A stretch of DNA of 50,059 nucleotides from assembly GCF_002160065.1 (NCBI RefSeq), contig NZ_NFJW01000015.1, positions 1 through 50,059 of the forward strand, written 5' to 3'. Both the position numbers and the translations under genes were made by a program. The notes under the pieces were generated by a model. The model ran no database searches. It was not told the DNA's origin and was given only the letters and a program-made list of their open reading frames with translations. The stretch comes from Collinsella sp. An2. Its GTDB lineage: Bacteria > Actinomycetota > Coriobacteriia > Coriobacteriales > Coriobacteriaceae. Below, piece after piece: positions 1 to 50,059 of the stretch; within the stretch, counting starts at the first letter, position 1, and each line of letters starts with the position of its first letter.

Positions 1-485
1 CCCGTCCAGTCGTAGTTCTTGACGCAGGTCACGACGTTGGCGAGCTGCTCGATGCCGTCCTCGGCGATGTCGTCGAAGCGGCCCACGAACGGGCTGATGT
101 AGCGGGCGCCGGCGTTGGCGGCCAGCAGCGCCTGCGGGGCGGAGAACACGAGCGTCATGTTCACGCGGACACCTGCGTCGGCGAGCGCGCGGCAGGCGGC
201 GAGGCCAGCCTCGCACACCGGGAGCTTCACCACGATGTTCGGAGCGAGCGCAGCGAGGCGCTTGCCCTCCTCGATCATGCCCTCGGCGGTGGTGGCGGTG
301 GACTCAGCAGAGACCGGCAGGCCCTCGCAGAGCTCGGCGATCTTCAACATATGCGGCTCGAAGTCGGCGAGCTTGCCGCCCGTGCGGGCGTACAGGCTCG
401 GGTTGGTGGTGACGCCGGCAAGGCAGCCCCAGCTCTTGGCCTCGGCGATCTCGTCGAGGTCGGCGGTGTCGATGAAGAACTTCAT
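1..485 (-). CDS. Transaldolase / fructose-6-phosphate aldolase-type enzyme (partial)
   Basis: Class I aldolase of the short transaldolase (TalC/FSA) family, acting on sugar phosphates in the cytosolic pentose phosphate or C6/C3 exchange pathways. The 161 visible residues begin MKFFIDTADLDEI and contain the family signature GVTTNPS (residues 24-30) and NIVVKLPV, whose Lys87 matches the Schiff-base lysine. The reading frame runs off the left edge, so the C-terminal quarter or so is missing from the window. The ATG at 485 is preceded by GAAAGG at suitable spacing. Transaldolase versus fructose-6-phosphate aldolase activity cannot be decided from this part. Confidence 0.9.
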   Translation of the reverse strand, partial: MKFFIDTADLDEIAEAKSWGCLAGVTTNPSLYARTGGKLADFEPHMLKIAELCEGLPVSAESTATTAEGMIEEGKRLAALAPNIVVKLPVCEAGLAACRALADAGVRVNMTLVFSAPQALLAANAGARYISPFVGRFDDIAEDGIEQLANVVTCVKNYDWT

Positions 486-754
486 GTTGAACGACCTTTC
501 ACTTGCATACCAACTGGAACACGCGGGAAAAGACCGTACCTAGGCAGAGATAAGGCTCCCACCGAACAGCTTAACAGACGCGCACCCCAAACGTACGGAA
601 CATTTCGTTTGCATTGTGTCTGCATGCTGTAAGCGCGGGAGCCCGCCATGGCGCACCACGCGAAAACCAGCTGGTCACACCACGCGTCACGCACGAACGC
701 GCGAAACGGCCCGTCCCCAAGGAGGGCCGCTGCACACGGTTGAAGCCCCGAGCC
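486..754. other. Intergenic region between aldolase and histidine kinase
   Basis: This 269-base gap must hold the promoter of the minus-strand aldolase and the end of the upstream kinase transcript. No convincing -35/-10 pair was found. The only structure is the hairpin listed at 707-729. Open frames here on either strand have no ribosome binding site and look like chance. Confidence 0.5.
707..729 (-). terminator. Possible terminator after the PhoR-like kinase gene
   Basis: CGGCCC (707-712) and GGGCCG (724-729) form a six-base-pair stem with an 11-base loop. Read on the minus strand it lies about 25 bases past the kinase stop and is followed by only TTT. The short U tract makes this a weak candidate. 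Confidence 0.35.
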
Positions 755-2188
755 CTAAATCGCGCCCTCCGGCCACACCTGCACCGGGAAGGTCACCGTG
801 ATGCACGTGCCCTGGCCCAGCTCGCTTGCCAGATCGATGCTCGCCCCATGGAACGACGCGGCGTGCTTTACGATCGCAAGGCCCAGCCCGGTGCCTCCGC
901 GCGCTTTCGACCGGCTCTTGTCCACACGATAGAAGCGCTCGAAGACCTTTTCCTGCTCTTCGGGCGCGATACCAATACCCGTGTCGATCACCTGGATGAA
1001 GGGGCGCTTGCCCTCGTCCATACCGCATGCAAGGGTCACAGTGCCACCCGGAAGGTTGTAGCGGATGGCGTTGCTTGCCAGGTTGTACGCCAGCTCGTCC
1101 AGCAGGCGCGGCACGCCCACCACAAGCGCCGGGTGCAGGTCGCACACAATGCTGACCTCGCCCTTTTTGGCCACCTGCTCCAGCCGCTGCATCACCGAGT
1201 CGAGCATGCGAGGCAGATCGACCGGCTCCATGGAACCCAGGATGCTTGTGGAATCGCTGCTCTCGGAGCGCTCAGCCTCGTCGAGGTTGGAGAGCGTGAG
1301 GATGTCGTTGACGAGCGCGGTCAGGCGGCCGGCCTCCCGATAGATGCGGCTGCCGAAATCGCGCAGGTCTGCGTCATCGGCCACCATGCCGCCGGCGATG
1401 AGCTCAGCGTAACCCGAAATAGTCGTGAGCGGCGTCTTGAGCTCGTGGGTGATGTTGGCGGTGAACTCTCGACGCATGCGGTCGTTGTCGGCAAGAACGC
1501 GCATCTGCCGCTTGAGCTCTTTACGCTGGCTCTCGATGCGCTCCAGCATGGGAACCATCTCGGAATAGGCGTTGTCCATGTTGCGTTTGGGATGGTCCAG
1601 GTCCACGTCGAGCAACGGCGCGATGATGACGCGGGACTCCCGGCGTGCGGCGAAAAACGACACCACGAGCACGATGACCGCGATCACGACGAGCGGCGCC
1701 ACGAACGATGCGAGAATCGCAAGCAGCCCCTCCTGCGCCTCGGCGAGTCGAATCACCTGGCCGTTCTCAAGCGCGACGGCCTCGTAGAGCATGACCTCGC
1801 CCAGCGTGGAGGACGAGCGTTCCGCAGAGCCGTGGCCGGTGGCACGCGCCTCTTCGACCTCGGGGCGTCCCTCGTGGTTTTCCATCAGGGACTCGGGCTC
1901 TTCGCTGTCGTAGATCACGTCGCCGTCGACATCGATGAGCGTCACGCGCTTCGAGTCGAAGGTCATGCGCTCGAGCATCTCCACGTCGTCATCGGCGCTG
2001 TCGAGGGCCGTGGCGACGATCTCGGCCTCGTCGTAGAGCTCGTTTTTTGTGGAGCGCGCCAGGTTGCCGTGCAAAAACACCGTGCCCGCAATGGCAAAGA
2101 CCGCGATGCCGATGAACGCAACCGAGAACACCGTGCCAAAGACACGGCGGGAAAGCGAATGTTTGGCTGCCAGTGCGCTCACGGTCAT
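755..2188 (-). CDS. Membrane sensor histidine kinase (PhoR-like)
   Basis: Senses a signal at the membrane and phosphorylates the response regulator encoded directly upstream (2188-2868). The 477-residue protein has a first membrane segment around residues 18-40, an extracytoplasmic region to about 155, a second membrane segment around 158-180, a DHp domain with H-box ITHELKTPL (His near 248) and an HATPase domain with the N box (NAIRYN), DTGIGI and GTGLGLAIV. The ATG at 2188 shares one base with the regulator stop (TGATG), so translation is coupled; a GTG one codon upstream is an alternative. Sitting next to pstB, a phosphate-sensing (PhoR) role is likely but inferred. Confidence 0.9.
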   Translation of the reverse strand: MTVSALAAKHSLSRRVFGTVFSVAFIGIAVFAIAGTVFLHGNLARSTKNELYDEAEIVATALDSADDDVEMLERMTFDSKRVTLIDVDGDVIYDSEEPESLMENHEGRPEVEEARATGHGSAERSSSTLGEVMLYEAVALENGQVIRLAEAQEGLLAILASFVAPLVVIAVIVLVVSFFAARRESRVIIAPLLDVDLDHPKRNMDNAYSEMVPMLERIESQRKELKRQMRVLADNDRMRREFTANITHELKTPLTTISGYAELIAGGMVADDADLRDFGSRIYREAGRLTALVNDILTLSNLDEAERSESSDSTSILGSMEPVDLPRMLDSVMQRLEQVAKKGEVSIVCDLHPALVVGVPRLLDELAYNLASNAIRYNLPGGTVTLACGMDEGKRPFIQVIDTGIGIAPEEQEKVFERFYRVDKSRSKARGGTGLGLAIVKHAASFHGASIDLASELGQGTCITVTFPVQVWPEGAI

Positions 2189-2868
2189 CACGCCGAGCGG
2201 TCGGCGAAGCGATAACCCACGCCACGCACCGTCTCAATGCAGGTGGAGCGGTCGCCCAGCTTCTGGCGGAGCGTCTGAACGTGCACGTCGACCGTGCGCG
2301 AGCCGCCGTCAAAGTCCCAGCCCCACACGCTTTGCAGCAAGGCCTCGCGCGTGAACACCACGCCCGGCTTGCGCATGAGGAACTCAAGCAGGTCGAACTC
2401 GCGCAGGGTGAGCTTGACCGGCTGTCCGTCGACCGTCACCTCGCGATGGCTCGGCGACAGCACGATGCCGCTGTTGGAGAGCACGTCGGTTGGCTTCTTG
2501 GTCATGCCGCCGCGGCGCAGCAGCGCGCGGCAGCGGCTTGTGAGTTCCATGAGCGAGAAGGGTTTGGCGAGATAGTCGTCGGCGCCGCCGTCGAGCGCGA
2601 CTACCTTGTCGAGCTCGGTGTCCTTGGCGGTGAGCATCATGATGGGCACGGTCGCGGTCTCCTGGTCGGCGCGCAGGCGGCGCAGGATCTCGAGGCCGTC
2701 CGTGTCGGGCAGCATGATATCCAACAGCACCGCGTCGGGAACCCGTCGGGCAACGGCGGCCTTGAACTCGCTGTCGCATGAGAACCCTTCGGCCTCGATG
2801 CCTTGCTGGTGCAGGGCGTACAGGGTGAGCCCGCGGATGTTGTCATCGTCCTCGACGTAGTAGATCAT
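2188..2868 (-). CDS. OmpR/PhoB-family response regulator
   Basis: DNA-binding partner of the kinase that follows it. It has an N-terminal receiver domain (YYVEDDDNIRGL, phosphoacceptor Asp in LLDIMLPDTDG, conserved Lys in LAKPFS) and a C-terminal winged helix (LTLREFDLLEFL, RTVDVHVQTLRQKLG, TVRGVGYRF). I chose the ATG at 2868 because a GGAG lies 11 bases upstream; a GTG at 2880 would add four residues but sits directly against that GGAG. Its place between pstB and a PhoR-like kinase suggests control of phosphate genes, which is inference. Confidence 0.9.
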   Translation of the reverse strand: MIYYVEDDDNIRGLTLYALHQQGIEAEGFSCDSEFKAAVARRVPDAVLLDIMLPDTDGLEILRRLRADQETATVPIMMLTAKDTELDKVVALDGGADDYLAKPFSLMELTSRCRALLRRGGMTKKPTDVLSNSGIVLSPSHREVTVDGQPVKLTLREFDLLEFLMRKPGVVFTREALLQSVWGWDFDGGSRTVDVHVQTLRQKLGDRSTCIETVRGVGYRFADRSA

Positions 2869-2984
2869 CGAATCTGTCACTCCAAACCACAGAAGTCTCT
2901 ATGGAGGCATTCCATAGCCCATCATACACCGCATGCCCGGACGCCTTCGCGACCCGGGCATGCCGATACCGTATGTTATGCGCC

Positions 2985-3035
2985 CGCAGCACCTCGCGCG
3001 CGGCGCCCGACGATCGAGGGGCAAATCGGGCAGCG
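2985..3035. repeat. Truncated copy of the hairpin repeat (copy A)
   Basis: Bases about 2990-3035 match the right half of the complete element at 3141-3249, including the stretch CGACGATCGAGGGGCAA, but no matching left half precedes it. It therefore looks like a half element left by truncation or recombination. It is the first of three tandem modules spaced about 100 bases apart between pstB and the PhoB-like gene. Confidence 0.6.
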
Positions 3036-3051
3036 GAGGTCCGGGCGCCCC

Positions 3052-3133
3052 GCATGCCGCAGGTTGCCGCGAAAGCCGAGGGCATAGGCCTTTGTGCCAT
3101 GCCTCGAAGGCTTGAGCGGCAAGATGCCGGCCG
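3052..3133. repeat. Hairpin repeat element (copy B)
   Basis: This module has the same plan as 3141-3249 and 11678-11783: a 7-bp stem TTGCCGC/GCGGCAA, the conserved loop GAAAG followed by GAGGGC, an inner small hairpin, and CTTGAG before the right arm. The four inner stem pairs differ from the other copies but remain paired. The outer stem is weaker than in the other copies. Confidence 0.7.
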
Positions 3134-3140
3134 CAGATGC

Positions 3141-3249
3141 CCCCGGGTTTCCCAGGCGCCTGAGGTTGTCCCGAAAGAGGAGGGCGCACGCCTCGCGTGC
3201 GGCGCCCGACGATTGAGGGGCAAGATCGGGCGCCTGGGGAAGCCGGGGG
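3141..3249. repeat. Hairpin repeat element (copy C, complete)
   Basis: The outer arms CCCAGGCGCC (3151-3160) and GGCGCCTGGG (3229-3238) pair perfectly, and the stem continues outward with CCCCGG at 3141. Inside are TTGTCCC/GGGGCAA, a conserved GAAAGAGGAGGG loop strand and the small hairpin GCACGC-CTC-GCGTGC. The element lies between the pstB stop and the regulator promoter region. No U tract follows it on the minus strand, so it is not a standard terminator. Confidence 0.85.
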
Positions 3250-3250
3250 T

Positions 3251-4102
3251 TTAGCCGAAGCGGCCAGTGAGATAATCCGCCGTCCTCTTGTCCTTCGGCG
3301 CGCTGAAGAGCTCCTGGGTGGGAGCATGCTCCACCAGCTCGCCCAGCAGGAAGAACGCCACCGAATCGGAGATGCGCGAGGCCTGCTGCATGTTGTGGGT
3401 CACCACAACGAGGGTGTAGTTTTCCTTGAGCTCCATGGCGAGCTGCTCGACCATAAGGGTGGACACCGGGTCAAGCGCCGAAGTGGGCTCGTCCATAAGC
3501 AGGACCTTCGGCTTCACCGCAATGGCGCGGGCGATGCACATGCGCTGCTGCTGGCCGCCCGAAAGACCCAGGCCGGACTGCTTGAGCTTGTCTTTGACCT
3601 CGTCCCACAGAGCGGCGCGACGAAGCGACTCCTCGACGATGTCGTCAAGCTCGGAGCGGCTCTTGATGCCAAGGCCGCGCGGACCGTAGGCCACGTTGTC
3701 GTAGATGCTCATGGGGAACGGGTTGGGGCGCTGGAACACCATGCCCACCTGCTGGCGCAGGCGCGTGACGTTGTAGTCCTGGTAGATGTCCTCGCCGTCC
3801 AGCGTGATCCTGCCCTCGATGCGGCAGTCTTTCACCATGTCGTTCATGCGGTCGAAGCAGCGCAGCAGCGTAGACTTGCCGCAGCCGGACGGACCGATGA
3901 ACGAGGTGACCTCGCGCTCGCGGATGTCAATGTTGACGTCCTTCAGCGCATGATGGTCGCCGTAGTACAGGTTGAGATGCTCCACCGACAGGCACACCGG
4001 ATGCTCGGCTTGCGTCGCAGCCTGCGGAACGGCCTGGCCCATTTCGGCCGCATGCGCGGCCTCTACCGCGTCCATCCATTCCTTGTTATCTGCTGTAGAC
4101 AA
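3251..4102 (-). CDS. pstB: PstB, phosphate ABC transporter ATPase
   Basis: ATP-binding subunit that powers PstSCA phosphate import at the inner face of the membrane. The 283 residues carry Walker [10 protein letters not shown], the Q-loop region [12 protein letters not shown] typical of PstB, signature LSGGQQQR, Walker [13 protein letters not shown], the His-loop TH and the family C-terminus DYLTGRFG. The start is taken as TTG at 4102 because AGGAGG (4111-4116) lies eight bases upstream; longer starts lack such a site. No pstS, pstC, pstA or phoU is in the window, so its partners must be elsewhere. It lies 113 bases after a VanS-like kinase and before a PhoBR-like pair. Confidence 0.95.
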
Positions 4103-4116
4103 TCTGAGTGCCTCCT

Positions 4117-4167
4117 CGCATGAAACGTCATATAGCCTTGTTGATGGTACGTGGTGCGTTTCATGCG
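4117..4167 (-). promoter_or_regulatory. Inverted repeat in the pstB leader
   Basis: CGCATGAAACG (4117-4127) and CGTTTCATGCG (4157-4167) are a perfect 11-bp inverted repeat separated by 29 bases. In the minus-strand transcript the 3' arm abuts the AGGAGG of pstB. It could be a leader hairpin controlling access to the TTG start, or a dyad operator for a regulator. Confidence 0.6.
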
Positions 4168-4215
4168 GCTGAAAACACATTGTCAGGAGCATGTAAGGTC
4201 AGCCGAGAAGACTCG

Positions 4216-5808
4216 CTAGACCGGCAGCGTGATGGTGAAAACCGTCGCCTCCGGCGTGGACGAGCACTCGATCGTGCCGTTGTGCGCCGTCACGATCTCC
4301 TTCGCGATGGCAAGACCAAGGCCCGCCCCGCCGCGGTTCGTCGCACGGGCGGCGTCCAAGCGATAGAACTTCTCGAAGATGACCTTGAGCTTCGGCGCGG
4401 GGATGGGGTCGCCCTGGTTTTCGAACTTGATGCAGACCGTGTTGTCGTTGCGCCGTGCCGACACGCGAATCGTCGAGCCCTCGTAGCTGTACGCGATGGC
4501 GTTCTTCATGACGTTGTTGAACACGCGCGCCATCTTGTCGCCGTCCACGAGCACGGTCAGGCCAACCGGAACGTCGATCAGGGCCTCTTTGTGTTGCTCG
4601 GCCAGCGTGGGGTAAAACTCTTCTGCCACCTGCGAGAGCAAGAGGTTGAGGTCGACGTAGCCGCGCGTGAGCACGATGTCGTGGAAGTCGAACCTCGTGA
4701 TGTCGAAAAACTCCTCGATCAGCGTATCCAAGCGATGGGCCTTCTCGAGCGCGATGCCCGTGAAGTGGGCGCGCTGCTCGACCGGAAGGTCGGGGGCCTC
4801 CTCGAGAAGCGACAGGTAGCCAACGACCGATGCGAGCGGGGTCTTGAGGTCGTGGGCAAGGTAGGTGACCAGGTCGTCCTTGCGGCGGGCCTCGTCGCGC
4901 AGGGCCTGCTGCGCCATGCGTTCGCGCTCCCGAACGCGGTTAAGGGCCGATTCGACCTCCAGGTAGTCGCCGTCCAGGCCGCTCCAGTCGTCGGGCCGCT
5001 CAATGAGGCGATCGACCATATGCTGGGCAATGTCGTGGTCGGCCTGCGCCTGCCCAGAATCGAACCCGCGGTAGTACATGTAGCGGCCAGCGAAGAACGC
5101 TGCGCAGACCGCAAGGGCCAGCAGAAAGCCGCAGAACATGAAGAGGTAGTCGATGCCAAATACGATGGGTCCCTGGGCGCTGTCGGCGATCATGCGCCCC
5201 ACGAAGATCACCAACAGCCAGGCGAGGCCGCCCATCACGATGCAGCGGCGCACGTTGACGAAACGGTCGATGAGGATGTAGCCGACCAGCATGAGTATCA
5301 AGAACATGAGCAGGTTCTCGGCACCCACAACCGCGACCAGCAGCACGAAGAGCATCACGATCGACACGATGCGGTTGTCCACGATGCGCCGGACGCGCTC
5401 TAGGAGCTCGGCATTGGATTCCGCCGCATCGGGCGCGGTCTGCACCAGGTCCTGCAGCTGCTGGGCATCGGCCGACATGCGGCTATCGACATCGTCGACA
5501 TCAGCTTCCGCCGCCGCGATGACCGAAGAAGCGTCCCCGCCCGATACCGCCGACGCATCCGACGCCGCGTGGCCCGTCTGGGAGGACGGCGCTGTCGACG
5601 GAGCACTCCCTGCGGTCGTTGTACCGCTCGCCTCAGCGGCACCCGGAGTCGCGGCGACGCGCTCCTGCTTGGATGAGACGGAGGCGTCGTTTCGCCCAGC
5701 GGGTGCCGTAGGTTGTCCCGCGCCCGCCACGTTGGGACGACCGGTAACGGGATTGACCGGAGCGTGGGCCTGCTTGCCCTGGCCCGTAGAACCGTTAGAA
5801 AACTTCAC
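4216..5808 (-). CDS. Membrane sensor histidine kinase (VanS-like)
   Basis: Partner of the VanR-like regulator encoded upstream (6048-6743). The kinase core is close to VanS: H-box LAHDLKTPLASVVGYLSLLEE, an N box (VMKNAIAYS), FEKFYRLDAAR and GGAGLGLAIAKEI. Unlike classical VanS with two membrane helices, it has about 130 residues rich in Ala, Pro, Gly, Ser and Thr at the N-terminus, followed by about four hydrophobic segments. I chose GTG at 5808 because GAGGG lies five bases upstream; a longer GTG start at 5910 is open. The 239-base gap to the regulator is large for such a pair. The signal is unknown; cell-wall stress is a family-based guess. Confidence 0.88.
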   Translation of the reverse strand: MKFSNGSTGQGKQAHAPVNPVTGRPNVAGAGQPTAPAGRNDASVSSKQERVAATPGAAEASGTTTAGSAPSTAPSSQTGHAASDASAVSGGDASSVIAAAEADVDDVDSRMSADAQQLQDLVQTAPDAAESNAELLERVRRIVDNRIVSIVMLFVLLVAVVGAENLLMFLILMLVGYILIDRFVNVRRCIVMGGLAWLLVIFVGRMIADSAQGPIVFGIDYLFMFCGFLLALAVCAAFFAGRYMYYRGFDSGQAQADHDIAQHMVDRLIERPDDWSGLDGDYLEVESALNRVRERERMAQQALRDEARRKDDLVTYLAHDLKTPLASVVGYLSLLEEAPDLPVEQRAHFTGIALEKAHRLDTLIEEFFDITRFDFHDIVLTRGYVDLNLLLSQVAEEFYPTLAEQHKEALIDVPVGLTVLVDGDKMARVFNNVMKNAIAYSYEGSTIRVSARRNDNTVCIKFENQGDPIPAPKLKVIFEKFYRLDAARATNRGGAGLGLAIAKEIVTAHNGTIECSSTPEATVFTITLPV

Positions 5809-6047
5809 GCGTGCCCTCACTCGATTCCCATGAGGCTGGAACGCTGTCGTATTGCCAGGACCCGTATGGTCGAGGCCTTCGTGAAATCGCTGCCGGCGTC
5901 CATGCCTCACGCTTGATTGCCTTGTTTGCTGTCCAGTATATGGAGGACACCCGCAATAAAAACGGAAGACTTGCTTAACCTCTGTTCATACACGATGCCC
6001 AGGCTTAAACGGACAGGCAAACGGGCCGATGCGTACCGCCGGCACAC
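5809..6047. other. Gap between the VanR-like and VanS-like genes
   Basis: This 239-base spacer is unusually long inside a two-component pair. It contains an AT-rich patch with TATACT on the minus strand near 5935-5941 but no matching -35 at proper distance, so an internal promoter for the kinase is possible and not shown. If the kinase starts at 5910 the gap is 137 bases. Confidence 0.4.
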
Positions 6048-6743
6048 CTACTCGATGGTATAGCCTACGCCCCAGATATTCTTAATGAAGCGCGGGTTGG
6101 CAGCGTCATCGCCGATCTTCTCGCGAAGGTGACGAATGTGCACCATGACCGTGTTGTTGGACGTCGACATGAACTCTTCGCCCCACACCGCTCGGAACAG
6201 CTCCTCGACGGGCACCACCTTGCCGCGGTGCTCCACGAGGTACAGCAGGATCGAATACTCGAGCGGCGTGCACCGCACCGGCTTCTCGTCGACGGTTACC
6301 GAGCGCGCATCGCGATTGATGGTAAGGCCGTTCACCGAAAGCAGGTGGGAGTCTTCGGCCTTGGCACGGCTGCCGTAGCTCGTGTACCGACGCAGCTGGG
6401 CCTTGACGCGCGCCACAAGCTCGAGGGGACGGAACGGCTTGACCACGTAATCGTCGGCGCCCAAGGTGAGGCCCTCGATCTTATCGGTCTGCGAGTCACG
6501 CGCGGTGAGCATGATCACCGGATAGGTATGGTCGGCTCGAATGGTGCGCAGCAACTCGTAGCCATCGATGTCGGGCAGCATGATGTCCAAGATGGCCAAA
6601 TCGAATTCCTGGGAGAGAATGGCGCGCGCCGCATCGGCGCCGTTGTAGGCCAGGGTGACCTCGTACCCCTCATTTCTCAGGTAGATCCCCACAAGATCGG
6701 TGATGGTCTTCTCGTCGTCAACGACCAAGATGCGCGTTTCCAC
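6048..6743 (-). CDS. OmpR-family response regulator (VanR-like)
   Basis: Receiver plus winged-helix regulator of 231 residues. The receiver begins TRILVVDDEKTITDLVGIYL, which resembles VanR, with the phosphoacceptor Asp in LAILDIMLPDIDGYELL and Lys in VVKPFRPLEL. The C-terminal domain has CTPLEYSILLYLVEH, NTVMVHIRHLREKIGDD and IKNIWGVGYTIE. The start is GTG at 6743 with GGAAGGGGG seven bases upstream. It is divergent from the D,D-carboxypeptidase gene at 6959, which fits control of cell-wall remodelling, as VanRS controls vanY/vanX-type genes. No vanH, vanA/B or vanX genes are nearby. Confidence 0.92.
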   Translation of the reverse strand: METRILVVDDEKTITDLVGIYLRNEGYEVTLAYNGADAARAILSQEFDLAILDIMLPDIDGYELLRTIRADHTYPVIMLTARDSQTDKIEGLTLGADDYVVKPFRPLELVARVKAQLRRYTSYGSRAKAEDSHLLSVNGLTINRDARSVTVDEKPVRCTPLEYSILLYLVEHRGKVVPVEELFRAVWGEEFMSTSNNTVMVHIRHLREKIGDDAANPRFIKNIWGVGYTIE

Positions 6744-6958
6744 AGCATGCCCCCTTCCAGCTCCCCATTATGCCCGACAAGATGTGGCGGAACCGCAAGG
6801 AGCCGAAGTCCTTAAGGCTACTTTAAGCCTGTCCGAAGGTGCTCGCAAAGCATCCACAACCTCGGTATACTCGTGCCACTGCGCTTCCAAGCAGGCCACT
6901 TGATGCCCTGGAGCGCACCATTGCAAGACATTCACACTCATAAGAAAGCTCGGCGGCC
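6744..6958. promoter_or_regulatory. Divergent promoter region of VanR-like and carboxypeptidase genes
   Basis: This 215-base region separates divergent genes. On the plus strand TATACT at 6866-6871 resembles a -10 box about 90 bases before the carboxypeptidase ATG; its -35 is poor, as expected for an activated promoter. Around 6811-6830 the half-sites CTTAAGGCT and CTTTAAGCCT follow each other and could be the regulator site. Assignments are by eye only. Confidence 0.4.
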
Positions 6959-8404
6959 ATGACCCGGTACCACGATCACGCAGCATCCCAACGCCTCGCT
7001 TGCACGCACGCATCGAATGATTCGACCCCCTGCAGTCCCCGCACGGCCCGGCGTCCGGTCGGGTGTCGGTGGGCACGCCCCCTCATCGGCGCGGCGATCG
7101 CCTGCGTTGTCGCCCTGGGCGCGCCGTGCCCCGCATGGGCCGTCGTGCAGCGGGCCGACCTTGTGTGCGGCGAGGCGGCCTCCGACCGCGGCATCGCCGA
7201 CGCAGACTTGCCCGATATCGCAGCGCCGAGCGCCCTAGTGCTCACCAAAGACGGCCGTCTGCTGTATGCGCGCGACGTCGATACACAGCGCGCCATCGCC
7301 TCGATCACGAAGGTCATGACGGCTATCGTCGCGCTTGAAAACGCAAACCTGACCGACGTGGTCACCGTCGATGAGGCCGCCGCTACCGTGGGCGAGTCCT
7401 CGGCAAACCTCAAGGAGGGCGACACCCTTTCGCTGGAGGATGCGCTGCGAGCCCTCCTGATCCCCTCGGGCAACGATGCGGCCATGGCCATCGCCAGCTC
7501 GGTCGGAGCGTCGATGGACCCCTCGTCGACCGACCCCCTAGCCACCTTCATCGCCGCGATGAACGTCAAGGCACAGGAGCTTGGATGCACCGACACCGTC
7601 TTCACCAACCCCCATGGGCTTGACTTCGACGACTGGGCGGGCGATCTGCATTCGACCGCCCGTGACGTCGCAGTCATGGTCGCCTACGCCATGCGCAACG
7701 ATACGTTTCGTTCGACGGTGTCCGAAGGCAGCACGAGCATCACGGTGACCTCGGCGGACGGCACGCCGCGCACCATCGATTTGACGGAGACCAACATGCT
7801 GCTGGGCATCGACGGCAACATCGGGGTCAAGACCGGCACGACCGATAACGCCGGCGCCTGCTTTGCCGGCGCGTTCGTGCGCGATGACGACGAGGTCTAT
7901 ACCGTGGTTCTTGGAGACCCCATGACCTCGAAGCCCGAATCGTGGGAGGATGACGAGCGTTTCAAGGACACCATGACGCTCGCGACCTGGTATTACAACC
8001 ACGAGGTGGACGTCCCTGCCGTACAAAGCACCCGCACCACGTTGGAGGGGGCAACGCTCGTCGCGCGCGCCACACATGCCGATTGGACCGACAAGACCGT
8101 CGACGTCGTCGCGGCCGACCCCGAGCAGACCGTCAAGCTGTTCAGCCTGGGCAACGACGTCGAGGCCAGCTGCGACCTTGTCTCCTTTACCGGCGACGTG
8201 CATGCGGGCGACCCGGCGGGCACGCTCACGCTCAGCCAGGACGGCGAAGTGGTCGCAGAGGTCGACCTGGTGGCAGCAGAAGAGGTTGCCGCTCCGGGAC
8301 CGCTCGAATGGCTGCTTGTCCAGTTTGACCGCCTCGTGCGCACCATCACCGGTATGCCGACCACGGCCCCCGAAGAGGAATTCGCCGTGGCCCCGGAGGT
8401 GTAG
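6959..8404 (+). CDS. Secreted D-alanyl-D-alanine carboxypeptidase (PBP5/DacA-like)
   Basis: Serine D,D-carboxypeptidase that trims the terminal D-Ala of peptidoglycan stem peptides outside the membrane. The 481 residues include a signal peptide with a positively charged start and hydrophobic core around residues 41-60 ending PAWA, the SxxK motif SITK (Ser115, Lys118), SGN (170-172) and KTG (291-293). The C-terminal part (about 375-450) matches the beta-rich PBP5-associated domain, and the last ~30 residues begin with an amphipathic stretch EWLLVQFDRLVRTI likely to lie on the membrane. The ATG is the only start in frame before the signal peptide. Divergence from the VanRS-like genes suggests co-regulation. 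Confidence 0.93.
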   Translation: MTRYHDHAASQRLACTHASNDSTPCSPRTARRPVGCRWARPLIGAAIACVVALGAPCPAWAVVQRADLVCGEAASDRGIADADLPDIAAPSALVLTKDGRLLYARDVDTQRAIASITKVMTAIVALENANLTDVVTVDEAAATVGESSANLKEGDTLSLEDALRALLIPSGNDAAMAIASSVGASMDPSSTDPLATFIAAMNVKAQELGCTDTVFTNPHGLDFDDWAGDLHSTARDVAVMVAYAMRNDTFRSTVSEGSTSITVTSADGTPRTIDLTETNMLLGIDGNIGVKTGTTDNAGACFAGAFVRDDDEVYTVVLGDPMTSKPESWEDDERFKDTMTLATWYYNHEVDVPAVQSTRTTLEGATLVARATHADWTDKTVDVVAADPEQTVKLFSLGNDVEASCDLVSFTGDVHAGDPAGTLTLSQDGEVVAEVDLVAAEEVAAPGPLEWLLVQFDRLVRTITGMPTTAPEEEFAVAPEV

Positions 8405-8489
8405 TCCTGCGAGACGCCCGTGCGCATCTGGTGCCTGCCGCGGTTCTGAGGGATCGCCGGCCCCGCCCCCAGACCTAGACGAGCGGGTT

Positions 8490-9434
8490 TTAGGCGAGCG
8501 CTGCCTCCCGGGCGAAGAGCTCGGCCACACGCTCCCCGGCCTCATCGGGGTACACGAAGCGCTCCCCCACCTTGGGGGAAGCACCGTTGCGTCCATGGTA
8601 GTCGCTGCCGCCGGTCACAAAGAGCCCGTACTCAGTGGCAAGCTCGCGTGCGCGACGCTCCTCTGCAGGACCGTGATCTGGATGAAAGGCCTCGATACCC
8701 ATGAGGCCTGCCGTCACGAGGTCGGGCACGATTGACCATGAATCCATCTGCCCGGGATGCGCGAGCACGGGCACCCCGCCCTGCTCGCGAATGGCACGCA
8801 CCGCGTCGGTCGCCTCGGGATAGCTGATATCGCTTACCGCAATTCCCCGTCCCCTGAAGAGGCTCCGATAAATCGGCTGGTAGGCGGTATCGGTGTAGGT
8901 AAGATGGGTCAGCGCCTCCATGATGTGCTGCTTGTAGGGCGCCGTTCCCGCGGCGCACGCCCTCGCTACGGCATCGAGCGAAAAGTCGGGGTCGCACCGG
9001 TCGACCTCGGCGACGCCTACCGTCGCGAGGCCCTCAAGCGGGTCTGCGCCGGCATCCATGGCGTGCTTGATGGTCCACGCCTGCCAGAGCGTATTTGCAG
9101 CACGGGCATGAAGCGTTGACGCGACCATGCGCTCAAGCGGGCCGGACCCATCGGGCGTCGCCTCGAGGCCGAACCCCAAAATGTGCACCTTGCGACCCGT
9201 CGCCGCGCAGACGGCCGAGACCTCGACGCCGGCAAGTACCGGGTAGCCGGCTGCGCAGGCGCACGCACGCACCGCCGAAAGCTGCGAGAGGCTATCGTGG
9301 TCGGTCACGGCGACGCCAGCCAGCCCCGCGGACCGCGCCTGTGCTATCAGCTCGTCCACCGTGCAGGAGCCATCCGAGAACACCGAATGGTTATGCAGGT
9401 CGTATGCACCAACCGACGATCGTTCGCACATCAT
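8490..9434 (-). CDS. PHP-domain phosphoesterase (TrpH/YciV-like)
   Basis: Metal-dependent PHP hydrolase of 314 residues, related to the 3',5'-nucleotide phosphatase / 5'-3' exonuclease RNase AM (YciV) family. The metal-binding motifs are DLHNHSVFSDG at the N-terminus, TDHDS, VLAHPGQ in the middle and GSDYHG near the C-terminus. ATG codons at 9434 and 9431 follow GGGGAGG at three and six bases; the second may be the real start. It lies 68 bases after tatD in the same direction and is convergent with the carboxypeptidase gene. The exact substrate is not visible in sequence. Confidence 0.88.
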   Translation of the reverse strand: MMCERSSVGAYDLHNHSVFSDGSCTVDELIAQARSAGLAGVAVTDHDSLSQLSAVRACACAAGYPVLAGVEVSAVCAATGRKVHILGFGLEATPDGSGPLERMVASTLHARAANTLWQAWTIKHAMDAGADPLEGLATVGVAEVDRCDPDFSLDAVARACAAGTAPYKQHIMEALTHLTYTDTAYQPIYRSLFRGRGIAVSDISYPEATDAVRAIREQGGVPVLAHPGQMDSWSIVPDLVTAGLMGIEAFHPDHGPAEERRARELATEYGLFVTGGSDYHGRNGASPKVGERFVYPDEAGERVAELFAREAALA

Positions 9435-9502
9435 ATGCCTCCCCTGCCATCCCGACGGGAACCTACATGGACCACGGCGCGACCGGGACATGAGTTCCGC
9501 CC

Positions 9503-10594
9503 TTAGTCGAAGAGTCTCAGGGCGTTTGTCCAGGCAGCACGCGCAACCTCGGCAGGATCCTCGCCGGTGCGGGCAGCGCGGTCGCGCGCGAGGGCGTCTG
9601 CGGTAAACGCGATCATGGCCGGCTCGCATTCCAAGCCACGGATAGGCTCGGGCGCCATGTAAGGGCAGTCGGTCTCGAACAGAATGCGGTCGAGCGGCGT
9701 CGCCGCAAATGCTTCGCGAATATGCTCGTTGCGCTTGAACGTGGCCGCGCCGCCGTAAGCGATGTGGCAGCCCAGCTCCACGAACCGTTCCATGGTGGCG
9801 CGGTCCTCGCCAAAGCAGTGCAACACGCAGCCGGCGCTTGGAATCCCCACGTCCTTCAGCACGCGATAGGCGTCAGCATGGGCCTCGCGAGCCTCGTCGT
9901 CACCATCGTTGCGCAGATGAAGCTCCACGGGAACGTCGCGTTCGACGGCAAGCTCCAGCTGGCGGGCCATACAGGACATCTGCACGTCGTGCGGGGCGGC
10001 CTCTATGTTGTCGACGGCGTCGAAGTGGTAGTCCAGCCCGATCTCTCCCACGCCGACGCAGCGCGGGTCCTCGAGGGCGGCCAGCAGCTTCGCGTGAACC
10101 TCGTCGGTGTAGGACGGCGCACCATACGGATGCACGCCCACCAGGTAGCGCAGCGTATCGACCAGCTCTTCCAGGCCCTCACGGACACCTTCGAGGCGGC
10201 CGGCAGCATCGTGCGGCACGGAGGCGGCAGCGAGCGCGAAGTCGGCGGCGTCGGCCACATCGGCCGGCTCACCTGTCACCGCCTCCTCGGCCAAGAGCGC
10301 CATCGACGGCGCGAGGTCGCGAGCACGATCTTGCCAAGCATCCAGCTGCTGGTGAAACGCCACCGCATCGTCAAAGTCGTCCGACAGAGGGTCAAACAGC
10401 GTCACCAGGCGACGAACGCCGGCGCACCCCGCGCGCACGAGCACCTCGGCGGGCTGAGCATTCCAAAAGCAGGTGAGATGGGCATGGGTATCGAAAAGCG
10501 GCGCCAGCGGCCGGGGAGTCCTGTAGACCCGCGGCTTCTTGCGCTTGGCGGCCTTTACAAACGCGACGCCGGGGACGTTGGTGTACCCAGTCAT
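9503..10594 (-). CDS. TatD-family metal-dependent hydrolase/DNase, extended
   Basis: TIM-barrel metallohydrolase of the TatD family. Motifs visible are FDTHAHL near residue 35, VGVGEIGLDYHFD, PVELHLRN, CVLHCFGED and LFETDCPYMAPEPIRG. At 363 residues it is about 100 longer than usual TatD. The extra length lies in a basic N-terminal tail (KAAKRKKPR) and an Ala/Glu-rich insertion of roughly 70 residues between the first and second barrel strands. The ATG overlaps the rsmA stop by four bases (ATGA), so the two are translationally coupled, an arrangement common in Gram-positive bacteria. Confidence 0.9.
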   Translation of the reverse strand: MTGYTNVPGVAFVKAAKRKKPRVYRTPRPLAPLFDTHAHLTCFWNAQPAEVLVRAGCAGVRRLVTLFDPLSDDFDDAVAFHQQLDAWQDRARDLAPSMALLAEEAVTGEPADVADAADFALAAASVPHDAAGRLEGVREGLEELVDTLRYLVGVHPYGAPSYTDEVHAKLLAALEDPRCVGVGEIGLDYHFDAVDNIEAAPHDVQMSCMARQLELAVERDVPVELHLRNDGDDEAREAHADAYRVLKDVGIPSAGCVLHCFGEDRATMERFVELGCHIAYGGAATFKRNEHIREAFAATPLDRILFETDCPYMAPEPIRGLECEPAMIAFTADALARDRAARTGEDPAEVARAAWTNALRLFD

Positions 10595-11571
10595 CGGCCG
10601 TCCTCCGCGGAGCGAAGACCGCAGGCCGATGCTTGCGCGCTGGGGTCGGTGTCCCCCGCCGGGGTATCGGCCAGGCCCGACGCCGCCTCGTCATAGGCGC
10701 GCGCCAAGCGCACGAAATCGGTCAGCGACAGCGTTTCGGCGCGGGCGCCGGGAGCGATGTTGGCAGCAGCAAACGCTTGGTCGAGCAGCGCCTTGTCAAA
10801 ACCGTTCGACCCCATGGAGTTGCGGATGGTCTTGCGGCGCTGCGCGAAGGCGGCATCCACCACGTGCGTTACCCGCTCCGCGTCGAGCGGCGTGGCGGCA
10901 GCCCCCTCGCCCGGCGCGTTTGTACCGGCGTCTAGCACCTCGCGCCGATCGATGCGCACCACGGCCGAGTCCACATGAGGAGCGGGCATGAAACAGCGCG
11001 GAGGCACCTCGAAGCGCCCCGTCACCGCGCCGTACAGCCCAAGCTTCACCGTGTAGGCGCCATATGCCTTGGTCCCCGGCACCGCGGCGATGCGGTCGGC
11101 AACCTCCTTCTGCACCATGACCACGGCGCGTCGCAGCGAAGGCATGGTCTCGAAGTACTGTAGGATGATCGTCGCGGCAACGTTGTAGGGCAGGTTTGCC
11201 ACCAGAACCGTCGGCTCGCCGCCCGCGACTTCGGCGATCGTTGCGGGCGACACCTTGAGAGCATCGCCCATGATGTAGCGAAAGTTGGGGTGGTCGGCGG
11301 CATGCGCATCGAGCACTGGCTCGAGCGTCGCATCCATCTCGATGGAGACCACGCGCGCCGCCTCCTGCACGAGCGCCAAGGTAAGGGTGCCGATGCCGGG
11401 GCCGACCTCGAGCACGCGCTCCGAGCCCGTGAGCTCTGCAAGCTCGCAGATGTGCTCGATCACGTGGTTGTCGATGAGGAAGTTCTGCCCCAAGCGATGC
11501 TTGGTGGCCAAACCGAACTCATCCAGCAGGTCGCGCGTGGCGGAGAGGTTGGCAAGCGGCGATGTGGTCAA
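10591..11571 (-). CDS. rsmA: 16S rRNA adenine N6,N6-dimethyltransferase RsmA (KsgA)
   Basis: Dimethylates A1518 and A1519 of 16S rRNA late in small-subunit assembly, using S-adenosylmethionine. The 326-residue protein has the N-terminal KHRLGQNFLID signature, the SAM-binding motif VLEVGPGIGTLT, acidic VSIEMD, and the NLPYNVAATII catalytic motif, followed by VMVQKEVADRI. A C-terminal tail of about 45 residues exceeds the usual length. The start is TTG at 11571 with AGGAG five bases upstream. The gene overlaps tatD by four bases and follows metG after a spacer that holds a hairpin repeat. Confidence 0.95.
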   Translation of the reverse strand: MTTSPLANLSATRDLLDEFGLATKHRLGQNFLIDNHVIEHICELAELTGSERVLEVGPGIGTLTLALVQEAARVVSIEMDATLEPVLDAHAADHPNFRYIMGDALKVSPATIAEVAGGEPTVLVANLPYNVAATIILQYFETMPSLRRAVVMVQKEVADRIAAVPGTKAYGAYTVKLGLYGAVTGRFEVPPRCFMPAPHVDSAVVRIDRREVLDAGTNAPGEGAAATPLDAERVTHVVDAAFAQRRKTIRNSMGSNGFDKALLDQAFAAANIAPGARAETLSLTDFVRLARAYDEAASGLADTPAGDTDPSAQASACGLRSAEDGR

Positions 11572-11677
11572 GAGGGCTCCTATCTGTTATGTGCTCCCCC
11601 AACGGTTGAGCCGGCAAAGCGCGCAGACGCCGGCGCGCGGGCCGTCCAAGCCCCGAGATGCGCGGCCAGAAAGTCCA

Positions 11678-11783
11678 CGCGGGTTGCCGTAGCGCCCGAG
11701 ATTGGCCTGAAAGAGGAGGGAGGACGCCTAGTGTGCGCCGACCGACGATTGAAGGCCAAGGTCGGGCGCTACGGTAAGCCGCG
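11678..11783. repeat. Hairpin repeat element (copy D)
   Basis: Two 31-base arms, 11678-11708 and 11753-11783, pair at 27 positions plus one wobble. The loop side carries GAAAGAGGAGGG and GACGCCTAGTGTGC. Over 69 core bases it aligns without gaps to the element at 3141-3249. Five stem positions differ on both strands so that pairing is kept (see findings). It ends one base before the metG stop codon. No U tract follows, so it is not a classical terminator. Confidence 0.88.
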
Positions 11784-11784
11784 C

Positions 11785-13398
11785 CTAGTCGGTCAGGCGC
11801 GGGAAGAGGGGCTCCCCCTTCTCCACCGGCTCACCGCCGGCCAGGCCGCCCCACACGCACGCCGCGGCAAGGTCCGCGGTGGGCTCCACGGGAAGCGAGA
11901 GACGACGACGAACCTCGGCGGAGATGCTCGGCATGAAGGGGTCGTACAGCTCGGAGGCGATGCGAATGACCTCGAGCAGGCTCCAGATCACAAGCGCCAG
12001 CTCGTCGGCCTTCTCGGGATCTTTCGCCAGCGCCCACGGCGCCATATCCTCGATGTAGTGGTTCGCAGCAGACACGATGGAAAGCACCTCGGCCGCCGCT
12101 CCGCCGTAATCCATGGTCTCCATGCAGGCGGCATAGCGGTCGAAGATTCCCTCGCAGGCGTCGCGCAGCGGCGAGGGCTCATCGTAGGCTGTAGGACGGG
12201 CCGGTGCGCAGCCATCGAAGTACTTCATGCTCATGTTGAGCGTGCGGGAAACGAGGTTGCCCCAGCTGTTGGCAAGGTCGGCGTTGTACACCTGGCGCAT
12301 GCGTCCCCAGCTGATGGGCGCATCGGTGCCGTGCACCACGTCGCTCATGAAGTAATAGCGGTAGGCGTCCACACCCAAAAGGTCGATGACCTCCTGGGGC
12401 GCGATGACGTTGCCGCGGCTCTTGCTCATCTTCTCGACCTTGCCGGTCTCTTCGTTGCGGACGGTGAGGAACCCGTGCGCGAAGACCTTCTCGGGCAGCG
12501 GCAGGCCTGCGGCCATGAGCAGCGCCGGCCAGATGACGCAGTGGAAGCGGATGATGTCCTTGCCCACGATGTGGACCTGCGCCGGCCAGCGGCGCTCGTA
12601 GTCGGACTCGTCGTCGGAGCCGTAGCCGAGCGCGGTGATGTAGTTCAGCAGCGCGTCCACCCACACGTAGGCCACGTGATCCTCGTCAAAGGGGAACGGC
12701 ACGCCCCAGTCGAAGGTGGAGCGGCTGATGGAGAGGTCCTTGAGGCCGCCGGACACGAAGGAGACAACCTCGTTTCGGCGCGTTTCGGGCTGGATGAAGT
12801 CGGGATGCGCCTCATAGAAATCAAGCAGCGGCTGCTGGAACTCGGAGAGCTTGAAGAACCAGCTCTCCTCCTGGATGCGCTCGAGCGGACGGTCGCAATC
12901 GGGGCAGAGCGGATGCTCGGGGTCGACCGGGGATTCGCCCGCAGCCTGACGCTCTTCCTCGTGATGGCGTACCTGGGTCTCGGTGAAATAGGTCTCGTCC
13001 GGACGGCAGTACCAACCGTCGTAGGCGCCCTTGTAGATGTAGCCGCGGTCGAGGAGCACCTTGAGGAACTTCTGCACACCGGCGATGTGACGGGGTTGCG
13101 TCGTGCGAATGAAGTCGTCGTTGGAGATGTTGAGAGTACGCCACAGGTCGGCGAAGGCCGGCTCCATGGAGTCGCACCAAGCCTGCGGGGAGTCGAACCC
13201 GTTCTTCTCGGCAGCCTCGGCCACCTTCTCGCCGTGCTCGTCCATGCCGGTGAGGAACTTGACGTCGTACCCGCACGCGCGGCGGAAGCGCGCCTGCACG
13301 TCGGTCATGACGGTGCAGTAGGCGGTGCCCAGGTGGGGCTTCGCGTTCACGTAGTAGATGGGCGTGGTGATGTAATACGAAGGCTTCGTATGCTCCAT
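11785..13398 (-). CDS. metG: Methionyl-tRNA synthetase
   Basis: Class I aminoacyl-tRNA synthetase charging tRNA-Met. Motifs: TTPIYYVNAKPHLGTAY holds the HIGH-equivalent HLGT, a Cys-containing loop CPDCDRP lies in the connective region, and the KMSKS loop is present as EKMSKSRGN. The C-terminal half has the alpha-helical anticodon-binding domain. At about 537 residues it lacks the C-terminal OB-fold dimerisation domain found in longer MetG proteins. I chose ATG at 13398 (MEHTKPSYYITTP), nine bases after AGAGGA; a TTG at 13407 would add three residues. Confidence 0.96.
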   Translation of the reverse strand: MEHTKPSYYITTPIYYVNAKPHLGTAYCTVMTDVQARFRRACGYDVKFLTGMDEHGEKVAEAAEKNGFDSPQAWCDSMEPAFADLWRTLNISNDDFIRTTQPRHIAGVQKFLKVLLDRGYIYKGAYDGWYCRPDETYFTETQVRHHEEERQAAGESPVDPEHPLCPDCDRPLERIQEESWFFKLSEFQQPLLDFYEAHPDFIQPETRRNEVVSFVSGGLKDLSISRSTFDWGVPFPFDEDHVAYVWVDALLNYITALGYGSDDESDYERRWPAQVHIVGKDIIRFHCVIWPALLMAAGLPLPEKVFAHGFLTVRNEETGKVEKMSKSRGNVIAPQEVIDLLGVDAYRYYFMSDVVHGTDAPISWGRMRQVYNADLANSWGNLVSRTLNMSMKYFDGCAPARPTAYDEPSPLRDACEGIFDRYAACMETMDYGGAAAEVLSIVSAANHYIEDMAPWALAKDPEKADELALVIWSLLEVIRIASELYDPFMPSISAEVRRRLSLPVEPTADLAAACVWGGLAGGEPVEKGEPLFPRLTD

Positions 13399-13530
13399 GT
13401 CGTGCAATCCTCTCCCTCATGACGGGCCTTGCGTGCGGTGGGCCTGCGGCCGGCGACGCATATAGAGGACATGATACCGCAGGCGACATGCTGCAGCGAA
13501 GTCGGGAGAACGGGGCGAGGCACAGGGGGG

Positions 13531-13546
13531 GGTAAGACGGCTTACC
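13531..13546. other. Small hairpin upstream of metG and tRNA-Phe
   Basis: GGTAAG and CTTACC flank a four-base loop and are followed on the plus strand by AAAAAA. Neither strand has the hairpin followed by a U tract, so it is not scored as a terminator. It lies between the divergent metG and tRNA-Phe promoters. Confidence 0.4.
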
Positions 13547-13567
13547 AAAAAAGTTTCCAATTCCCGC

Positions 13568-13595
13568 TTGACCCCAGCGAGTGGTTTGGTAAACT
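13568..13595 (+). promoter_or_regulatory. Promoter of tRNA-Phe
   Basis: TTGACC (13568-13573), a 16-base spacer and TAAACT (13590-13595) form a sigma-A type promoter about 30 bases before the first tRNA base, the spacing expected for a stable RNA gene. Confidence 0.7.
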
Positions 13596-13625
13596 AGCCT
13601 AGCTGCCGTTCGACGGCCGCCTATT

Positions 13626-13701
<76 letters not shown>

Positions 13702-13711
13702 TAGATTGTTA

Positions 13712-13746
13712 AGAGCGCCCGCCGTCATCAGCAGGCGCTCTTTTTG
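13712..13746 (+). terminator. Rho-independent terminator of tRNA-Phe
   Basis: AGAGCGCC and GGCGCTCT pair around an inner GC/GC extension and a short loop, followed by TTTTTG. It lies ten bases after the tRNA CCA end and directly upstream of the glucanase-like gene. Confidence 0.92.
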
Positions 13747-13778
13747 TTTCGCGATGACTCGCTCAGAAAGGAGCTGAC

Positions 13779-14843
13779 ATGGCGGAAAGGATTCGCGGCG
13801 TCAACCTGTCTGGATGGTTCATCCCCGAACCCTGGGTCACTCCGTCGCTGTTCGCAGCCACCGGTGCCTCAAACGAGGCCGAGCTGCAGGCGGCGCTTGG
13901 TGCGACCACCTACAACGAGCATATTCGTCAGCACTACGAGACCTTCATCACCGAGGCGGACTTCAGCCGCATGTCGGCGATCGGCCTCAACGCGATTCGC
14001 CTGCAGATTCCCTGGTATGCCTTTGGCTCGCAGGGAGAGTCCGAGATTTATATCCCCGTAGTGGACTATATCGACCGCGCCTTCGAGTGGTCCGAGAAAT
14101 ACGGCATGGGCGTGCTGCTTGACCTGGCAACCGTGCCGGGTGGCCAGGGAGACTCAAACGACGTCGCCTCGACGCCGCGCTCCACGGCCGATTGGCACTC
14201 CTCCGCCAACGGCCGCCACATCGCGCTCAACGTGCTCGAGCGCCTCTCGACGCGCTACGGCACCAGAGACAGCCTCATGGGCATCGAGCTTTTGGACTCC
14301 CCCATCATGAGCGTGCGCAAGAACATCTTCACCATGACGGAGGGCATCCCCAGTCACTACCTGCGCAACTTCTACCGCGACGCCTACGAGCTCGTGCGCC
14401 TGAACATGCCCGAGGACAAAATGGTAGTGTTCTCGGCCTCCGGGCACCCCTCGGCATGGAAGCACTTCATGCGCGGCTCGCAGTACGTAAACGTCTGCAT
14501 GGACGTGCATCTGTACCACTATCGCGACGAGAACGCCCAGGACATCACGAGCCCGCGGGGCCTCTCTTCCGCCATCGCCCGCAACCGCCGCCTCATTCAC
14601 GAGGCGCACCAAGCCGGCTTCCCGGTAATCGTGGGCGAGTGGTCGGGAGCGGCGGTCTTTGCCAACGCCTCGGTGACGCCTGAAGGACGCACCGCCTACG
14701 AGCGCGTCTTCATCTCCAACCAGCTGGCGTCGTTTGGCGACGCGCGTGGATGGTTCTTCCAGACCTGGAAGACCGAGCGCCGCATCGCCGCCTGGGACGC
14801 CCGCGTCGCCCTCGGCACGCTCGAGCGAGCCATGCTCGACTGA
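13779..14843 (+). CDS. Glycoside hydrolase family 5-like protein with altered active site
   Basis: A 354-residue protein resembling fungal-type exo-beta-1,3-glucanases of GH5. It starts RIRGVNLSGWFIPEPWVTPS, has IGLNAIRLQIPW, MDVHLYHY, the nucleophile motif VGEWSGA (Glu287) and GWFFQTWKTE, all matching that family. Two catalytic motifs are changed: the acid/base motif, expected as GIELLNEP, reads GIELLDSP (Asp173, Ser174), and the expected DLHG reads DLAT (Ala117). No signal peptide is seen, so it would be cytosolic. It precedes rsmI by 11 bases in the same direction. It may be inactive, or act by another mechanism or as a binding protein. Confidence 0.8.
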   Translation: MAERIRGVNLSGWFIPEPWVTPSLFAATGASNEAELQAALGATTYNEHIRQHYETFITEADFSRMSAIGLNAIRLQIPWYAFGSQGESEIYIPVVDYIDRAFEWSEKYGMGVLLDLATVPGGQGDSNDVASTPRSTADWHSSANGRHIALNVLERLSTRYGTRDSLMGIELLDSPIMSVRKNIFTMTEGIPSHYLRNFYRDAYELVRLNMPEDKMVVFSASGHPSAWKHFMRGSQYVNVCMDVHLYHYRDENAQDITSPRGLSSAIARNRRLIHEAHQAGFPVIVGEWSGAAVFANASVTPEGRTAYERVFISNQLASFGDARGWFFQTWKTERRIAAWDARVALGTLERAMLD

Positions 14844-14854
14844 CGGGAGCCGTG

Positions 14855-15850
14855 ATGTCTTCCGAGCACCTCGACACCCTCGCCGAACACGACCCGGCAG
14901 CGCACCCCGACGCACCTGCGCATGCTGCAGAACGCCGCACCGACGACTGCCGCGTGCGGACGCATGAGCCTGCCGCGGGCGGACTTTCCGTCGTAGGAAC
15001 CCCCATCGGCAACCTGGGAGACCTCTCCCCGCGCGCTGTCGATGCCCTTGCGGCCGCCGACGCCGTCTGTTGCGAAGACACCCGCGTCACGGGCAAGCTG
15101 CTCGCTCACGCCGGCATATCGAAGCCGCTCATACGCTGCGACGAGAACGTCATCGCTGCGCGCACCCCGCACCTGGTGGAGCGCATGGCTGGCGGCGAGC
15201 GCCTTGCCTTTGCCTCCGACGCGGGCATGCCCGCGATCTCCGACCCCGGGCAGGTGCTCGTGGACGCCGCCCGCGATGCCGGGGTACCCGTCGAGGTCAT
15301 CCCCGGACCGTCCGCGTGCGTGACGGCGCTCGTCTCGTCGGGCATCGCCTGCGAGCACTTCTTCTTCGAAGGCTTTCTTCCCCGCAAAGAGGGCGAACGG
15401 GCGCGGCGCCTTGCACGCCTCGCCGCCGTTCCGGGCGCGCTCGTGTTCTACGAGTCTCCGCATCGTATCGAGGCGACACTGGCATCGCTTGCGAAGGCTT
15501 TCCCCACACGCATGGTCGCCCTCTGCCGCGAGCTCACGAAGCTCCATGAAGAGGTGCTTCGTGCGCCTGCTCCCGATCTGCTCGAACAGGTCCAAGAACG
15601 CGGCGAGTTGCGCGGCGAGATGGTCGTGGTGGTAGCCCCGCCCGCCGAGGACGAAATGCAGGCGGCTGTCGTATCGCAGCCCTCCAACGAAGATCCCGAA
15701 GAAGCGCTGCGGCGCGACATCGTCTCTGCGCTCGACGCCGGAGAGGCAGCATCGGGGATCGCCAAGCGTCTCTCGCAGCGGTACTCGCGGCGCCGGCGCG
15801 ACGTATATAACCTTGTCATTGCCCTACAGACCGACAGGGCCGACGCCTGA
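14855..15850 (+). CDS. rsmI: 16S rRNA (cytidine-1402 2'-O)-methyltransferase RsmI
   Basis: SAM-dependent tetrapyrrole-methylase-fold enzyme that methylates the ribose of C1402 in the decoding centre. It shows GLSVVGTPIGNLGDLSPRA, CCEDTRVTGKLL, LAFASDAGMPAISDPGQ, VIPGPSACVTALVSSG, FEGFLPRK and VFYESPHRI, all diagnostic. About 45 residues before the first motif form an unusual His/Ala/Asp-rich N-terminal tail. The ATG at 14855 follows GGGAG at five bases. The C-terminal region has a short helical domain. It ends convergently with the Tad pilus operon across a tandem repeat. Confidence 0.95.
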   Translation: MSSEHLDTLAEHDPAAHPDAPAHAAERRTDDCRVRTHEPAAGGLSVVGTPIGNLGDLSPRAVDALAAADAVCCEDTRVTGKLLAHAGISKPLIRCDENVIAARTPHLVERMAGGERLAFASDAGMPAISDPGQVLVDAARDAGVPVEVIPGPSACVTALVSSGIACEHFFFEGFLPRKEGERARRLARLAAVPGALVFYESPHRIEATLASLAKAFPTRMVALCRELTKLHEEVLRAPAPDLLEQVQERGELRGEMVVVVAPPAEDEMQAAVVSQPSNEDPEEALRRDIVSALDAGEAASGIAKRLSQRYSRRRRDVYNLVIALQTDRADA

Positions 15851-15864
15851 CAACGCCGCCCGTC

Positions 15865-15967
15865 CAACCATAGACGCCGATTCAACCATAGCCGCCGGCC
15901 CAACCGTAGCCGTCGGTCCGACCATATCCGTCCAACCATAGTTGCCGCCCCACCATAGCTGCCCGCT
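15865..15967. repeat. 18-bp tandem repeat array
   Basis: Six head-to-tail units of consensus CAACCATAGCCGCCGGCC, 18 bases long except one of 14 and one of 17, begin at 15865, 15883, 15901, 15919, 15933 and 15951; a partial CAACC follows at 15968. The array fills the gap between the convergent ends of rsmI and the pilus operon. Units lack hairpin arms and there are no spacers. Confidence 0.9.
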
Positions 15968-15975
15968 CAACCTTC

Positions 15976-16407
15976 TCAGACGCGGATATAGAGGCCGCCC
16001 CGCGCACCCCGTCCCACCGCGGGGCGTACGGGCGCCCCCGGCTGATCTCGGTGCTGTTGCGGCGTCCACCGCTCCAGCACCGCCGTGGCACCAGGGCAGG
16101 AAAGTAACCTTCCTCCGCCAACGCCCTCATGCACCTCGATGAGACCGCCCGACGCGTCGATGAAGACGACGTCGATTCGCCGGCCCATAAGCATCGTGTG
16201 CACTGCACGGCAACCCGGAAAGCCCAAGACGAACGGAACGTCCTTGGCCCGAAGCACGGGCGCCCCCATGCCGAGCAGCCGCTGGAAAAACCTATCTGCG
16301 ACCACAAGCTCGGCGCGCTCCCAGCCCAGCAAGGTCATCGCTCGATAAAAGTCGGCCTGCCTCTTCTCGTCGTACGCCCTATCGTGCGCACAATCTATCT
16401 GTCTCAT
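15976..16407 (-). CDS. DUF192 family protein
   Basis: A 143-residue protein of the DUF192 (COG1430) family, whose biochemical role is not established. The family core is visible as VLGFPGCRAVHTMLMGRRID and VVFIDASGGLIEVHEGV. Many family members have a signal peptide, but none is clear here. The ATG overlaps the stop of the upstream TadE-like gene by four bases, so it belongs to the Tad pilus operon as its last gene. A role in pilus biogenesis is inferred from position only. Confidence 0.8.
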   Translation of the reverse strand: MRQIDCAHDRAYDEKRQADFYRAMTLLGWERAELVVADRFFQRLLGMGAPVLRAKDVPFVLGFPGCRAVHTMLMGRRIDVVFIDASGGLIEVHEGVGGGRLLSCPGATAVLERWTPQQHRDQPGAPVRPAVGRGARGGLYIRV

Positions 16408-16901
16408 ACAATCACCCCCGGTCGCCAGGGATCGACCGTCACCGTCCGCTCATGGGCAAGGACGGCAGGCGCCCCCAGGTTCACTCCCGCTATGCTCAGT
16501 CCGCTTGGCCACGGGTGCATGCGCATGGTGCATCGATAGGTATGGAGCGACCCCACAAGTGACAGCAGACTCTCATCCTCGGCTTCGCCGGCCCCCTCCA
16601 CGGACACCTCGACCTCGACTTCGTAGCCCTCCATGGCATGCTCGAGCTGCGAGGCAACCTCGCCCGCCGACGAGCCGCCGTCCGCACCGACCGATCCTGC
16701 AGGCGACACCGCATGCGCCACCACGATATCGGGTGCTACGCGGTCGAAGCGGGCAACCGCAGACGAGAAGAGCATGACGTTGTAGACGATGAGCGCGAGC
16801 ACGATGAGCACCGGCGTCACGACGGCCATCTCCACGACGGCCTGGGCGCGCTCCTCACCCATGCGACGTAGCAACACCCGAAACTCCTCCATCGCCATCA
16901 C
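16404..16901 (-). CDS. TadE-like pilus assembly protein
   Basis: A 165-residue membrane-anchored minor pilin-like protein. The N-terminal motif ERAQAVVEMAVVTPVLIVLAL has the TadE signature (acidic residue after a hydrophobic start) and forms one membrane helix near residues 22-45; the rest is extracytoplasmic. It overlaps its neighbours on both sides by four bases (16898-16901 and 16404-16407), showing tight translational coupling in the Tad operon. An ATG two codons into the frame is an alternative start. Confidence 0.85.
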   Translation of the reverse strand: MMAMEEFRVLLRRMGEERAQAVVEMAVVTPVLIVLALIVYNVMLFSSAVARFDRVAPDIVVAHAVSPAGSVGADGGSSAGEVASQLEHAMEGYEVEVEVSVEGAGEAEDESLLSLVGSLHTYRCTMRMHPWPSGLSIAGVNLGAPAVLAHERTVTVDPWRPGVIV

Positions 16902-18940
16902 CCTCCCGTCAGGGGCGCTATTACATCGCGCAACCGCACGGTCAGCGGAAGCGAACCACCGCCCGGCAGGGGAATCTCTGCCAGCGTGATGGTTGCCGAC
17001 GCGACGTACTCACCCAGCTCGTAGCCGATTGCCCGCGCGATCGCCGCCGGGTCTGTCGTGCCGATCGTCAGGGACCGCAGCAAATCTTGCGCCGCTGATG
17101 CTCCCGGCAGCCCAGCGCGGGCAAGCACGTTGCCCGAGTCGGTGAGCACGGGCTTTCGCACGCTCAAATCGACCGGCTCGAACCCAAGCCCACGCACCGC
17201 ACCTTCGACGCGCTCCCCCAGCCATGAAGCGATCGGCCCCATACCAAAAGTCGAAAGACCGCCCACCAGGTCGTCCATGAGCGACGAAAGACCCGCCGCC
17301 AGGTCTCCGTACCCAAGCAGAAGCTCTCCCCACAAGCCCATGACGTCGTCGATGAGCCCCACCGCGCCACCACCTCCCGTGCGGGCCTTCAGCGACGAGA
17401 AGAACTGTGAGAGCACGTTGTTCTCGGATGTCGCGGCATCGGGAGCAAGCACCGCGGCGGCAATGGCGCCGCGGCGCCCCAGCTCGGTGCCGGCGGCAAA
17501 CGAGCTCTCGAGCTCCGCGGGCGACGAGATCTCGCCTGATGACACGAGTGCTAGACATCCCTCGCGACCAGGCGGCGCGATGCGCGGACGCTTCCCCGCG
17601 AGCACCGAAAGCGCCTCCTCGAAGGAGTCTCCCGCATCCTCCGCCTGGCCGAGCGCGGCACGCTCCAGCTCGAGCTCCCGATTCCTGCAGTCAACATATT
17701 CGTCGAGGGCCTGCGTGAACTCGCGCAGGTGATATTCAAACCCGTTGTCGATGGAGGTCGAGGCGGCTGGCGTCTTGCCCAGGTCGCCCACGCTGAACCG
17801 ACACACCTCACACTCCCGGGCAGCTCCGGCATCGATGGCCGACAGCGCGATTGCAGGACCTGCGGCGCCGCTTGCCCCGGGACAGGACGATGCGTAATGC
17901 AGCGTCAAACCGTCGTCCTCTACACTCGATGGCCAAACCGCCTCTGTGTAGAGCTCCGTGGCGCGCACCTCGTCGGTGTTGCGCGGCAACAAGGGAACCG
18001 TCGAGACCACCCGGCCGCCCTCCTCGACGATGGAAGCACGCTCCATCTGCTCGAGCGCAAAGCGGTAGAACGCCCGCCGCGCCGCCGAATCCGCCTGTGC
18101 CTCGACGCCCGACCCTTCGGGAGCCTCGTTGTCCAGGCGCCAGCGGTAATACGCGCGAGCGCGGTCGAGCCCTACCGTCGGCTCCCAGGTGATGCTCGAG
18201 GCGTAGTCGGGATTCTCGGCCCCCGACAGGCCCGACAGCTGCGCCGCGCGTTCCTGCATATTCCGGCCATCGCGACCGCAGTCGGCAAGCCACGCCGCCT
18301 CCTTCGAGCGCGCCGTGTCCTCAGATGCCTCGGCAAGTTCTTGTGCTACCTCGTCGAGCGCCCACGCCTCTTGCTCCAGGCGCTCGGTCGGCACCTGGTC
18401 GCCCTCAAGAGCCGGGAACTCCGACGCCGACTCGCGCGGCACGGCGAGCGCCGTTCCGACGAACGAGAGGTTCTCGGTCTCCTGCGCCGTGCAGGTTCGC
18501 GTTCCGTTTGCCGCCACCAGATAGGGCAGGGACTCCTCGAGCGTCTTGAGGCCGCGCGAGGCGGAGGTCGCAAACGAGTTGCGCGCGTCGATCATGCGGA
18601 TACCCGCCTGGACCGTCTCGGCCGCAAGTGCGTTGGCTCCCGGAACGAGCAGGCCGACCAGACCAGCCCCGGTCACACAGAGACCGGCAAGTCCCATGCT
18701 CAGCACAGCGGCGTCGACCACGGTCGCCGTCGTGTGATACGACGAGACCACATTTGCGCCGGCAAGTGCCGTGGTATCTGCCACAACCTGCGTGTCTCCC
18801 GCGCGCGACATGCTCCACATGGCCGTCGAAGCCGAGAACACAAGCGCGAGCACCACTAAGATGGACACCGCCGCGGCCAAGGTGGTGTAGGCACCGTCCT
18901 CGATAAACAGGTCAATCCCATGCCTGAATCCACGTCTCAT
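16898..18940 (-). CDS. Large Tad-locus pseudopilin-like/TadG-like surface protein
   Basis: A 680-residue protein with a single N-terminal membrane segment (YTTLAAAVSILVVLALVFSA) followed by the GDTQVVADTTALAGANVV sequence typical of TadG/TadE-like pilus-assembly proteins. The long extracytoplasmic part contains helical Ala/Glu-rich stretches around residues 140-300 and has several Cys residues. No von Willebrand A domain is evident. I chose ATG at 18940 because GGAGGGG lies four bases upstream; it overlaps the preceding gene by 29 bases. The C-terminus shares four bases with the next gene. It may be a tip or anchor protein of the pilus, an inference. Confidence 0.8.
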   Translation of the reverse strand: MRRGFRHGIDLFIEDGAYTTLAAAVSILVVLALVFSASTAMWSMSRAGDTQVVADTTALAGANVVSSYHTTATVVDAAVLSMGLAGLCVTGAGLVGLLVPGANALAAETVQAGIRMIDARNSFATSASRGLKTLEESLPYLVAANGTRTCTAQETENLSFVGTALAVPRESASEFPALEGDQVPTERLEQEAWALDEVAQELAEASEDTARSKEAAWLADCGRDGRNMQERAAQLSGLSGAENPDYASSITWEPTVGLDRARAYYRWRLDNEAPEGSGVEAQADSAARRAFYRFALEQMERASIVEEGGRVVSTVPLLPRNTDEVRATELYTEAVWPSSVEDDGLTLHYASSCPGASGAAGPAIALSAIDAGAARECEVCRFSVGDLGKTPAASTSIDNGFEYHLREFTQALDEYVDCRNRELELERAALGQAEDAGDSFEEALSVLAGKRPRIAPPGREGCLALVSSGEISSPAELESSFAAGTELGRRGAIAAAVLAPDAATSENNVLSQFFSSLKARTGGGGAVGLIDDVMGLWGELLLGYGDLAAGLSSLMDDLVGGLSTFGMGPIASWLGERVEGAVRGLGFEPVDLSVRKPVLTDSGNVLARAGLPGASAAQDLLRSLTIGTTDPAAIARAIGYELGEYVASATITLAEIPLPGGGSLPLTVRLRDVIAPLTGG

Positions 18941-19430
18941 AGCTCCCCTCCAACCACTCAGGCCTTCCCTCGTAGGACACCTCGACCCGAAGCTCCACAT
19001 CGCCCTGGGCGTTACGCGTGCCGAAGGCCCCCACAAACGCACCGAGGACGGGAAGCGGCCTTACATATCCCGCGATCGAAACCGACACCTCCCCGCCCGT
19101 ATCGGAAGCCGGTGAAAGCTCGACCTCCCACGACAGAGGACCGCCGGCATGAAAGATGTCGACGTCGGGCACGGCCGCAAGGCGACGCAGCGCAAAGGCC
19201 TTGCACGCCTCAAGCTCGCCCTCCGATGTGACCAACAAACGGGCCGTCTGGGATGCGGCCGACTCCATCACGCCGCGGGTATACAGCAGACACACCGGCT
19301 GCAGTGCCACCAGCAACAGGGTCAGAAAGCAGGGAAGCAGCATAGCCGCCTCGACCGTCGCCTGAGCCGCCGCCTCGCGCGCCAGCCTAAAACAGCGCGA
19401 TGTCGATGGGACCCGTTCCACCCAGCGCAT
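18912..19430 (-). CDS. TadE-like pilus assembly protein (second copy)
   Basis: About 172 residues with the TadE-type motif AREAAAQATVEAAMLLPCFL followed by a long hydrophobic segment that reaches VALQPVCLLYTRGVMESAASQ, then an extracytoplasmic region. The start is uncertain: ATG at 19430 overlaps the preceding gene by 44 bases and has a GAGG at nine bases; a GTG three codons later is possible. Upstream codons in this frame are Arg/Trp-rich and look non-coding. It overlaps the next gene by 29 bases. Confidence 0.8.
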   Translation of the reverse strand: MRWVERVPSTSRCFRLAREAAAQATVEAAMLLPCFLTLLLVALQPVCLLYTRGVMESAASQTARLLVTSEGELEACKAFALRRLAAVPDVDIFHAGGPLSWEVELSPASDTGGEVSVSIAGYVRPLPVLGAFVGAFGTRNAQGDVELRVEVSYEGRPEWLEGSYETWIQAWD

Positions 19431-19635
19431 GCGATGCCGCCTCTTCGGCCAGGCGGGCAAAGACGCCGTCCTCGCCTGCGCGCCATAGCAACGCCAGCGC
19501 GCTGACCATCGCCATAAGCGCAACAAGCGTGAGCGCGTATTCGACCGTGCCCTGCGCCCGAGCCTCGCGTACAAGCCAACCGATCCGCCCTTTGGCCCTG
19601 CGTCCTCCCGCCAACGATGCCAGCGTTTTGGCCAT
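19387..19635 (-). CDS. Small pilin-like protein of the Tad locus
   Basis: An 82-residue protein with a basic N-terminus, the motif ARAQGTVEYALTLVALMAMV and a short C-terminal region. The G-T-V-E-Y sequence resembles the prepilin peptidase cleavage context of Flp pilins (G followed by Glu at +4), so it could be a second Flp-type or a TadF-type pilin. I chose ATG at 19635 because GGAGGGG lies eight bases upstream; an ATG seven codons earlier overlaps that site. It follows a 111-base gap after the preceding gene. Confidence 0.75.
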   Translation of the reverse strand: MAKTLASLAGGRRAKGRIGWLVREARAQGTVEYALTLVALMAMVSALALLWRAGEDGVFARLAEEAASHALGGTGPIDIALF

Positions 19636-19746
19636 TTCATCGTCCCCTCCTCGCATTCGTCACATGCCCTGCCGGCGGCGCGCTCCTCGACTGCGCGACC
19701 AAGCGGGCGGGCACGGGGCGCATTCGCCCCGTGCCTCCGCCTGCAA

Positions 19747-20310
19747 TCAGCCGCCCTCCACCTCAACGGGGCGCAGCCTCACGACCTGAGCCGTCGAGGA
19801 GGCCCCGTCCGCGTTCGCCCGCACTACGACCACGTCGACCCATGCGATGTCGCGCATCACCGCTCCCCATACGTTGCCTTTCATGTCGAGGTAGCCGCTT
19901 GTTGCAATCCGGGCGTCTGTATGGTCGCGATATGCTTCCACGATGCATGTCGCCTGATGGACGAGCCCCACCTCGTCGCTCCAAGAGACCGCGATGTCGG
20001 CAGATTCATCACCATTCGCGGGCACAGGCTCCGAGCTGCCATCGGTGCCCTGCGAGGCACCGTCTGTGCCCTCTTGCAAATCATCCAAAAACGTCCGCTC
20101 CGACGATGCCTGGGCGGCGTCAGCCGCAGCCTCGACCCGCTCGGCGAGCTCAAGCACATCCGCATCCGCCAGGCCACCCTCGCCGGTAGCCAACGGAGCC
20201 TCAGACGTGGCACCCATCCTGCCAGCAACCTGCCAAGCCAGGAGCGCCGCCGCCAGGCAAGCCACAAACGGCAGCGCCCATAGCAGACGCGTCACGCCAC
20301 GCCGCGCCAT
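19747..20310 (-). CDS. Tad-locus membrane-anchored protein of unknown function
   Basis: I do not recognise this 187-residue protein. It has one N-terminal hydrophobic segment (LLWALPFVACLAAALLAW), then an acidic low-complexity stretch rich in Ala, Asp, Glu and Ser (about residues 35-105), and a folded-looking C-terminal part rich in beta-type residues (IAVSWSDEVGLVHQATCIVEAY, AWVDVVVVRANA). The start ATG is preceded by GGAAGGG. It lies between the flp pilin gene (18 bases) and a pilin-like gene, so a pilus accessory role is inferred. Confidence 0.75.
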   Translation of the reverse strand: MARRGVTRLLWALPFVACLAAALLAWQVAGRMGATSEAPLATGEGGLADADVLELAERVEAAADAAQASSERTFLDDLQEGTDGASQGTDGSSEPVPANGDESADIAVSWSDEVGLVHQATCIVEAYRDHTDARIATSGYLDMKGNVWGAVMRDIAWVDVVVVRANADGASSTAQVVRLRPVEVEGG

Positions 20311-20328
20311 GCGCCGTCCCTTCCTGCG

Positions 20329-20583
20329 CTAGAGGCTGTTGATGCCTGACGAAATAGCGTCCCAAAGCTCGCTCACCTTGTCGCGAAACGCAATGATGGC
20401 TAGGATCGCAATGACTACTAAAACTCCCACCAGGATTGCGTATTCCGTGGTTCCCTGGGCACGCTCTTCACACTTCAATCCCTGCAGCTCGCAGGCGATG
20501 CTGCGCACGGCGCGGGATGCGCGCAGGCGCAGCCCTTCCACGCCCCGTGCGACCGTCAGACGACCCGTCGTGTGTTTTCTCAT
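20329..20583 (-). CDS. flp: Flp-type major pilin
   Basis: An 84-residue prepilin and likely main subunit of the Tad fibre. A positively charged leader of about 40 residues precedes the processing site context CEERAQG/TTEYAILVGVLV, with Glu at +4 or so and Tyr at +5 as in Flp pilins. The hydrophobic helix is followed by FRDKVSELWDAISSGINSL. The leader is longer than in typical Flp. The ATG at 20583 has AGGGAGG five bases upstream. The prepilin peptidase is not encoded in this window. Confidence 0.88.
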   Translation of the reverse strand: MRKHTTGRLTVARGVEGLRLRASRAVRSIACELQGLKCEERAQGTTEYAILVGVLVVIAILAIIAFRDKVSELWDAISSGINSL

Positions 20584-20594
20584 GATGACCTCCC

Positions 20595-21275
20595 TCACAT
20601 CATCCCGCTGGCAGCGAGCAGCGGGCCGATTATGGACAGAAGCAACGCCGGCAAGATGAGCGTCCCCGTGGGAATGAGCAGCTTTACCGGGACGCGTTCG
20701 ATCTCGCGCTCGACGGCCGCCCGGTGTGCCGAGCGCATCTCGCGGCTTTGGCCGGCAAGCGTCTGCGCCAGCGGAGCGCCGAGCTCGATCGCTTGGGCAG
20801 ACACCGTCGCAAACGATTCCAAGGCGCGAAGCCCCACCTCGGCGGCGACACCTTGGAGGGCGGCCTCACGCGTCGCTAAGCCCACGCGCCATGAGAGCAT
20901 CGCGCGCGACATGCTTGCCGCCAGCGCGCCGGTCCGTCCGGCGCAATAGAGTTCGAGCGACGCGTCGAACGACAGTCCAGCCGAAAGCCCCAGGCGCACG
21001 ATGTCGACCATCTCGGACGCCTCGCCCAGCGTCGCCTGCGGTGCATCTCCGGCAAACCGATGACCCAACGCGCCAAGTGCGCGCGAACAGCGCCGGACAG
21101 GCGCCGACAGCATGCCTCCTAAGCGCACGACCACCCGCTGTGCGCACTCCATAAGCCAGCGCGCATCGCCGGCCGTCCAGACCGGGGCCACCAGGGCAGC
21201 GGCAAAGATCAGCACCGCGATCGCTGCCCAAGGCGCAACCGGCATGAGCCGCGCCACGACCTCCTGCACTCCCAC
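20595..21275 (-). CDS. tadC: TadC, inner-membrane pilus assembly protein
   Basis: A 226-residue GspF/T2SF-type membrane protein that with TadB forms the platform for the TadA motor. The T2SF domain covers about residues 85-200 (LGEASEMVDIVRLGLSAGLSFDASL motif), flanked by hydrophobic segments at the N-terminus (APWAAIAVLIFAAALVAP) and the C-terminus (LLIPTGTLILPALLLSIIGPL). The start is a GTG whose G is the last base of the tadB stop (TAGTG), so translation is coupled. Confidence 0.9.
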   Translation of the reverse strand: MGVQEVVARLMPVAPWAAIAVLIFAAALVAPVWTAGDARWLMECAQRVVVRLGGMLSAPVRRCSRALGALGHRFAGDAPQATLGEASEMVDIVRLGLSAGLSFDASLELYCAGRTGALAASMSRAMLSWRVGLATREAALQGVAAEVGLRALESFATVSAQAIELGAPLAQTLAGQSREMRSAHRAAVEREIERVPVKLLIPTGTLILPALLLSIIGPLLAASGMM

Positions 21276-22228
21276 TAGATCCTCACCTCCATGATCTTGC
21301 GAATGATCATCCAGGCGCATAGGTTGAGCGCAGCGGCAACTGCCACCGACACCATGCCCGTCACCGTTCCCAGCCCTTGACGAAAGTCGCTCGAAAAGAG
21401 CGTGAGCAGCGCAATCATGGCCACGGGCATGAGCGCCACCAGACGGGCGGACATCCGCGCCTGAGAGGTCTTCACGTCCAGACGGCGCGCGAGCTCCATG
21501 CGCTCGCCCACGGTGTTCGCAGCGTCTTCGAGCAACCCCTTGAGCGGCGCCCCGGTGCGCTGGGAAACCTTGAGGGCAAGCGACACCAACTCGAGCCCCG
21601 GCGCAGGAAGACGACGCAGCATGTCGTCGAGCGCCTCAGACGCCGGGATGCCGCACACCATGGAGCTTGAGACGCGCAGAAACTCCGTACGCACGGGCTC
21701 CTCGGCGTGGCTGCCCACAAAACGCATGGCTTGCCCGAGCGAGTGACCGGACCCCAGCGATATCGCCAGTGCCCCGAACGCCTCGGGCATGGCGGCCTCG
21801 ATGCGCCGGGCATCATCCCGCCGTCGACGCGCCGCCGCGGCGCCGCAGAGCGCGATGGGGGCCGCCGCTCCAACCACAGCGCCCCAAGCCGAGAGCGCCA
21901 CCACGGCCCCAACAGCACAGCCAGCCCCACAGGCAAGCAGCACGAGCCCCGCGCCTGTTTGGGCGCGCTCGACGGGAAGCAGGTCCTCTGCATACTCCGG
22001 CCCTACCACTCGAATCGCCTCGTCCCCGAGCGGCGCGATTCCATGCGATTGCACAAGGTCCACGGGCAGATGGCTCCCAATCGAGCGCGCCCAAAGGGCC
22101 AGCGTTTCTGCAAACCCGACACGACCTGCACCGGTACGGCGGGCGCCCTCCACAGCGCCACGCGGCAACATTCCGCCCACGCAAAGACACGTCAACAGGC
22201 CGACGGCTGCGGGCATGATGATCTCCAC
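21275..22228 (-). CDS. tadB: TadB, inner-membrane pilus assembly protein
   Basis: T2SF-type platform protein of 317 residues. Hydrophobic segments lie near the N-terminus, at about residues 90-125 and at the C-terminus; the T2SF core is MPEAFGALAISLGSGHSLGQ and PAPGLELVSLALKVSQRTGA. I chose GTG at 22228 because GGAGG lies seven bases upstream; an ATG at 22216 is an alternative. It overlaps tadA by 37 bases and tadC by one. Confidence 0.9.
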   Translation of the reverse strand: MEIIMPAAVGLLTCLCVGGMLPRGAVEGARRTGAGRVGFAETLALWARSIGSHLPVDLVQSHGIAPLGDEAIRVVGPEYAEDLLPVERAQTGAGLVLLACGAGCAVGAVVALSAWGAVVGAAAPIALCGAAAARRRRDDARRIEAAMPEAFGALAISLGSGHSLGQAMRFVGSHAEEPVRTEFLRVSSSMVCGIPASEALDDMLRRLPAPGLELVSLALKVSQRTGAPLKGLLEDAANTVGERMELARRLDVKTSQARMSARLVALMPVAMIALLTLFSSDFRQGLGTVTGMVSVAVAAALNLCAWMIIRKIMEVRI

Positions 22229-23544
22229 CGCTCCACCTCCTCGCCTGCGAGCATGCCTGACCGCACGGCAGCGTCCACGAACGGCGGCTCGCGTTCCAGC
22301 CGCCACCGTCCACGCGTGCTGTCAAACGACACATACCGTTCCAGCTCAACACCCCCGCGCGCCCCGCGGGCAACGCCCGAATAGGAGGACACGAACCGCC
22401 GCCCGTCGGCGCGGCGCTCCGACATGACGATTCCGTCGAGCGCCATGGCGATCTGCTCCTCGATGAGCTCCGAAGGCAGGTTGATGCCATAGCGCGCAAG
22501 CAACGTCAGGCGCACCACCGTCTCCTCCTCGGTGCCAGCGTGCAGCGTCGTGAGCGACCCGTCGTGGCCCGTGTTCATGGCCTGGAGCATGTCGATGCAC
22601 TCGGCTCCGCGCACCTCTCCCACCACGATGCGATCGGGACGCATGCGCAGCGCATTCGTGACCAGGTCGCGAATGGTCACCGCGCCCTCTCCCTCGATGG
22701 ACGCCTCGCGGGCCTCGAGTCGCACGACATGGGGATGCCGCGCGAACTTGAGCTCGGCCGAGTCTTCAATCGTCACGATGCGCTCGCTTGTGGGAATCTC
22801 GCAGGACAGCGCGTTGAGCAGCGTCGTCTTGCCCGACCCCGTGCCTCCCGCAACCGCCAGGTCCTGCCGCAGGCGCACCGCCCACGAGAGCAGGCGCGCA
22901 TACCACCGGGGCAGCGACCCCAACGCCACGAGCTCGGCAAGCGAACTGATGCGGTCGGAGAACTTTCGGATGGTGAGCACCGGCCCGTCGATGGCAACGG
23001 GCGGGATGACCGCGTTCACGCGATACCCGCTTGCCAGACGTGCGTTCACGATCGGGCTTCGCTCATCGACGCGACGCCCCAGCGGCGAGATGATGCGGTC
23101 GATGAGAATCCTGATCTGCTCCTCGTTCTCGAAGACCTCGCCAAGCGGGTACAGGACGCCCGCGCGTTCGAAAAACGTCGAGGTGCAGCCGTTTACCATG
23201 ATCTCGCTTACCGAATCGTCTTCCAGCAGGGGCTGAAGCGGCCCAAGGCCGGCCACGTCGTCCAGAACCTCGGCAATGACCTCCTCGCGCTCGGAGGCTG
23301 CAAGATGCGCCGCCATCTCCCCCGCGGAGCCGGCGTTGAGCACCGCCTCGACGGCAGGGCGCAGCTCTTCGCGCGACTGCACGACATCCGTGCTCGAAAC
23401 GATCCTGGCCGCTTCGGCATAGCCGATGCGGTCGAGCATGCCGCGCTTTGCCGCCCGAACAACCTCGCGATGTCCCGACGCGGCTCGCCCCTGGTCGCCA
23501 GCCGCCCGGCGTTGCGCGCGCTCCACGCGCTCTCGAACGCTCAT
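22192..23544 (-). CDS. tadA: TadA/CpaF secretion ATPase
   Basis: Hexameric GspE-superfamily ATPase that drives Flp pilus assembly from the cytoplasmic face. In 450 residues it shows an N-terminal helical domain, then Walker A GGTGSGKTTLL (about 233-243), Asp box VTIEDSAELKF, Walker B RMRPDRIVVGEVRGAE and His box GHDGSLTTLHAG. The ATG overlaps tadZ by four bases. Confidence 0.96.
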   Translation of the reverse strand: MSVRERVERAQRRAAGDQGRAASGHREVVRAAKRGMLDRIGYAEAARIVSSTDVVQSREELRPAVEAVLNAGSAGEMAAHLAASEREEVIAEVLDDVAGLGPLQPLLEDDSVSEIMVNGCTSTFFERAGVLYPLGEVFENEEQIRILIDRIISPLGRRVDERSPIVNARLASGYRVNAVIPPVAIDGPVLTIRKFSDRISSLAELVALGSLPRWYARLLSWAVRLRQDLAVAGGTGSGKTTLLNALSCEIPTSERIVTIEDSAELKFARHPHVVRLEAREASIEGEGAVTIRDLVTNALRMRPDRIVVGEVRGAECIDMLQAMNTGHDGSLTTLHAGTEEETVVRLTLLARYGINLPSELIEEQIAMALDGIVMSERRADGRRFVSSYSGVARGARGGVELERYVSFDSTRGRWRLEREPPFVDAAVRSGMLAGEEVERWRSSCPQPSAC

Positions 23545-25268
23545 CGCTTCTCACCTGCAACCTTGTGCCATGGCAGCCGAAGCCTCTGGTGCCGCTCGGG
23601 CACGGCGGAGGCGGCCGGCTGCCCTTGGACCGGACATCCCAGCTCGCGCAACACATCGCATGCAAGCGCCTGCACGCTTTCCGAAAACGCCCCCGGCTTG
23701 GCAATGAGCTCGTCCACGCGTCCAAAGGACGCCAGCTCACGCACATCGGCCCCGCCGTCGGCGATACGCGCCCGCGAGCTCAACGCGACTGAGACCTCGA
23801 ATCGCATGGCGGCATCCTCCCCGCACCCCGGCGCGCCGAATCGATTGAACACGCTCGTCATGCGCGTTCGGGGCACCCCCACACGCCCCGCAAGCTCGAT
23901 GACGCGCGCAAGCGATGAAGCCGTTGCCACCGAGGTATCCCCCACCAAGAGGCATCGGTCTGCCTGCGACACCGCGGCAGCAACCGGGTCGCTCCAGTGC
24001 GTCGAGGTGTCCACGAAGATGACATCGGCCTCCTCGCGCAGCACATCCAGCAGCTCCTCCACCGCGGGGCCCATGACTTCCGCCTGTTCGGGCAACGACA
24101 CCGGACCCCAGACGGTCAGGTTGGGGCCGATGCGCATCGAAGTCCGAACGATATCCTCTTCGGTGAGCTCGCCCTGCTTGCCGGCTGCGAGCAGCCCCAG
24201 ATCGTGCAGGCCGTCGGCGCCGAGCATCGTGTATAGGTTGCCGAACATGAGGTCCAAATCCAGCACGGCGGTGCGCAACCCCAGGTGCGAGGCGACGAGC
24301 GCCAGCGACGCCACGATCGTGGTGAGGCCGCAGCCGCCGCGCCCCGAAAGGCACGCGATCACAGGAGCTCCCGGTACCGTCCCCTCGCCACGCGCCGAAG
24401 CCCTGTCGCATATCGTGGTCCCAGTCCTCGTCGCTTCCGCAGGCCGCGCCAACCCTTCGCCTCGCGCCGGCCCCTCGGTCCTTGCTGGGGCCTCAACTCG
24501 CGCCGACTCTTCGGTCCGCGTCGAACCCTCGCCCAAAGCCGACTCCTCAGCCTGGATTCCACGCTCCTCGGACTCCCCAGCCGCCGTCCGCTCATCATGT
24601 CCGCCGGGCGCCTCCTCGCAGCGTCGCTCGGCATCGACCTCAGGGCGAGCGACCCCCTCAAAGCGCCCTTCTGCTCCCAGCACCTCCGACGTCTCCGGTG
24701 CGCGAGCCGCCGCGCCATCGCTATCCTGCTTCTCCAACACCTCGATATATTCATCCCAGGGAGGCTCGTCCTCGACAGACGCCCACGCCTCGCGCACGAC
24801 AGCCTCGTCCCCCGACCGGCGGCCGCGCCGCTTCGACGCTGACGTCGCCCCCACCTCGTCGCCGGGACCGGATGCTGCGGCGCGCATCGTCGGCGGCTCC
24901 TCATCCATGCAAGCCCACATCGCGCGCCCCGATTCCGGCTCCGCATCCTGCATGACGACCACCTCGGTCGCCCCTGCTTCAAGACAGCGGACGATATTCG
25001 AAGGATCGAGCACCTCGATCCCGACGACAACTCGCTTGGCAGCCCCCTCGACAAGGGTTCGCACCACCTGGGACAGCAGGCCCCCGTCAATGCCCCTCAG
25101 CCACAACATGACGCCACCGTTCAGGCGCGGCAGAGCGCCCACCATCGCAAGAAGCGAATCGAGGTGGCCGACGCGCAGCAGCTGCGCCGATGGGTCCCTA
25201 TCCATCACCTCGTGCCGCACGAACTCGTAGTCCTCAAGGGCACAGCAGACAAACCAGACCGACCTCAT
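23541..25268 (-). CDS. tadZ: TadZ/CpaE-like ATPase with degenerate P-loop and disordered linker
   Basis: Pilus-localising protein of the CpaE/TadZ type. Residues 1-115 resemble a receiver-like domain without a clear phosphorylation site. Residues about 130-298 are a low-complexity linker rich in Glu, Ala, Arg, Gly and Pro, with an imperfect repeat of the form AR-x-E-(A/G). Residues 302-545 are a MinD/ParA-like fold with LDLDLMFGNL and VIFVDTSTHW. The P-loop reads SGRGGCGLTT (about 308-317), lacking both the signature Lys and the usual GKT Lys, so ATP binding may be weak or lost, as reported for other TadZ proteins. It overlaps tadA and cpaB by four bases each. Confidence 0.88.
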   Translation of the reverse strand: MRSVWFVCCALEDYEFVRHEVMDRDPSAQLLRVGHLDSLLAMVGALPRLNGGVMLWLRGIDGGLLSQVVRTLVEGAAKRVVVGIEVLDPSNIVRCLEAGATEVVVMQDAEPESGRAMWACMDEEPPTMRAAASGPGDEVGATSASKRRGRRSGDEAVVREAWASVEDEPPWDEYIEVLEKQDSDGAAARAPETSEVLGAEGRFEGVARPEVDAERRCEEAPGGHDERTAAGESEERGIQAEESALGEGSTRTEESARVEAPARTEGPARGEGLARPAEATRTGTTICDRASARGEGTVPGAPVIACLSGRGGCGLTTIVASLALVASHLGLRTAVLDLDLMFGNLYTMLGADGLHDLGLLAAGKQGELTEEDIVRTSMRIGPNLTVWGPVSLPEQAEVMGPAVEELLDVLREEADVIFVDTSTHWSDPVAAAVSQADRCLLVGDTSVATASSLARVIELAGRVGVPRTRMTSVFNRFGAPGCGEDAAMRFEVSVALSSRARIADGGADVRELASFGRVDELIAKPGAFSESVQALACDVLRELGCPVQGQPAASAVPERHQRLRLPWHKVAGEKR

Positions 25269-25927
25269 TGCACGTCACCTCCGTCTTGGACCTCCAAACC
25301 TGAGCCTGGAAGCGTAAGGCTGATCGAACCGCGGGCCGTCGCCGCAAGCACCTCCGCCACCCGCTCGGGCTCCAGGGCAAGCGTCACCCAGGTGATATCC
25401 GTCCCTTCCGTCCCCGCCATGTGTGCGCTCGTGTCGATTACCTGGGCGTCGCACAGCCGGTCCGCAATGCCGTCCTTCGAGACGTACACATCGACTCGGT
25501 CGCCGGGCAGAATTGCCCCGCCCACCGCATGCTCTTCATCTGCGGGCACCGACACCGCGACCATGCCCGACGGCACGTCGAGCGCGTCCGCGTCGCGTTT
25601 GAAGTATGCCGAGCAGATCACCGCCCCTTCGGGAATATGGGAGGTCGCCGTCTTGCCCGCGACGTCGCGCACGGAGGTTTCCGCGTCCCGGGGAAGCATG
25701 CTTGAAACCCATTCCTCCAGGCTCACGTCGCCCTCCATCAGGGTCTCTCCCGGCTCGATCTCGCGCGTTGCCACGCACACCGAAACCGTATCGCCCCCAT
25801 AGCGAGCAAGCGTCTCCTCATGGGCACGCTCCGCCTCCGCACGCACGTCCGAGGCATAGAGAAAGGCACATGCTGCAGCGAGTACGCCGCATGCCAGGCT
25901 GATGAGTACCCTTGTGCCGCGCTTCAT
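25265..25927 (-). CDS. cpaB: CpaB/RcpC-like SAF-domain pilus assembly protein
   Basis: A 220-residue membrane-anchored protein. One N-terminal hydrophobic helix (VLISLACGVLAAACAFLYA) is followed by a SAF domain (VCVATREIEPGETLMEGDV, GKTATSHIPEGAVI) and the RcpC/CpaB region (VAVSVPADEEHAVGGAILPGDRVDVYV). Such proteins link the pilus machinery to the envelope; there is no outer membrane here, so the role must differ from that in Gram-negatives. I chose ATG at 25927 after a run of purines (GAGAGGGGG); longer frames upstream are Arg/Trp-rich and unlikely. It is the first gene of the operon. Confidence 0.88.
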   Translation of the reverse strand: MKRGTRVLISLACGVLAAACAFLYASDVRAEAERAHEETLARYGGDTVSVCVATREIEPGETLMEGDVSLEEWVSSMLPRDAETSVRDVAGKTATSHIPEGAVICSAYFKRDADALDVPSGMVAVSVPADEEHAVGGAILPGDRVDVYVSKDGIADRLCDAQVIDTSAHMAGTEGTDITWVTLALEPERVAEVLAATARGSISLTLPGSGLEVQDGGDVQ

Positions 25928-26275
25928 CACCCTGCCCCCTCTCTGGCCTCGTCGATGCCATCTTGCATACGCGGCGTCGACTGAGCCCATTGTCCCGAGG
26001 AGCAGATCCGCGCAGGCTCTCATCGCGAAGAAAAACCAAGCGACCTTACAGGAATCTGGTCGCAATCTCACACGGCGCCTCATCGGGCCGGCCCCGTGCC
26101 AGGCGTCCACCAACCCGCCCCGCTGTCATACGAACATCAACCATGCAGGTAGCAGGCGGTATCTTTTCGGTATTTCATTGTGAGCATTAGGGTGTCGTTT
26201 ATTATACGCACCACGATAATGTGCGCTTTGTAGCTCTCATATTCAAGAAGATTTTTTCGCGGGCGCGCAGCCCCG
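25928..26275 (-). promoter_or_regulatory. Leader and promoter region of the Tad operon
   Basis: This 348-base gap separates rsgA from cpaB. An AT-rich segment around 26150-26260 holds a perfect TATAAT on the minus strand (26201-26206) with a poor -35. It would give a leader of about 270 bases before cpaB. ATTAT and ATAAT flank the -10, and GTGCG/CGCAC repeats lie nearby, suggesting an operator. No credible small gene was found in the leader. Confidence 0.45.
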
Positions 26276-27445
26276 CTAAAGATGTACGTCTGGGTCGAGG
26301 CTCTGGGCGCTTACGCGCATCTCCTCGGCGAGTGCCAGAAACGCGTCGAGCCGAACCTGGTCGATCTCGCCCTCCTGAACCGCTTCACGCACGGCGCAGC
26401 CAGGCTCGTGCGTATGGGTGCAGTCCGAGAAATAGCAGCCATGTGCCGCACGAACGATCTCAGGGAATGAACGGGCCAGCCCGCGCTCATGCCCCACAAG
26501 CGGGAGGCTGCGCAGGCCCGGCGCATCCGCGATGACGCCGGCATCGCCCGGAAGCGCCACCATGACGCGGGCCACCGTCGTATGCCTGCCGGCATCGTCC
26601 CGCTCGCGCACGGCGCCCGTCGCCAGCGCATCGTGTCCCAACAAGGCGTTGAGCAGCGTCGACTTCCCCGCGCCCGACTCTCCAAGAATCATGGCGCACG
26701 TGCCCGCAGGCACCGCTGCGCGCACCCCGTCCAGACCGATTCCCTCGGCAGAGGACGTCACGATGATGGGCACGCCCTCCCCCACCAAGCGCTCGACGCG
26801 GTCCCGCTCTCGCGCAAGTTCCTCGGCGTCGCAGCGGTCCGCCTTCGTGAGCACCACCACCGGAGACGCCCCGCAGTCGCGCGCCAGCACCAGGGAGCGA
26901 GCGATACGCCCCAACAGCACCTCGCCGGCACCCAGCGCCTGCACGATCAGAATCGTATCCACGTTTGCGCAAAGCACCTGGCGCTCGCCGCGGTTCTTGC
27001 CGCGCCAGCGTTCAAACGCGGTGCGCCGCGGCAACACGCACTCTATGACGCCCATGTCGTGCCCCGGAGCACGGCGAACCGCCACGCGGTCACCCACCGC
27101 GGGCAGCACGCCGTCGCCCTTCTCCTTGTTCTGCTTGGCAAACCCCACGGCGTGCTCGGCGCGAAACAGAGCGTCCGCAGTCACCACCAGGGGAAATCCG
27201 CGATCCAGGCGGACAACGCAGCCTATCTGCAGCTCGTCAGGCGTCTCGGATGAGGTGCGGTAGGCCTCGAACGCCTCGAGCTGCGCGTCGTCCAGGCGAA
27301 AATCGGTAAACGCCGGCACGTCGCTCAGCGCCTCGATGGCGGGAAGCGCGGCCGCACTCGCCGCGCCGGCACCAGATGTCCGCGCGGCGCGATGCCTGCG
27401 TCCCCCTGTTTTCGCCCCACCATGTCCGCGCGTCCGCTTGCCCAT
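26276..27445 (-). CDS. rsgA: Ribosome small-subunit-dependent GTPase RsgA
   Basis: Circularly permuted GTPase (YjeQ/EngC) that helps late 30S maturation. The 389 residues comprise a basic low-complexity N-terminal tail of about 35 residues, an OB fold (about 70-140), then the G motifs in permuted order: VLTKADR (G4), TSSAEG (G5), GESGAGKST (G1), switch HTT and DAPG (G3). A C-terminal zinc knuckle follows as CYFSDCTHTHEPGC. The ATG at 27445 opens MGKRTRGHGG. It lies downstream of the HAD phosphatase gene behind a strong hairpin. Confidence 0.94.
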   Translation of the reverse strand: MGKRTRGHGGAKTGGRRHRAARTSGAGAASAAALPAIEALSDVPAFTDFRLDDAQLEAFEAYRTSSETPDELQIGCVVRLDRGFPLVVTADALFRAEHAVGFAKQNKEKGDGVLPAVGDRVAVRRAPGHDMGVIECVLPRRTAFERWRGKNRGERQVLCANVDTILIVQALGAGEVLLGRIARSLVLARDCGASPVVVLTKADRCDAEELARERDRVERLVGEGVPIIVTSSAEGIGLDGVRAAVPAGTCAMILGESGAGKSTLLNALLGHDALATGAVRERDDAGRHTTVARVMVALPGDAGVIADAPGLRSLPLVGHERGLARSFPEIVRAAHGCYFSDCTHTHEPGCAVREAVQEGEIDQVRLDAFLALAEEMRVSAQSLDPDVHL

Positions 27446-27562
27446 GCGCCCGCCTTTCTGCTCGACGATCCTTCGCCATGGTACCGCATCGCGCCGCGCA
27501 AACGGCCCGGGGCCACGGCGGACGCCGGCCGAGCCGGCCGCAATGCTCTGAGGGAATCACCG

Positions 27563-27614
27563 ATTAAACCATTTCGCGCCCGGTCCCACCGTGCCGGGCG
27601 CGAAAACCTTTAAT
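27563..27614 (-). terminator. Long hairpin after the HAD phosphatase gene
   Basis: Arms 27563-27583 and 27594-27614 pair over about 20 positions with a ten-base loop; the core is CGCGCCCGG/CCGGGCGCG with A/T pairs outside (ATTAAA/TTTAAT). On the minus strand the A/T arm acts as a loose U-rich tail. It starts at the phosphatase stop and likely ends that transcript before rsgA. Confidence 0.7.
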
Positions 27615-28420
27615 CAGTGTTTCTTAAGCAGCTCTTCGACGGTGCGACCCAGACCGTTCTCGTCGTTCGACCACGCGCACACATGCGCTGCGGCCTTCTT
27701 CACCTCGTCGACGGCGTTTGCCACCGCGTAGCTTTCGGGGACGACGCGCAGCATGTCGATATCGTTATGGCCGTCGCCAAACGCAATGGCGTCGGCGGGC
27801 GTGATGCCAAAGTGCTCGCACATAACCTGTACGCCCTCGGCCTTGGACACCTCACCGCTCATGATCTCGCAGAGAATCGGAGAGGAGCGCACGGCCACCA
27901 GCTCGGGGAACGCATCGGCAACCGTACGCTCGGCCAGCTCAATCTGATCGGGCTCGCCCATCACCAAAAACTTGTGCACGCCGCGGGCGTCGAAGGTCGC
28001 ATCCATGGGCGCGCGCAGGGCCTTGAGCGTCGTGATGCGCTCCTCGTTTTGGATGCGCGGGTCGGTGTCGTCGTCGCACGCCCAGGTGTGATAGCCGTAC
28101 TCCGAGCAGCAGACCTGGGGAAGTTCCGCGTCCAGAAACGCCTTGAGACGGCGCGCCACGGCCATGTCGATGGGACGGCTCAGTAGCTCGCGACCCTGCT
28201 CATCGAGCACATAGGCCCCGCTGTAGCAAACGAGCGGACCGGTAAAGCCCAGCTCGCGCTGAATGGTCGTAAGGCCCTCGGGCATGCGCGCCGACACCAG
28301 CACGAAGGGGATGCCACGCTCCTGCAGCATGCGCACCGCACGGGCAGATTCGGGCACGACACGATGCTCGTGGTCGAGCAGCGTGCCGTCAACATCGGTG
28401 AAAACAATCTTGAATGCCAT
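27614..28420 (-). CDS. HAD-superfamily Cof-type phosphatase
   Basis: A 268-residue haloacid-dehalogenase hydrolase of the Cof/IIB class, dephosphorylating sugar or nucleotide phosphates in the cytosol. Motif I is FTDVDGTLLD, motif II is VSAR in FVLVSARMPEG, motif III is the Lys of EVSKAEGV and motif IV is AFGDGHNDIDML. The cap lies between motifs II and III. I chose ATG at 28420 (MAFKIVFTDVDG); an in-frame ATG seven codons upstream is possible. The substrate is not determined by sequence. Confidence 0.92.
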   Translation of the reverse strand: MAFKIVFTDVDGTLLDHEHRVVPESARAVRMLQERGIPFVLVSARMPEGLTTIQRELGFTGPLVCYSGAYVLDEQGRELLSRPIDMAVARRLKAFLDAELPQVCCSEYGYHTWACDDDTDPRIQNEERITTLKALRAPMDATFDARGVHKFLVMGEPDQIELAERTVADAFPELVAVRSSPILCEIMSGEVSKAEGVQVMCEHFGITPADAIAFGDGHNDIDMLRVVPESYAVANAVDEVKKAAAHVCAWSNDENGLGRTVEELLKKH

Positions 28421-28489
28421 AGTGCTATCCCATCCAATCATGATATCGGCGTGTCCGCAGCAGGCAGCGCACGGACGCCGCCTTCGGGT

Positions 28490-28873
28490 CTAGTTGTCCT
28501 GCGCCTGCGCGGCCTTGGCGTCGTCGGCGGCATGACGCTTCGCCACGTCGCCCTTGCCGCGCGGACGCAGCAGCTCCTTAACGTCGACGCCGGCCGCCTC
28601 GAGCATATGCTCCACGTTGCGGCGTCCACGCGATACGCCCACCGTGAGCACGATCGAGGCGGGGATTCCCACCACCAGGCACACCACGCCGGCGATGATG
28701 GCGATCATGTTGGAGACGTTCGTGCCCCAAAGCCCCAGCACAAAGCCGATAGCCACCAGCGAGTACGCCAGACGCTTCCACACGTCCAGGCGTGAGATGA
28801 CATCGGTTTGCATCTTGGCCTCGCGGATGATGTCCTGACGATTCCACTTCGATGTATCGATGGGCTTGAGCAT
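28490..28873 (-). CDS. Small membrane protein with two predicted helices
   Basis: I do not recognise a characterised family. The 127 residues have a cytosolic N-terminus (MLKPIDTSKWNRQDIIREAK), two hydrophobic segments (LAYSLVAIGFVLGLWG and MIAIIAGVVCLVVGIPASIVL) joined by a short TNVSN turn, and a charged C-terminal tail rich in Lys, Asp and Ala. The ATG at 28873 follows GAGGAG at eight bases. It lies 69 bases upstream of the HAD phosphatase gene and may be co-transcribed with it. Confidence 0.8.
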   Translation of the reverse strand: MLKPIDTSKWNRQDIIREAKMQTDVISRLDVWKRLAYSLVAIGFVLGLWGTNVSNMIAIIAGVVCLVVGIPASIVLTVGVSRGRRNVEHMLEAAGVDVKELLRPRGKGDVAKRHAADDAKAAQAQDN

Positions 28874-29017
28874 GGCGACAACTCCTCGCACGATGTACAA
28901 AACACTTCACGGTGGCGCCGCGAACCCTTTTCGCACGGAAGACTACTTTCACCCGGCGTCGCGGCGCACTGCACGCCGTATGCCTCGTGAACCCCGCTCC
29001 AAGCCATGTTCGGAATG

Positions 29018-29054
29018 AAAAAACGGGCCGCAAGCAATCATGTCTTGCGGCCCG
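29018..29054 (-). terminator. Rho-independent terminator of the PTS operon
   Basis: CGGGCCGCAAG (29024-29034) and CTTGCGGCCCG (29044-29054) form a perfect 11-bp stem with a nine-base loop. On the minus strand it is followed by TTTTTT. It lies 58 bases after the IID stop. Confidence 0.95.
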
Positions 29055-29112
29055 GGCTGTCAAGCGGTGCAGCACCGATGAGGCATCGGGCGCGCTTCTT
29101 GAGATGGTACGC

Positions 29113-29949
29113 CTACGCGGTGGGCGCGGCGATGGTGGCAGCGCCGAAGAAACCAACGGCAGCGCCGACGAATGCAATCACCAGCAGGATGAGCATGGTA
29201 ACGATCGGGCTGATCTTCTTCTTGGACATGAGCCACCAGCAGAAGATCGTGAAGATCAGGGGCAGCAGCTTGGGGTAGATGCCGTCAAGCGTGCCCTGCA
29301 GGGTACCGCCGCCAGGCAGCGTGAGCGCCGTGGAGATGGAGACCCAGGTCGCGGCGACCGCGCCGATGACCATGGTGCCCACCATGACGATGGAGTCACG
29401 CAGGGCCGTCGCGTTCGGGCCAACGAGGGCCTCGACTGCAGCGCCGCCCAGGTCATAGCCACGGTAGTAAGCGAAACGCATGCCGAAGTAGGCGAGCAGG
29501 TTCCAGACCACGATGTAGAAGATCGGGCCAAGCACCGAGCCACCCTCGGCAAGGCCCATGGCGATGCCGAGCAGGATCGGGATGAGCGTACCGACGATGA
29601 GCGAGTCGCCGATGCCGGCGAGCGGGCCCATGAGGCCGGCGCGGATGCCGTTGATGGTCTCGTCGTCGATGGCCTCGCCGTTAGCGCGGGCCTCCTCAAG
29701 ACCGACCGTGACGCCCACGATCATGGAGCCGATCTGCGGCTCGGTGTTGAAGAACGCGGAGTAGGTCTGGAGGGCCTTGGTCTGGTCCTCCTTCTTGTCA
29801 TACAGATCCTCGACAATCGGGAGCATGGAGACCAGATAGCCGAACGTCTGCATGTGCTCCTGCGAGAAGCAGGTCAGGTTGCCGTAGTACCAATTGCGGA
29901 AGGACTTGGCAAGAGCCTTCTTGGAAACTTTCTTGCTGTACTCAGCCAT
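29113..29949 (-). CDS. PTS mannose/fructose/sorbose-family IID component
   Basis: Membrane subunit that with IIC forms the sugar channel. The 278 residues begin with the IID signature KALAKSFRNWYYGNLTCFSQEHMQ split across the N-terminal helix, contain IRAGLMGPLAGIGDSL and end in hydrophobic segments (TMLILLVIAFVGAAVGFFGA). The ribosome binding site GAGGAGG lies inside the last codons of the IIC gene, which ends two bases upstream of the ATG, so the two are coupled. The sugar cannot be named from sequence; mannose, glucose and amino sugars are usual for the family. Confidence 0.95.
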   Translation of the reverse strand: MAEYSKKVSKKALAKSFRNWYYGNLTCFSQEHMQTFGYLVSMLPIVEDLYDKKEDQTKALQTYSAFFNTEPQIGSMIVGVTVGLEEARANGEAIDDETINGIRAGLMGPLAGIGDSLIVGTLIPILLGIAMGLAEGGSVLGPIFYIVVWNLLAYFGMRFAYYRGYDLGGAAVEALVGPNATALRDSIVMVGTMVIGAVAATWVSISTALTLPGGGTLQGTLDGIYPKLLPLIFTIFCWWLMSKKKISPIVTMLILLVIAFVGAAVGFFGAATIAAPTA

Positions 29950-29951
29950 GA

Positions 29952-30809
29952 TTAGATGTCCTCCTCATCGTCATCATCTGCGGCAGAAATAGCGCCGGCG
30001 GTGCTCACGTGGTCAAGCTTGCTCTTCATCGTGGAGATCTGGAAGTTGATCAGCGCGAAGAAGCAGGCGATGGCGGAGCAGGCGATGAGGTTGCAGCCCA
30101 TGACCGCGGCCAGCGTGAAGCCAAAGAAGAACGTCAGGAAGTCGGTGGGCTTGGAGATGACCTGCTTAAGCAGGATAGCGATACCGACGCAGGGAAGCAG
30201 CGAGCCGACGGCGAAGAGGGTCTTCATGGGCAGACCGTCCATGGGCAGCGCGTTCATGATCACGTCGACCATGCCCTGACCGAAGTAGACGATTACGAAC
30301 GTGGGGAGGAAGGAGCAGATGATGTGCGAGATCCAGGGGAGCACCATGTCGACGACATAGAGCTTGTGGGTTTCGCCCTTCTCAAGAGCCTTCCAGCCAA
30401 TGCCCTGCCACACCAGGTTGATGGTGGCGGTGCCATAGAAGAGGATGGCGCCGATGGTGCCGCAGGTGGCGCCGAGGGTCGTGGCGAGAGCAGCGGCCTC
30501 GGAGCTCGAGGCGTCAAGCCCCTGGGCGCGAATGGCCATCATGGCCAGAGGGATGCCGATGTAGCATGCGGCGCGGACGTCGGCAGAAACGGTTCCGCCA
30601 GGGGTCACGAGCGCGATGTAGACCACCTGGATGGCCATGCCCACGATGATGCCGAGGGTTACGTCGCCCAGGATGAGGCCCACGACGAGGCCGGCGACAA
30701 GCGGGCGTCCCAGGGTGTAGTTACCGACGGACGTGCCTCCCATGCCGGGCATCGAGGCCAAGCAGGCGAAGAGTCCCAGCAACGCCGCTTGGAAGATATT
30801 GACTGTCAT
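29952..30809 (-). CDS. PTS mannose/fructose/sorbose-family IIC component
   Basis: Polytopic membrane permease of 285 residues with about seven hydrophobic segments. It begins MTVNIFQAALLGLFACLA, and has GGTSVGNYTLGRPLVAGLVV and the conserved TPGGTVSADVRAACYIGIPL. The last residues are a run of Asp and Glu (AADDDDEEDI), unusual for IIC and echoed in the IIA of the same operon. I chose ATG at 30809, five bases after AGGTGG. Confidence 0.95.
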   Translation of the reverse strand: MTVNIFQAALLGLFACLASMPGMGGTSVGNYTLGRPLVAGLVVGLILGDVTLGIIVGMAIQVVYIALVTPGGTVSADVRAACYIGIPLAMMAIRAQGLDASSSEAAALATTLGATCGTIGAILFYGTATINLVWQGIGWKALEKGETHKLYVVDMVLPWISHIICSFLPTFVIVYFGQGMVDVIMNALPMDGLPMKTLFAVGSLLPCVGIAILLKQVISKPTDFLTFFFGFTLAAVMGCNLIACSAIACFFALINFQISTMKSKLDHVSTAGAISAADDDDEEDI

Positions 30810-30919
30810 ACCTACCACCTTTCCATGTGCTGATCGTCCCGTCCTTCGAAACGATCATGTATATCGGCACCGCTGCCACCGGGCGCAGCTTGTTCCCGAA
30901 GCAGCGGAGACGCACCGGA

Positions 30920-31414
30920 TTAGAAGCCGAACATGCCGCGGAACTTGTCCCAGGTTCCGACCGGTTTGTCGGGGATGAGGCGGAACTCGACGGTGTAGCC
31001 CTTGTTGGAGATGTCCTCGAGCGCCTGGGCCTCTTCCTGCGTGATGGACTGGTTGTTGCCGATCTTCTTGGTGCCCGGACGGTCGTTGCACGGACCCACG
31101 ATGACGGTCTTCACGTCGTCGGGCACAAAGCCGAAGTTCACGAGGATCTCGGCCATGTCGACGGGGTTCTTGGTGATGAGGAAGTAACGCGACTTGCTAT
31201 CCAGCACCGTCTGCGCCTTCTCCTTGAAGTGGTCCATGGTCCACACGAAGGTCTTCTTGTCGGGCGCGGCGCTCTTGTAGGCGCTCTTGAGGACCGGGTT
31301 GGACGCAGCGGCGTCGTTCACGGCGATGATGCCATCGCACGGATACTCGACGGCCCAGCGGGTGACCGTCTGACCGTGGATCATGCGGTCGTCGATACGG
31401 ACAAATGAGATCAT
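30920..31414 (-). CDS. PTS mannose/fructose/sorbose-family IIB component
   Basis: Cytosolic phosphotransfer protein of 164 residues, separate from IIA (in E. coli ManX they are fused). It begins MISFVRIDDRMIHGQTVTRW, with His13 as the phosphorylated residue. It receives phosphate from IIA (31542-31973) and passes it to the sugar at IICD. The ATG at 31414 follows GGGGAAGG. Gaps of 110 and 127 bases to its neighbours are roomy for a PTS operon. Confidence 0.95.
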   Translation of the reverse strand: MISFVRIDDRMIHGQTVTRWAVEYPCDGIIAVNDAAASNPVLKSAYKSAAPDKKTFVWTMDHFKEKAQTVLDSKSRYFLITKNPVDMAEILVNFGFVPDDVKTVIVGPCNDRPGTKKIGNNQSITQEEAQALEDISNKGYTVEFRLIPDKPVGTWDKFRGMFGF

Positions 31415-31541
31415 GGTTGATCCTTCCCCTCGCGCATCCTCGGATGCGATTACCGATGAAGTTCCAGCTGTCGTGCAAGGTATGGAGAGGCCGCCCGGCT
31501 GTTCCCTGTGCCTTCCAGCAGGCGGGCGGCCGCGCTCCCGT

Positions 31542-31973
31542 TTAGATGTCGTCCTCGTCCTCGTCGGAATCCGAGGCGATATCGATACGATGCGCACCCT
31601 CGTGCGCCTCGTTGACCATGCTCTCTGCGAGCTCGTTCAGGTCCTGGGTCTGCAGGCCCATGAGCGCCGTCATGGCCATGGGCAGGTTCATGCCGCCGAT
31701 AGCCACCGTGTGAGAGAGCATACCGAGCTCGGACAGCACGTTGAGCGCGTTCGTGAGCGGAGAGCCTCCGATGATGTCGCCCAGCAGCAGGACCTCGTCC
31801 TCAGGCTTCACCGGCTGCAGCACGTCCTTGAGGTTGGCCATATACTCGTCGGCTCCCATGCCGTCCTCGAGGCTCGTGCTCACCACGTCCTCACGCTCGC
31901 CCATGAGCATCTTGAGCACGCTGTGGACACCCTGCGCCAGGGTCCCGTGGCTCACGAGAACTAGATACCGCAT
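31542..31973 (-). CDS. PTS mannose/fructose/sorbose-family IIA component
   Basis: First sugar-specific phosphocarrier of the operon, taking phosphate from HPr. The 143 residues start MRYLVLVSHGTLAQGV with His9 as active site, and have LLLGDIIGGSPLTNAL and VAIGGMNLPMAMTAL typical of the fold. The C-terminus is an acidic tail (SDSDEDEDDI) beyond the usual family end. The ATG follows GGGAGAGGAGCG and is the first gene after a repeat-rich promoter region. Confidence 0.95.
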   Translation of the reverse strand: MRYLVLVSHGTLAQGVHSVLKMLMGEREDVVSTSLEDGMGADEYMANLKDVLQPVKPEDEVLLLGDIIGGSPLTNALNVLSELGMLSHTVAIGGMNLPMAMTALMGLQTQDLNELAESMVNEAHEGAHRIDIASDSDEDEDDI

Positions 31974-32071
31974 CGCTCCTCTCCCTTCTCTCGAGCGGAC
32001 TCCTCCGCGATGTGTTGGTTGCTGAAATAATTATTAGCGTTAATTACTTCAGCGATTGATTTCGACCGATA

Positions 32072-32150
32072 AACGGTTGCCGAAATTCCGTTAACGGTAG
32101 CAACTATTCCGCAATAACAACTAAACGGTAGGAAACCGTCGGTGAACGGT
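32072..32150 (-). promoter_or_regulatory. Array of four phased AACGGT repeats
   Basis: AACGGT occurs on the plus strand at 32072, 32093, 32124 and 32145, all in the same orientation; on the minus strand each reads ACCGTT. The spacing is 21, 31 and 21 bases, close to two, three and two helical turns, so all lie on one DNA face. Most are flanked by T/A (TTAACGGTA, TAAACGGTA). They sit about 100-180 bases upstream of the IIA ATG, where an activator would bind. Confidence 0.7.
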
Positions 32151-32191
32151 AATTTGTTGGACTCTTTGAAATGAATGCGGCCCTGAAGCAG

Positions 32192-32227
32192 CCGTCCCGC
32201 CTGACGTTTTGCTGCCAGGCGGGACGG
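32192..32227. other. Perfect 12-bp hairpin between PTS operon and MarR gene
   Basis: CCGTCCCGCCTG (32192-32203) and CAGGCGGGACGG (32216-32227) are exact complements around a 12-base loop. No U tract follows on either strand. It lies about 120 bases past the MarR stop and could stop or protect that transcript, or be a protein-binding dyad. Confidence 0.7.
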
Positions 32228-32345
32228 ATATGGGCGGATGGCGCGACCAAGGGTCGCGCATATATCTATATCTGTATGGAAAAGAAATCAGCTACACGGG
32301 AGCTGCCGCAGCCCCGAAGACATGCGGCACACGCGCGAAGGACAG

Positions 32346-32810
32346 CTACGAGCGGTCACGCGCACGGCGCTTCTTGGGCTTTTCGAATGGCTCGCGATCG
32401 TAGGTGATGCTGTAGGCCTTCTCCAGGACGTTGAGCAGCTCCTGGGCGCTCTTGTCGCCAAGGGAGCTCAGCTGGTTCGCCACAGCGTTCACGCTGCTTT
32501 CACCCTGCTTGTGCGCATACTCAACCCCCTCTGGCGTGGCGCGGACCAGCACCTTGCGGCGGTCGTTTTCGTCGTTTTTGCGCTCCACATAGCCCTTCGA
32601 GACGAGCGAATCCAGAATGCGCGTCATGCGTGGACGCGTATACCCCAGGGTATCGGCAAGGACAGACGGGTTCATCTCGGTGCCCTTGTCCGAAAGATAC
32701 TGCAGGACAGGGGCCTCCCCCACCGCGAGCGAGCGCGCCGTACCCAGCGAGCCTTTCGCCAGGCCCTGCGAGTACACAATCAGTTTTCGAGCTGCTGCCT
32801 CGTAGTCCAT
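32346..32810 (-). CDS. MarR-family transcriptional regulator
   Basis: A 154-residue winged-helix regulator. Residues 30-100 form the DNA-binding domain (GEAPVLQYLSDKGTEMNPSVLADTLGYTRPRMTRILDSL, then the wing VERKNDENDRRKVLV), typical of MarR. The C-terminal tail is highly basic (KPKKRRARDRS). The ATG at 32810 is preceded by GAGAGG. Ligand and targets are unknown; the adjacent PTS operon is a plausible target. Its own upstream region has a GTTAAC dyad next to a TATTAT box near 32884-32895. Confidence 0.9.
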   Translation of the reverse strand: MDYEAAARKLIVYSQGLAKGSLGTARSLAVGEAPVLQYLSDKGTEMNPSVLADTLGYTRPRMTRILDSLVSKGYVERKNDENDRRKVLVRATPEGVEYAHKQGESSVNAVANQLSSLGDKSAQELLNVLEKAYSITYDREPFEKPKKRRARDRS

Positions 32811-33505
32811 GTCGCCTCTCTCAACGTCCTCGCCATTGCGGGGCCGCCCTGCCCGCACCCCGTGGGGCAGCCGAACAATAGATAATATCGTTAACAGTTT
32901 TCATCTTACCCATTCGCGGCCGGTTCGGTAAGCCCCCGCGAGAAGTTGGGGGGTCCTATTCTGTGAACGGTGGGGTAACCGCCACGAACAACCCCCTCTT
33001 GTGGATTCCACGTCACCAAAGCCGAAACCCGTCCGTGTCTAAGCCCGCGACGACCCCCGCGCGCTGTTGCACATGTCCGGCTCCCTCCGAAAACAGGCTA
33101 TCCCCCTCCGAAAACGGCTTTCTTGGGCATGCTGCAGAAACTCGTTTCGTTTTTATGCAGTTAAACTCGAAGTTGGAAAGTACACTTTACTGTACTAAAG
33201 TGTCCAACTGGGATTTTGTTGCCTACATTGCAGTGAAAAACGGGGTCTACTCGGCAACGTAAAATCTAACTGCATAAAACCGAAACGAGTTTTCCGTGCC
33301 GGCACTGTTCGACCCCCAAAACGGGACTTCCAGCGACGCCCGCCGATGCGGACGCCGCACTCGACACGGATGCCGCATCGGACAGCCAGCCAAACCCGCC
33401 CGGTCACAACCGGACACGCCCAGTGAGAAGGACGCGCGGCGATGGACACCCCGCGCGCTAGAAAGGCGTCCCGCTCAGAGAATGCCCAGCGCGAGAGGCG
33501 CCCAA
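32811..33505. other. Non-coding region between MarR gene and ATPase terminator
   Basis: About 700 bases without a credible gene. It holds the MarR promoter (TATTAT box near 32884-32890 on the minus strand), two 12-base direct repeats CCCTCCGAAAAC at 33083 and 33104 (21 bases apart), the inverted-repeat element at 33138-33292, and a GC-rich stretch from 33330 to 33500. Open frames inside the element, such as 32963-33262 on the plus strand, encode low-complexity sequence with no ribosome binding site. Confidence 0.6.
33138..33292. repeat. Palindromic element with 26-bp terminal inverted repeats
   Basis: The arms 33138-33163 and 33267-33292 match at 25 of 26 positions (core AAACTCGTTTCG and TTTTATGCAGTTA). 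Inside lie a second hairpin made of AGTTGG/CCAACT plus ACACTTTA/TAAAGTGT (33171-33209) and a GTTGCC/GGCAAC pair (about 33218-33258). Base composition is clearly more AT-rich than the flanks. The form fits a miniature inverted-repeat element or a cloverleaf RNA. No target duplication is evident. Confidence 0.8.
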
Positions 33506-33582
33506 CAAAAAAAGACCCCGGTGGTTCGGGGCGCGTCCGTAGCCGTCACGGGCATGAACACATCCGAAAACCACCGGGGTCT
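33506..33582 (-). terminator. Rho-independent terminator of the P-type ATPase gene
   Basis: AGACCCCGGTGGTT (33513-33526) and AACCACCGGGGTCT (33569-33582) form a perfect 14-bp stem. On the minus strand it is followed by a run of T (33507-33512). The 42-base loop is unusually long. It lies about 20 bases past the ATPase stop. Confidence 0.93.
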
Positions 33583-33604
33583 CACGTGAGCTCAGGCGAG
33601 CAGT

Positions 33605-36286
33605 CTACTCCTTCTCGACCGCACGCATGATGGCCTTGTAGATCTCCACGAGCGGGATGATCAGGAAGCCCAGCACGAGCGCGGTAATCATGCCGCGCGG
33701 CTCGAGCGCCGTCACGCCGAAGAAGATCTCGGCCAGCGGGTCGAACTCGACCACGATGAGCGTGAGGATAAGCGCAAGGATCGCCGCACCCCACAGCCAC
33801 TTGTTCTGCTTCTTCATGTGGAAGATCGAAGCACGACGGCTACGCATGTTGAAGCAATGGAAGATCTCGACCATGTTGAGCGTGATGAACGCCATCATGA
33901 CGCCCTCTTCGTCGGCAGAGCCGGCGATCATGTCGGCCACGTTGATGTAGCCCAGGTCAAAGTACACGCCGGCAAAGAAGCTTGCCAGCACGAGCGCGGT
34001 GATGATAAGACCCTGGATCACCGTGTCGAGGCCCATGTGCCCCGCGAACACGCCGTCGGTGGCGTTGCGCGGCTTGCGCTTCATCACGTCGCCCTCGGCA
34101 TCTTCCATACCAAGCGCGAGCGCCGGGAAGCAGTCGGTCACGAGGTTCACCCACAGCAGCTGGATAGGCTGGAACAGCGTAAAGCCGACGAGCGTCGCGG
34201 CAAAGACCGAGAACACCTCGGCAAGGTTTGCAGACAGCAGGAACTGAATGACCTTGCGGATGTTGTCGTAAATACGGCGGCCCTCTTCGCATGCATTAAT
34301 AATGGTGGCGAAGTTGTCGTCGGCGAGCACCATGTCGGCCACGTTCTTGGTGACGTCGGTGCCGGTGATGCCCATGCCAATACCAATGTTGGCGTGCTTG
34401 ATGGACGGTGCGTCGTTCACGCCGTCGCCGGTCATGGCGACGATCTTGTTCTTGGACTTCCACGCCTCGACGATGCGCGTCTTGTGCTCAGGCTGCACGC
34501 GCGCGTACACGCCATACTTCTCGATGTTCCGGTCGAGCTCTTCGTCGGACATCTTGTCGATCTCGGCGCCGGTAATGGCCTCGCTGCGATCCTTCACGAT
34601 ACCCAGGTTCTTGGCGATGGCCACGGCGGTGTCAATATGGTCGCCCGTGATCATGACGGTGCGGATGCCGGCGCCGTGGGCCTCGGCGATGGCCGGGGCA
34701 ACCTCGGGGCGCTCGGGGTCGATCATGCCGGACAGACCGCAGAAGGTGAGGTCGTGCTCAAGCGCCTCGGCCGAGCAATCAGCCGGCTTCTCGGTGTAGG
34801 TGCGGCTGGCAAGGGCAAGCACGCGAAGCGCCTGGTCGGCCATGTCCTTGTTGGCGGCCAGGATCTGCTCGCGACGCTCGTCGGTCATGGGAACGACCTG
34901 GTCGCCGTCGTACACCTTGGTGCACAGCCCCACGACCACGTCGGGCGCGCCCTTGGTGTACTGCTCGAAGTTGCCGTCGGCCTCCTCGACCACCACGGAC
35001 ATCATCTTGCGGCCCGAGTCAAACGGCGCCTCGCCCACGCGCGGATGCTCTTCGTCCAGGCCCTTCATGCCGGCCTTGGCGGCGTCGTTCACAAGCGCGC
35101 ACTCGGTGGGCTCGCCCACGGCCTCGCCTGCCTCATCGTCCCACTTGGCGTCGGAGCACAGGGCCATGCCGGCCAGAAGCTTCTCCTCGGGCGCGGCGAG
35201 CTCGTGGTTCACCACGGTCATCTTGTTCTGGGTGAGGGTGCCCGTCTTGTCGGAGCAGATCACCTGCGTGCAGCCCAGGGTCTCGACCGCGCTGAGGTTG
35301 CGGATGATGGCCTGGCGCTTGGCCATCTTGGTCACGCCGAGCGACAGCACGATGGTCACCACGGCCACGAGGCCCTCGGGGATGGCGGCCACGGCAAGCG
35401 ACACGGCGACCATGAAGGTGTCGAGCAGCATCTGCGGCTCCTCGGCCACATTGCCGATGCCGGTACGCAGCAGGTCAACGGCAAAGATGACCACGCAGAT
35501 CACAATCACCATGATGGTAAGGATGCGGGAAAGCTCGGCAAGCTTGACCTGAAGCGGGGTGAGCTCTTCCTTGGCGTCGTTCAGGGCACCGGCGATCTTG
35601 CCCATCTCGGTGTCCATGCCGGTGTCGACGACGACGGCCTTGCCACGGCCATAGACCACGGTGGAGCCCATGTAGCACATGTTCTTGCGGTCGCCGAGCG
35701 GCACGTCGTCAACGCCCTCGTCAAGCGTGATGGCGCGCGCATGCTTCTCGACCGGGACGGACTCACCGGTGAGCGCGGCCTCTTCAATCTTCATTGATGC
35801 GCTCTCGAGGATGCGGCAGTCCGCCGGCACGGCGTCGCCCGCCTCGAGCAGCACCACGTCGCCGGGCACGAGCTCGCTGGAATGCAGCGAGGTGAGCTTG
35901 CCGTCACGGATGACCTTGGACTGCGCGGCGCTCATCTCCTGCAGCGCGGCGAGCGCCTCCTCGCTCTTGGCTTCCTGGATGACGCCGAGGGCCGAGTTGA
36001 TGATGACGACCGCCATGATGATGACGACGTCGGCCCACTCGGACTCGCCCTGGATCATGCCGGTCACGGCCGAGATCACGGCCGCCACGATGAGCATGAT
36101 GACCATCGGGTCGGCCATCTGCTGGAAGAAGCGAATCCATAGCGGAGTCTTCGCCTCTTCCTTGAGCTTGTTTGGCCCGAACTTGGCGAGACGCGACGAC
36201 GCCTCGGCCGCAGTCAGGCCGGTCTCGGCGCTCGAGGACTCCTTTTGGAGCACGTCCTCGGCCGAAGCCAGGTATTCCTTTGCCAT
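33605..36286 (-). CDS. Cation-transporting P-type ATPase (Ca2+ type, P2)
   Basis: Membrane pump of 893 residues related to SERCA/PMCA, expected to export Ca2+ in exchange for protons. Features: N-terminal cation-ATPase domain, TGES (about 173-176) in the actuator domain, PEGL (303-306) in M4, phosphorylation motif SDKTGTLT with Asp346, MITGDHIDTA, MTGDGVNDAPSIKHANIGIGMG, then NLAEVF in M5 and LLWVNLVTDCFPALALG in M6, the Ca2+-binding residues of SERCA being mostly conserved. Helices M7-M10 complete the C-terminus. The ATG at 36286 follows AGGAGGGG. It is a single-gene unit with its own terminator. Confidence 0.95.
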   Translation of the reverse strand: MAKEYLASAEDVLQKESSSAETGLTAAEASSRLAKFGPNKLKEEAKTPLWIRFFQQMADPMVIMLIVAAVISAVTGMIQGESEWADVVIIMAVVIINSALGVIQEAKSEEALAALQEMSAAQSKVIRDGKLTSLHSSELVPGDVVLLEAGDAVPADCRILESASMKIEEAALTGESVPVEKHARAITLDEGVDDVPLGDRKNMCYMGSTVVYGRGKAVVVDTGMDTEMGKIAGALNDAKEELTPLQVKLAELSRILTIMVIVICVVIFAVDLLRTGIGNVAEEPQMLLDTFMVAVSLAVAAIPEGLVAVVTIVLSLGVTKMAKRQAIIRNLSAVETLGCTQVICSDKTGTLTQNKMTVVNHELAAPEEKLLAGMALCSDAKWDDEAGEAVGEPTECALVNDAAKAGMKGLDEEHPRVGEAPFDSGRKMMSVVVEEADGNFEQYTKGAPDVVVGLCTKVYDGDQVVPMTDERREQILAANKDMADQALRVLALASRTYTEKPADCSAEALEHDLTFCGLSGMIDPERPEVAPAIAEAHGAGIRTVMITGDHIDTAVAIAKNLGIVKDRSEAITGAEIDKMSDEELDRNIEKYGVYARVQPEHKTRIVEAWKSKNKIVAMTGDGVNDAPSIKHANIGIGMGITGTDVTKNVADMVLADDNFATIINACEEGRRIYDNIRKVIQFLLSANLAEVFSVFAATLVGFTLFQPIQLLWVNLVTDCFPALALGMEDAEGDVMKRKPRNATDGVFAGHMGLDTVIQGLIITALVLASFFAGVYFDLGYINVADMIAGSADEEGVMMAFITLNMVEIFHCFNMRSRRASIFHMKKQNKWLWGAAILALILTLIVVEFDPLAEIFFGVTALEPRGMITALVLGFLIIPLVEIYKAIMRAVEKE

Positions 36287-36639
36287 GTGTAAGACCCCTC
36301 CTGGGTTGCATCAAGCCGCTCGGCAGATTGACGCCCGATCATAATTCCCCAGGGGTCGGGGCAAGGGCTCGTCAAGGCTGCCATGCCGAGAGGCAGCTGA
36401 CAATAGCAAACCATGATACCCCATCTCGCCCGGTTCATGCAGGACGCGGGGCGTATCTCCCATATCTCGCGCACGGAAACCAATCCGGAAACCGTCCGCG
36501 CCACAGGCCGTAGACGAAATCTGTAACGTGCGGCGCGGCTTTTGCGGTTCTGCAGGTAACGTGCGGCGCGGCTTTGTGCCGAACGTACGGCGGTGTTTTG
36601 TGACCCTGTAGGCAACGTACGACAATCTTGTTCAGTTCT

Positions 36640-36756
36640 GTGGCAATCCACACGCGTTGTGTCTATCCTTACGCAATCCACACGCTCAAGGGCCTAAAAA
36701 CCTACCCCGAGCGTGTGAATTGCCCCAATATACGAGCCGTGCGTGTGGATTGCCAC
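36640..36756. repeat. Nested inverted repeats
   Basis: The outer arms 36640-36655 and 36741-36756 are a perfect 16-bp inverted repeat (GTGGCAATCCACACGC). Inner arms 36673-36687 and 36709-36723 carry the same motif and pair at 14 of 15 positions. The motif thus occurs four times, two in each orientation, with a 30-base step within each pair. The site lies about 360-470 bases upstream of the ATPase ATG and may be an operator or an insertion-derived element. Confidence 0.75.
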
Positions 36757-36785
36757 AATATACCCCATATATATAAGTGGCTGTA

Positions 36786-37035
36786 GGCGGTTACGGGTGA
36801 GGCCGACCGGTGGCCCCGGATGAGGGCCGCTGCTAGAGGCTGCGGGCGCGGCCGGCCGGCTGTTACGGACGTGAGCCGCTGACAGACAGTCGACTCAGGC
36901 GGAGGCCGTTGCCAGCCGCCAGCTCCCGCCGAGGGCGGAAAGCCACGGGCGAAGGCCACCGTCGCGGCCTACCGTCCGGCAGCTGCCAGACGTCTGCCAC
37001 GGGCGAGGGCCGTTGCCCGCCGCACTCCCCGGAAC
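36786..37035. repeat. Degenerate GC-rich tandem repeats
   Basis: Variants of GAGGGCCG(C/T)TGC recur at irregular 25-50-base steps (about 36820, 36870, 36900, 36950, 37007), interleaved with CAGCCGCCAGC, CAGCTGCCAGA and CCACGGGCGA(A/G)GGCC. The units are too diverged to define a clean period by eye. They lie just past the stop of the last gene of the catabolic cluster. Confidence 0.45.
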
Positions 37036-37347
37036 TCACAGCTCGCGAGCCAGATGGATGTTGTACGAGCGCTCGACCGGAATTACAAAGACACGGCCAT
37101 CGCCTGGATGCCCCTCGCTCACGGCATCCATGAGCCGCTTCACCACGTCATCGACCGCCTCATCGGGCACCACGATCACAAACATGCGCTTGGGCAGCAG
37201 GTCCATGCGCTCGTTGCCGTTTCCCGCCACGCGCTTGCCGCGCCCCATGACGCGCCGGCAGGTGAAGCCGGGGTGCCCCACCTCCGAGAGCGTCTGTTTG
37301 ACCGTATCGACCTTGGTCGGTCGCACAAAGAGCAGGATCTTCTTCAT
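37036..37347 (-). CDS. PII-family signal protein, NifI2-like
   Basis: A 103-residue PII protein. It starts MKKILLFVRPTKVDTVKQTL and has GHPGFTCRRVMGRGKR before the T-loop, LLPKRMFVIVVPDEAVDDVV after it and GDGRVFVIPVE in the C-terminal loop. The layout F-T-x-R-R-V-x-G-R-G-K and LLPKRM resembles NifI2 rather than GlnB/GlnK. NifI proteins bind ATP/ADP and 2-oxoglutarate and switch nitrogenase in archaea and anaerobes, but no nif genes are in the window. It is separated from the NifI1-like gene by 11 bases, so the two probably form a hetero-oligomer. Confidence 0.85.
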   Translation of the reverse strand: MKKILLFVRPTKVDTVKQTLSEVGHPGFTCRRVMGRGKRVAGNGNERMDLLPKRMFVIVVPDEAVDDVVKRLMDAVSEGHPGDGRVFVIPVERSYNIHLAREL

Positions 37348-37358
37348 AGCGACCCCTC

Positions 37359-37685
37359 CTAGAGCCCTCTCGTCTTGGACGAGATGGTATAGGCGTCAAG
37401 CACCGGCGTGACGAAGATGCGGCCATCGCCGAACACGCCCGCCTCGCCCGTGCGCGCCGTCTCCATAATGGTCGAGACCACGGCCTCCTCACTCGCATCA
37501 TCGATTACCATGAGCAGCATGTTCTTTGGCAGCTCGTCATAGAACGACTCGCCTATCCGCAGACCCTGCTGCTTGCCACGTCCATAGACATCCATGCGCG
37601 TCACCGCCGCAAAGCCCTTTTCACGCAGGGCGCGCAGCACGGCATCGGTCCGCTCGGGACGCACGATCGCCTCGATCATCTTCAT
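37359..37685 (-). CDS. PII-family signal protein, NifI1-like
   Basis: A 108-residue PII protein starting MKMIEAIVRPERTDAVLRAL, with MDVYGRGKQQGL, a T-loop ending YDELPKNMLLMVIDD and the C-terminal loop TGEAGVFGDGRIFVTPV. The GRGKQ-G and YDELPK-MLLMV pattern is that of NifI1. It lies 36 bases after the iron alcohol dehydrogenase gene in the same direction, which ties it to the catabolic cluster rather than to ammonium transport. Its target might be an enzyme or transporter of that cluster, an inference. Confidence 0.87.
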   Translation of the reverse strand: MKMIEAIVRPERTDAVLRALREKGFAAVTRMDVYGRGKQQGLRIGESFYDELPKNMLLMVIDDASEEAVVSTIMETARTGEAGVFGDGRIFVTPVLDAYTISSKTRGL

Positions 37686-37721
37686 GATGCACCACCTTTT
37701 CCGTCGAGGGCCGCAGGCCCG

Positions 37722-38858
37722 TTATAAATCCGAACAGGTCGACCCCGAAGCCAGGCCCCGATACAGGCGGTAGAGCGCCTCGTCGGTCACCGGCACGGGA
37801 TTGTTGAGTAGGTTGGGATGATGGCTCTCCTGGACGAGCCAGTCGATGTCCTCCGAGGTGAGGTTGAGCGACGTGAGGTCACCTCGCAGCCCCACCGCCG
37901 TCCGAAGCCACGCGATGCCGTCCGCGAGCACCTTGGGCGAGGTGAAGCCGAGCGCGTGGGCCAGGTCCTTCACGCGACCGTCGTCGGCGCTTGCATTAAG
38001 GCGGCAGAAATAGTCGAGGGTGAGGCCGCACGCCTCGCCGTGAGGGATGCCGTACCTCCGGGTGAGCGGAAACGAACAGGCATGCGACGAGGTCGTCTTG
38101 GGGAGCGCAAAGGCGAGGCCGGCAATCACCGACGCCTCACAGAGACGCTCGCGCGCCTCGTGGTCGGTCCCGTCGCGCACGGCGCGCGGCAGATAGGTAA
38201 AGACGATCCGCGCGGCGTGCACGGCCAGGGCGTCGCAGATAGGCTGGTGCCCCAGGCTCCAGTACCCCTCGATTGCATGGCACAGGACGTCGATGCCTGT
38301 GGAGGCCGTCACCTGCGGCGGGACCGACCAGGTAAGCTGTGGGTCGACGACAGCCACCTCGGGAAAGAGCGAGTCGGCGACGATGGGCGCCTTGGTGCCC
38401 CGCTCGCGGTCAGAGATCACCGCGACGCTGGTGACCTCGCTGCCGGTCCCCGCCGTGGTGGGCACGGCGACGAGCGACAGGCGGGTATCGGGCAGCGGGC
38501 GTCCCGTGCCCAGGTAATCCCGCACCGAGCCCTCGACGCCACAGGTGGCCGAGGCGGCCTTGGCAAGGTCGATCGCGCTGCCGCCGCCGATTGCGACCAC
38601 AAAGTTGAAATCCCCCTGTGCGAGCTGGTTCGCACAGGCATCGACCTCGGACACATCGGGATTGGGCGAGATGTTCGCATATGTGCCGGCGACACATCCC
38701 GACGCCTCGAGCTTGGCCGCAAGGCCGCTTTTCACCACATGGGGAGCGGCGACCAGCAGGCCGCGCTTCCAGCCCCGCTCAGATGCGAGAGCGGGGAGCT
38801 CGTCGACACGGCCCTCTCCAAAGCGAATCTCGACCGGCTGCGTGTAGTCCCAGCGCAT
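37722..38858 (-). CDS. Iron-containing alcohol dehydrogenase
   Basis: NAD(P)-dependent group III alcohol dehydrogenase of 378 residues, expected to interconvert an aldehyde and an alcohol. Visible motifs are GGGSAIDLAKAAS (91-103) for nucleotide binding, AVPTTAGTGSEVTS, and metal ligands Asp190 and His194 in GIDVLCHAIEGY, His259 and His273 in IPHGEACG. The ATG at 38858 follows AGGAGGGG. It lies 17 bases after the aminotransferase gene; such pairs occur in taurine fermentation (sulfoacetaldehyde reductase) and in amine catabolism. The substrate is not determined here. Confidence 0.93.
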   Translation of the reverse strand: MRWDYTQPVEIRFGEGRVDELPALASERGWKRGLLVAAPHVVKSGLAAKLEASGCVAGTYANISPNPDVSEVDACANQLAQGDFNFVVAIGGGSAIDLAKAASATCGVEGSVRDYLGTGRPLPDTRLSLVAVPTTAGTGSEVTSVAVISDRERGTKAPIVADSLFPEVAVVDPQLTWSVPPQVTASTGIDVLCHAIEGYWSLGHQPICDALAVHAARIVFTYLPRAVRDGTDHEARERLCEASVIAGLAFALPKTTSSHACSFPLTRRYGIPHGEACGLTLDYFCRLNASADDGRVKDLAHALGFTSPKVLADGIAWLRTAVGLRGDLTSLNLTSEDIDWLVQESHHPNLLNNPVPVTDEALYRLYRGLASGSTCSDL

Positions 38859-38875
38859 GGCGTCTCCCCTCCTGT

Positions 38876-40228
38876 CTAGTGGCAGAACTTCTCGTCGGCC
38901 CAGCCCAGAACGTCGTCGAGCACAGGAAGCCACTCATTGAGCTCGTCGGCGGTGATGGTGAGCGGCGGGCAGACGTTGATGTTCGTCTCGCGTCCAAACG
39001 TGGAGAAGCCGCGGCGCTTGAGCTCACCGATGATCTGGGGCATGACGCTCTCGCGGGCATGATAAGGCGCCATGAGCTCGCGAGTCTTCTTGTCCTTCAC
39101 GATTGTGAGCGCCGCGAACAGTCCGATGCAGCGGGCCTCACCCACGCAGTCGTGCTTCTCGACCATCTTCTCGAGGAAGGGCTTCAGGATTCCCTCCATC
39201 TCCTTCACGTGCTCGCACACCTTGTGCTCGCGGTAATAGGTGAGCGCCGCCACACCCACCGCGCAGGCAAGCGTGTGGCCGGAGTAGGTAAGGCCGCACT
39301 GCAGGACGTGGTCCTCGAAGTAGGCGGACACGGCCTTGGAGGCAATCACGCCGCCCAGCGGAACATAGCCGCAGGTAACGCCCTTGGCGAAGGTGATGAG
39401 GTCGGGCTTGATGTCGAAGTTTTGCCACGCGAACATCTTGCCCGTGCGCCCGAACCCCGCCATGACCTCGTCGCAGATCATAAGGATGCCGTACTTGTCG
39501 CACAGAGCGCGGACGCCCTCCATGTAGCCGGCGGGCGGCAGGATCACGCCGTTGGCGCCGACGATGCTCTCCATGAGGATCGCAGCGATGTTGTCGGGGT
39601 TCTCGTAGCAGATCTGCTCTTCCAGGCGATGCAGGCACATCGCGGTCACGGCCTCGTCGTCGACGCCGCGCGTGTAGCCGTCCTCGTACATGTTGGGGTT
39701 CATGAAGTGCACGAAGCTCGGGGCCTCGCCGCCCATCTCGGAGGCGAAGCGGCGCCAGTCGCCCGAAGCGAACGATGCGCCCAAGGTCGCGCCATGGTAG
39801 CTGCGGTAGCAGCTCAAGATCTTGGAGCGGCCGGTTACCATGCGCGCCATCTTGATGGCGTTCTCGTTCGCGTCGGCGCCGGCGTTGGTGAAGAACACAC
39901 GCTGATAGAAGTCCGCACCGGCCACCTCGACGAGCATCTTGGCAAGCAGGCTCTTAGGAGCGCTCGCGTAGGCGGGAGCCATGAAGCACATCTTGTCGGC
40001 CTGCTCCTTCAGAGCGGCGACGAGCTCGGGGTTGTTGTGGCCAAGGTTGGAGCACACAAGCAGCGAAGACATGTCCGCGTAGCGCTTGCCGTCGTAATCC
40101 CAGAAGTAGATGCCCTCGGCGCGCTGGACGGGAATCGCCGATGAGCCAGCAAGCCCCCAGGACTGAAAGACGTACTGCTCGTGCAGCTGCTTGACATCCT
40201 CGCCAGAAAGCTGGTCTGTAAGTGCCAT
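38876..40228 (-). CDS. Class III PLP-dependent aminotransferase
   Basis: A 450-residue fold type I omega-aminotransferase, removing the terminal amino group of an amine or omega-amino acid to give an aldehyde, with pyruvate or 2-oxoglutarate as acceptor. It has FFTNAGADANENAIKMAR (about 112-130), YRSYHGATLGA, LMICDEVMAGFGRTG and the PLP lysine in DLITFAKGVTCGYVPLGG (Lys282). Overall layout resembles taurine/beta-alanine-pyruvate aminotransferases, but specificity is inferred. The ATG follows AAAGGATG. It is followed by the alcohol dehydrogenase gene, which could reduce its aldehyde product. Confidence 0.92.
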   Translation of the reverse strand: MALTDQLSGEDVKQLHEQYVFQSWGLAGSSAIPVQRAEGIYFWDYDGKRYADMSSLLVCSNLGHNNPELVAALKEQADKMCFMAPAYASAPKSLLAKMLVEVAGADFYQRVFFTNAGADANENAIKMARMVTGRSKILSCYRSYHGATLGASFASGDWRRFASEMGGEAPSFVHFMNPNMYEDGYTRGVDDEAVTAMCLHRLEEQICYENPDNIAAILMESIVGANGVILPPAGYMEGVRALCDKYGILMICDEVMAGFGRTGKMFAWQNFDIKPDLITFAKGVTCGYVPLGGVIASKAVSAYFEDHVLQCGLTYSGHTLACAVGVAALTYYREHKVCEHVKEMEGILKPFLEKMVEKHDCVGEARCIGLFAALTIVKDKKTRELMAPYHARESVMPQIIGELKRRGFSTFGRETNINVCPPLTITADELNEWLPVLDDVLGWADEKFCH

Positions 40229-40301
40229 GATGACATCCTTTCTTGGGGGCGCAGCGCCCCACCTCGTATCCAACCGACCCCGGGCATGCAGCCCGGATGC
40301 C

Positions 40302-41024
40302 CTACAGCATTGCCACGAGTCCCGAGACCGCAAGCAATGCAAAGGTCAACGTAGTGAAATGAGCCTGGCTGATCCGCCGCTGAAGCCGCGACCCCACGAC
40401 AACCGCCACGGCGACGGGCACCACGGCAAGCGCCAGCAGGCCAAGCGCCTGGGGCGTATAGGCGCCCTCCCAGGCCTGCTCCGCGCACATGATGACGCCG
40501 AGCACCACCCAAACCGGAGCGAGCGTGGCGCGAAACTCCTCCTTGGAAGGCAGCACGCGCACCGCGAAGAGCACGAGCAGCGCCCCACCCGAGACGAATG
40601 CCCCCTGAATCACGCCCGCTACAAACAGAATCGCCGCCTGCGCCGCCCGGGAGAGCTCCCCCTCGGTCGCAATACCTCGGACAAGACCCCACAGCGCAAT
40701 GACCACGATCGCAGCGCCATAGACGCGCAGCAGGGCATCGGAGGACACGAAGCGGTAGAGCGCCATGCCTGCTGCCATGCCGACCAGCATGAAGACGACG
40801 ATGCGGCAGAAGGCGGGGCGGTTCAGGTGCTCCCGCGACGTCCAGGCGATCCATGCGGACGAGACGAGCATGACGACGTTCAGCACCACCCGGGCGGTGT
40901 CCGCACCCACCAGAAGCGCCACGGCGGGCATAGCGAGCGCGGTTCCCGCGAACCCGGTGATCGCCTGCAGCGCGTTCGCCACAAAGAGCACCGCGATATA
41001 GAGCGCGTATGCAAATGCGTCCAC
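40302..41024 (-). CDS. TauE/SafE-family (DUF81) membrane exporter
   Basis: A 240-residue membrane protein with about seven to eight hydrophobic segments and the family motif LQAITGFAGTALAMP near the N-terminus. Members export sulfite, sulfoacetate or related organic anions. The start is GTG at 41024, eight bases after GGGGAGG; longer frames upstream are out of context. It lies between the amidohydrolase and aminotransferase genes, which suggests that it removes an anionic product of this pathway. Confidence 0.88.
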   Translation of the reverse strand: MDAFAYALYIAVLFVANALQAITGFAGTALAMPAVALLVGADTARVVLNVVMLVSSAWIAWTSREHLNRPAFCRIVVFMLVGMAAGMALYRFVSSDALLRVYGAAIVVIALWGLVRGIATEGELSRAAQAAILFVAGVIQGAFVSGGALLVLFAVRVLPSKEEFRATLAPVWVVLGVIMCAEQAWEGAYTPQALGLLALAVVPVAVAVVVGSRLQRRISQAHFTTLTFALLAVSGLVAML

Positions 41025-41119
41025 CCCTGGCACCTCCCCTCGTCTGCCCCGCGCGGCAGCCAGCACCGCGCAGGCTCCAGCGGCCCAATCTCCCCAGGCC
41101 GCCTCCCTAGACCGCCCGC

Positions 41120-42715
41120 CTAGGCCGTATAGATCGTCTCGCCGTCCTTGATCGTCTCGAGCACCTTGATGTCGCGCAGCGTGTCGGCGCCGGCAGCCAG
41201 CGGGTTGTGGTCGAGCACGACCATGTCGGCGCGTTTGCCTGCGGTGAGCGTGCCTTTCTCGTTCTCCTCGAAGTAGGCGTAGGCCCCCTCGATGGTGATG
41301 GCGCGCAGCGCGTCGAAGACCGAGCAGCGCTGCTCGGGGCCGATCACGCGACCGCTGCGCGTCACGCGCTGCGTCGCGCACCAGGCGCTGAAAAGCGGGC
41401 GCGGCGGGGTGACCGGGGTGTCCTGATGAAAGTCCACATGCAGCCCGCGCTCGAGCGCAGAGGCCACGGGGCTCACGCGGCGTCCGCGCTCTTCGCCCAG
41501 GTTGGCCATGTGTACGTCGCCCCAATACCACACGTGTCCCACGAAGATCGACGCGATCATGTCGATGGCAGCCATGCGGTCCAGCTGGTCGTCGCGCACC
41601 GTCTGGCAGTGAATCATCACCGGGCGAAGCTCCCCCTTCTTGGGGTTGTCGGATGCGGCGAGCGCCTTCTCGTAGGAACGCAAGAACTGGTCGCTCGCGG
41701 CATCGCCGTTGCAGTGAACAAGAATCTGTCTGTTGTTGCGCACCGCCATCTCCATGACGTGGTCGACGACCTCGTCGGTGAAGCGCGGGTACCCGCAGTA
41801 GCCACCCATGCCCACATAGGGCTTCGTGAGCCACGCCGACCGCCCCTGCGGCGAGCCGTCGAGGAAGGTCTTATATCCGCCGAGCTTGAGATGGTCCTTG
41901 TAGACCCCGTCGCGCTCACCGAACATGGCAAAGGTCTCCTCGACGTCGTCGCCCGCTACAGGGTAGGCAACCACGTCGAGCTTGAGCTTGCCTTCCGCCC
42001 CCAGGCGGGAGAGCATCTCGAGTCCCGTGCGCGACGAGGCGCCGTCCTGTGCGGTCGTGATGCCGTTTTTCATATAGAGCTCCTGGGCGCGCGCCAGCTT
42101 CTCCTCGGGCGTGGAGATGGCCGCCTGAGTGCGCAGGGCATAGACGGCGTTCATGGCCGTCTCCTCGACGTAGCCGGTAAGCTCACCCGTCTTGGGGTCG
42201 CGGCCCAAACGGCCGCCGTCGGGGTCGGGGGTGTCGCGCGTAAGGCCGGCTGCGGCAAGGGCGGCGCTGTTCATGGTGCCCATGTGGGCAGAGACCTGAA
42301 TGGCCACCACCGGCCGGTCCGTCGCAACACGGTCGAGCACCGTGCGGTCCGGATGCTCGCCGCCCAACAGGTTGTGGTCGTAGTTATGGCCCACAAGGGG
42401 CTGCCCGGGCGCCAGGTTGCGCTCCGCAAGCCCGCGGCGCATGGTCTCGACGATCTGGTCAAAGGTGGTGCACTCGCCCAGGTCGACGAAGTCACTCATC
42501 TCCATGGCCTCGGTGATATGACTATGCCCGTCGATGAACCCGGGCATGAGGGTGTGGCCCATAAGGTCGACCACCTGCGCGTCGTGCGCGATGACACGAG
42601 CCTCGGACGCGCGCCCCACGAAGGCGATCTTTCCGTCGCGCACAAGCAGGGCCTCGGCCACGGCGTCCGGCGCCTCCATGGTGACGACGGGCCCGTTTAG
42701 GTACAGCTTTTCCAT
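41120..42715 (-). CDS. YtcJ-like metal-dependent amidohydrolase
   Basis: A 531-residue amidohydrolase family 3 protein, related to Bacillus YtcJ and to N-substituted formamide deformylase NfdA. Metal-binding motifs are MPGFIDGHSHI near residue 65, a Lys-containing KTFLDGSPQGRSAW, ILVHCNGDAASDQF, VMIHCQ and DTPVTPPRP. It hydrolyses amide or carbamate-type bonds; no signal peptide is seen, so it acts in the cytosol on imported substrate. The ATG follows AAAGGA. It lies 167 bases after the ABC transporter genes, across a stable hairpin. Confidence 0.92.
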   Translation of the reverse strand: MEKLYLNGPVVTMEAPDAVAEALLVRDGKIAFVGRASEARVIAHDAQVVDLMGHTLMPGFIDGHSHITEAMEMSDFVDLGECTTFDQIVETMRRGLAERNLAPGQPLVGHNYDHNLLGGEHPDRTVLDRVATDRPVVAIQVSAHMGTMNSAALAAAGLTRDTPDPDGGRLGRDPKTGELTGYVEETAMNAVYALRTQAAISTPEEKLARAQELYMKNGITTAQDGASSRTGLEMLSRLGAEGKLKLDVVAYPVAGDDVEETFAMFGERDGVYKDHLKLGGYKTFLDGSPQGRSAWLTKPYVGMGGYCGYPRFTDEVVDHVMEMAVRNNRQILVHCNGDAASDQFLRSYEKALAASDNPKKGELRPVMIHCQTVRDDQLDRMAAIDMIASIFVGHVWYWGDVHMANLGEERGRRVSPVASALERGLHVDFHQDTPVTPPRPLFSAWCATQRVTRSGRVIGPEQRCSVFDALRAITIEGAYAYFEENEKGTLTAGKRADMVVLDHNPLAAGADTLRDIKVLETIKDGETIYTA

Positions 42716-42882
42716 CGGTTGGTTCCTTTCTTTTGGCAAGACAAGGGGCTGTTGCAGGCGCAGGTCGCTCGCACCTGCAGCAGCGCCGTGCGGGGAGCCC
42801 CGGCACAGGCGGCGCGCCCCAGCTGTCAAACGACACGCCGCGCGACCGCGAACAGCACGAGTCCGCGCGGTCGTCTGCACGG
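42716..42882 (-). other. Intra-operon gap with a stable hairpin
   Basis: GCTGTTGCAGG (42748-42758) and CCTGCAGCAGC (42774-42784) pair along 11 positions with one wobble; CGACCGCG and CGCGGTCG form a second pair nearer the transporter genes. On the minus strand no U tract follows. It may lower expression of the enzyme genes relative to the transporter or guard an RNA end after processing. Confidence 0.55.
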
Positions 42883-43835
42883 CTAGGCGTATTTCAGGCA
42901 GGAGACCGCATGCCCCGGTTCGATCTCCACGGGAATCGGCTGGGTCTTTGAGCACTCCGGCTTGGCATAGGGGCACCGGGTATGGAACCGGCAACCCTGC
43001 GGCGGGTCCAAAGGACTCGGAACGTCGCCTGACAGCTCGATCTTCATGGTGTGATGGTCGACGTCGGGCACGGGGATGGCCGACATAAGGGCCTGCGTAT
43101 AGGGGTGGGCCGGGTTCTCGAACAGCTCGTCGCGCCCCGCGACCTCTACCACCTGGCCCAGATACATCACCATGATGCGGTCGCAGATAAAGCGGATGAC
43201 GCTCATGTCGTGCGAGATGAACAGGTACGAGAGGTGCTGCTGATACTGCAGGTCCTTCATGAGGTTGAGCACCTGGGCGCGAATGGACACGTCGAGCGCC
43301 GAGACCGCCTCGTCGCACACCACGAGCTTGGGTCCCAGAATGACCGCCCGGGCAATCACCACGCGCTGGCGCTGGCCGCCCGAAAGCTCGTGCGGGTACT
43401 TGTCGATATGGTTGGCGCCCAGCCCCACGTATTCCAGCAGGGCTCGCACGCGCTCGTCGCGCTCCTCGCGCGTGCCGATGCCAAAGGCGTCAAGCGGCGC
43501 GCGCACCGAATCGCGGATGCGCATGCGCGGATTGAGCGATGCAAACGGATCCTGAAAGACCATCTGCATCTTCTGCCGGACCGGGCGCATCTGCTTGCGC
43601 GAATAGTCGGTGATGTCCTCGCCGTCGAAGATGATCTTCCCGCTCGTGGGCTCATGGAGCTTGAGGAGCGTGCGCCCGAGCGTCGACTTGCCGCAGCCCG
43701 ACTCGCCGACAAGGCCCACGACCTCGTCCTCGAAGATCGTCACGTCTACCCCATCGACCGCCTTGAGCTGCCGCCCGTGGGAGACGGGAAAGGTCTTATG
43801 GATGTCTTCCGCCCGCAGGAGGGCGGCATAATCGT

Positions 43836-43845
<10 letters not shown>
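42883..43845 (-). CDS. Dpp/Opp-type ABC transporter ATPase (DppF-like)
   Basis: Second ATPase of a peptide-type importer, 320 residues. Walker A is [10 protein letters not shown], the signature LSGGQRQR, Walker [13 protein letters not shown] and the His loop SHD. The C-terminal oligopeptide domain has [19 protein letters not shown], whose cysteines can hold an iron-sulfur cluster in this family. It overlaps the DppD-like gene by ten bases. The ribosome binding site GGAGG lies inside the end of that gene. Confidence 0.95.
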
Positions 43846-44831
<986 letters not shown>

Positions 44832-44854
44832 GGTCATCCCCTCCTTTCACGCGG

Positions 44855-46453
44855 TCACGCCGCAACCGTCCATTTCCACACCGCGTTGTTGAACTGATCC
44901 GACGCGAACGGGTCCGCGTTGCCCAGACGCGGCGAGGTGGCCGCGAAGGAATACTGCGCACAAATCCAGCTGAAGGGCACGATGTCGGATTCGACGTCCT
45001 GGAACTGGTAGCACAGCTCGCGCTTGGCGTCCTCGTCGTTTTCCACCTCCAGCTTGTTGATGATGTCGTCGAAGCGCTCGTCGTTCACGTGGAACCACGT
45101 GGACTGCGCATACGAGGAATCGAAGTAGCTGTACAGGCTCATGGGGTCGTTCGTGGGCATGAGGCCCATGAGGCATCCATGGATGGTGCCGTCGCGCAGA
45201 TAGGCCCACATGGTGGCCGAGTCGTACATCTGGATCTGGCAGTCCAGGCCGATTTCGGCGAGGTTCTGCTGGATCACCGCTCCCTGGCTCTGGCGGCTCG
45301 TGGTGTTGACGCCGATGATGATGGGCGCGCCCTCCTGCCACTCGCCCGCCGCGATGGCAGCCTCGAAGTAGGATCGCGCCTGGTCGACGTCGCGCGGTGC
45401 CTCGTTGCCCTTGAAGTAGGGCGAGTCGGGCAGAATCACGCTCTCGGTGAGCTTTCCCTCGCCCTCGTAGTACTCGTCCAAGATGAGCTGCTTGTCGATG
45501 CCAAAGTTGACGGCGCGCCGAATGTTGGCCGAGGTCGCCTCGTTGTTCCAGGCAAGCACCTGCAAAAACGTGGGATGCTCCTGCCGCGTGATGGAGATGG
45601 CCGGCTCGTCTTTCAGCACGAGCGCGTCCTCGGTGGGAATGGCCGTGTAGGTGAGGTCCGCGTCGCCCGCCATGATGGAGTTCACGAAGTTGGACTGCGC
45701 CATGACCTGGAAGGTGAACTCGTCGAAGGCGAGCGGACCCAGGTGGTAGTCCGCGTATGCGTCCAGGGTGATAGATGTGCCGCTCACCATGGACGAGAAG
45801 CTGCAGGGACCCGACCCCACAGGCGCCGACCAATACGGCGCGTCGGTGACCTCGGGATACGTCATGCCCTCGAAGCAGTGCGCCGGCAGGATATGAAACG
45901 TCTTGGCCGCAGACTCCATGAGCGACTGCAGCGCATAGGGGCGCTTGAGATGGCAGACCACCGTATAGTCATCCAGCTTCTCGATGGCGGCAGAGCCCGC
46001 CGAGGTCTCGATGCCCGCGTCGGTGGTGCCCTCGAGGTAGCGCGCGAAGGAGTGCGAGGTAAGGGTGACGTCGGCAGAGGTGACATAGCCCATGGTGAAG
46101 AGCCAGTCGTCGGCCGTCACGGGCACGCCGTCGTGGAAGGTCGCGTCGCGATCCAGGTGGAAGGTGATCGACATGCCGTCGTCCGAAAGCTCCCACGAGG
46201 AAGCCGCGCGGGGCTCCACCTTGAAGTCCTCGTTGATATAGCCGATCTTGTCGAAGATCTTGTCCTGCACGAGCGCGGCGAAGCTGCCGGCGTTGCTCGT
46301 ATAGGGGTTGAGCGTATCCCAGGGCGACGCCAACGCGAAGGTAAGGGCGATCCGCTGCTCGCCCTTGGCGGCCTCGCATCCGGACAGCGCGAGCGCACCC
46401 AGGCCTGCCGCGGCCGCAGCGAGAAGCGACCGGCGCGTGAGCATGTAAGACAT
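44855..46453 (-). CDS. Peptide-type ABC substrate-binding lipoprotein
   Basis: Extracellular solute-binding protein (SBP_bac_5 family) of 532 residues that captures the substrate. The N-terminus LTRRSLLAAAAAGLGALALSGC ends in a lipobox with Cys near residue 26 and has a twin arginine, so a Tat-exported lipoprotein is possible. Family motifs include SPWDTLNPYTSNAG, FKVEPRAASSWELSDDGMSITF and ATFHDGVPVTADDW. The ATG follows AAGGAGG. Peptides, amines, nickel or acylated amino compounds are all possible ligands. Confidence 0.95.
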   Translation of the reverse strand: MSYMLTRRSLLAAAAAGLGALALSGCEAAKGEQRIALTFALASPWDTLNPYTSNAGSFAALVQDKIFDKIGYINEDFKVEPRAASSWELSDDGMSITFHLDRDATFHDGVPVTADDWLFTMGYVTSADVTLTSHSFARYLEGTTDAGIETSAGSAAIEKLDDYTVVCHLKRPYALQSLMESAAKTFHILPAHCFEGMTYPEVTDAPYWSAPVGSGPCSFSSMVSGTSITLDAYADYHLGPLAFDEFTFQVMAQSNFVNSIMAGDADLTYTAIPTEDALVLKDEPAISITRQEHPTFLQVLAWNNEATSANIRRAVNFGIDKQLILDEYYEGEGKLTESVILPDSPYFKGNEAPRDVDQARSYFEAAIAAGEWQEGAPIIIGVNTTSRQSQGAVIQQNLAEIGLDCQIQMYDSATMWAYLRDGTIHGCLMGLMPTNDPMSLYSYFDSSYAQSTWFHVNDERFDDIINKLEVENDEDAKRELCYQFQDVESDIVPFSWICAQYSFAATSPRLGNADPFASDQFNNAVWKWTVAA

Positions 46454-46471
46454 GGTGTTCCTCCTTATTCG

Positions 46472-47332
46472 CTACATCGAACGAGGGTCGTACACATCGC
46501 GGATGCTCTCGCCCACGAGGTTGACGGCGATAATCGTCACCACCAGGCAGATGCCTGCGGGAAGCCACATCCACTGCCGGGCAATCATGGTCACGTACTG
46601 CTGAGCGCTGTTGACCATGTTGCCCCACGAGGCCTCGGGCGCCTGAATGCCCATGCCCAGAAAGCTCAGCGATGCTTCGGTGGTGATGGCGGACGAGATG
46701 TTGAAGGCCATGCTTGCCCACACCGGCGAAATGACGTTGGGCAGCACGTACTTGAAGATGATCTGCGCGTCGCCCAAGCCCAACCCGAGCGCGCTCTCCA
46801 CGTATTCCTGCCGCGTGACCGACAACACGTTGCTGTAGACGAGCTTTGCCGGCTGCGTCCAGCCCAAAAGGCCGATGACGCACACGATGATGGGAAGCGA
46901 GCTTCCAAACACGGCCACGATCACCAGAATGAGCACGAGCGACGGGAACGACATGAAGATGTCCGCCGCGCGCATGATGACCGCTTCCCACGCCCCGCGG
47001 AAGTAGCCCGCGATCAGCCCCAGCGGCACGCCGACCGCAATGCTGATGCACATGGACGAGACGCCCACGATAAGCGACACGCGGCCGCCGTAGAGCAGGC
47101 GTGCGAAGATGTCGCGGCCCACGTCATCGGTGCCAAGCAGATGCGCGGCGCTCGGCGCGGCATTGAATGCCGCGGTATCCGAGGTGTAGGGGTCCAGGTT
47201 CATGACGATGGGCAGCACGATGACAAGCGCAACCTCGACGGCCAAAATCACCAGGCCCACGACGGCCTTGCGCCGCTTGAGCAGGCGTTTTAGGAAGGTC
47301 GTCTGGCCGGCGGATGCGGTGTGGTTCGGCAT
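46472..47332 (-). CDS. Dpp/Opp-type ABC permease (DppC-like)
   Basis: Membrane permease of 286 residues with an N-terminal OppC-type helix, then six or so segments. It has LLGTDDVGRDIFARLLYGGRVSL and the EAA-loop region YVESALGLGLGDAQIIFKYVLPN that docks onto the ATPases. The ATG follows GAGGTG. It lies 72 bases after the DppB-like gene. Confidence 0.95.
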   Translation of the reverse strand: MPNHTASAGQTTFLKRLLKRRKAVVGLVILAVEVALVIVLPIVMNLDPYTSDTAAFNAAPSAAHLLGTDDVGRDIFARLLYGGRVSLIVGVSSMCISIAVGVPLGLIAGYFRGAWEAVIMRAADIFMSFPSLVLILVIVAVFGSSLPIIVCVIGLLGWTQPAKLVYSNVLSVTRQEYVESALGLGLGDAQIIFKYVLPNVISPVWASMAFNISSAITTEASLSFLGMGIQAPEASWGNMVNSAQQYVTMIARQWMWLPAGICLVVTIIAVNLVGESIRDVYDPRSM

Positions 47333-47404
47333 GACGGTTCACCTCACGTTTCCAACGGGGATGTCTTAAGGGTTTTCTGGGATGTGCTGGCGCTCGCTCG
47401 GCTG

Positions 47405-48367
47405 CTAGTTCAGCTCGATGCGGTGGTCGATGAGCGTGTAGACGATGTCCATGACCACGTTTGCGACGAGCACCACAAGCGCGATGACGACCGTGATGCC
47501 CATGACCGCCGGATAGTCGCGCGCCGAGATGGAGGTGTTCATCAACGACCCCAGCCCGGGCCAGCTGAAGATCTGCTCCATAACCACCGCGCCGCCCACC
47601 AGGAAGGGCACCATGAGCCCGATCTGCGTCACGATGGGCAGCAGTGCGTTGCGGAAGGCGTGGCGCAGATAGACCGCCGTCTTAGAGATGCCCTTCGAAC
47701 GCGCTACCTTGATGAAGTCCGACCCGAGCACCTCGAGCATGGCGCTGCGCGTCTGCTTGATGAAGTTGCCCGTGATGCTGAAGCTCAGCACGAACGCCGG
47801 CAGCACGAGGTGCCACGCGAGGGCAGCGGGCGTCTGGGGCTCGCCGCTCGTAAACATGCCCATCGACGGGAGCAGGCGCAGCTGGACCGACAAAAGCGAG
47901 ATGAGCACGAGCGCCATAAAGAAGTTGGGAAACGAGGTGCCGGCAAAGGTGTAGACCGACGAGACCTTGTCCCACACGCCGCCCGGCTTGAGCGCCGCCA
48001 AGATGCCAAGCGTCACGCCGATGAGCACGGCGATGACCAGCGCTGTTCCTGTTAGGATCAGCGTGGGGCCCAAGCGCTCGATCACCATGCCGGCCACGCC
48101 TTCGTTCGTGCGGTACGACGTGCCCAGGTCACCGTGGAGCAGCCCGCCGAGCCACGAGACGTAGCGCACGACCATGGGCTGGTCGAGTCCGTACTCGTGG
48201 TAGATCTGATCGATCTGCTCCTGCGTGATATCGGGCTGCTGAGCGATGATATTGTCCACCACGGAGCCCGGGGCAGCGTTGATCAGCGCATACACCACGA
48301 ACGTGATGATGAGAAACACGGGCACCATGAGAACGATGCGCTTGCCGATGAATTTCAGCCTTCCCAT
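47405..48367 (-). CDS. Dpp/Opp-type ABC permease (DppB-like)
   Basis: First gene of the cluster, a 320-residue permease. It begins GRLKFIGKRIVLMVPVFLII, and has YGLDQPMVVRYVSWLGGLLHGDLGTSY and the EAA loop DFIKVARSKGISKTAVYLRHAFRNA. The ATG at 48367 follows GGGAGGG. It lies 312 bases downstream of the PucR-type regulator gene, so it probably starts its own transcript. Confidence 0.95.
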   Translation of the reverse strand: MGRLKFIGKRIVLMVPVFLIITFVVYALINAAPGSVVDNIIAQQPDITQEQIDQIYHEYGLDQPMVVRYVSWLGGLLHGDLGTSYRTNEGVAGMVIERLGPTLILTGTALVIAVLIGVTLGILAALKPGGVWDKVSSVYTFAGTSFPNFFMALVLISLLSVQLRLLPSMGMFTSGEPQTPAALAWHLVLPAFVLSFSITGNFIKQTRSAMLEVLGSDFIKVARSKGISKTAVYLRHAFRNALLPIVTQIGLMVPFLVGGAVVMEQIFSWPGLGSLMNTSISARDYPAVMGITVVIALVVLVANVVMDIVYTLIDHRIELN

Positions 48368-48679
48368 GTTCGACCCTCCCTGTTCGAGTCCGATGCGTCT
48401 CGCCCGCACGGGCCCGACCCCTTCTGAGAGGCAGACGCCCGTCGCCGGCGACGCGATGGCGAACATGGTAGGAACCGCAAGCGCCTCAACGGTTCCTCAG
48501 GAAGCACCGACATTTTTAGGCTGGAGCACAATCCGCAGGTATCGGCCTATGCGGCAGCGGCGATGTCAACGGGTTGAAACGAACCTTCGAACTGCTGGCA
48601 ACACGCTCGATGGCGTTTGGCAAACAACGGGAAACCGCCCCGAAATATGACGGATTGGGCCGCGCCGCACGAGCGGCCC
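48368..48679 (-). promoter_or_regulatory. Upstream region of the catabolic cluster
   Basis: This 312-base region should hold the promoter of the ABC/enzyme operon. A TTGACA box on the minus strand (48564-48569) has no good -10 at 16-18 bases. A hairpin GGGCCGC/GCGGCCC (48657-48679) directly follows the regulator stop, without a U tract. A dyad at 48470-48497 is listed separately. Confidence 0.45.
48470..48497. promoter_or_regulatory. Dyad AGGAACCG-N12-CGGTTCCT
   Basis: A perfect 8-bp inverted repeat (48470-48477 and 48490-48497) with a 12-base centre lies about 100-130 bases upstream of the DppB-like ATG. It fits an operator for a dimeric regulator such as the PucR-type protein, or a leader hairpin. 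Confidence 0.5.
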
Positions 48680-49861
48680 TTACGAGGCGTCGACAAGCGG
48701 CTTTGCCTGGATGGCCAGCAGCAGCTCCTCGCGCACGCGGCCGCTCGACAGGTCTGCACCCAGGATCTCGGCCGCCTTCGCCACCTTGTAGTTCACCGTG
48801 TTGCGGTGCACAAACAGGCGCTCGGCGACATCTTTCACCCGGCCGTTGAGCTCGAGATAGAGCTTGAGGGTAAGCAAGAGGTCCGTGTCGTTTGCGGCGT
48901 CATAGGCTACCAGCCGACCGATGGTGCCCTCCACATACTCGCGAAGCACACGTTGATCGTCGACGGCGAGCAAGACCTTGAACACGCCCAGGCGCGCGTA
49001 TACGGGTAGCGTATCGGTCCGGTCTGCCGCACGCTCAAGCTGCTCCAGGCGAAGGGCCTGCACATAGCTCGACCCGATGCAGCGCGCGTTCTTGGTCACG
49101 CCTCCCAGGCCGGCCCAGAGCGCGTGCCCGCGGCCCGACGTGCGCAGATGCTCCACGAGCTCGGTGGTGCGCTGCTCGGCGGCAGCGTCGTCGACCTCGG
49201 CAAACACCGCGACCAGGCGGCCGTCCAGCAGCAGCGTGGCGCAGGCCCACCCGCGAAACGTGACAAAGCCGCGGGCCGCCTGCAGCAGCGCCTCGTCGGC
49301 TGTCCGGCGCGTCTCCGCCGCCTCTTGGGACAGCGGCGCCGGCTCGATGACGGCCACGCAGTAGCGCCAGGTGCGCGAGAAGCCGTTTCGCTCCAAGTAA
49401 GGCAGATAGATGCCGGGCTGTTCTGGCGACCGGATGGCGTTCTCGAGCGCGGCCGCAAGCTCCATGCCGGCGCGGTCCGACCGGGCAATCTCGCTCTCGA
49501 TGATGCGCATGATGCGCGCCATGTGGACCGACCACGGCGCTTTGAGCAGCGGCAGGTCGTTCGCATCGCAGTACGCAATGACCTCGGGGCCGATGTCGGC
49601 AATGTAGGGGCCCACGTTTACCACGACGGCGCTCGCCCCGTAGCGGTCGACAAGCTGCACGAGGTCGAGCAACCCGCTGGGGTCTGCAAGCCCCACGCCG
49701 GTGATGATAGCCACCTCGCCGCCCTCCAGGAAGGTGGCAATCTCGGCACTCTCGACCATATGGATCCAACTTACCGGTCGGTCCAGGCCACCGGCGCCCG
49801 CAACGAGCCCAATCTGCTCGCTCCGAAGCTTCTCATAGAGGTCGCCAAAGCGTACGCTCAC
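48680..49861 (-). CDS. PucR-family transcriptional regulator
   Basis: A 393-residue regulator of the PucR/CdaR type. The N-terminal PucR domain covers about residues 5-125 (DLYEKLRSEQIGLVAGAGGLDRP split by a loop, then MVESAEIATFLEGGEVAIITG). A middle GGDEF-like degenerate region follows, and the C-terminal HTH_30 domain reads YLELNGRVKDVAERLFVHRN and TVNYKVAKAAEILG. Such proteins sense small metabolites and activate adjacent catabolic genes. The start is GTG at 49861, six bases after GGGGAGG. Its gene is directly upstream of the transporter operon. Confidence 0.92.
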   Translation of the reverse strand: MSVRFGDLYEKLRSEQIGLVAGAGGLDRPVSWIHMVESAEIATFLEGGEVAIITGVGLADPSGLLDLVQLVDRYGASAVVVNVGPYIADIGPEVIAYCDANDLPLLKAPWSVHMARIMRIIESEIARSDRAGMELAAALENAIRSPEQPGIYLPYLERNGFSRTWRYCVAVIEPAPLSQEAAETRRTADEALLQAARGFVTFRGWACATLLLDGRLVAVFAEVDDAAAEQRTTELVEHLRTSGRGHALWAGLGGVTKNARCIGSSYVQALRLEQLERAADRTDTLPVYARLGVFKVLLAVDDQRVLREYVEGTIGRLVAYDAANDTDLLLTLKLYLELNGRVKDVAERLFVHRNTVNYKVAKAAEILGADLSSGRVREELLLAIQAKPLVDAS

Positions 49862-50059
49862 GTCCTGCCTCCCCTCGGCCAACTCGACCCCACCGAAACG
49901 CCACACCGCGCGCCCGCAGACCGATCGCCCCATCACATATCCAAAGGCCAAACTGGTTGTAAGACGGGCGCTACTAAACGTTTGGTTTCTGTAAATGCAT
50001 CAGAAATTCGGTGTGCGGTTGATTTTAATCGCTTTACGGCACAAACGGTTCACCTATAA
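49862..50059. other. Upstream region of the regulator, right window edge
   Basis: This 198-base stretch turns AT-rich after 49970, with AAACGTTTGGTTT near 49976-49988 and ATTTTAATC near 50022-50030. It probably holds the regulator promoter. No gene can be supported before the edge. Confidence 0.4.

Follow-up and report, generated by a model that had tools for sequence, protein, structure and literature searches.

The hairpins that stand in tandem behind pstB in Collinsella sp. An2 are copies of one previously unlisted repeat family of ~110 bases, which occurs by the dozen in gut Coriobacteriia. We consider it probable that these are interspersed hairpin repeats of a REP-like, non-autonomous kind, occurring only in the order to which Collinsella belongs. 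Our comparison shows diverged copies that share a common secondary structure with strand-specific G.A and G.T pairs, keep a fixed orientation and dock at stop codons, differ in presence between close genomes, and form head-to-tail arrays. A strand-specific, G.A-stacked hairpin repeat of three families of one order would thereby be added to the REP-like elements, and its hosts are common gut bacteria. We found no earlier description from Collinsella or Eggerthella in the open-access literature.

Copies in the window and in related genomes

The window analyzed here is a stretch of 50,059 nt (contig NZ_NFJW01000015.1, positions 1 to 50,059). The tandem hairpin repeats that an initial annotation had placed in it are present in the sequence with the coordinates and pairings it gave. 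Copy C (3142..3249, + strand) is a full-length type-1 element (cmsearch with the covariance model R1, 114 bits, E 7e-22), in the fold of which modules 2-4 are GA/GA and module 5 is GC/GC; the pstB stop codon is 1 nt from its 3’ end. Copy B (~3041..3148, + strand; R1 66 bits, E 4e-11), which is arranged head-to-tail with copy C, belongs to a type-2 subtype and has the core GAAAGCC-GA-GGGC / GCCTC-GA-AGGCTT-GA in alignment A1. Half element A (2992..3031, + strand) was recognized by BLAST as the 3’ half of a C-type copy, with 93% identity to copy C positions 51-91 (E 9e-10). The array had been described as two full modules and a half; the copies and the half are there, and the description is refined in that B is a subtype and 2985-3035 a C-type 3’ half. 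Copy D (11678..11785, + strand; R1 118.5 bits, E 7e-23) is a second full-length element of type 1, in which none of the five tandem mismatch modules is missing, and adjoins the metG stop codon. The inner stem reads CCGC/GCGG in B, TCCC/GGGG in C and GCCT/AGGC in D with TTG/CAA fixed, and the outer stem CCCAGGCGCC/GGCGCCTGGG in C and CCGTAGCGCC/GGCGCTACGG in D, as annotated.

The host gene of the array is pstB (3251..4192, - strand; TIGR00972, 399.6 bits), followed by a PhoB-like response regulator gene (2188..2880, - strand; TIGR02154, E 3e-63, under the curated cut-off). The host of copy D is metG (11785..13407, - strand; NF008900, 645 bits), followed by rsmA/ksgA (10591..11571, - strand; TIGR00755, 236.6 bits). 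Other inverted repeats in the window lie at 33138-33292 (48-nt arms, 79% complementary, 59-nt spacer, in an AT-richer stretch) and at 27554-27623 (30-nt arms, 83% complementary, 10-nt spacer).

A BLAST search of the own genome with copy C (3141-3249) returned strong matches on many contigs, down to 3e-24 outside the window. From an alignment of 14 own-genome copies (A1), with the structure read from folds, we built R1; searched with it, the 2.54 Mb genome yields 24 copies (E<0.01). Standard pairs fill 91.5% of the cells of A1 and double compensated changes occur in 28 of the 38 pairs, while no shuffle out of 500 attains any of five measures and pairing in slid structures stays at 35-44%. The initial annotation had proposed a covariance-model search for further copies in relatives; many were found, and their stem changes are compensated. 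In 112 distinct copies from many genomes, 94.1% of the cells are paired and 33 of the 38 pairs have double changes (slid controls, 35-44%), this alignment being fitted to R1 and A1, made without the model, being the cleaner covariation test. When copies at orthologous positions were compared (70-98% identity), double changes that kept the pair were more numerous than broken pairs in each of the three stem parts. The covariation is overwhelming, and the similarity of the repeats is far beyond chance.

In a draw of 248 genomes from the class, 83 had R1 matches at E<=1e-5, and every one of these belongs to the same family or order (families f1, f2 and f5). Of 296 genomes drawn from the phylum, 12 were positive, in f1 and f2 only, and no element was found elsewhere in this draw; both scans used stricter filters, with which weak matches are lost. 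Copy number ranges from 0 to 53 per genome in other Coriobacteriaceae, both 53 and 0 occurring within one genus, and the two related families carry fewer copies. The named genomes with matches are Collinsella, Enorma and Coriobacteriaceae records. A collection-wide pattern scan also gave hits in Sphingomonas, Prevotella, Duganella and others; when 80 of its loci were re-searched with the model, all matches at E<=1e-4 fell in Collinsella, Enorma or Coriobacteriaceae, with 13 further loci standing outside this re-search.

The outer arms differ between the copies of A1, and the ends of the element are conserved in subfamilies only, the feet being GTCAGCGAG/CGCAGCGTCGA or CAACGGAGACGG/GATCAGTCAACC. 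GTCAGCGAG and CGCAGCGTCGA bound the element in most of the fetched f2 and f5 copies and in a minority of the f1 copies; the loci were taken mostly from the best-scoring matches, among which diverged copies are under-sampled. In f2 genomes (L330, L331, L333-L338), a second hairpin of the GTTCCGNCG... type adjoins the main element on the host-gene side. It lies between the element and the host stop in most f2 copies bounded by GTCAGCGAG/CGCAGCGTCGA, which suggests that the two hairpins form a composite unit. At L337, the host stop codon seems to fall within the loop of the second hairpin.

Tandem G.A core and the folding strand

GAAAG, which had been taken for a loop, is in the folds one strand of a helix with stacked tandem G.A pairs. 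The core reads 5’ GA-AA-GA-G-GA-GG-GA opposite 3’ GA-CC-GA-C-GA-TT-GA, and the tandem G.A mismatches in it alternate with one or two Watson-Crick pairs. In a set of 144 copies, GA/GA was counted 134 times at module 2, 126 times at module 4 and 104 times at module 3, where another 14 copies have GC/GGC. At module 5, 70 copies have GC/GC and 52 have GA/GA, mixed forms being rare, and at module 1, 78 have GA/GG, 25 GG/GA and 19 GA/GA. The G.A modules are either conserved, in 88-93% of copies for modules 2 and 4, or swapped as units to G-C/C-G. Tandem T.G/G.T wobble is also common. The sequence of the tandem G.A pairs predicts a sheared geometry. The initial annotation had thought of a REP-like family but overlooked the G.A-stacked core, the docking at stop codons and the two further families in which the G.A modules recur.

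On the opposite strand, C.T and A.C mismatches take the place of the G.A and G.T pairs. With RNA parameters, the + strand is the better-folding one in 96.5% of copies, and with DNA parameters in 93%, its fold energy being -71 kcal/mol against -59 kcal/mol for the other strand. We took the + strand as the folding strand because of the G.A modules, the tandem wobble and the fold energy, and the call rests on these since, apart from the fixed tandem wobble, G.T and A.C differ only modestly in number (~200 versus 169 cells). In the REP-like reading that we favor, the + strand would fold as single-stranded DNA, and a putative enzyme would recognize the folded strand and move, or have moved, the element. 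The G.A core may then serve as the recognition platform, with the arms drifting under the constraint of pairing.

Docking at stop codons, turnover and alternative readings

The + strand is antisense to the gene on the element’s 3’ side, and in 102 of 144 copies the 3’ border falls at the stop codon of this neighbor (-15 to +20 nt), the distances peaking at 0 to +3 and at -11 to -13 nt. A stop is equally close to the element’s other end in only 10 of the 144, and several undocked copies stand behind a docked one. For the majority of loci, gene ends were set with a simple caller based on codon usage or with a scan. As a control, four 200-kb stretches held 89 other palindromes, of which 9 have a stop no more than 15 nt away (Fisher p 5e-21, a guide only, as the sets differ in their source genomes and, slightly, in the way of measuring). 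In its distance from the stop, the element agrees with the position of hairpins in REP-type translational control (up to 15 nt).

The hosts in the own genome include metG, nrdJ, pstB, a ROK kinase gene, dnaN, hisF, arcA, gyrB, cysS, leuS, recR, ilvN and ilvC; names other than pstB, metG and their neighbors were read from translated sequences. Recurrent sites lie within likely operons, namely gyrB-gyrA, carA-carB, dnaN-recF, pstB-phoB and pheS-pheT (partners named from sequence), the last of which is occupied in three families. We also noticed that arcA (L060, L211, L094, L089 and L093) and gyrB (L061, L029, L048, L141, L210 and L213), both as read from sequence, carry elements in several species, and that the identity of these copies between species ranges from near-identical to background.

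Transcription of the host would place the complementary hairpin at its stop codon, where, by analogy with E. coli REPs, it may affect ribosome release or the 3’-end stability of the upstream gene’s mRNA. According to PMC12306157, which cites Liang et al. 2015, E. coli REPs less than 16 nt from the stop codon reduce translation and stall ribosomes. The position of the element at stop codons in core operons makes such REP-type translation control testable outside Proteobacteria.

By genome, gyrB is followed by a 12-13 nt spacer to gyrA, by an element right after the stop, or by unrelated hairpin repeats. Among three syntenic genomes of ~95% identity, four sites differ in the presence of the element, and this shows turnover. 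At site 1, where each of the other two has nothing but a different palindrome, the element stands between TAG and the leader of the next gene; at site 3, it alters carA at its C-terminal end. Inspection of the few aligned empty sites by eye revealed no obvious target duplication. Mean identity is 74% at orthologous positions against 63% otherwise, which, together with the occupation of pheS-pheT in three families, suggests old, retained positions and not ongoing mobility. Because some orthologous pairs are nevertheless at random level, inheritance and re-occupation both seem to occur. The many copies, their presence or absence in close genomes, their location at gene 3’ ends and the conserved strand-specific mismatches support the REP-like mobile family raised in the initial annotation and a DNA hairpin under selection. 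Carriage by phages or plasmids was rejected, with no phage match and one 0.9 Mb Collinsella “plasmid” record that is probably chromosomal.

The docking and the sites inside operons, including the pheS-pheT site shared by three families, would also be expected of a cis-acting 3’-UTR or intercistronic mRNA element, which spread once and was kept by selection on the gene-strand hairpin at the stop. Such an element could act through ribosome stalling, translational decoupling, mRNA 3’-end protection or operon polarity, and at -59 kcal/mol the gene-strand hairpin is strong too. However, the conserved mismatches and wobbles favor the opposite strand and would be C.U and A.C mismatches on the mRNA, the same genes lack the element in many relatives, and no function common to the host genes is evident. 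We therefore regard this reading as somewhat unlikely.

We see only a slim chance that the element is instead a discrete non-coding RNA of the + strand, antisense to the 3’ end of the host gene. The structure is indeed conserved on this strand, and G.A and U.G pairs are typical of structured RNA. Yet the unlisted RNA class that had been considered is not favored: the best-folding strand is antisense to the neighbor, no conserved promoter-like block is obvious near the element, an upstream gene able to transcribe the + strand is found for only ~1/3 of copies, neither end is followed by a T-tract, and the copies, up to 53 per genome, have diverged stems. Nor is there an Rfam match. In the comparison with Rfam motifs that had been called for, matches at the gathering score were tRNAs only; the best sub-threshold match had an E of 0.36, and the matches of a permissive search were chance hits.

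Intrinsic terminators of the upstream gene would likewise be GC-rich hairpins right after a stop codon, but a T-run of >=4 follows in only 4% of copies on the gene strand and 2% on the + strand, elements occur inside operons, and both the length and the G.A core would be superfluous for termination, which makes this very improbable. Long palindromes in DNA do undergo correction towards perfect pairing, but it is scarcely plausible that such correction by template switching alone, without selection, produced the compensated changes, as it would erase the tandem G.A mismatches that modules 2 and 4 keep and that recur in two further families.

Relation to REPs, RAYTs and other known classes

The element resembles E. 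coli REPs and BIMEs in that it comprises interspersed extragenic palindromes at gene 3’ ends, with variable copy number, compensated stem changes and a share of copies close to stop codons. It differs in its ~110-nt length, in its tandem G.A core and in that none was found near RAYTs. REPs are GTAG-tagged and 20-40 bp long, and cognate REPs stand on the flanks of RAYT genes (PMC2817692, PMC3733652); neither the length nor the subfamily feet of the element fit such a palindrome. A BIME requires alternating units, whereas neighboring elements are head-to-tail in 27 pairs and opposed in 1. CGTC REPs, with 8-9 bp stems, a CGTC tag and a CCA tail (PMC3733652), are palindromic and have no dedicated transposase found, as in our case, but do not fit in sequence, structure or size. 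A MITE was rejected as well, since the drifting outer arms are at odds with terminal inverted repeats of a fixed kind and the few aligned sites gave no obvious target duplication. By analogy, the element resembles integron attC sites, which are single-strand hairpins with drifting arms that lie adjacent to stop codons. In contrast to cassettes, the hosts of the element are housekeeping genes in operons, and on inspection its feet did not match attC core sites.

We tentatively consider it possible, beyond the REP-like reading, that this is a distinct miniature element, whose single strand is held by stacked sheared G.A pairs and served by a putative Coriobacteriia hairpin enzyme, which is integrated or retained in dependence on stop codons, and which has been reused as a regulator in core operons (gyrB-gyrA, pheS-pheT). 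The putative enzyme that would mobilize the element is a concrete target.

RAYTs were rejected as the mobilizer, since they are flanked mostly by other repeats and R1 had no match at E<=1 in 20 stretches (mostly ~3 kb) around Y1_Tnp matches from 16 genomes, one stretch (L255) being shortened by its contig end; in L247, L251 and L255, the RAYT frame was missed by the ORF scan. Elements occur in 26 of 28 RAYT-bearing and 4 of 9 RAYT-free genomes of the family (p 0.005, phylogeny ignored), the RAYT-free set including a genome whose sole match is IS200-like, and elements are also present in four genomes that have no PF01797 match. Among 17 RAYTs examined with their flanks, most share repeats on both sides, mainly GGGGAC palindromes unrelated in sequence to the element, and L241 and L249 had no shared flanking repeats. 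These cognate repeats of the Collinsella RAYTs occur in the same genomes as the element, sometimes near the same stop codons, and flank the RAYT genes; the GGGGAC RAYT-repeat system is separate from the G.A-core element. In L236, L237, L238, L245 and L246, which come from genomes of the Collinsella family, RAYT-like Y1 transposase genes (~250-300 aa) are flanked by GGGGAC palindromes of their own, both direct and inverted.
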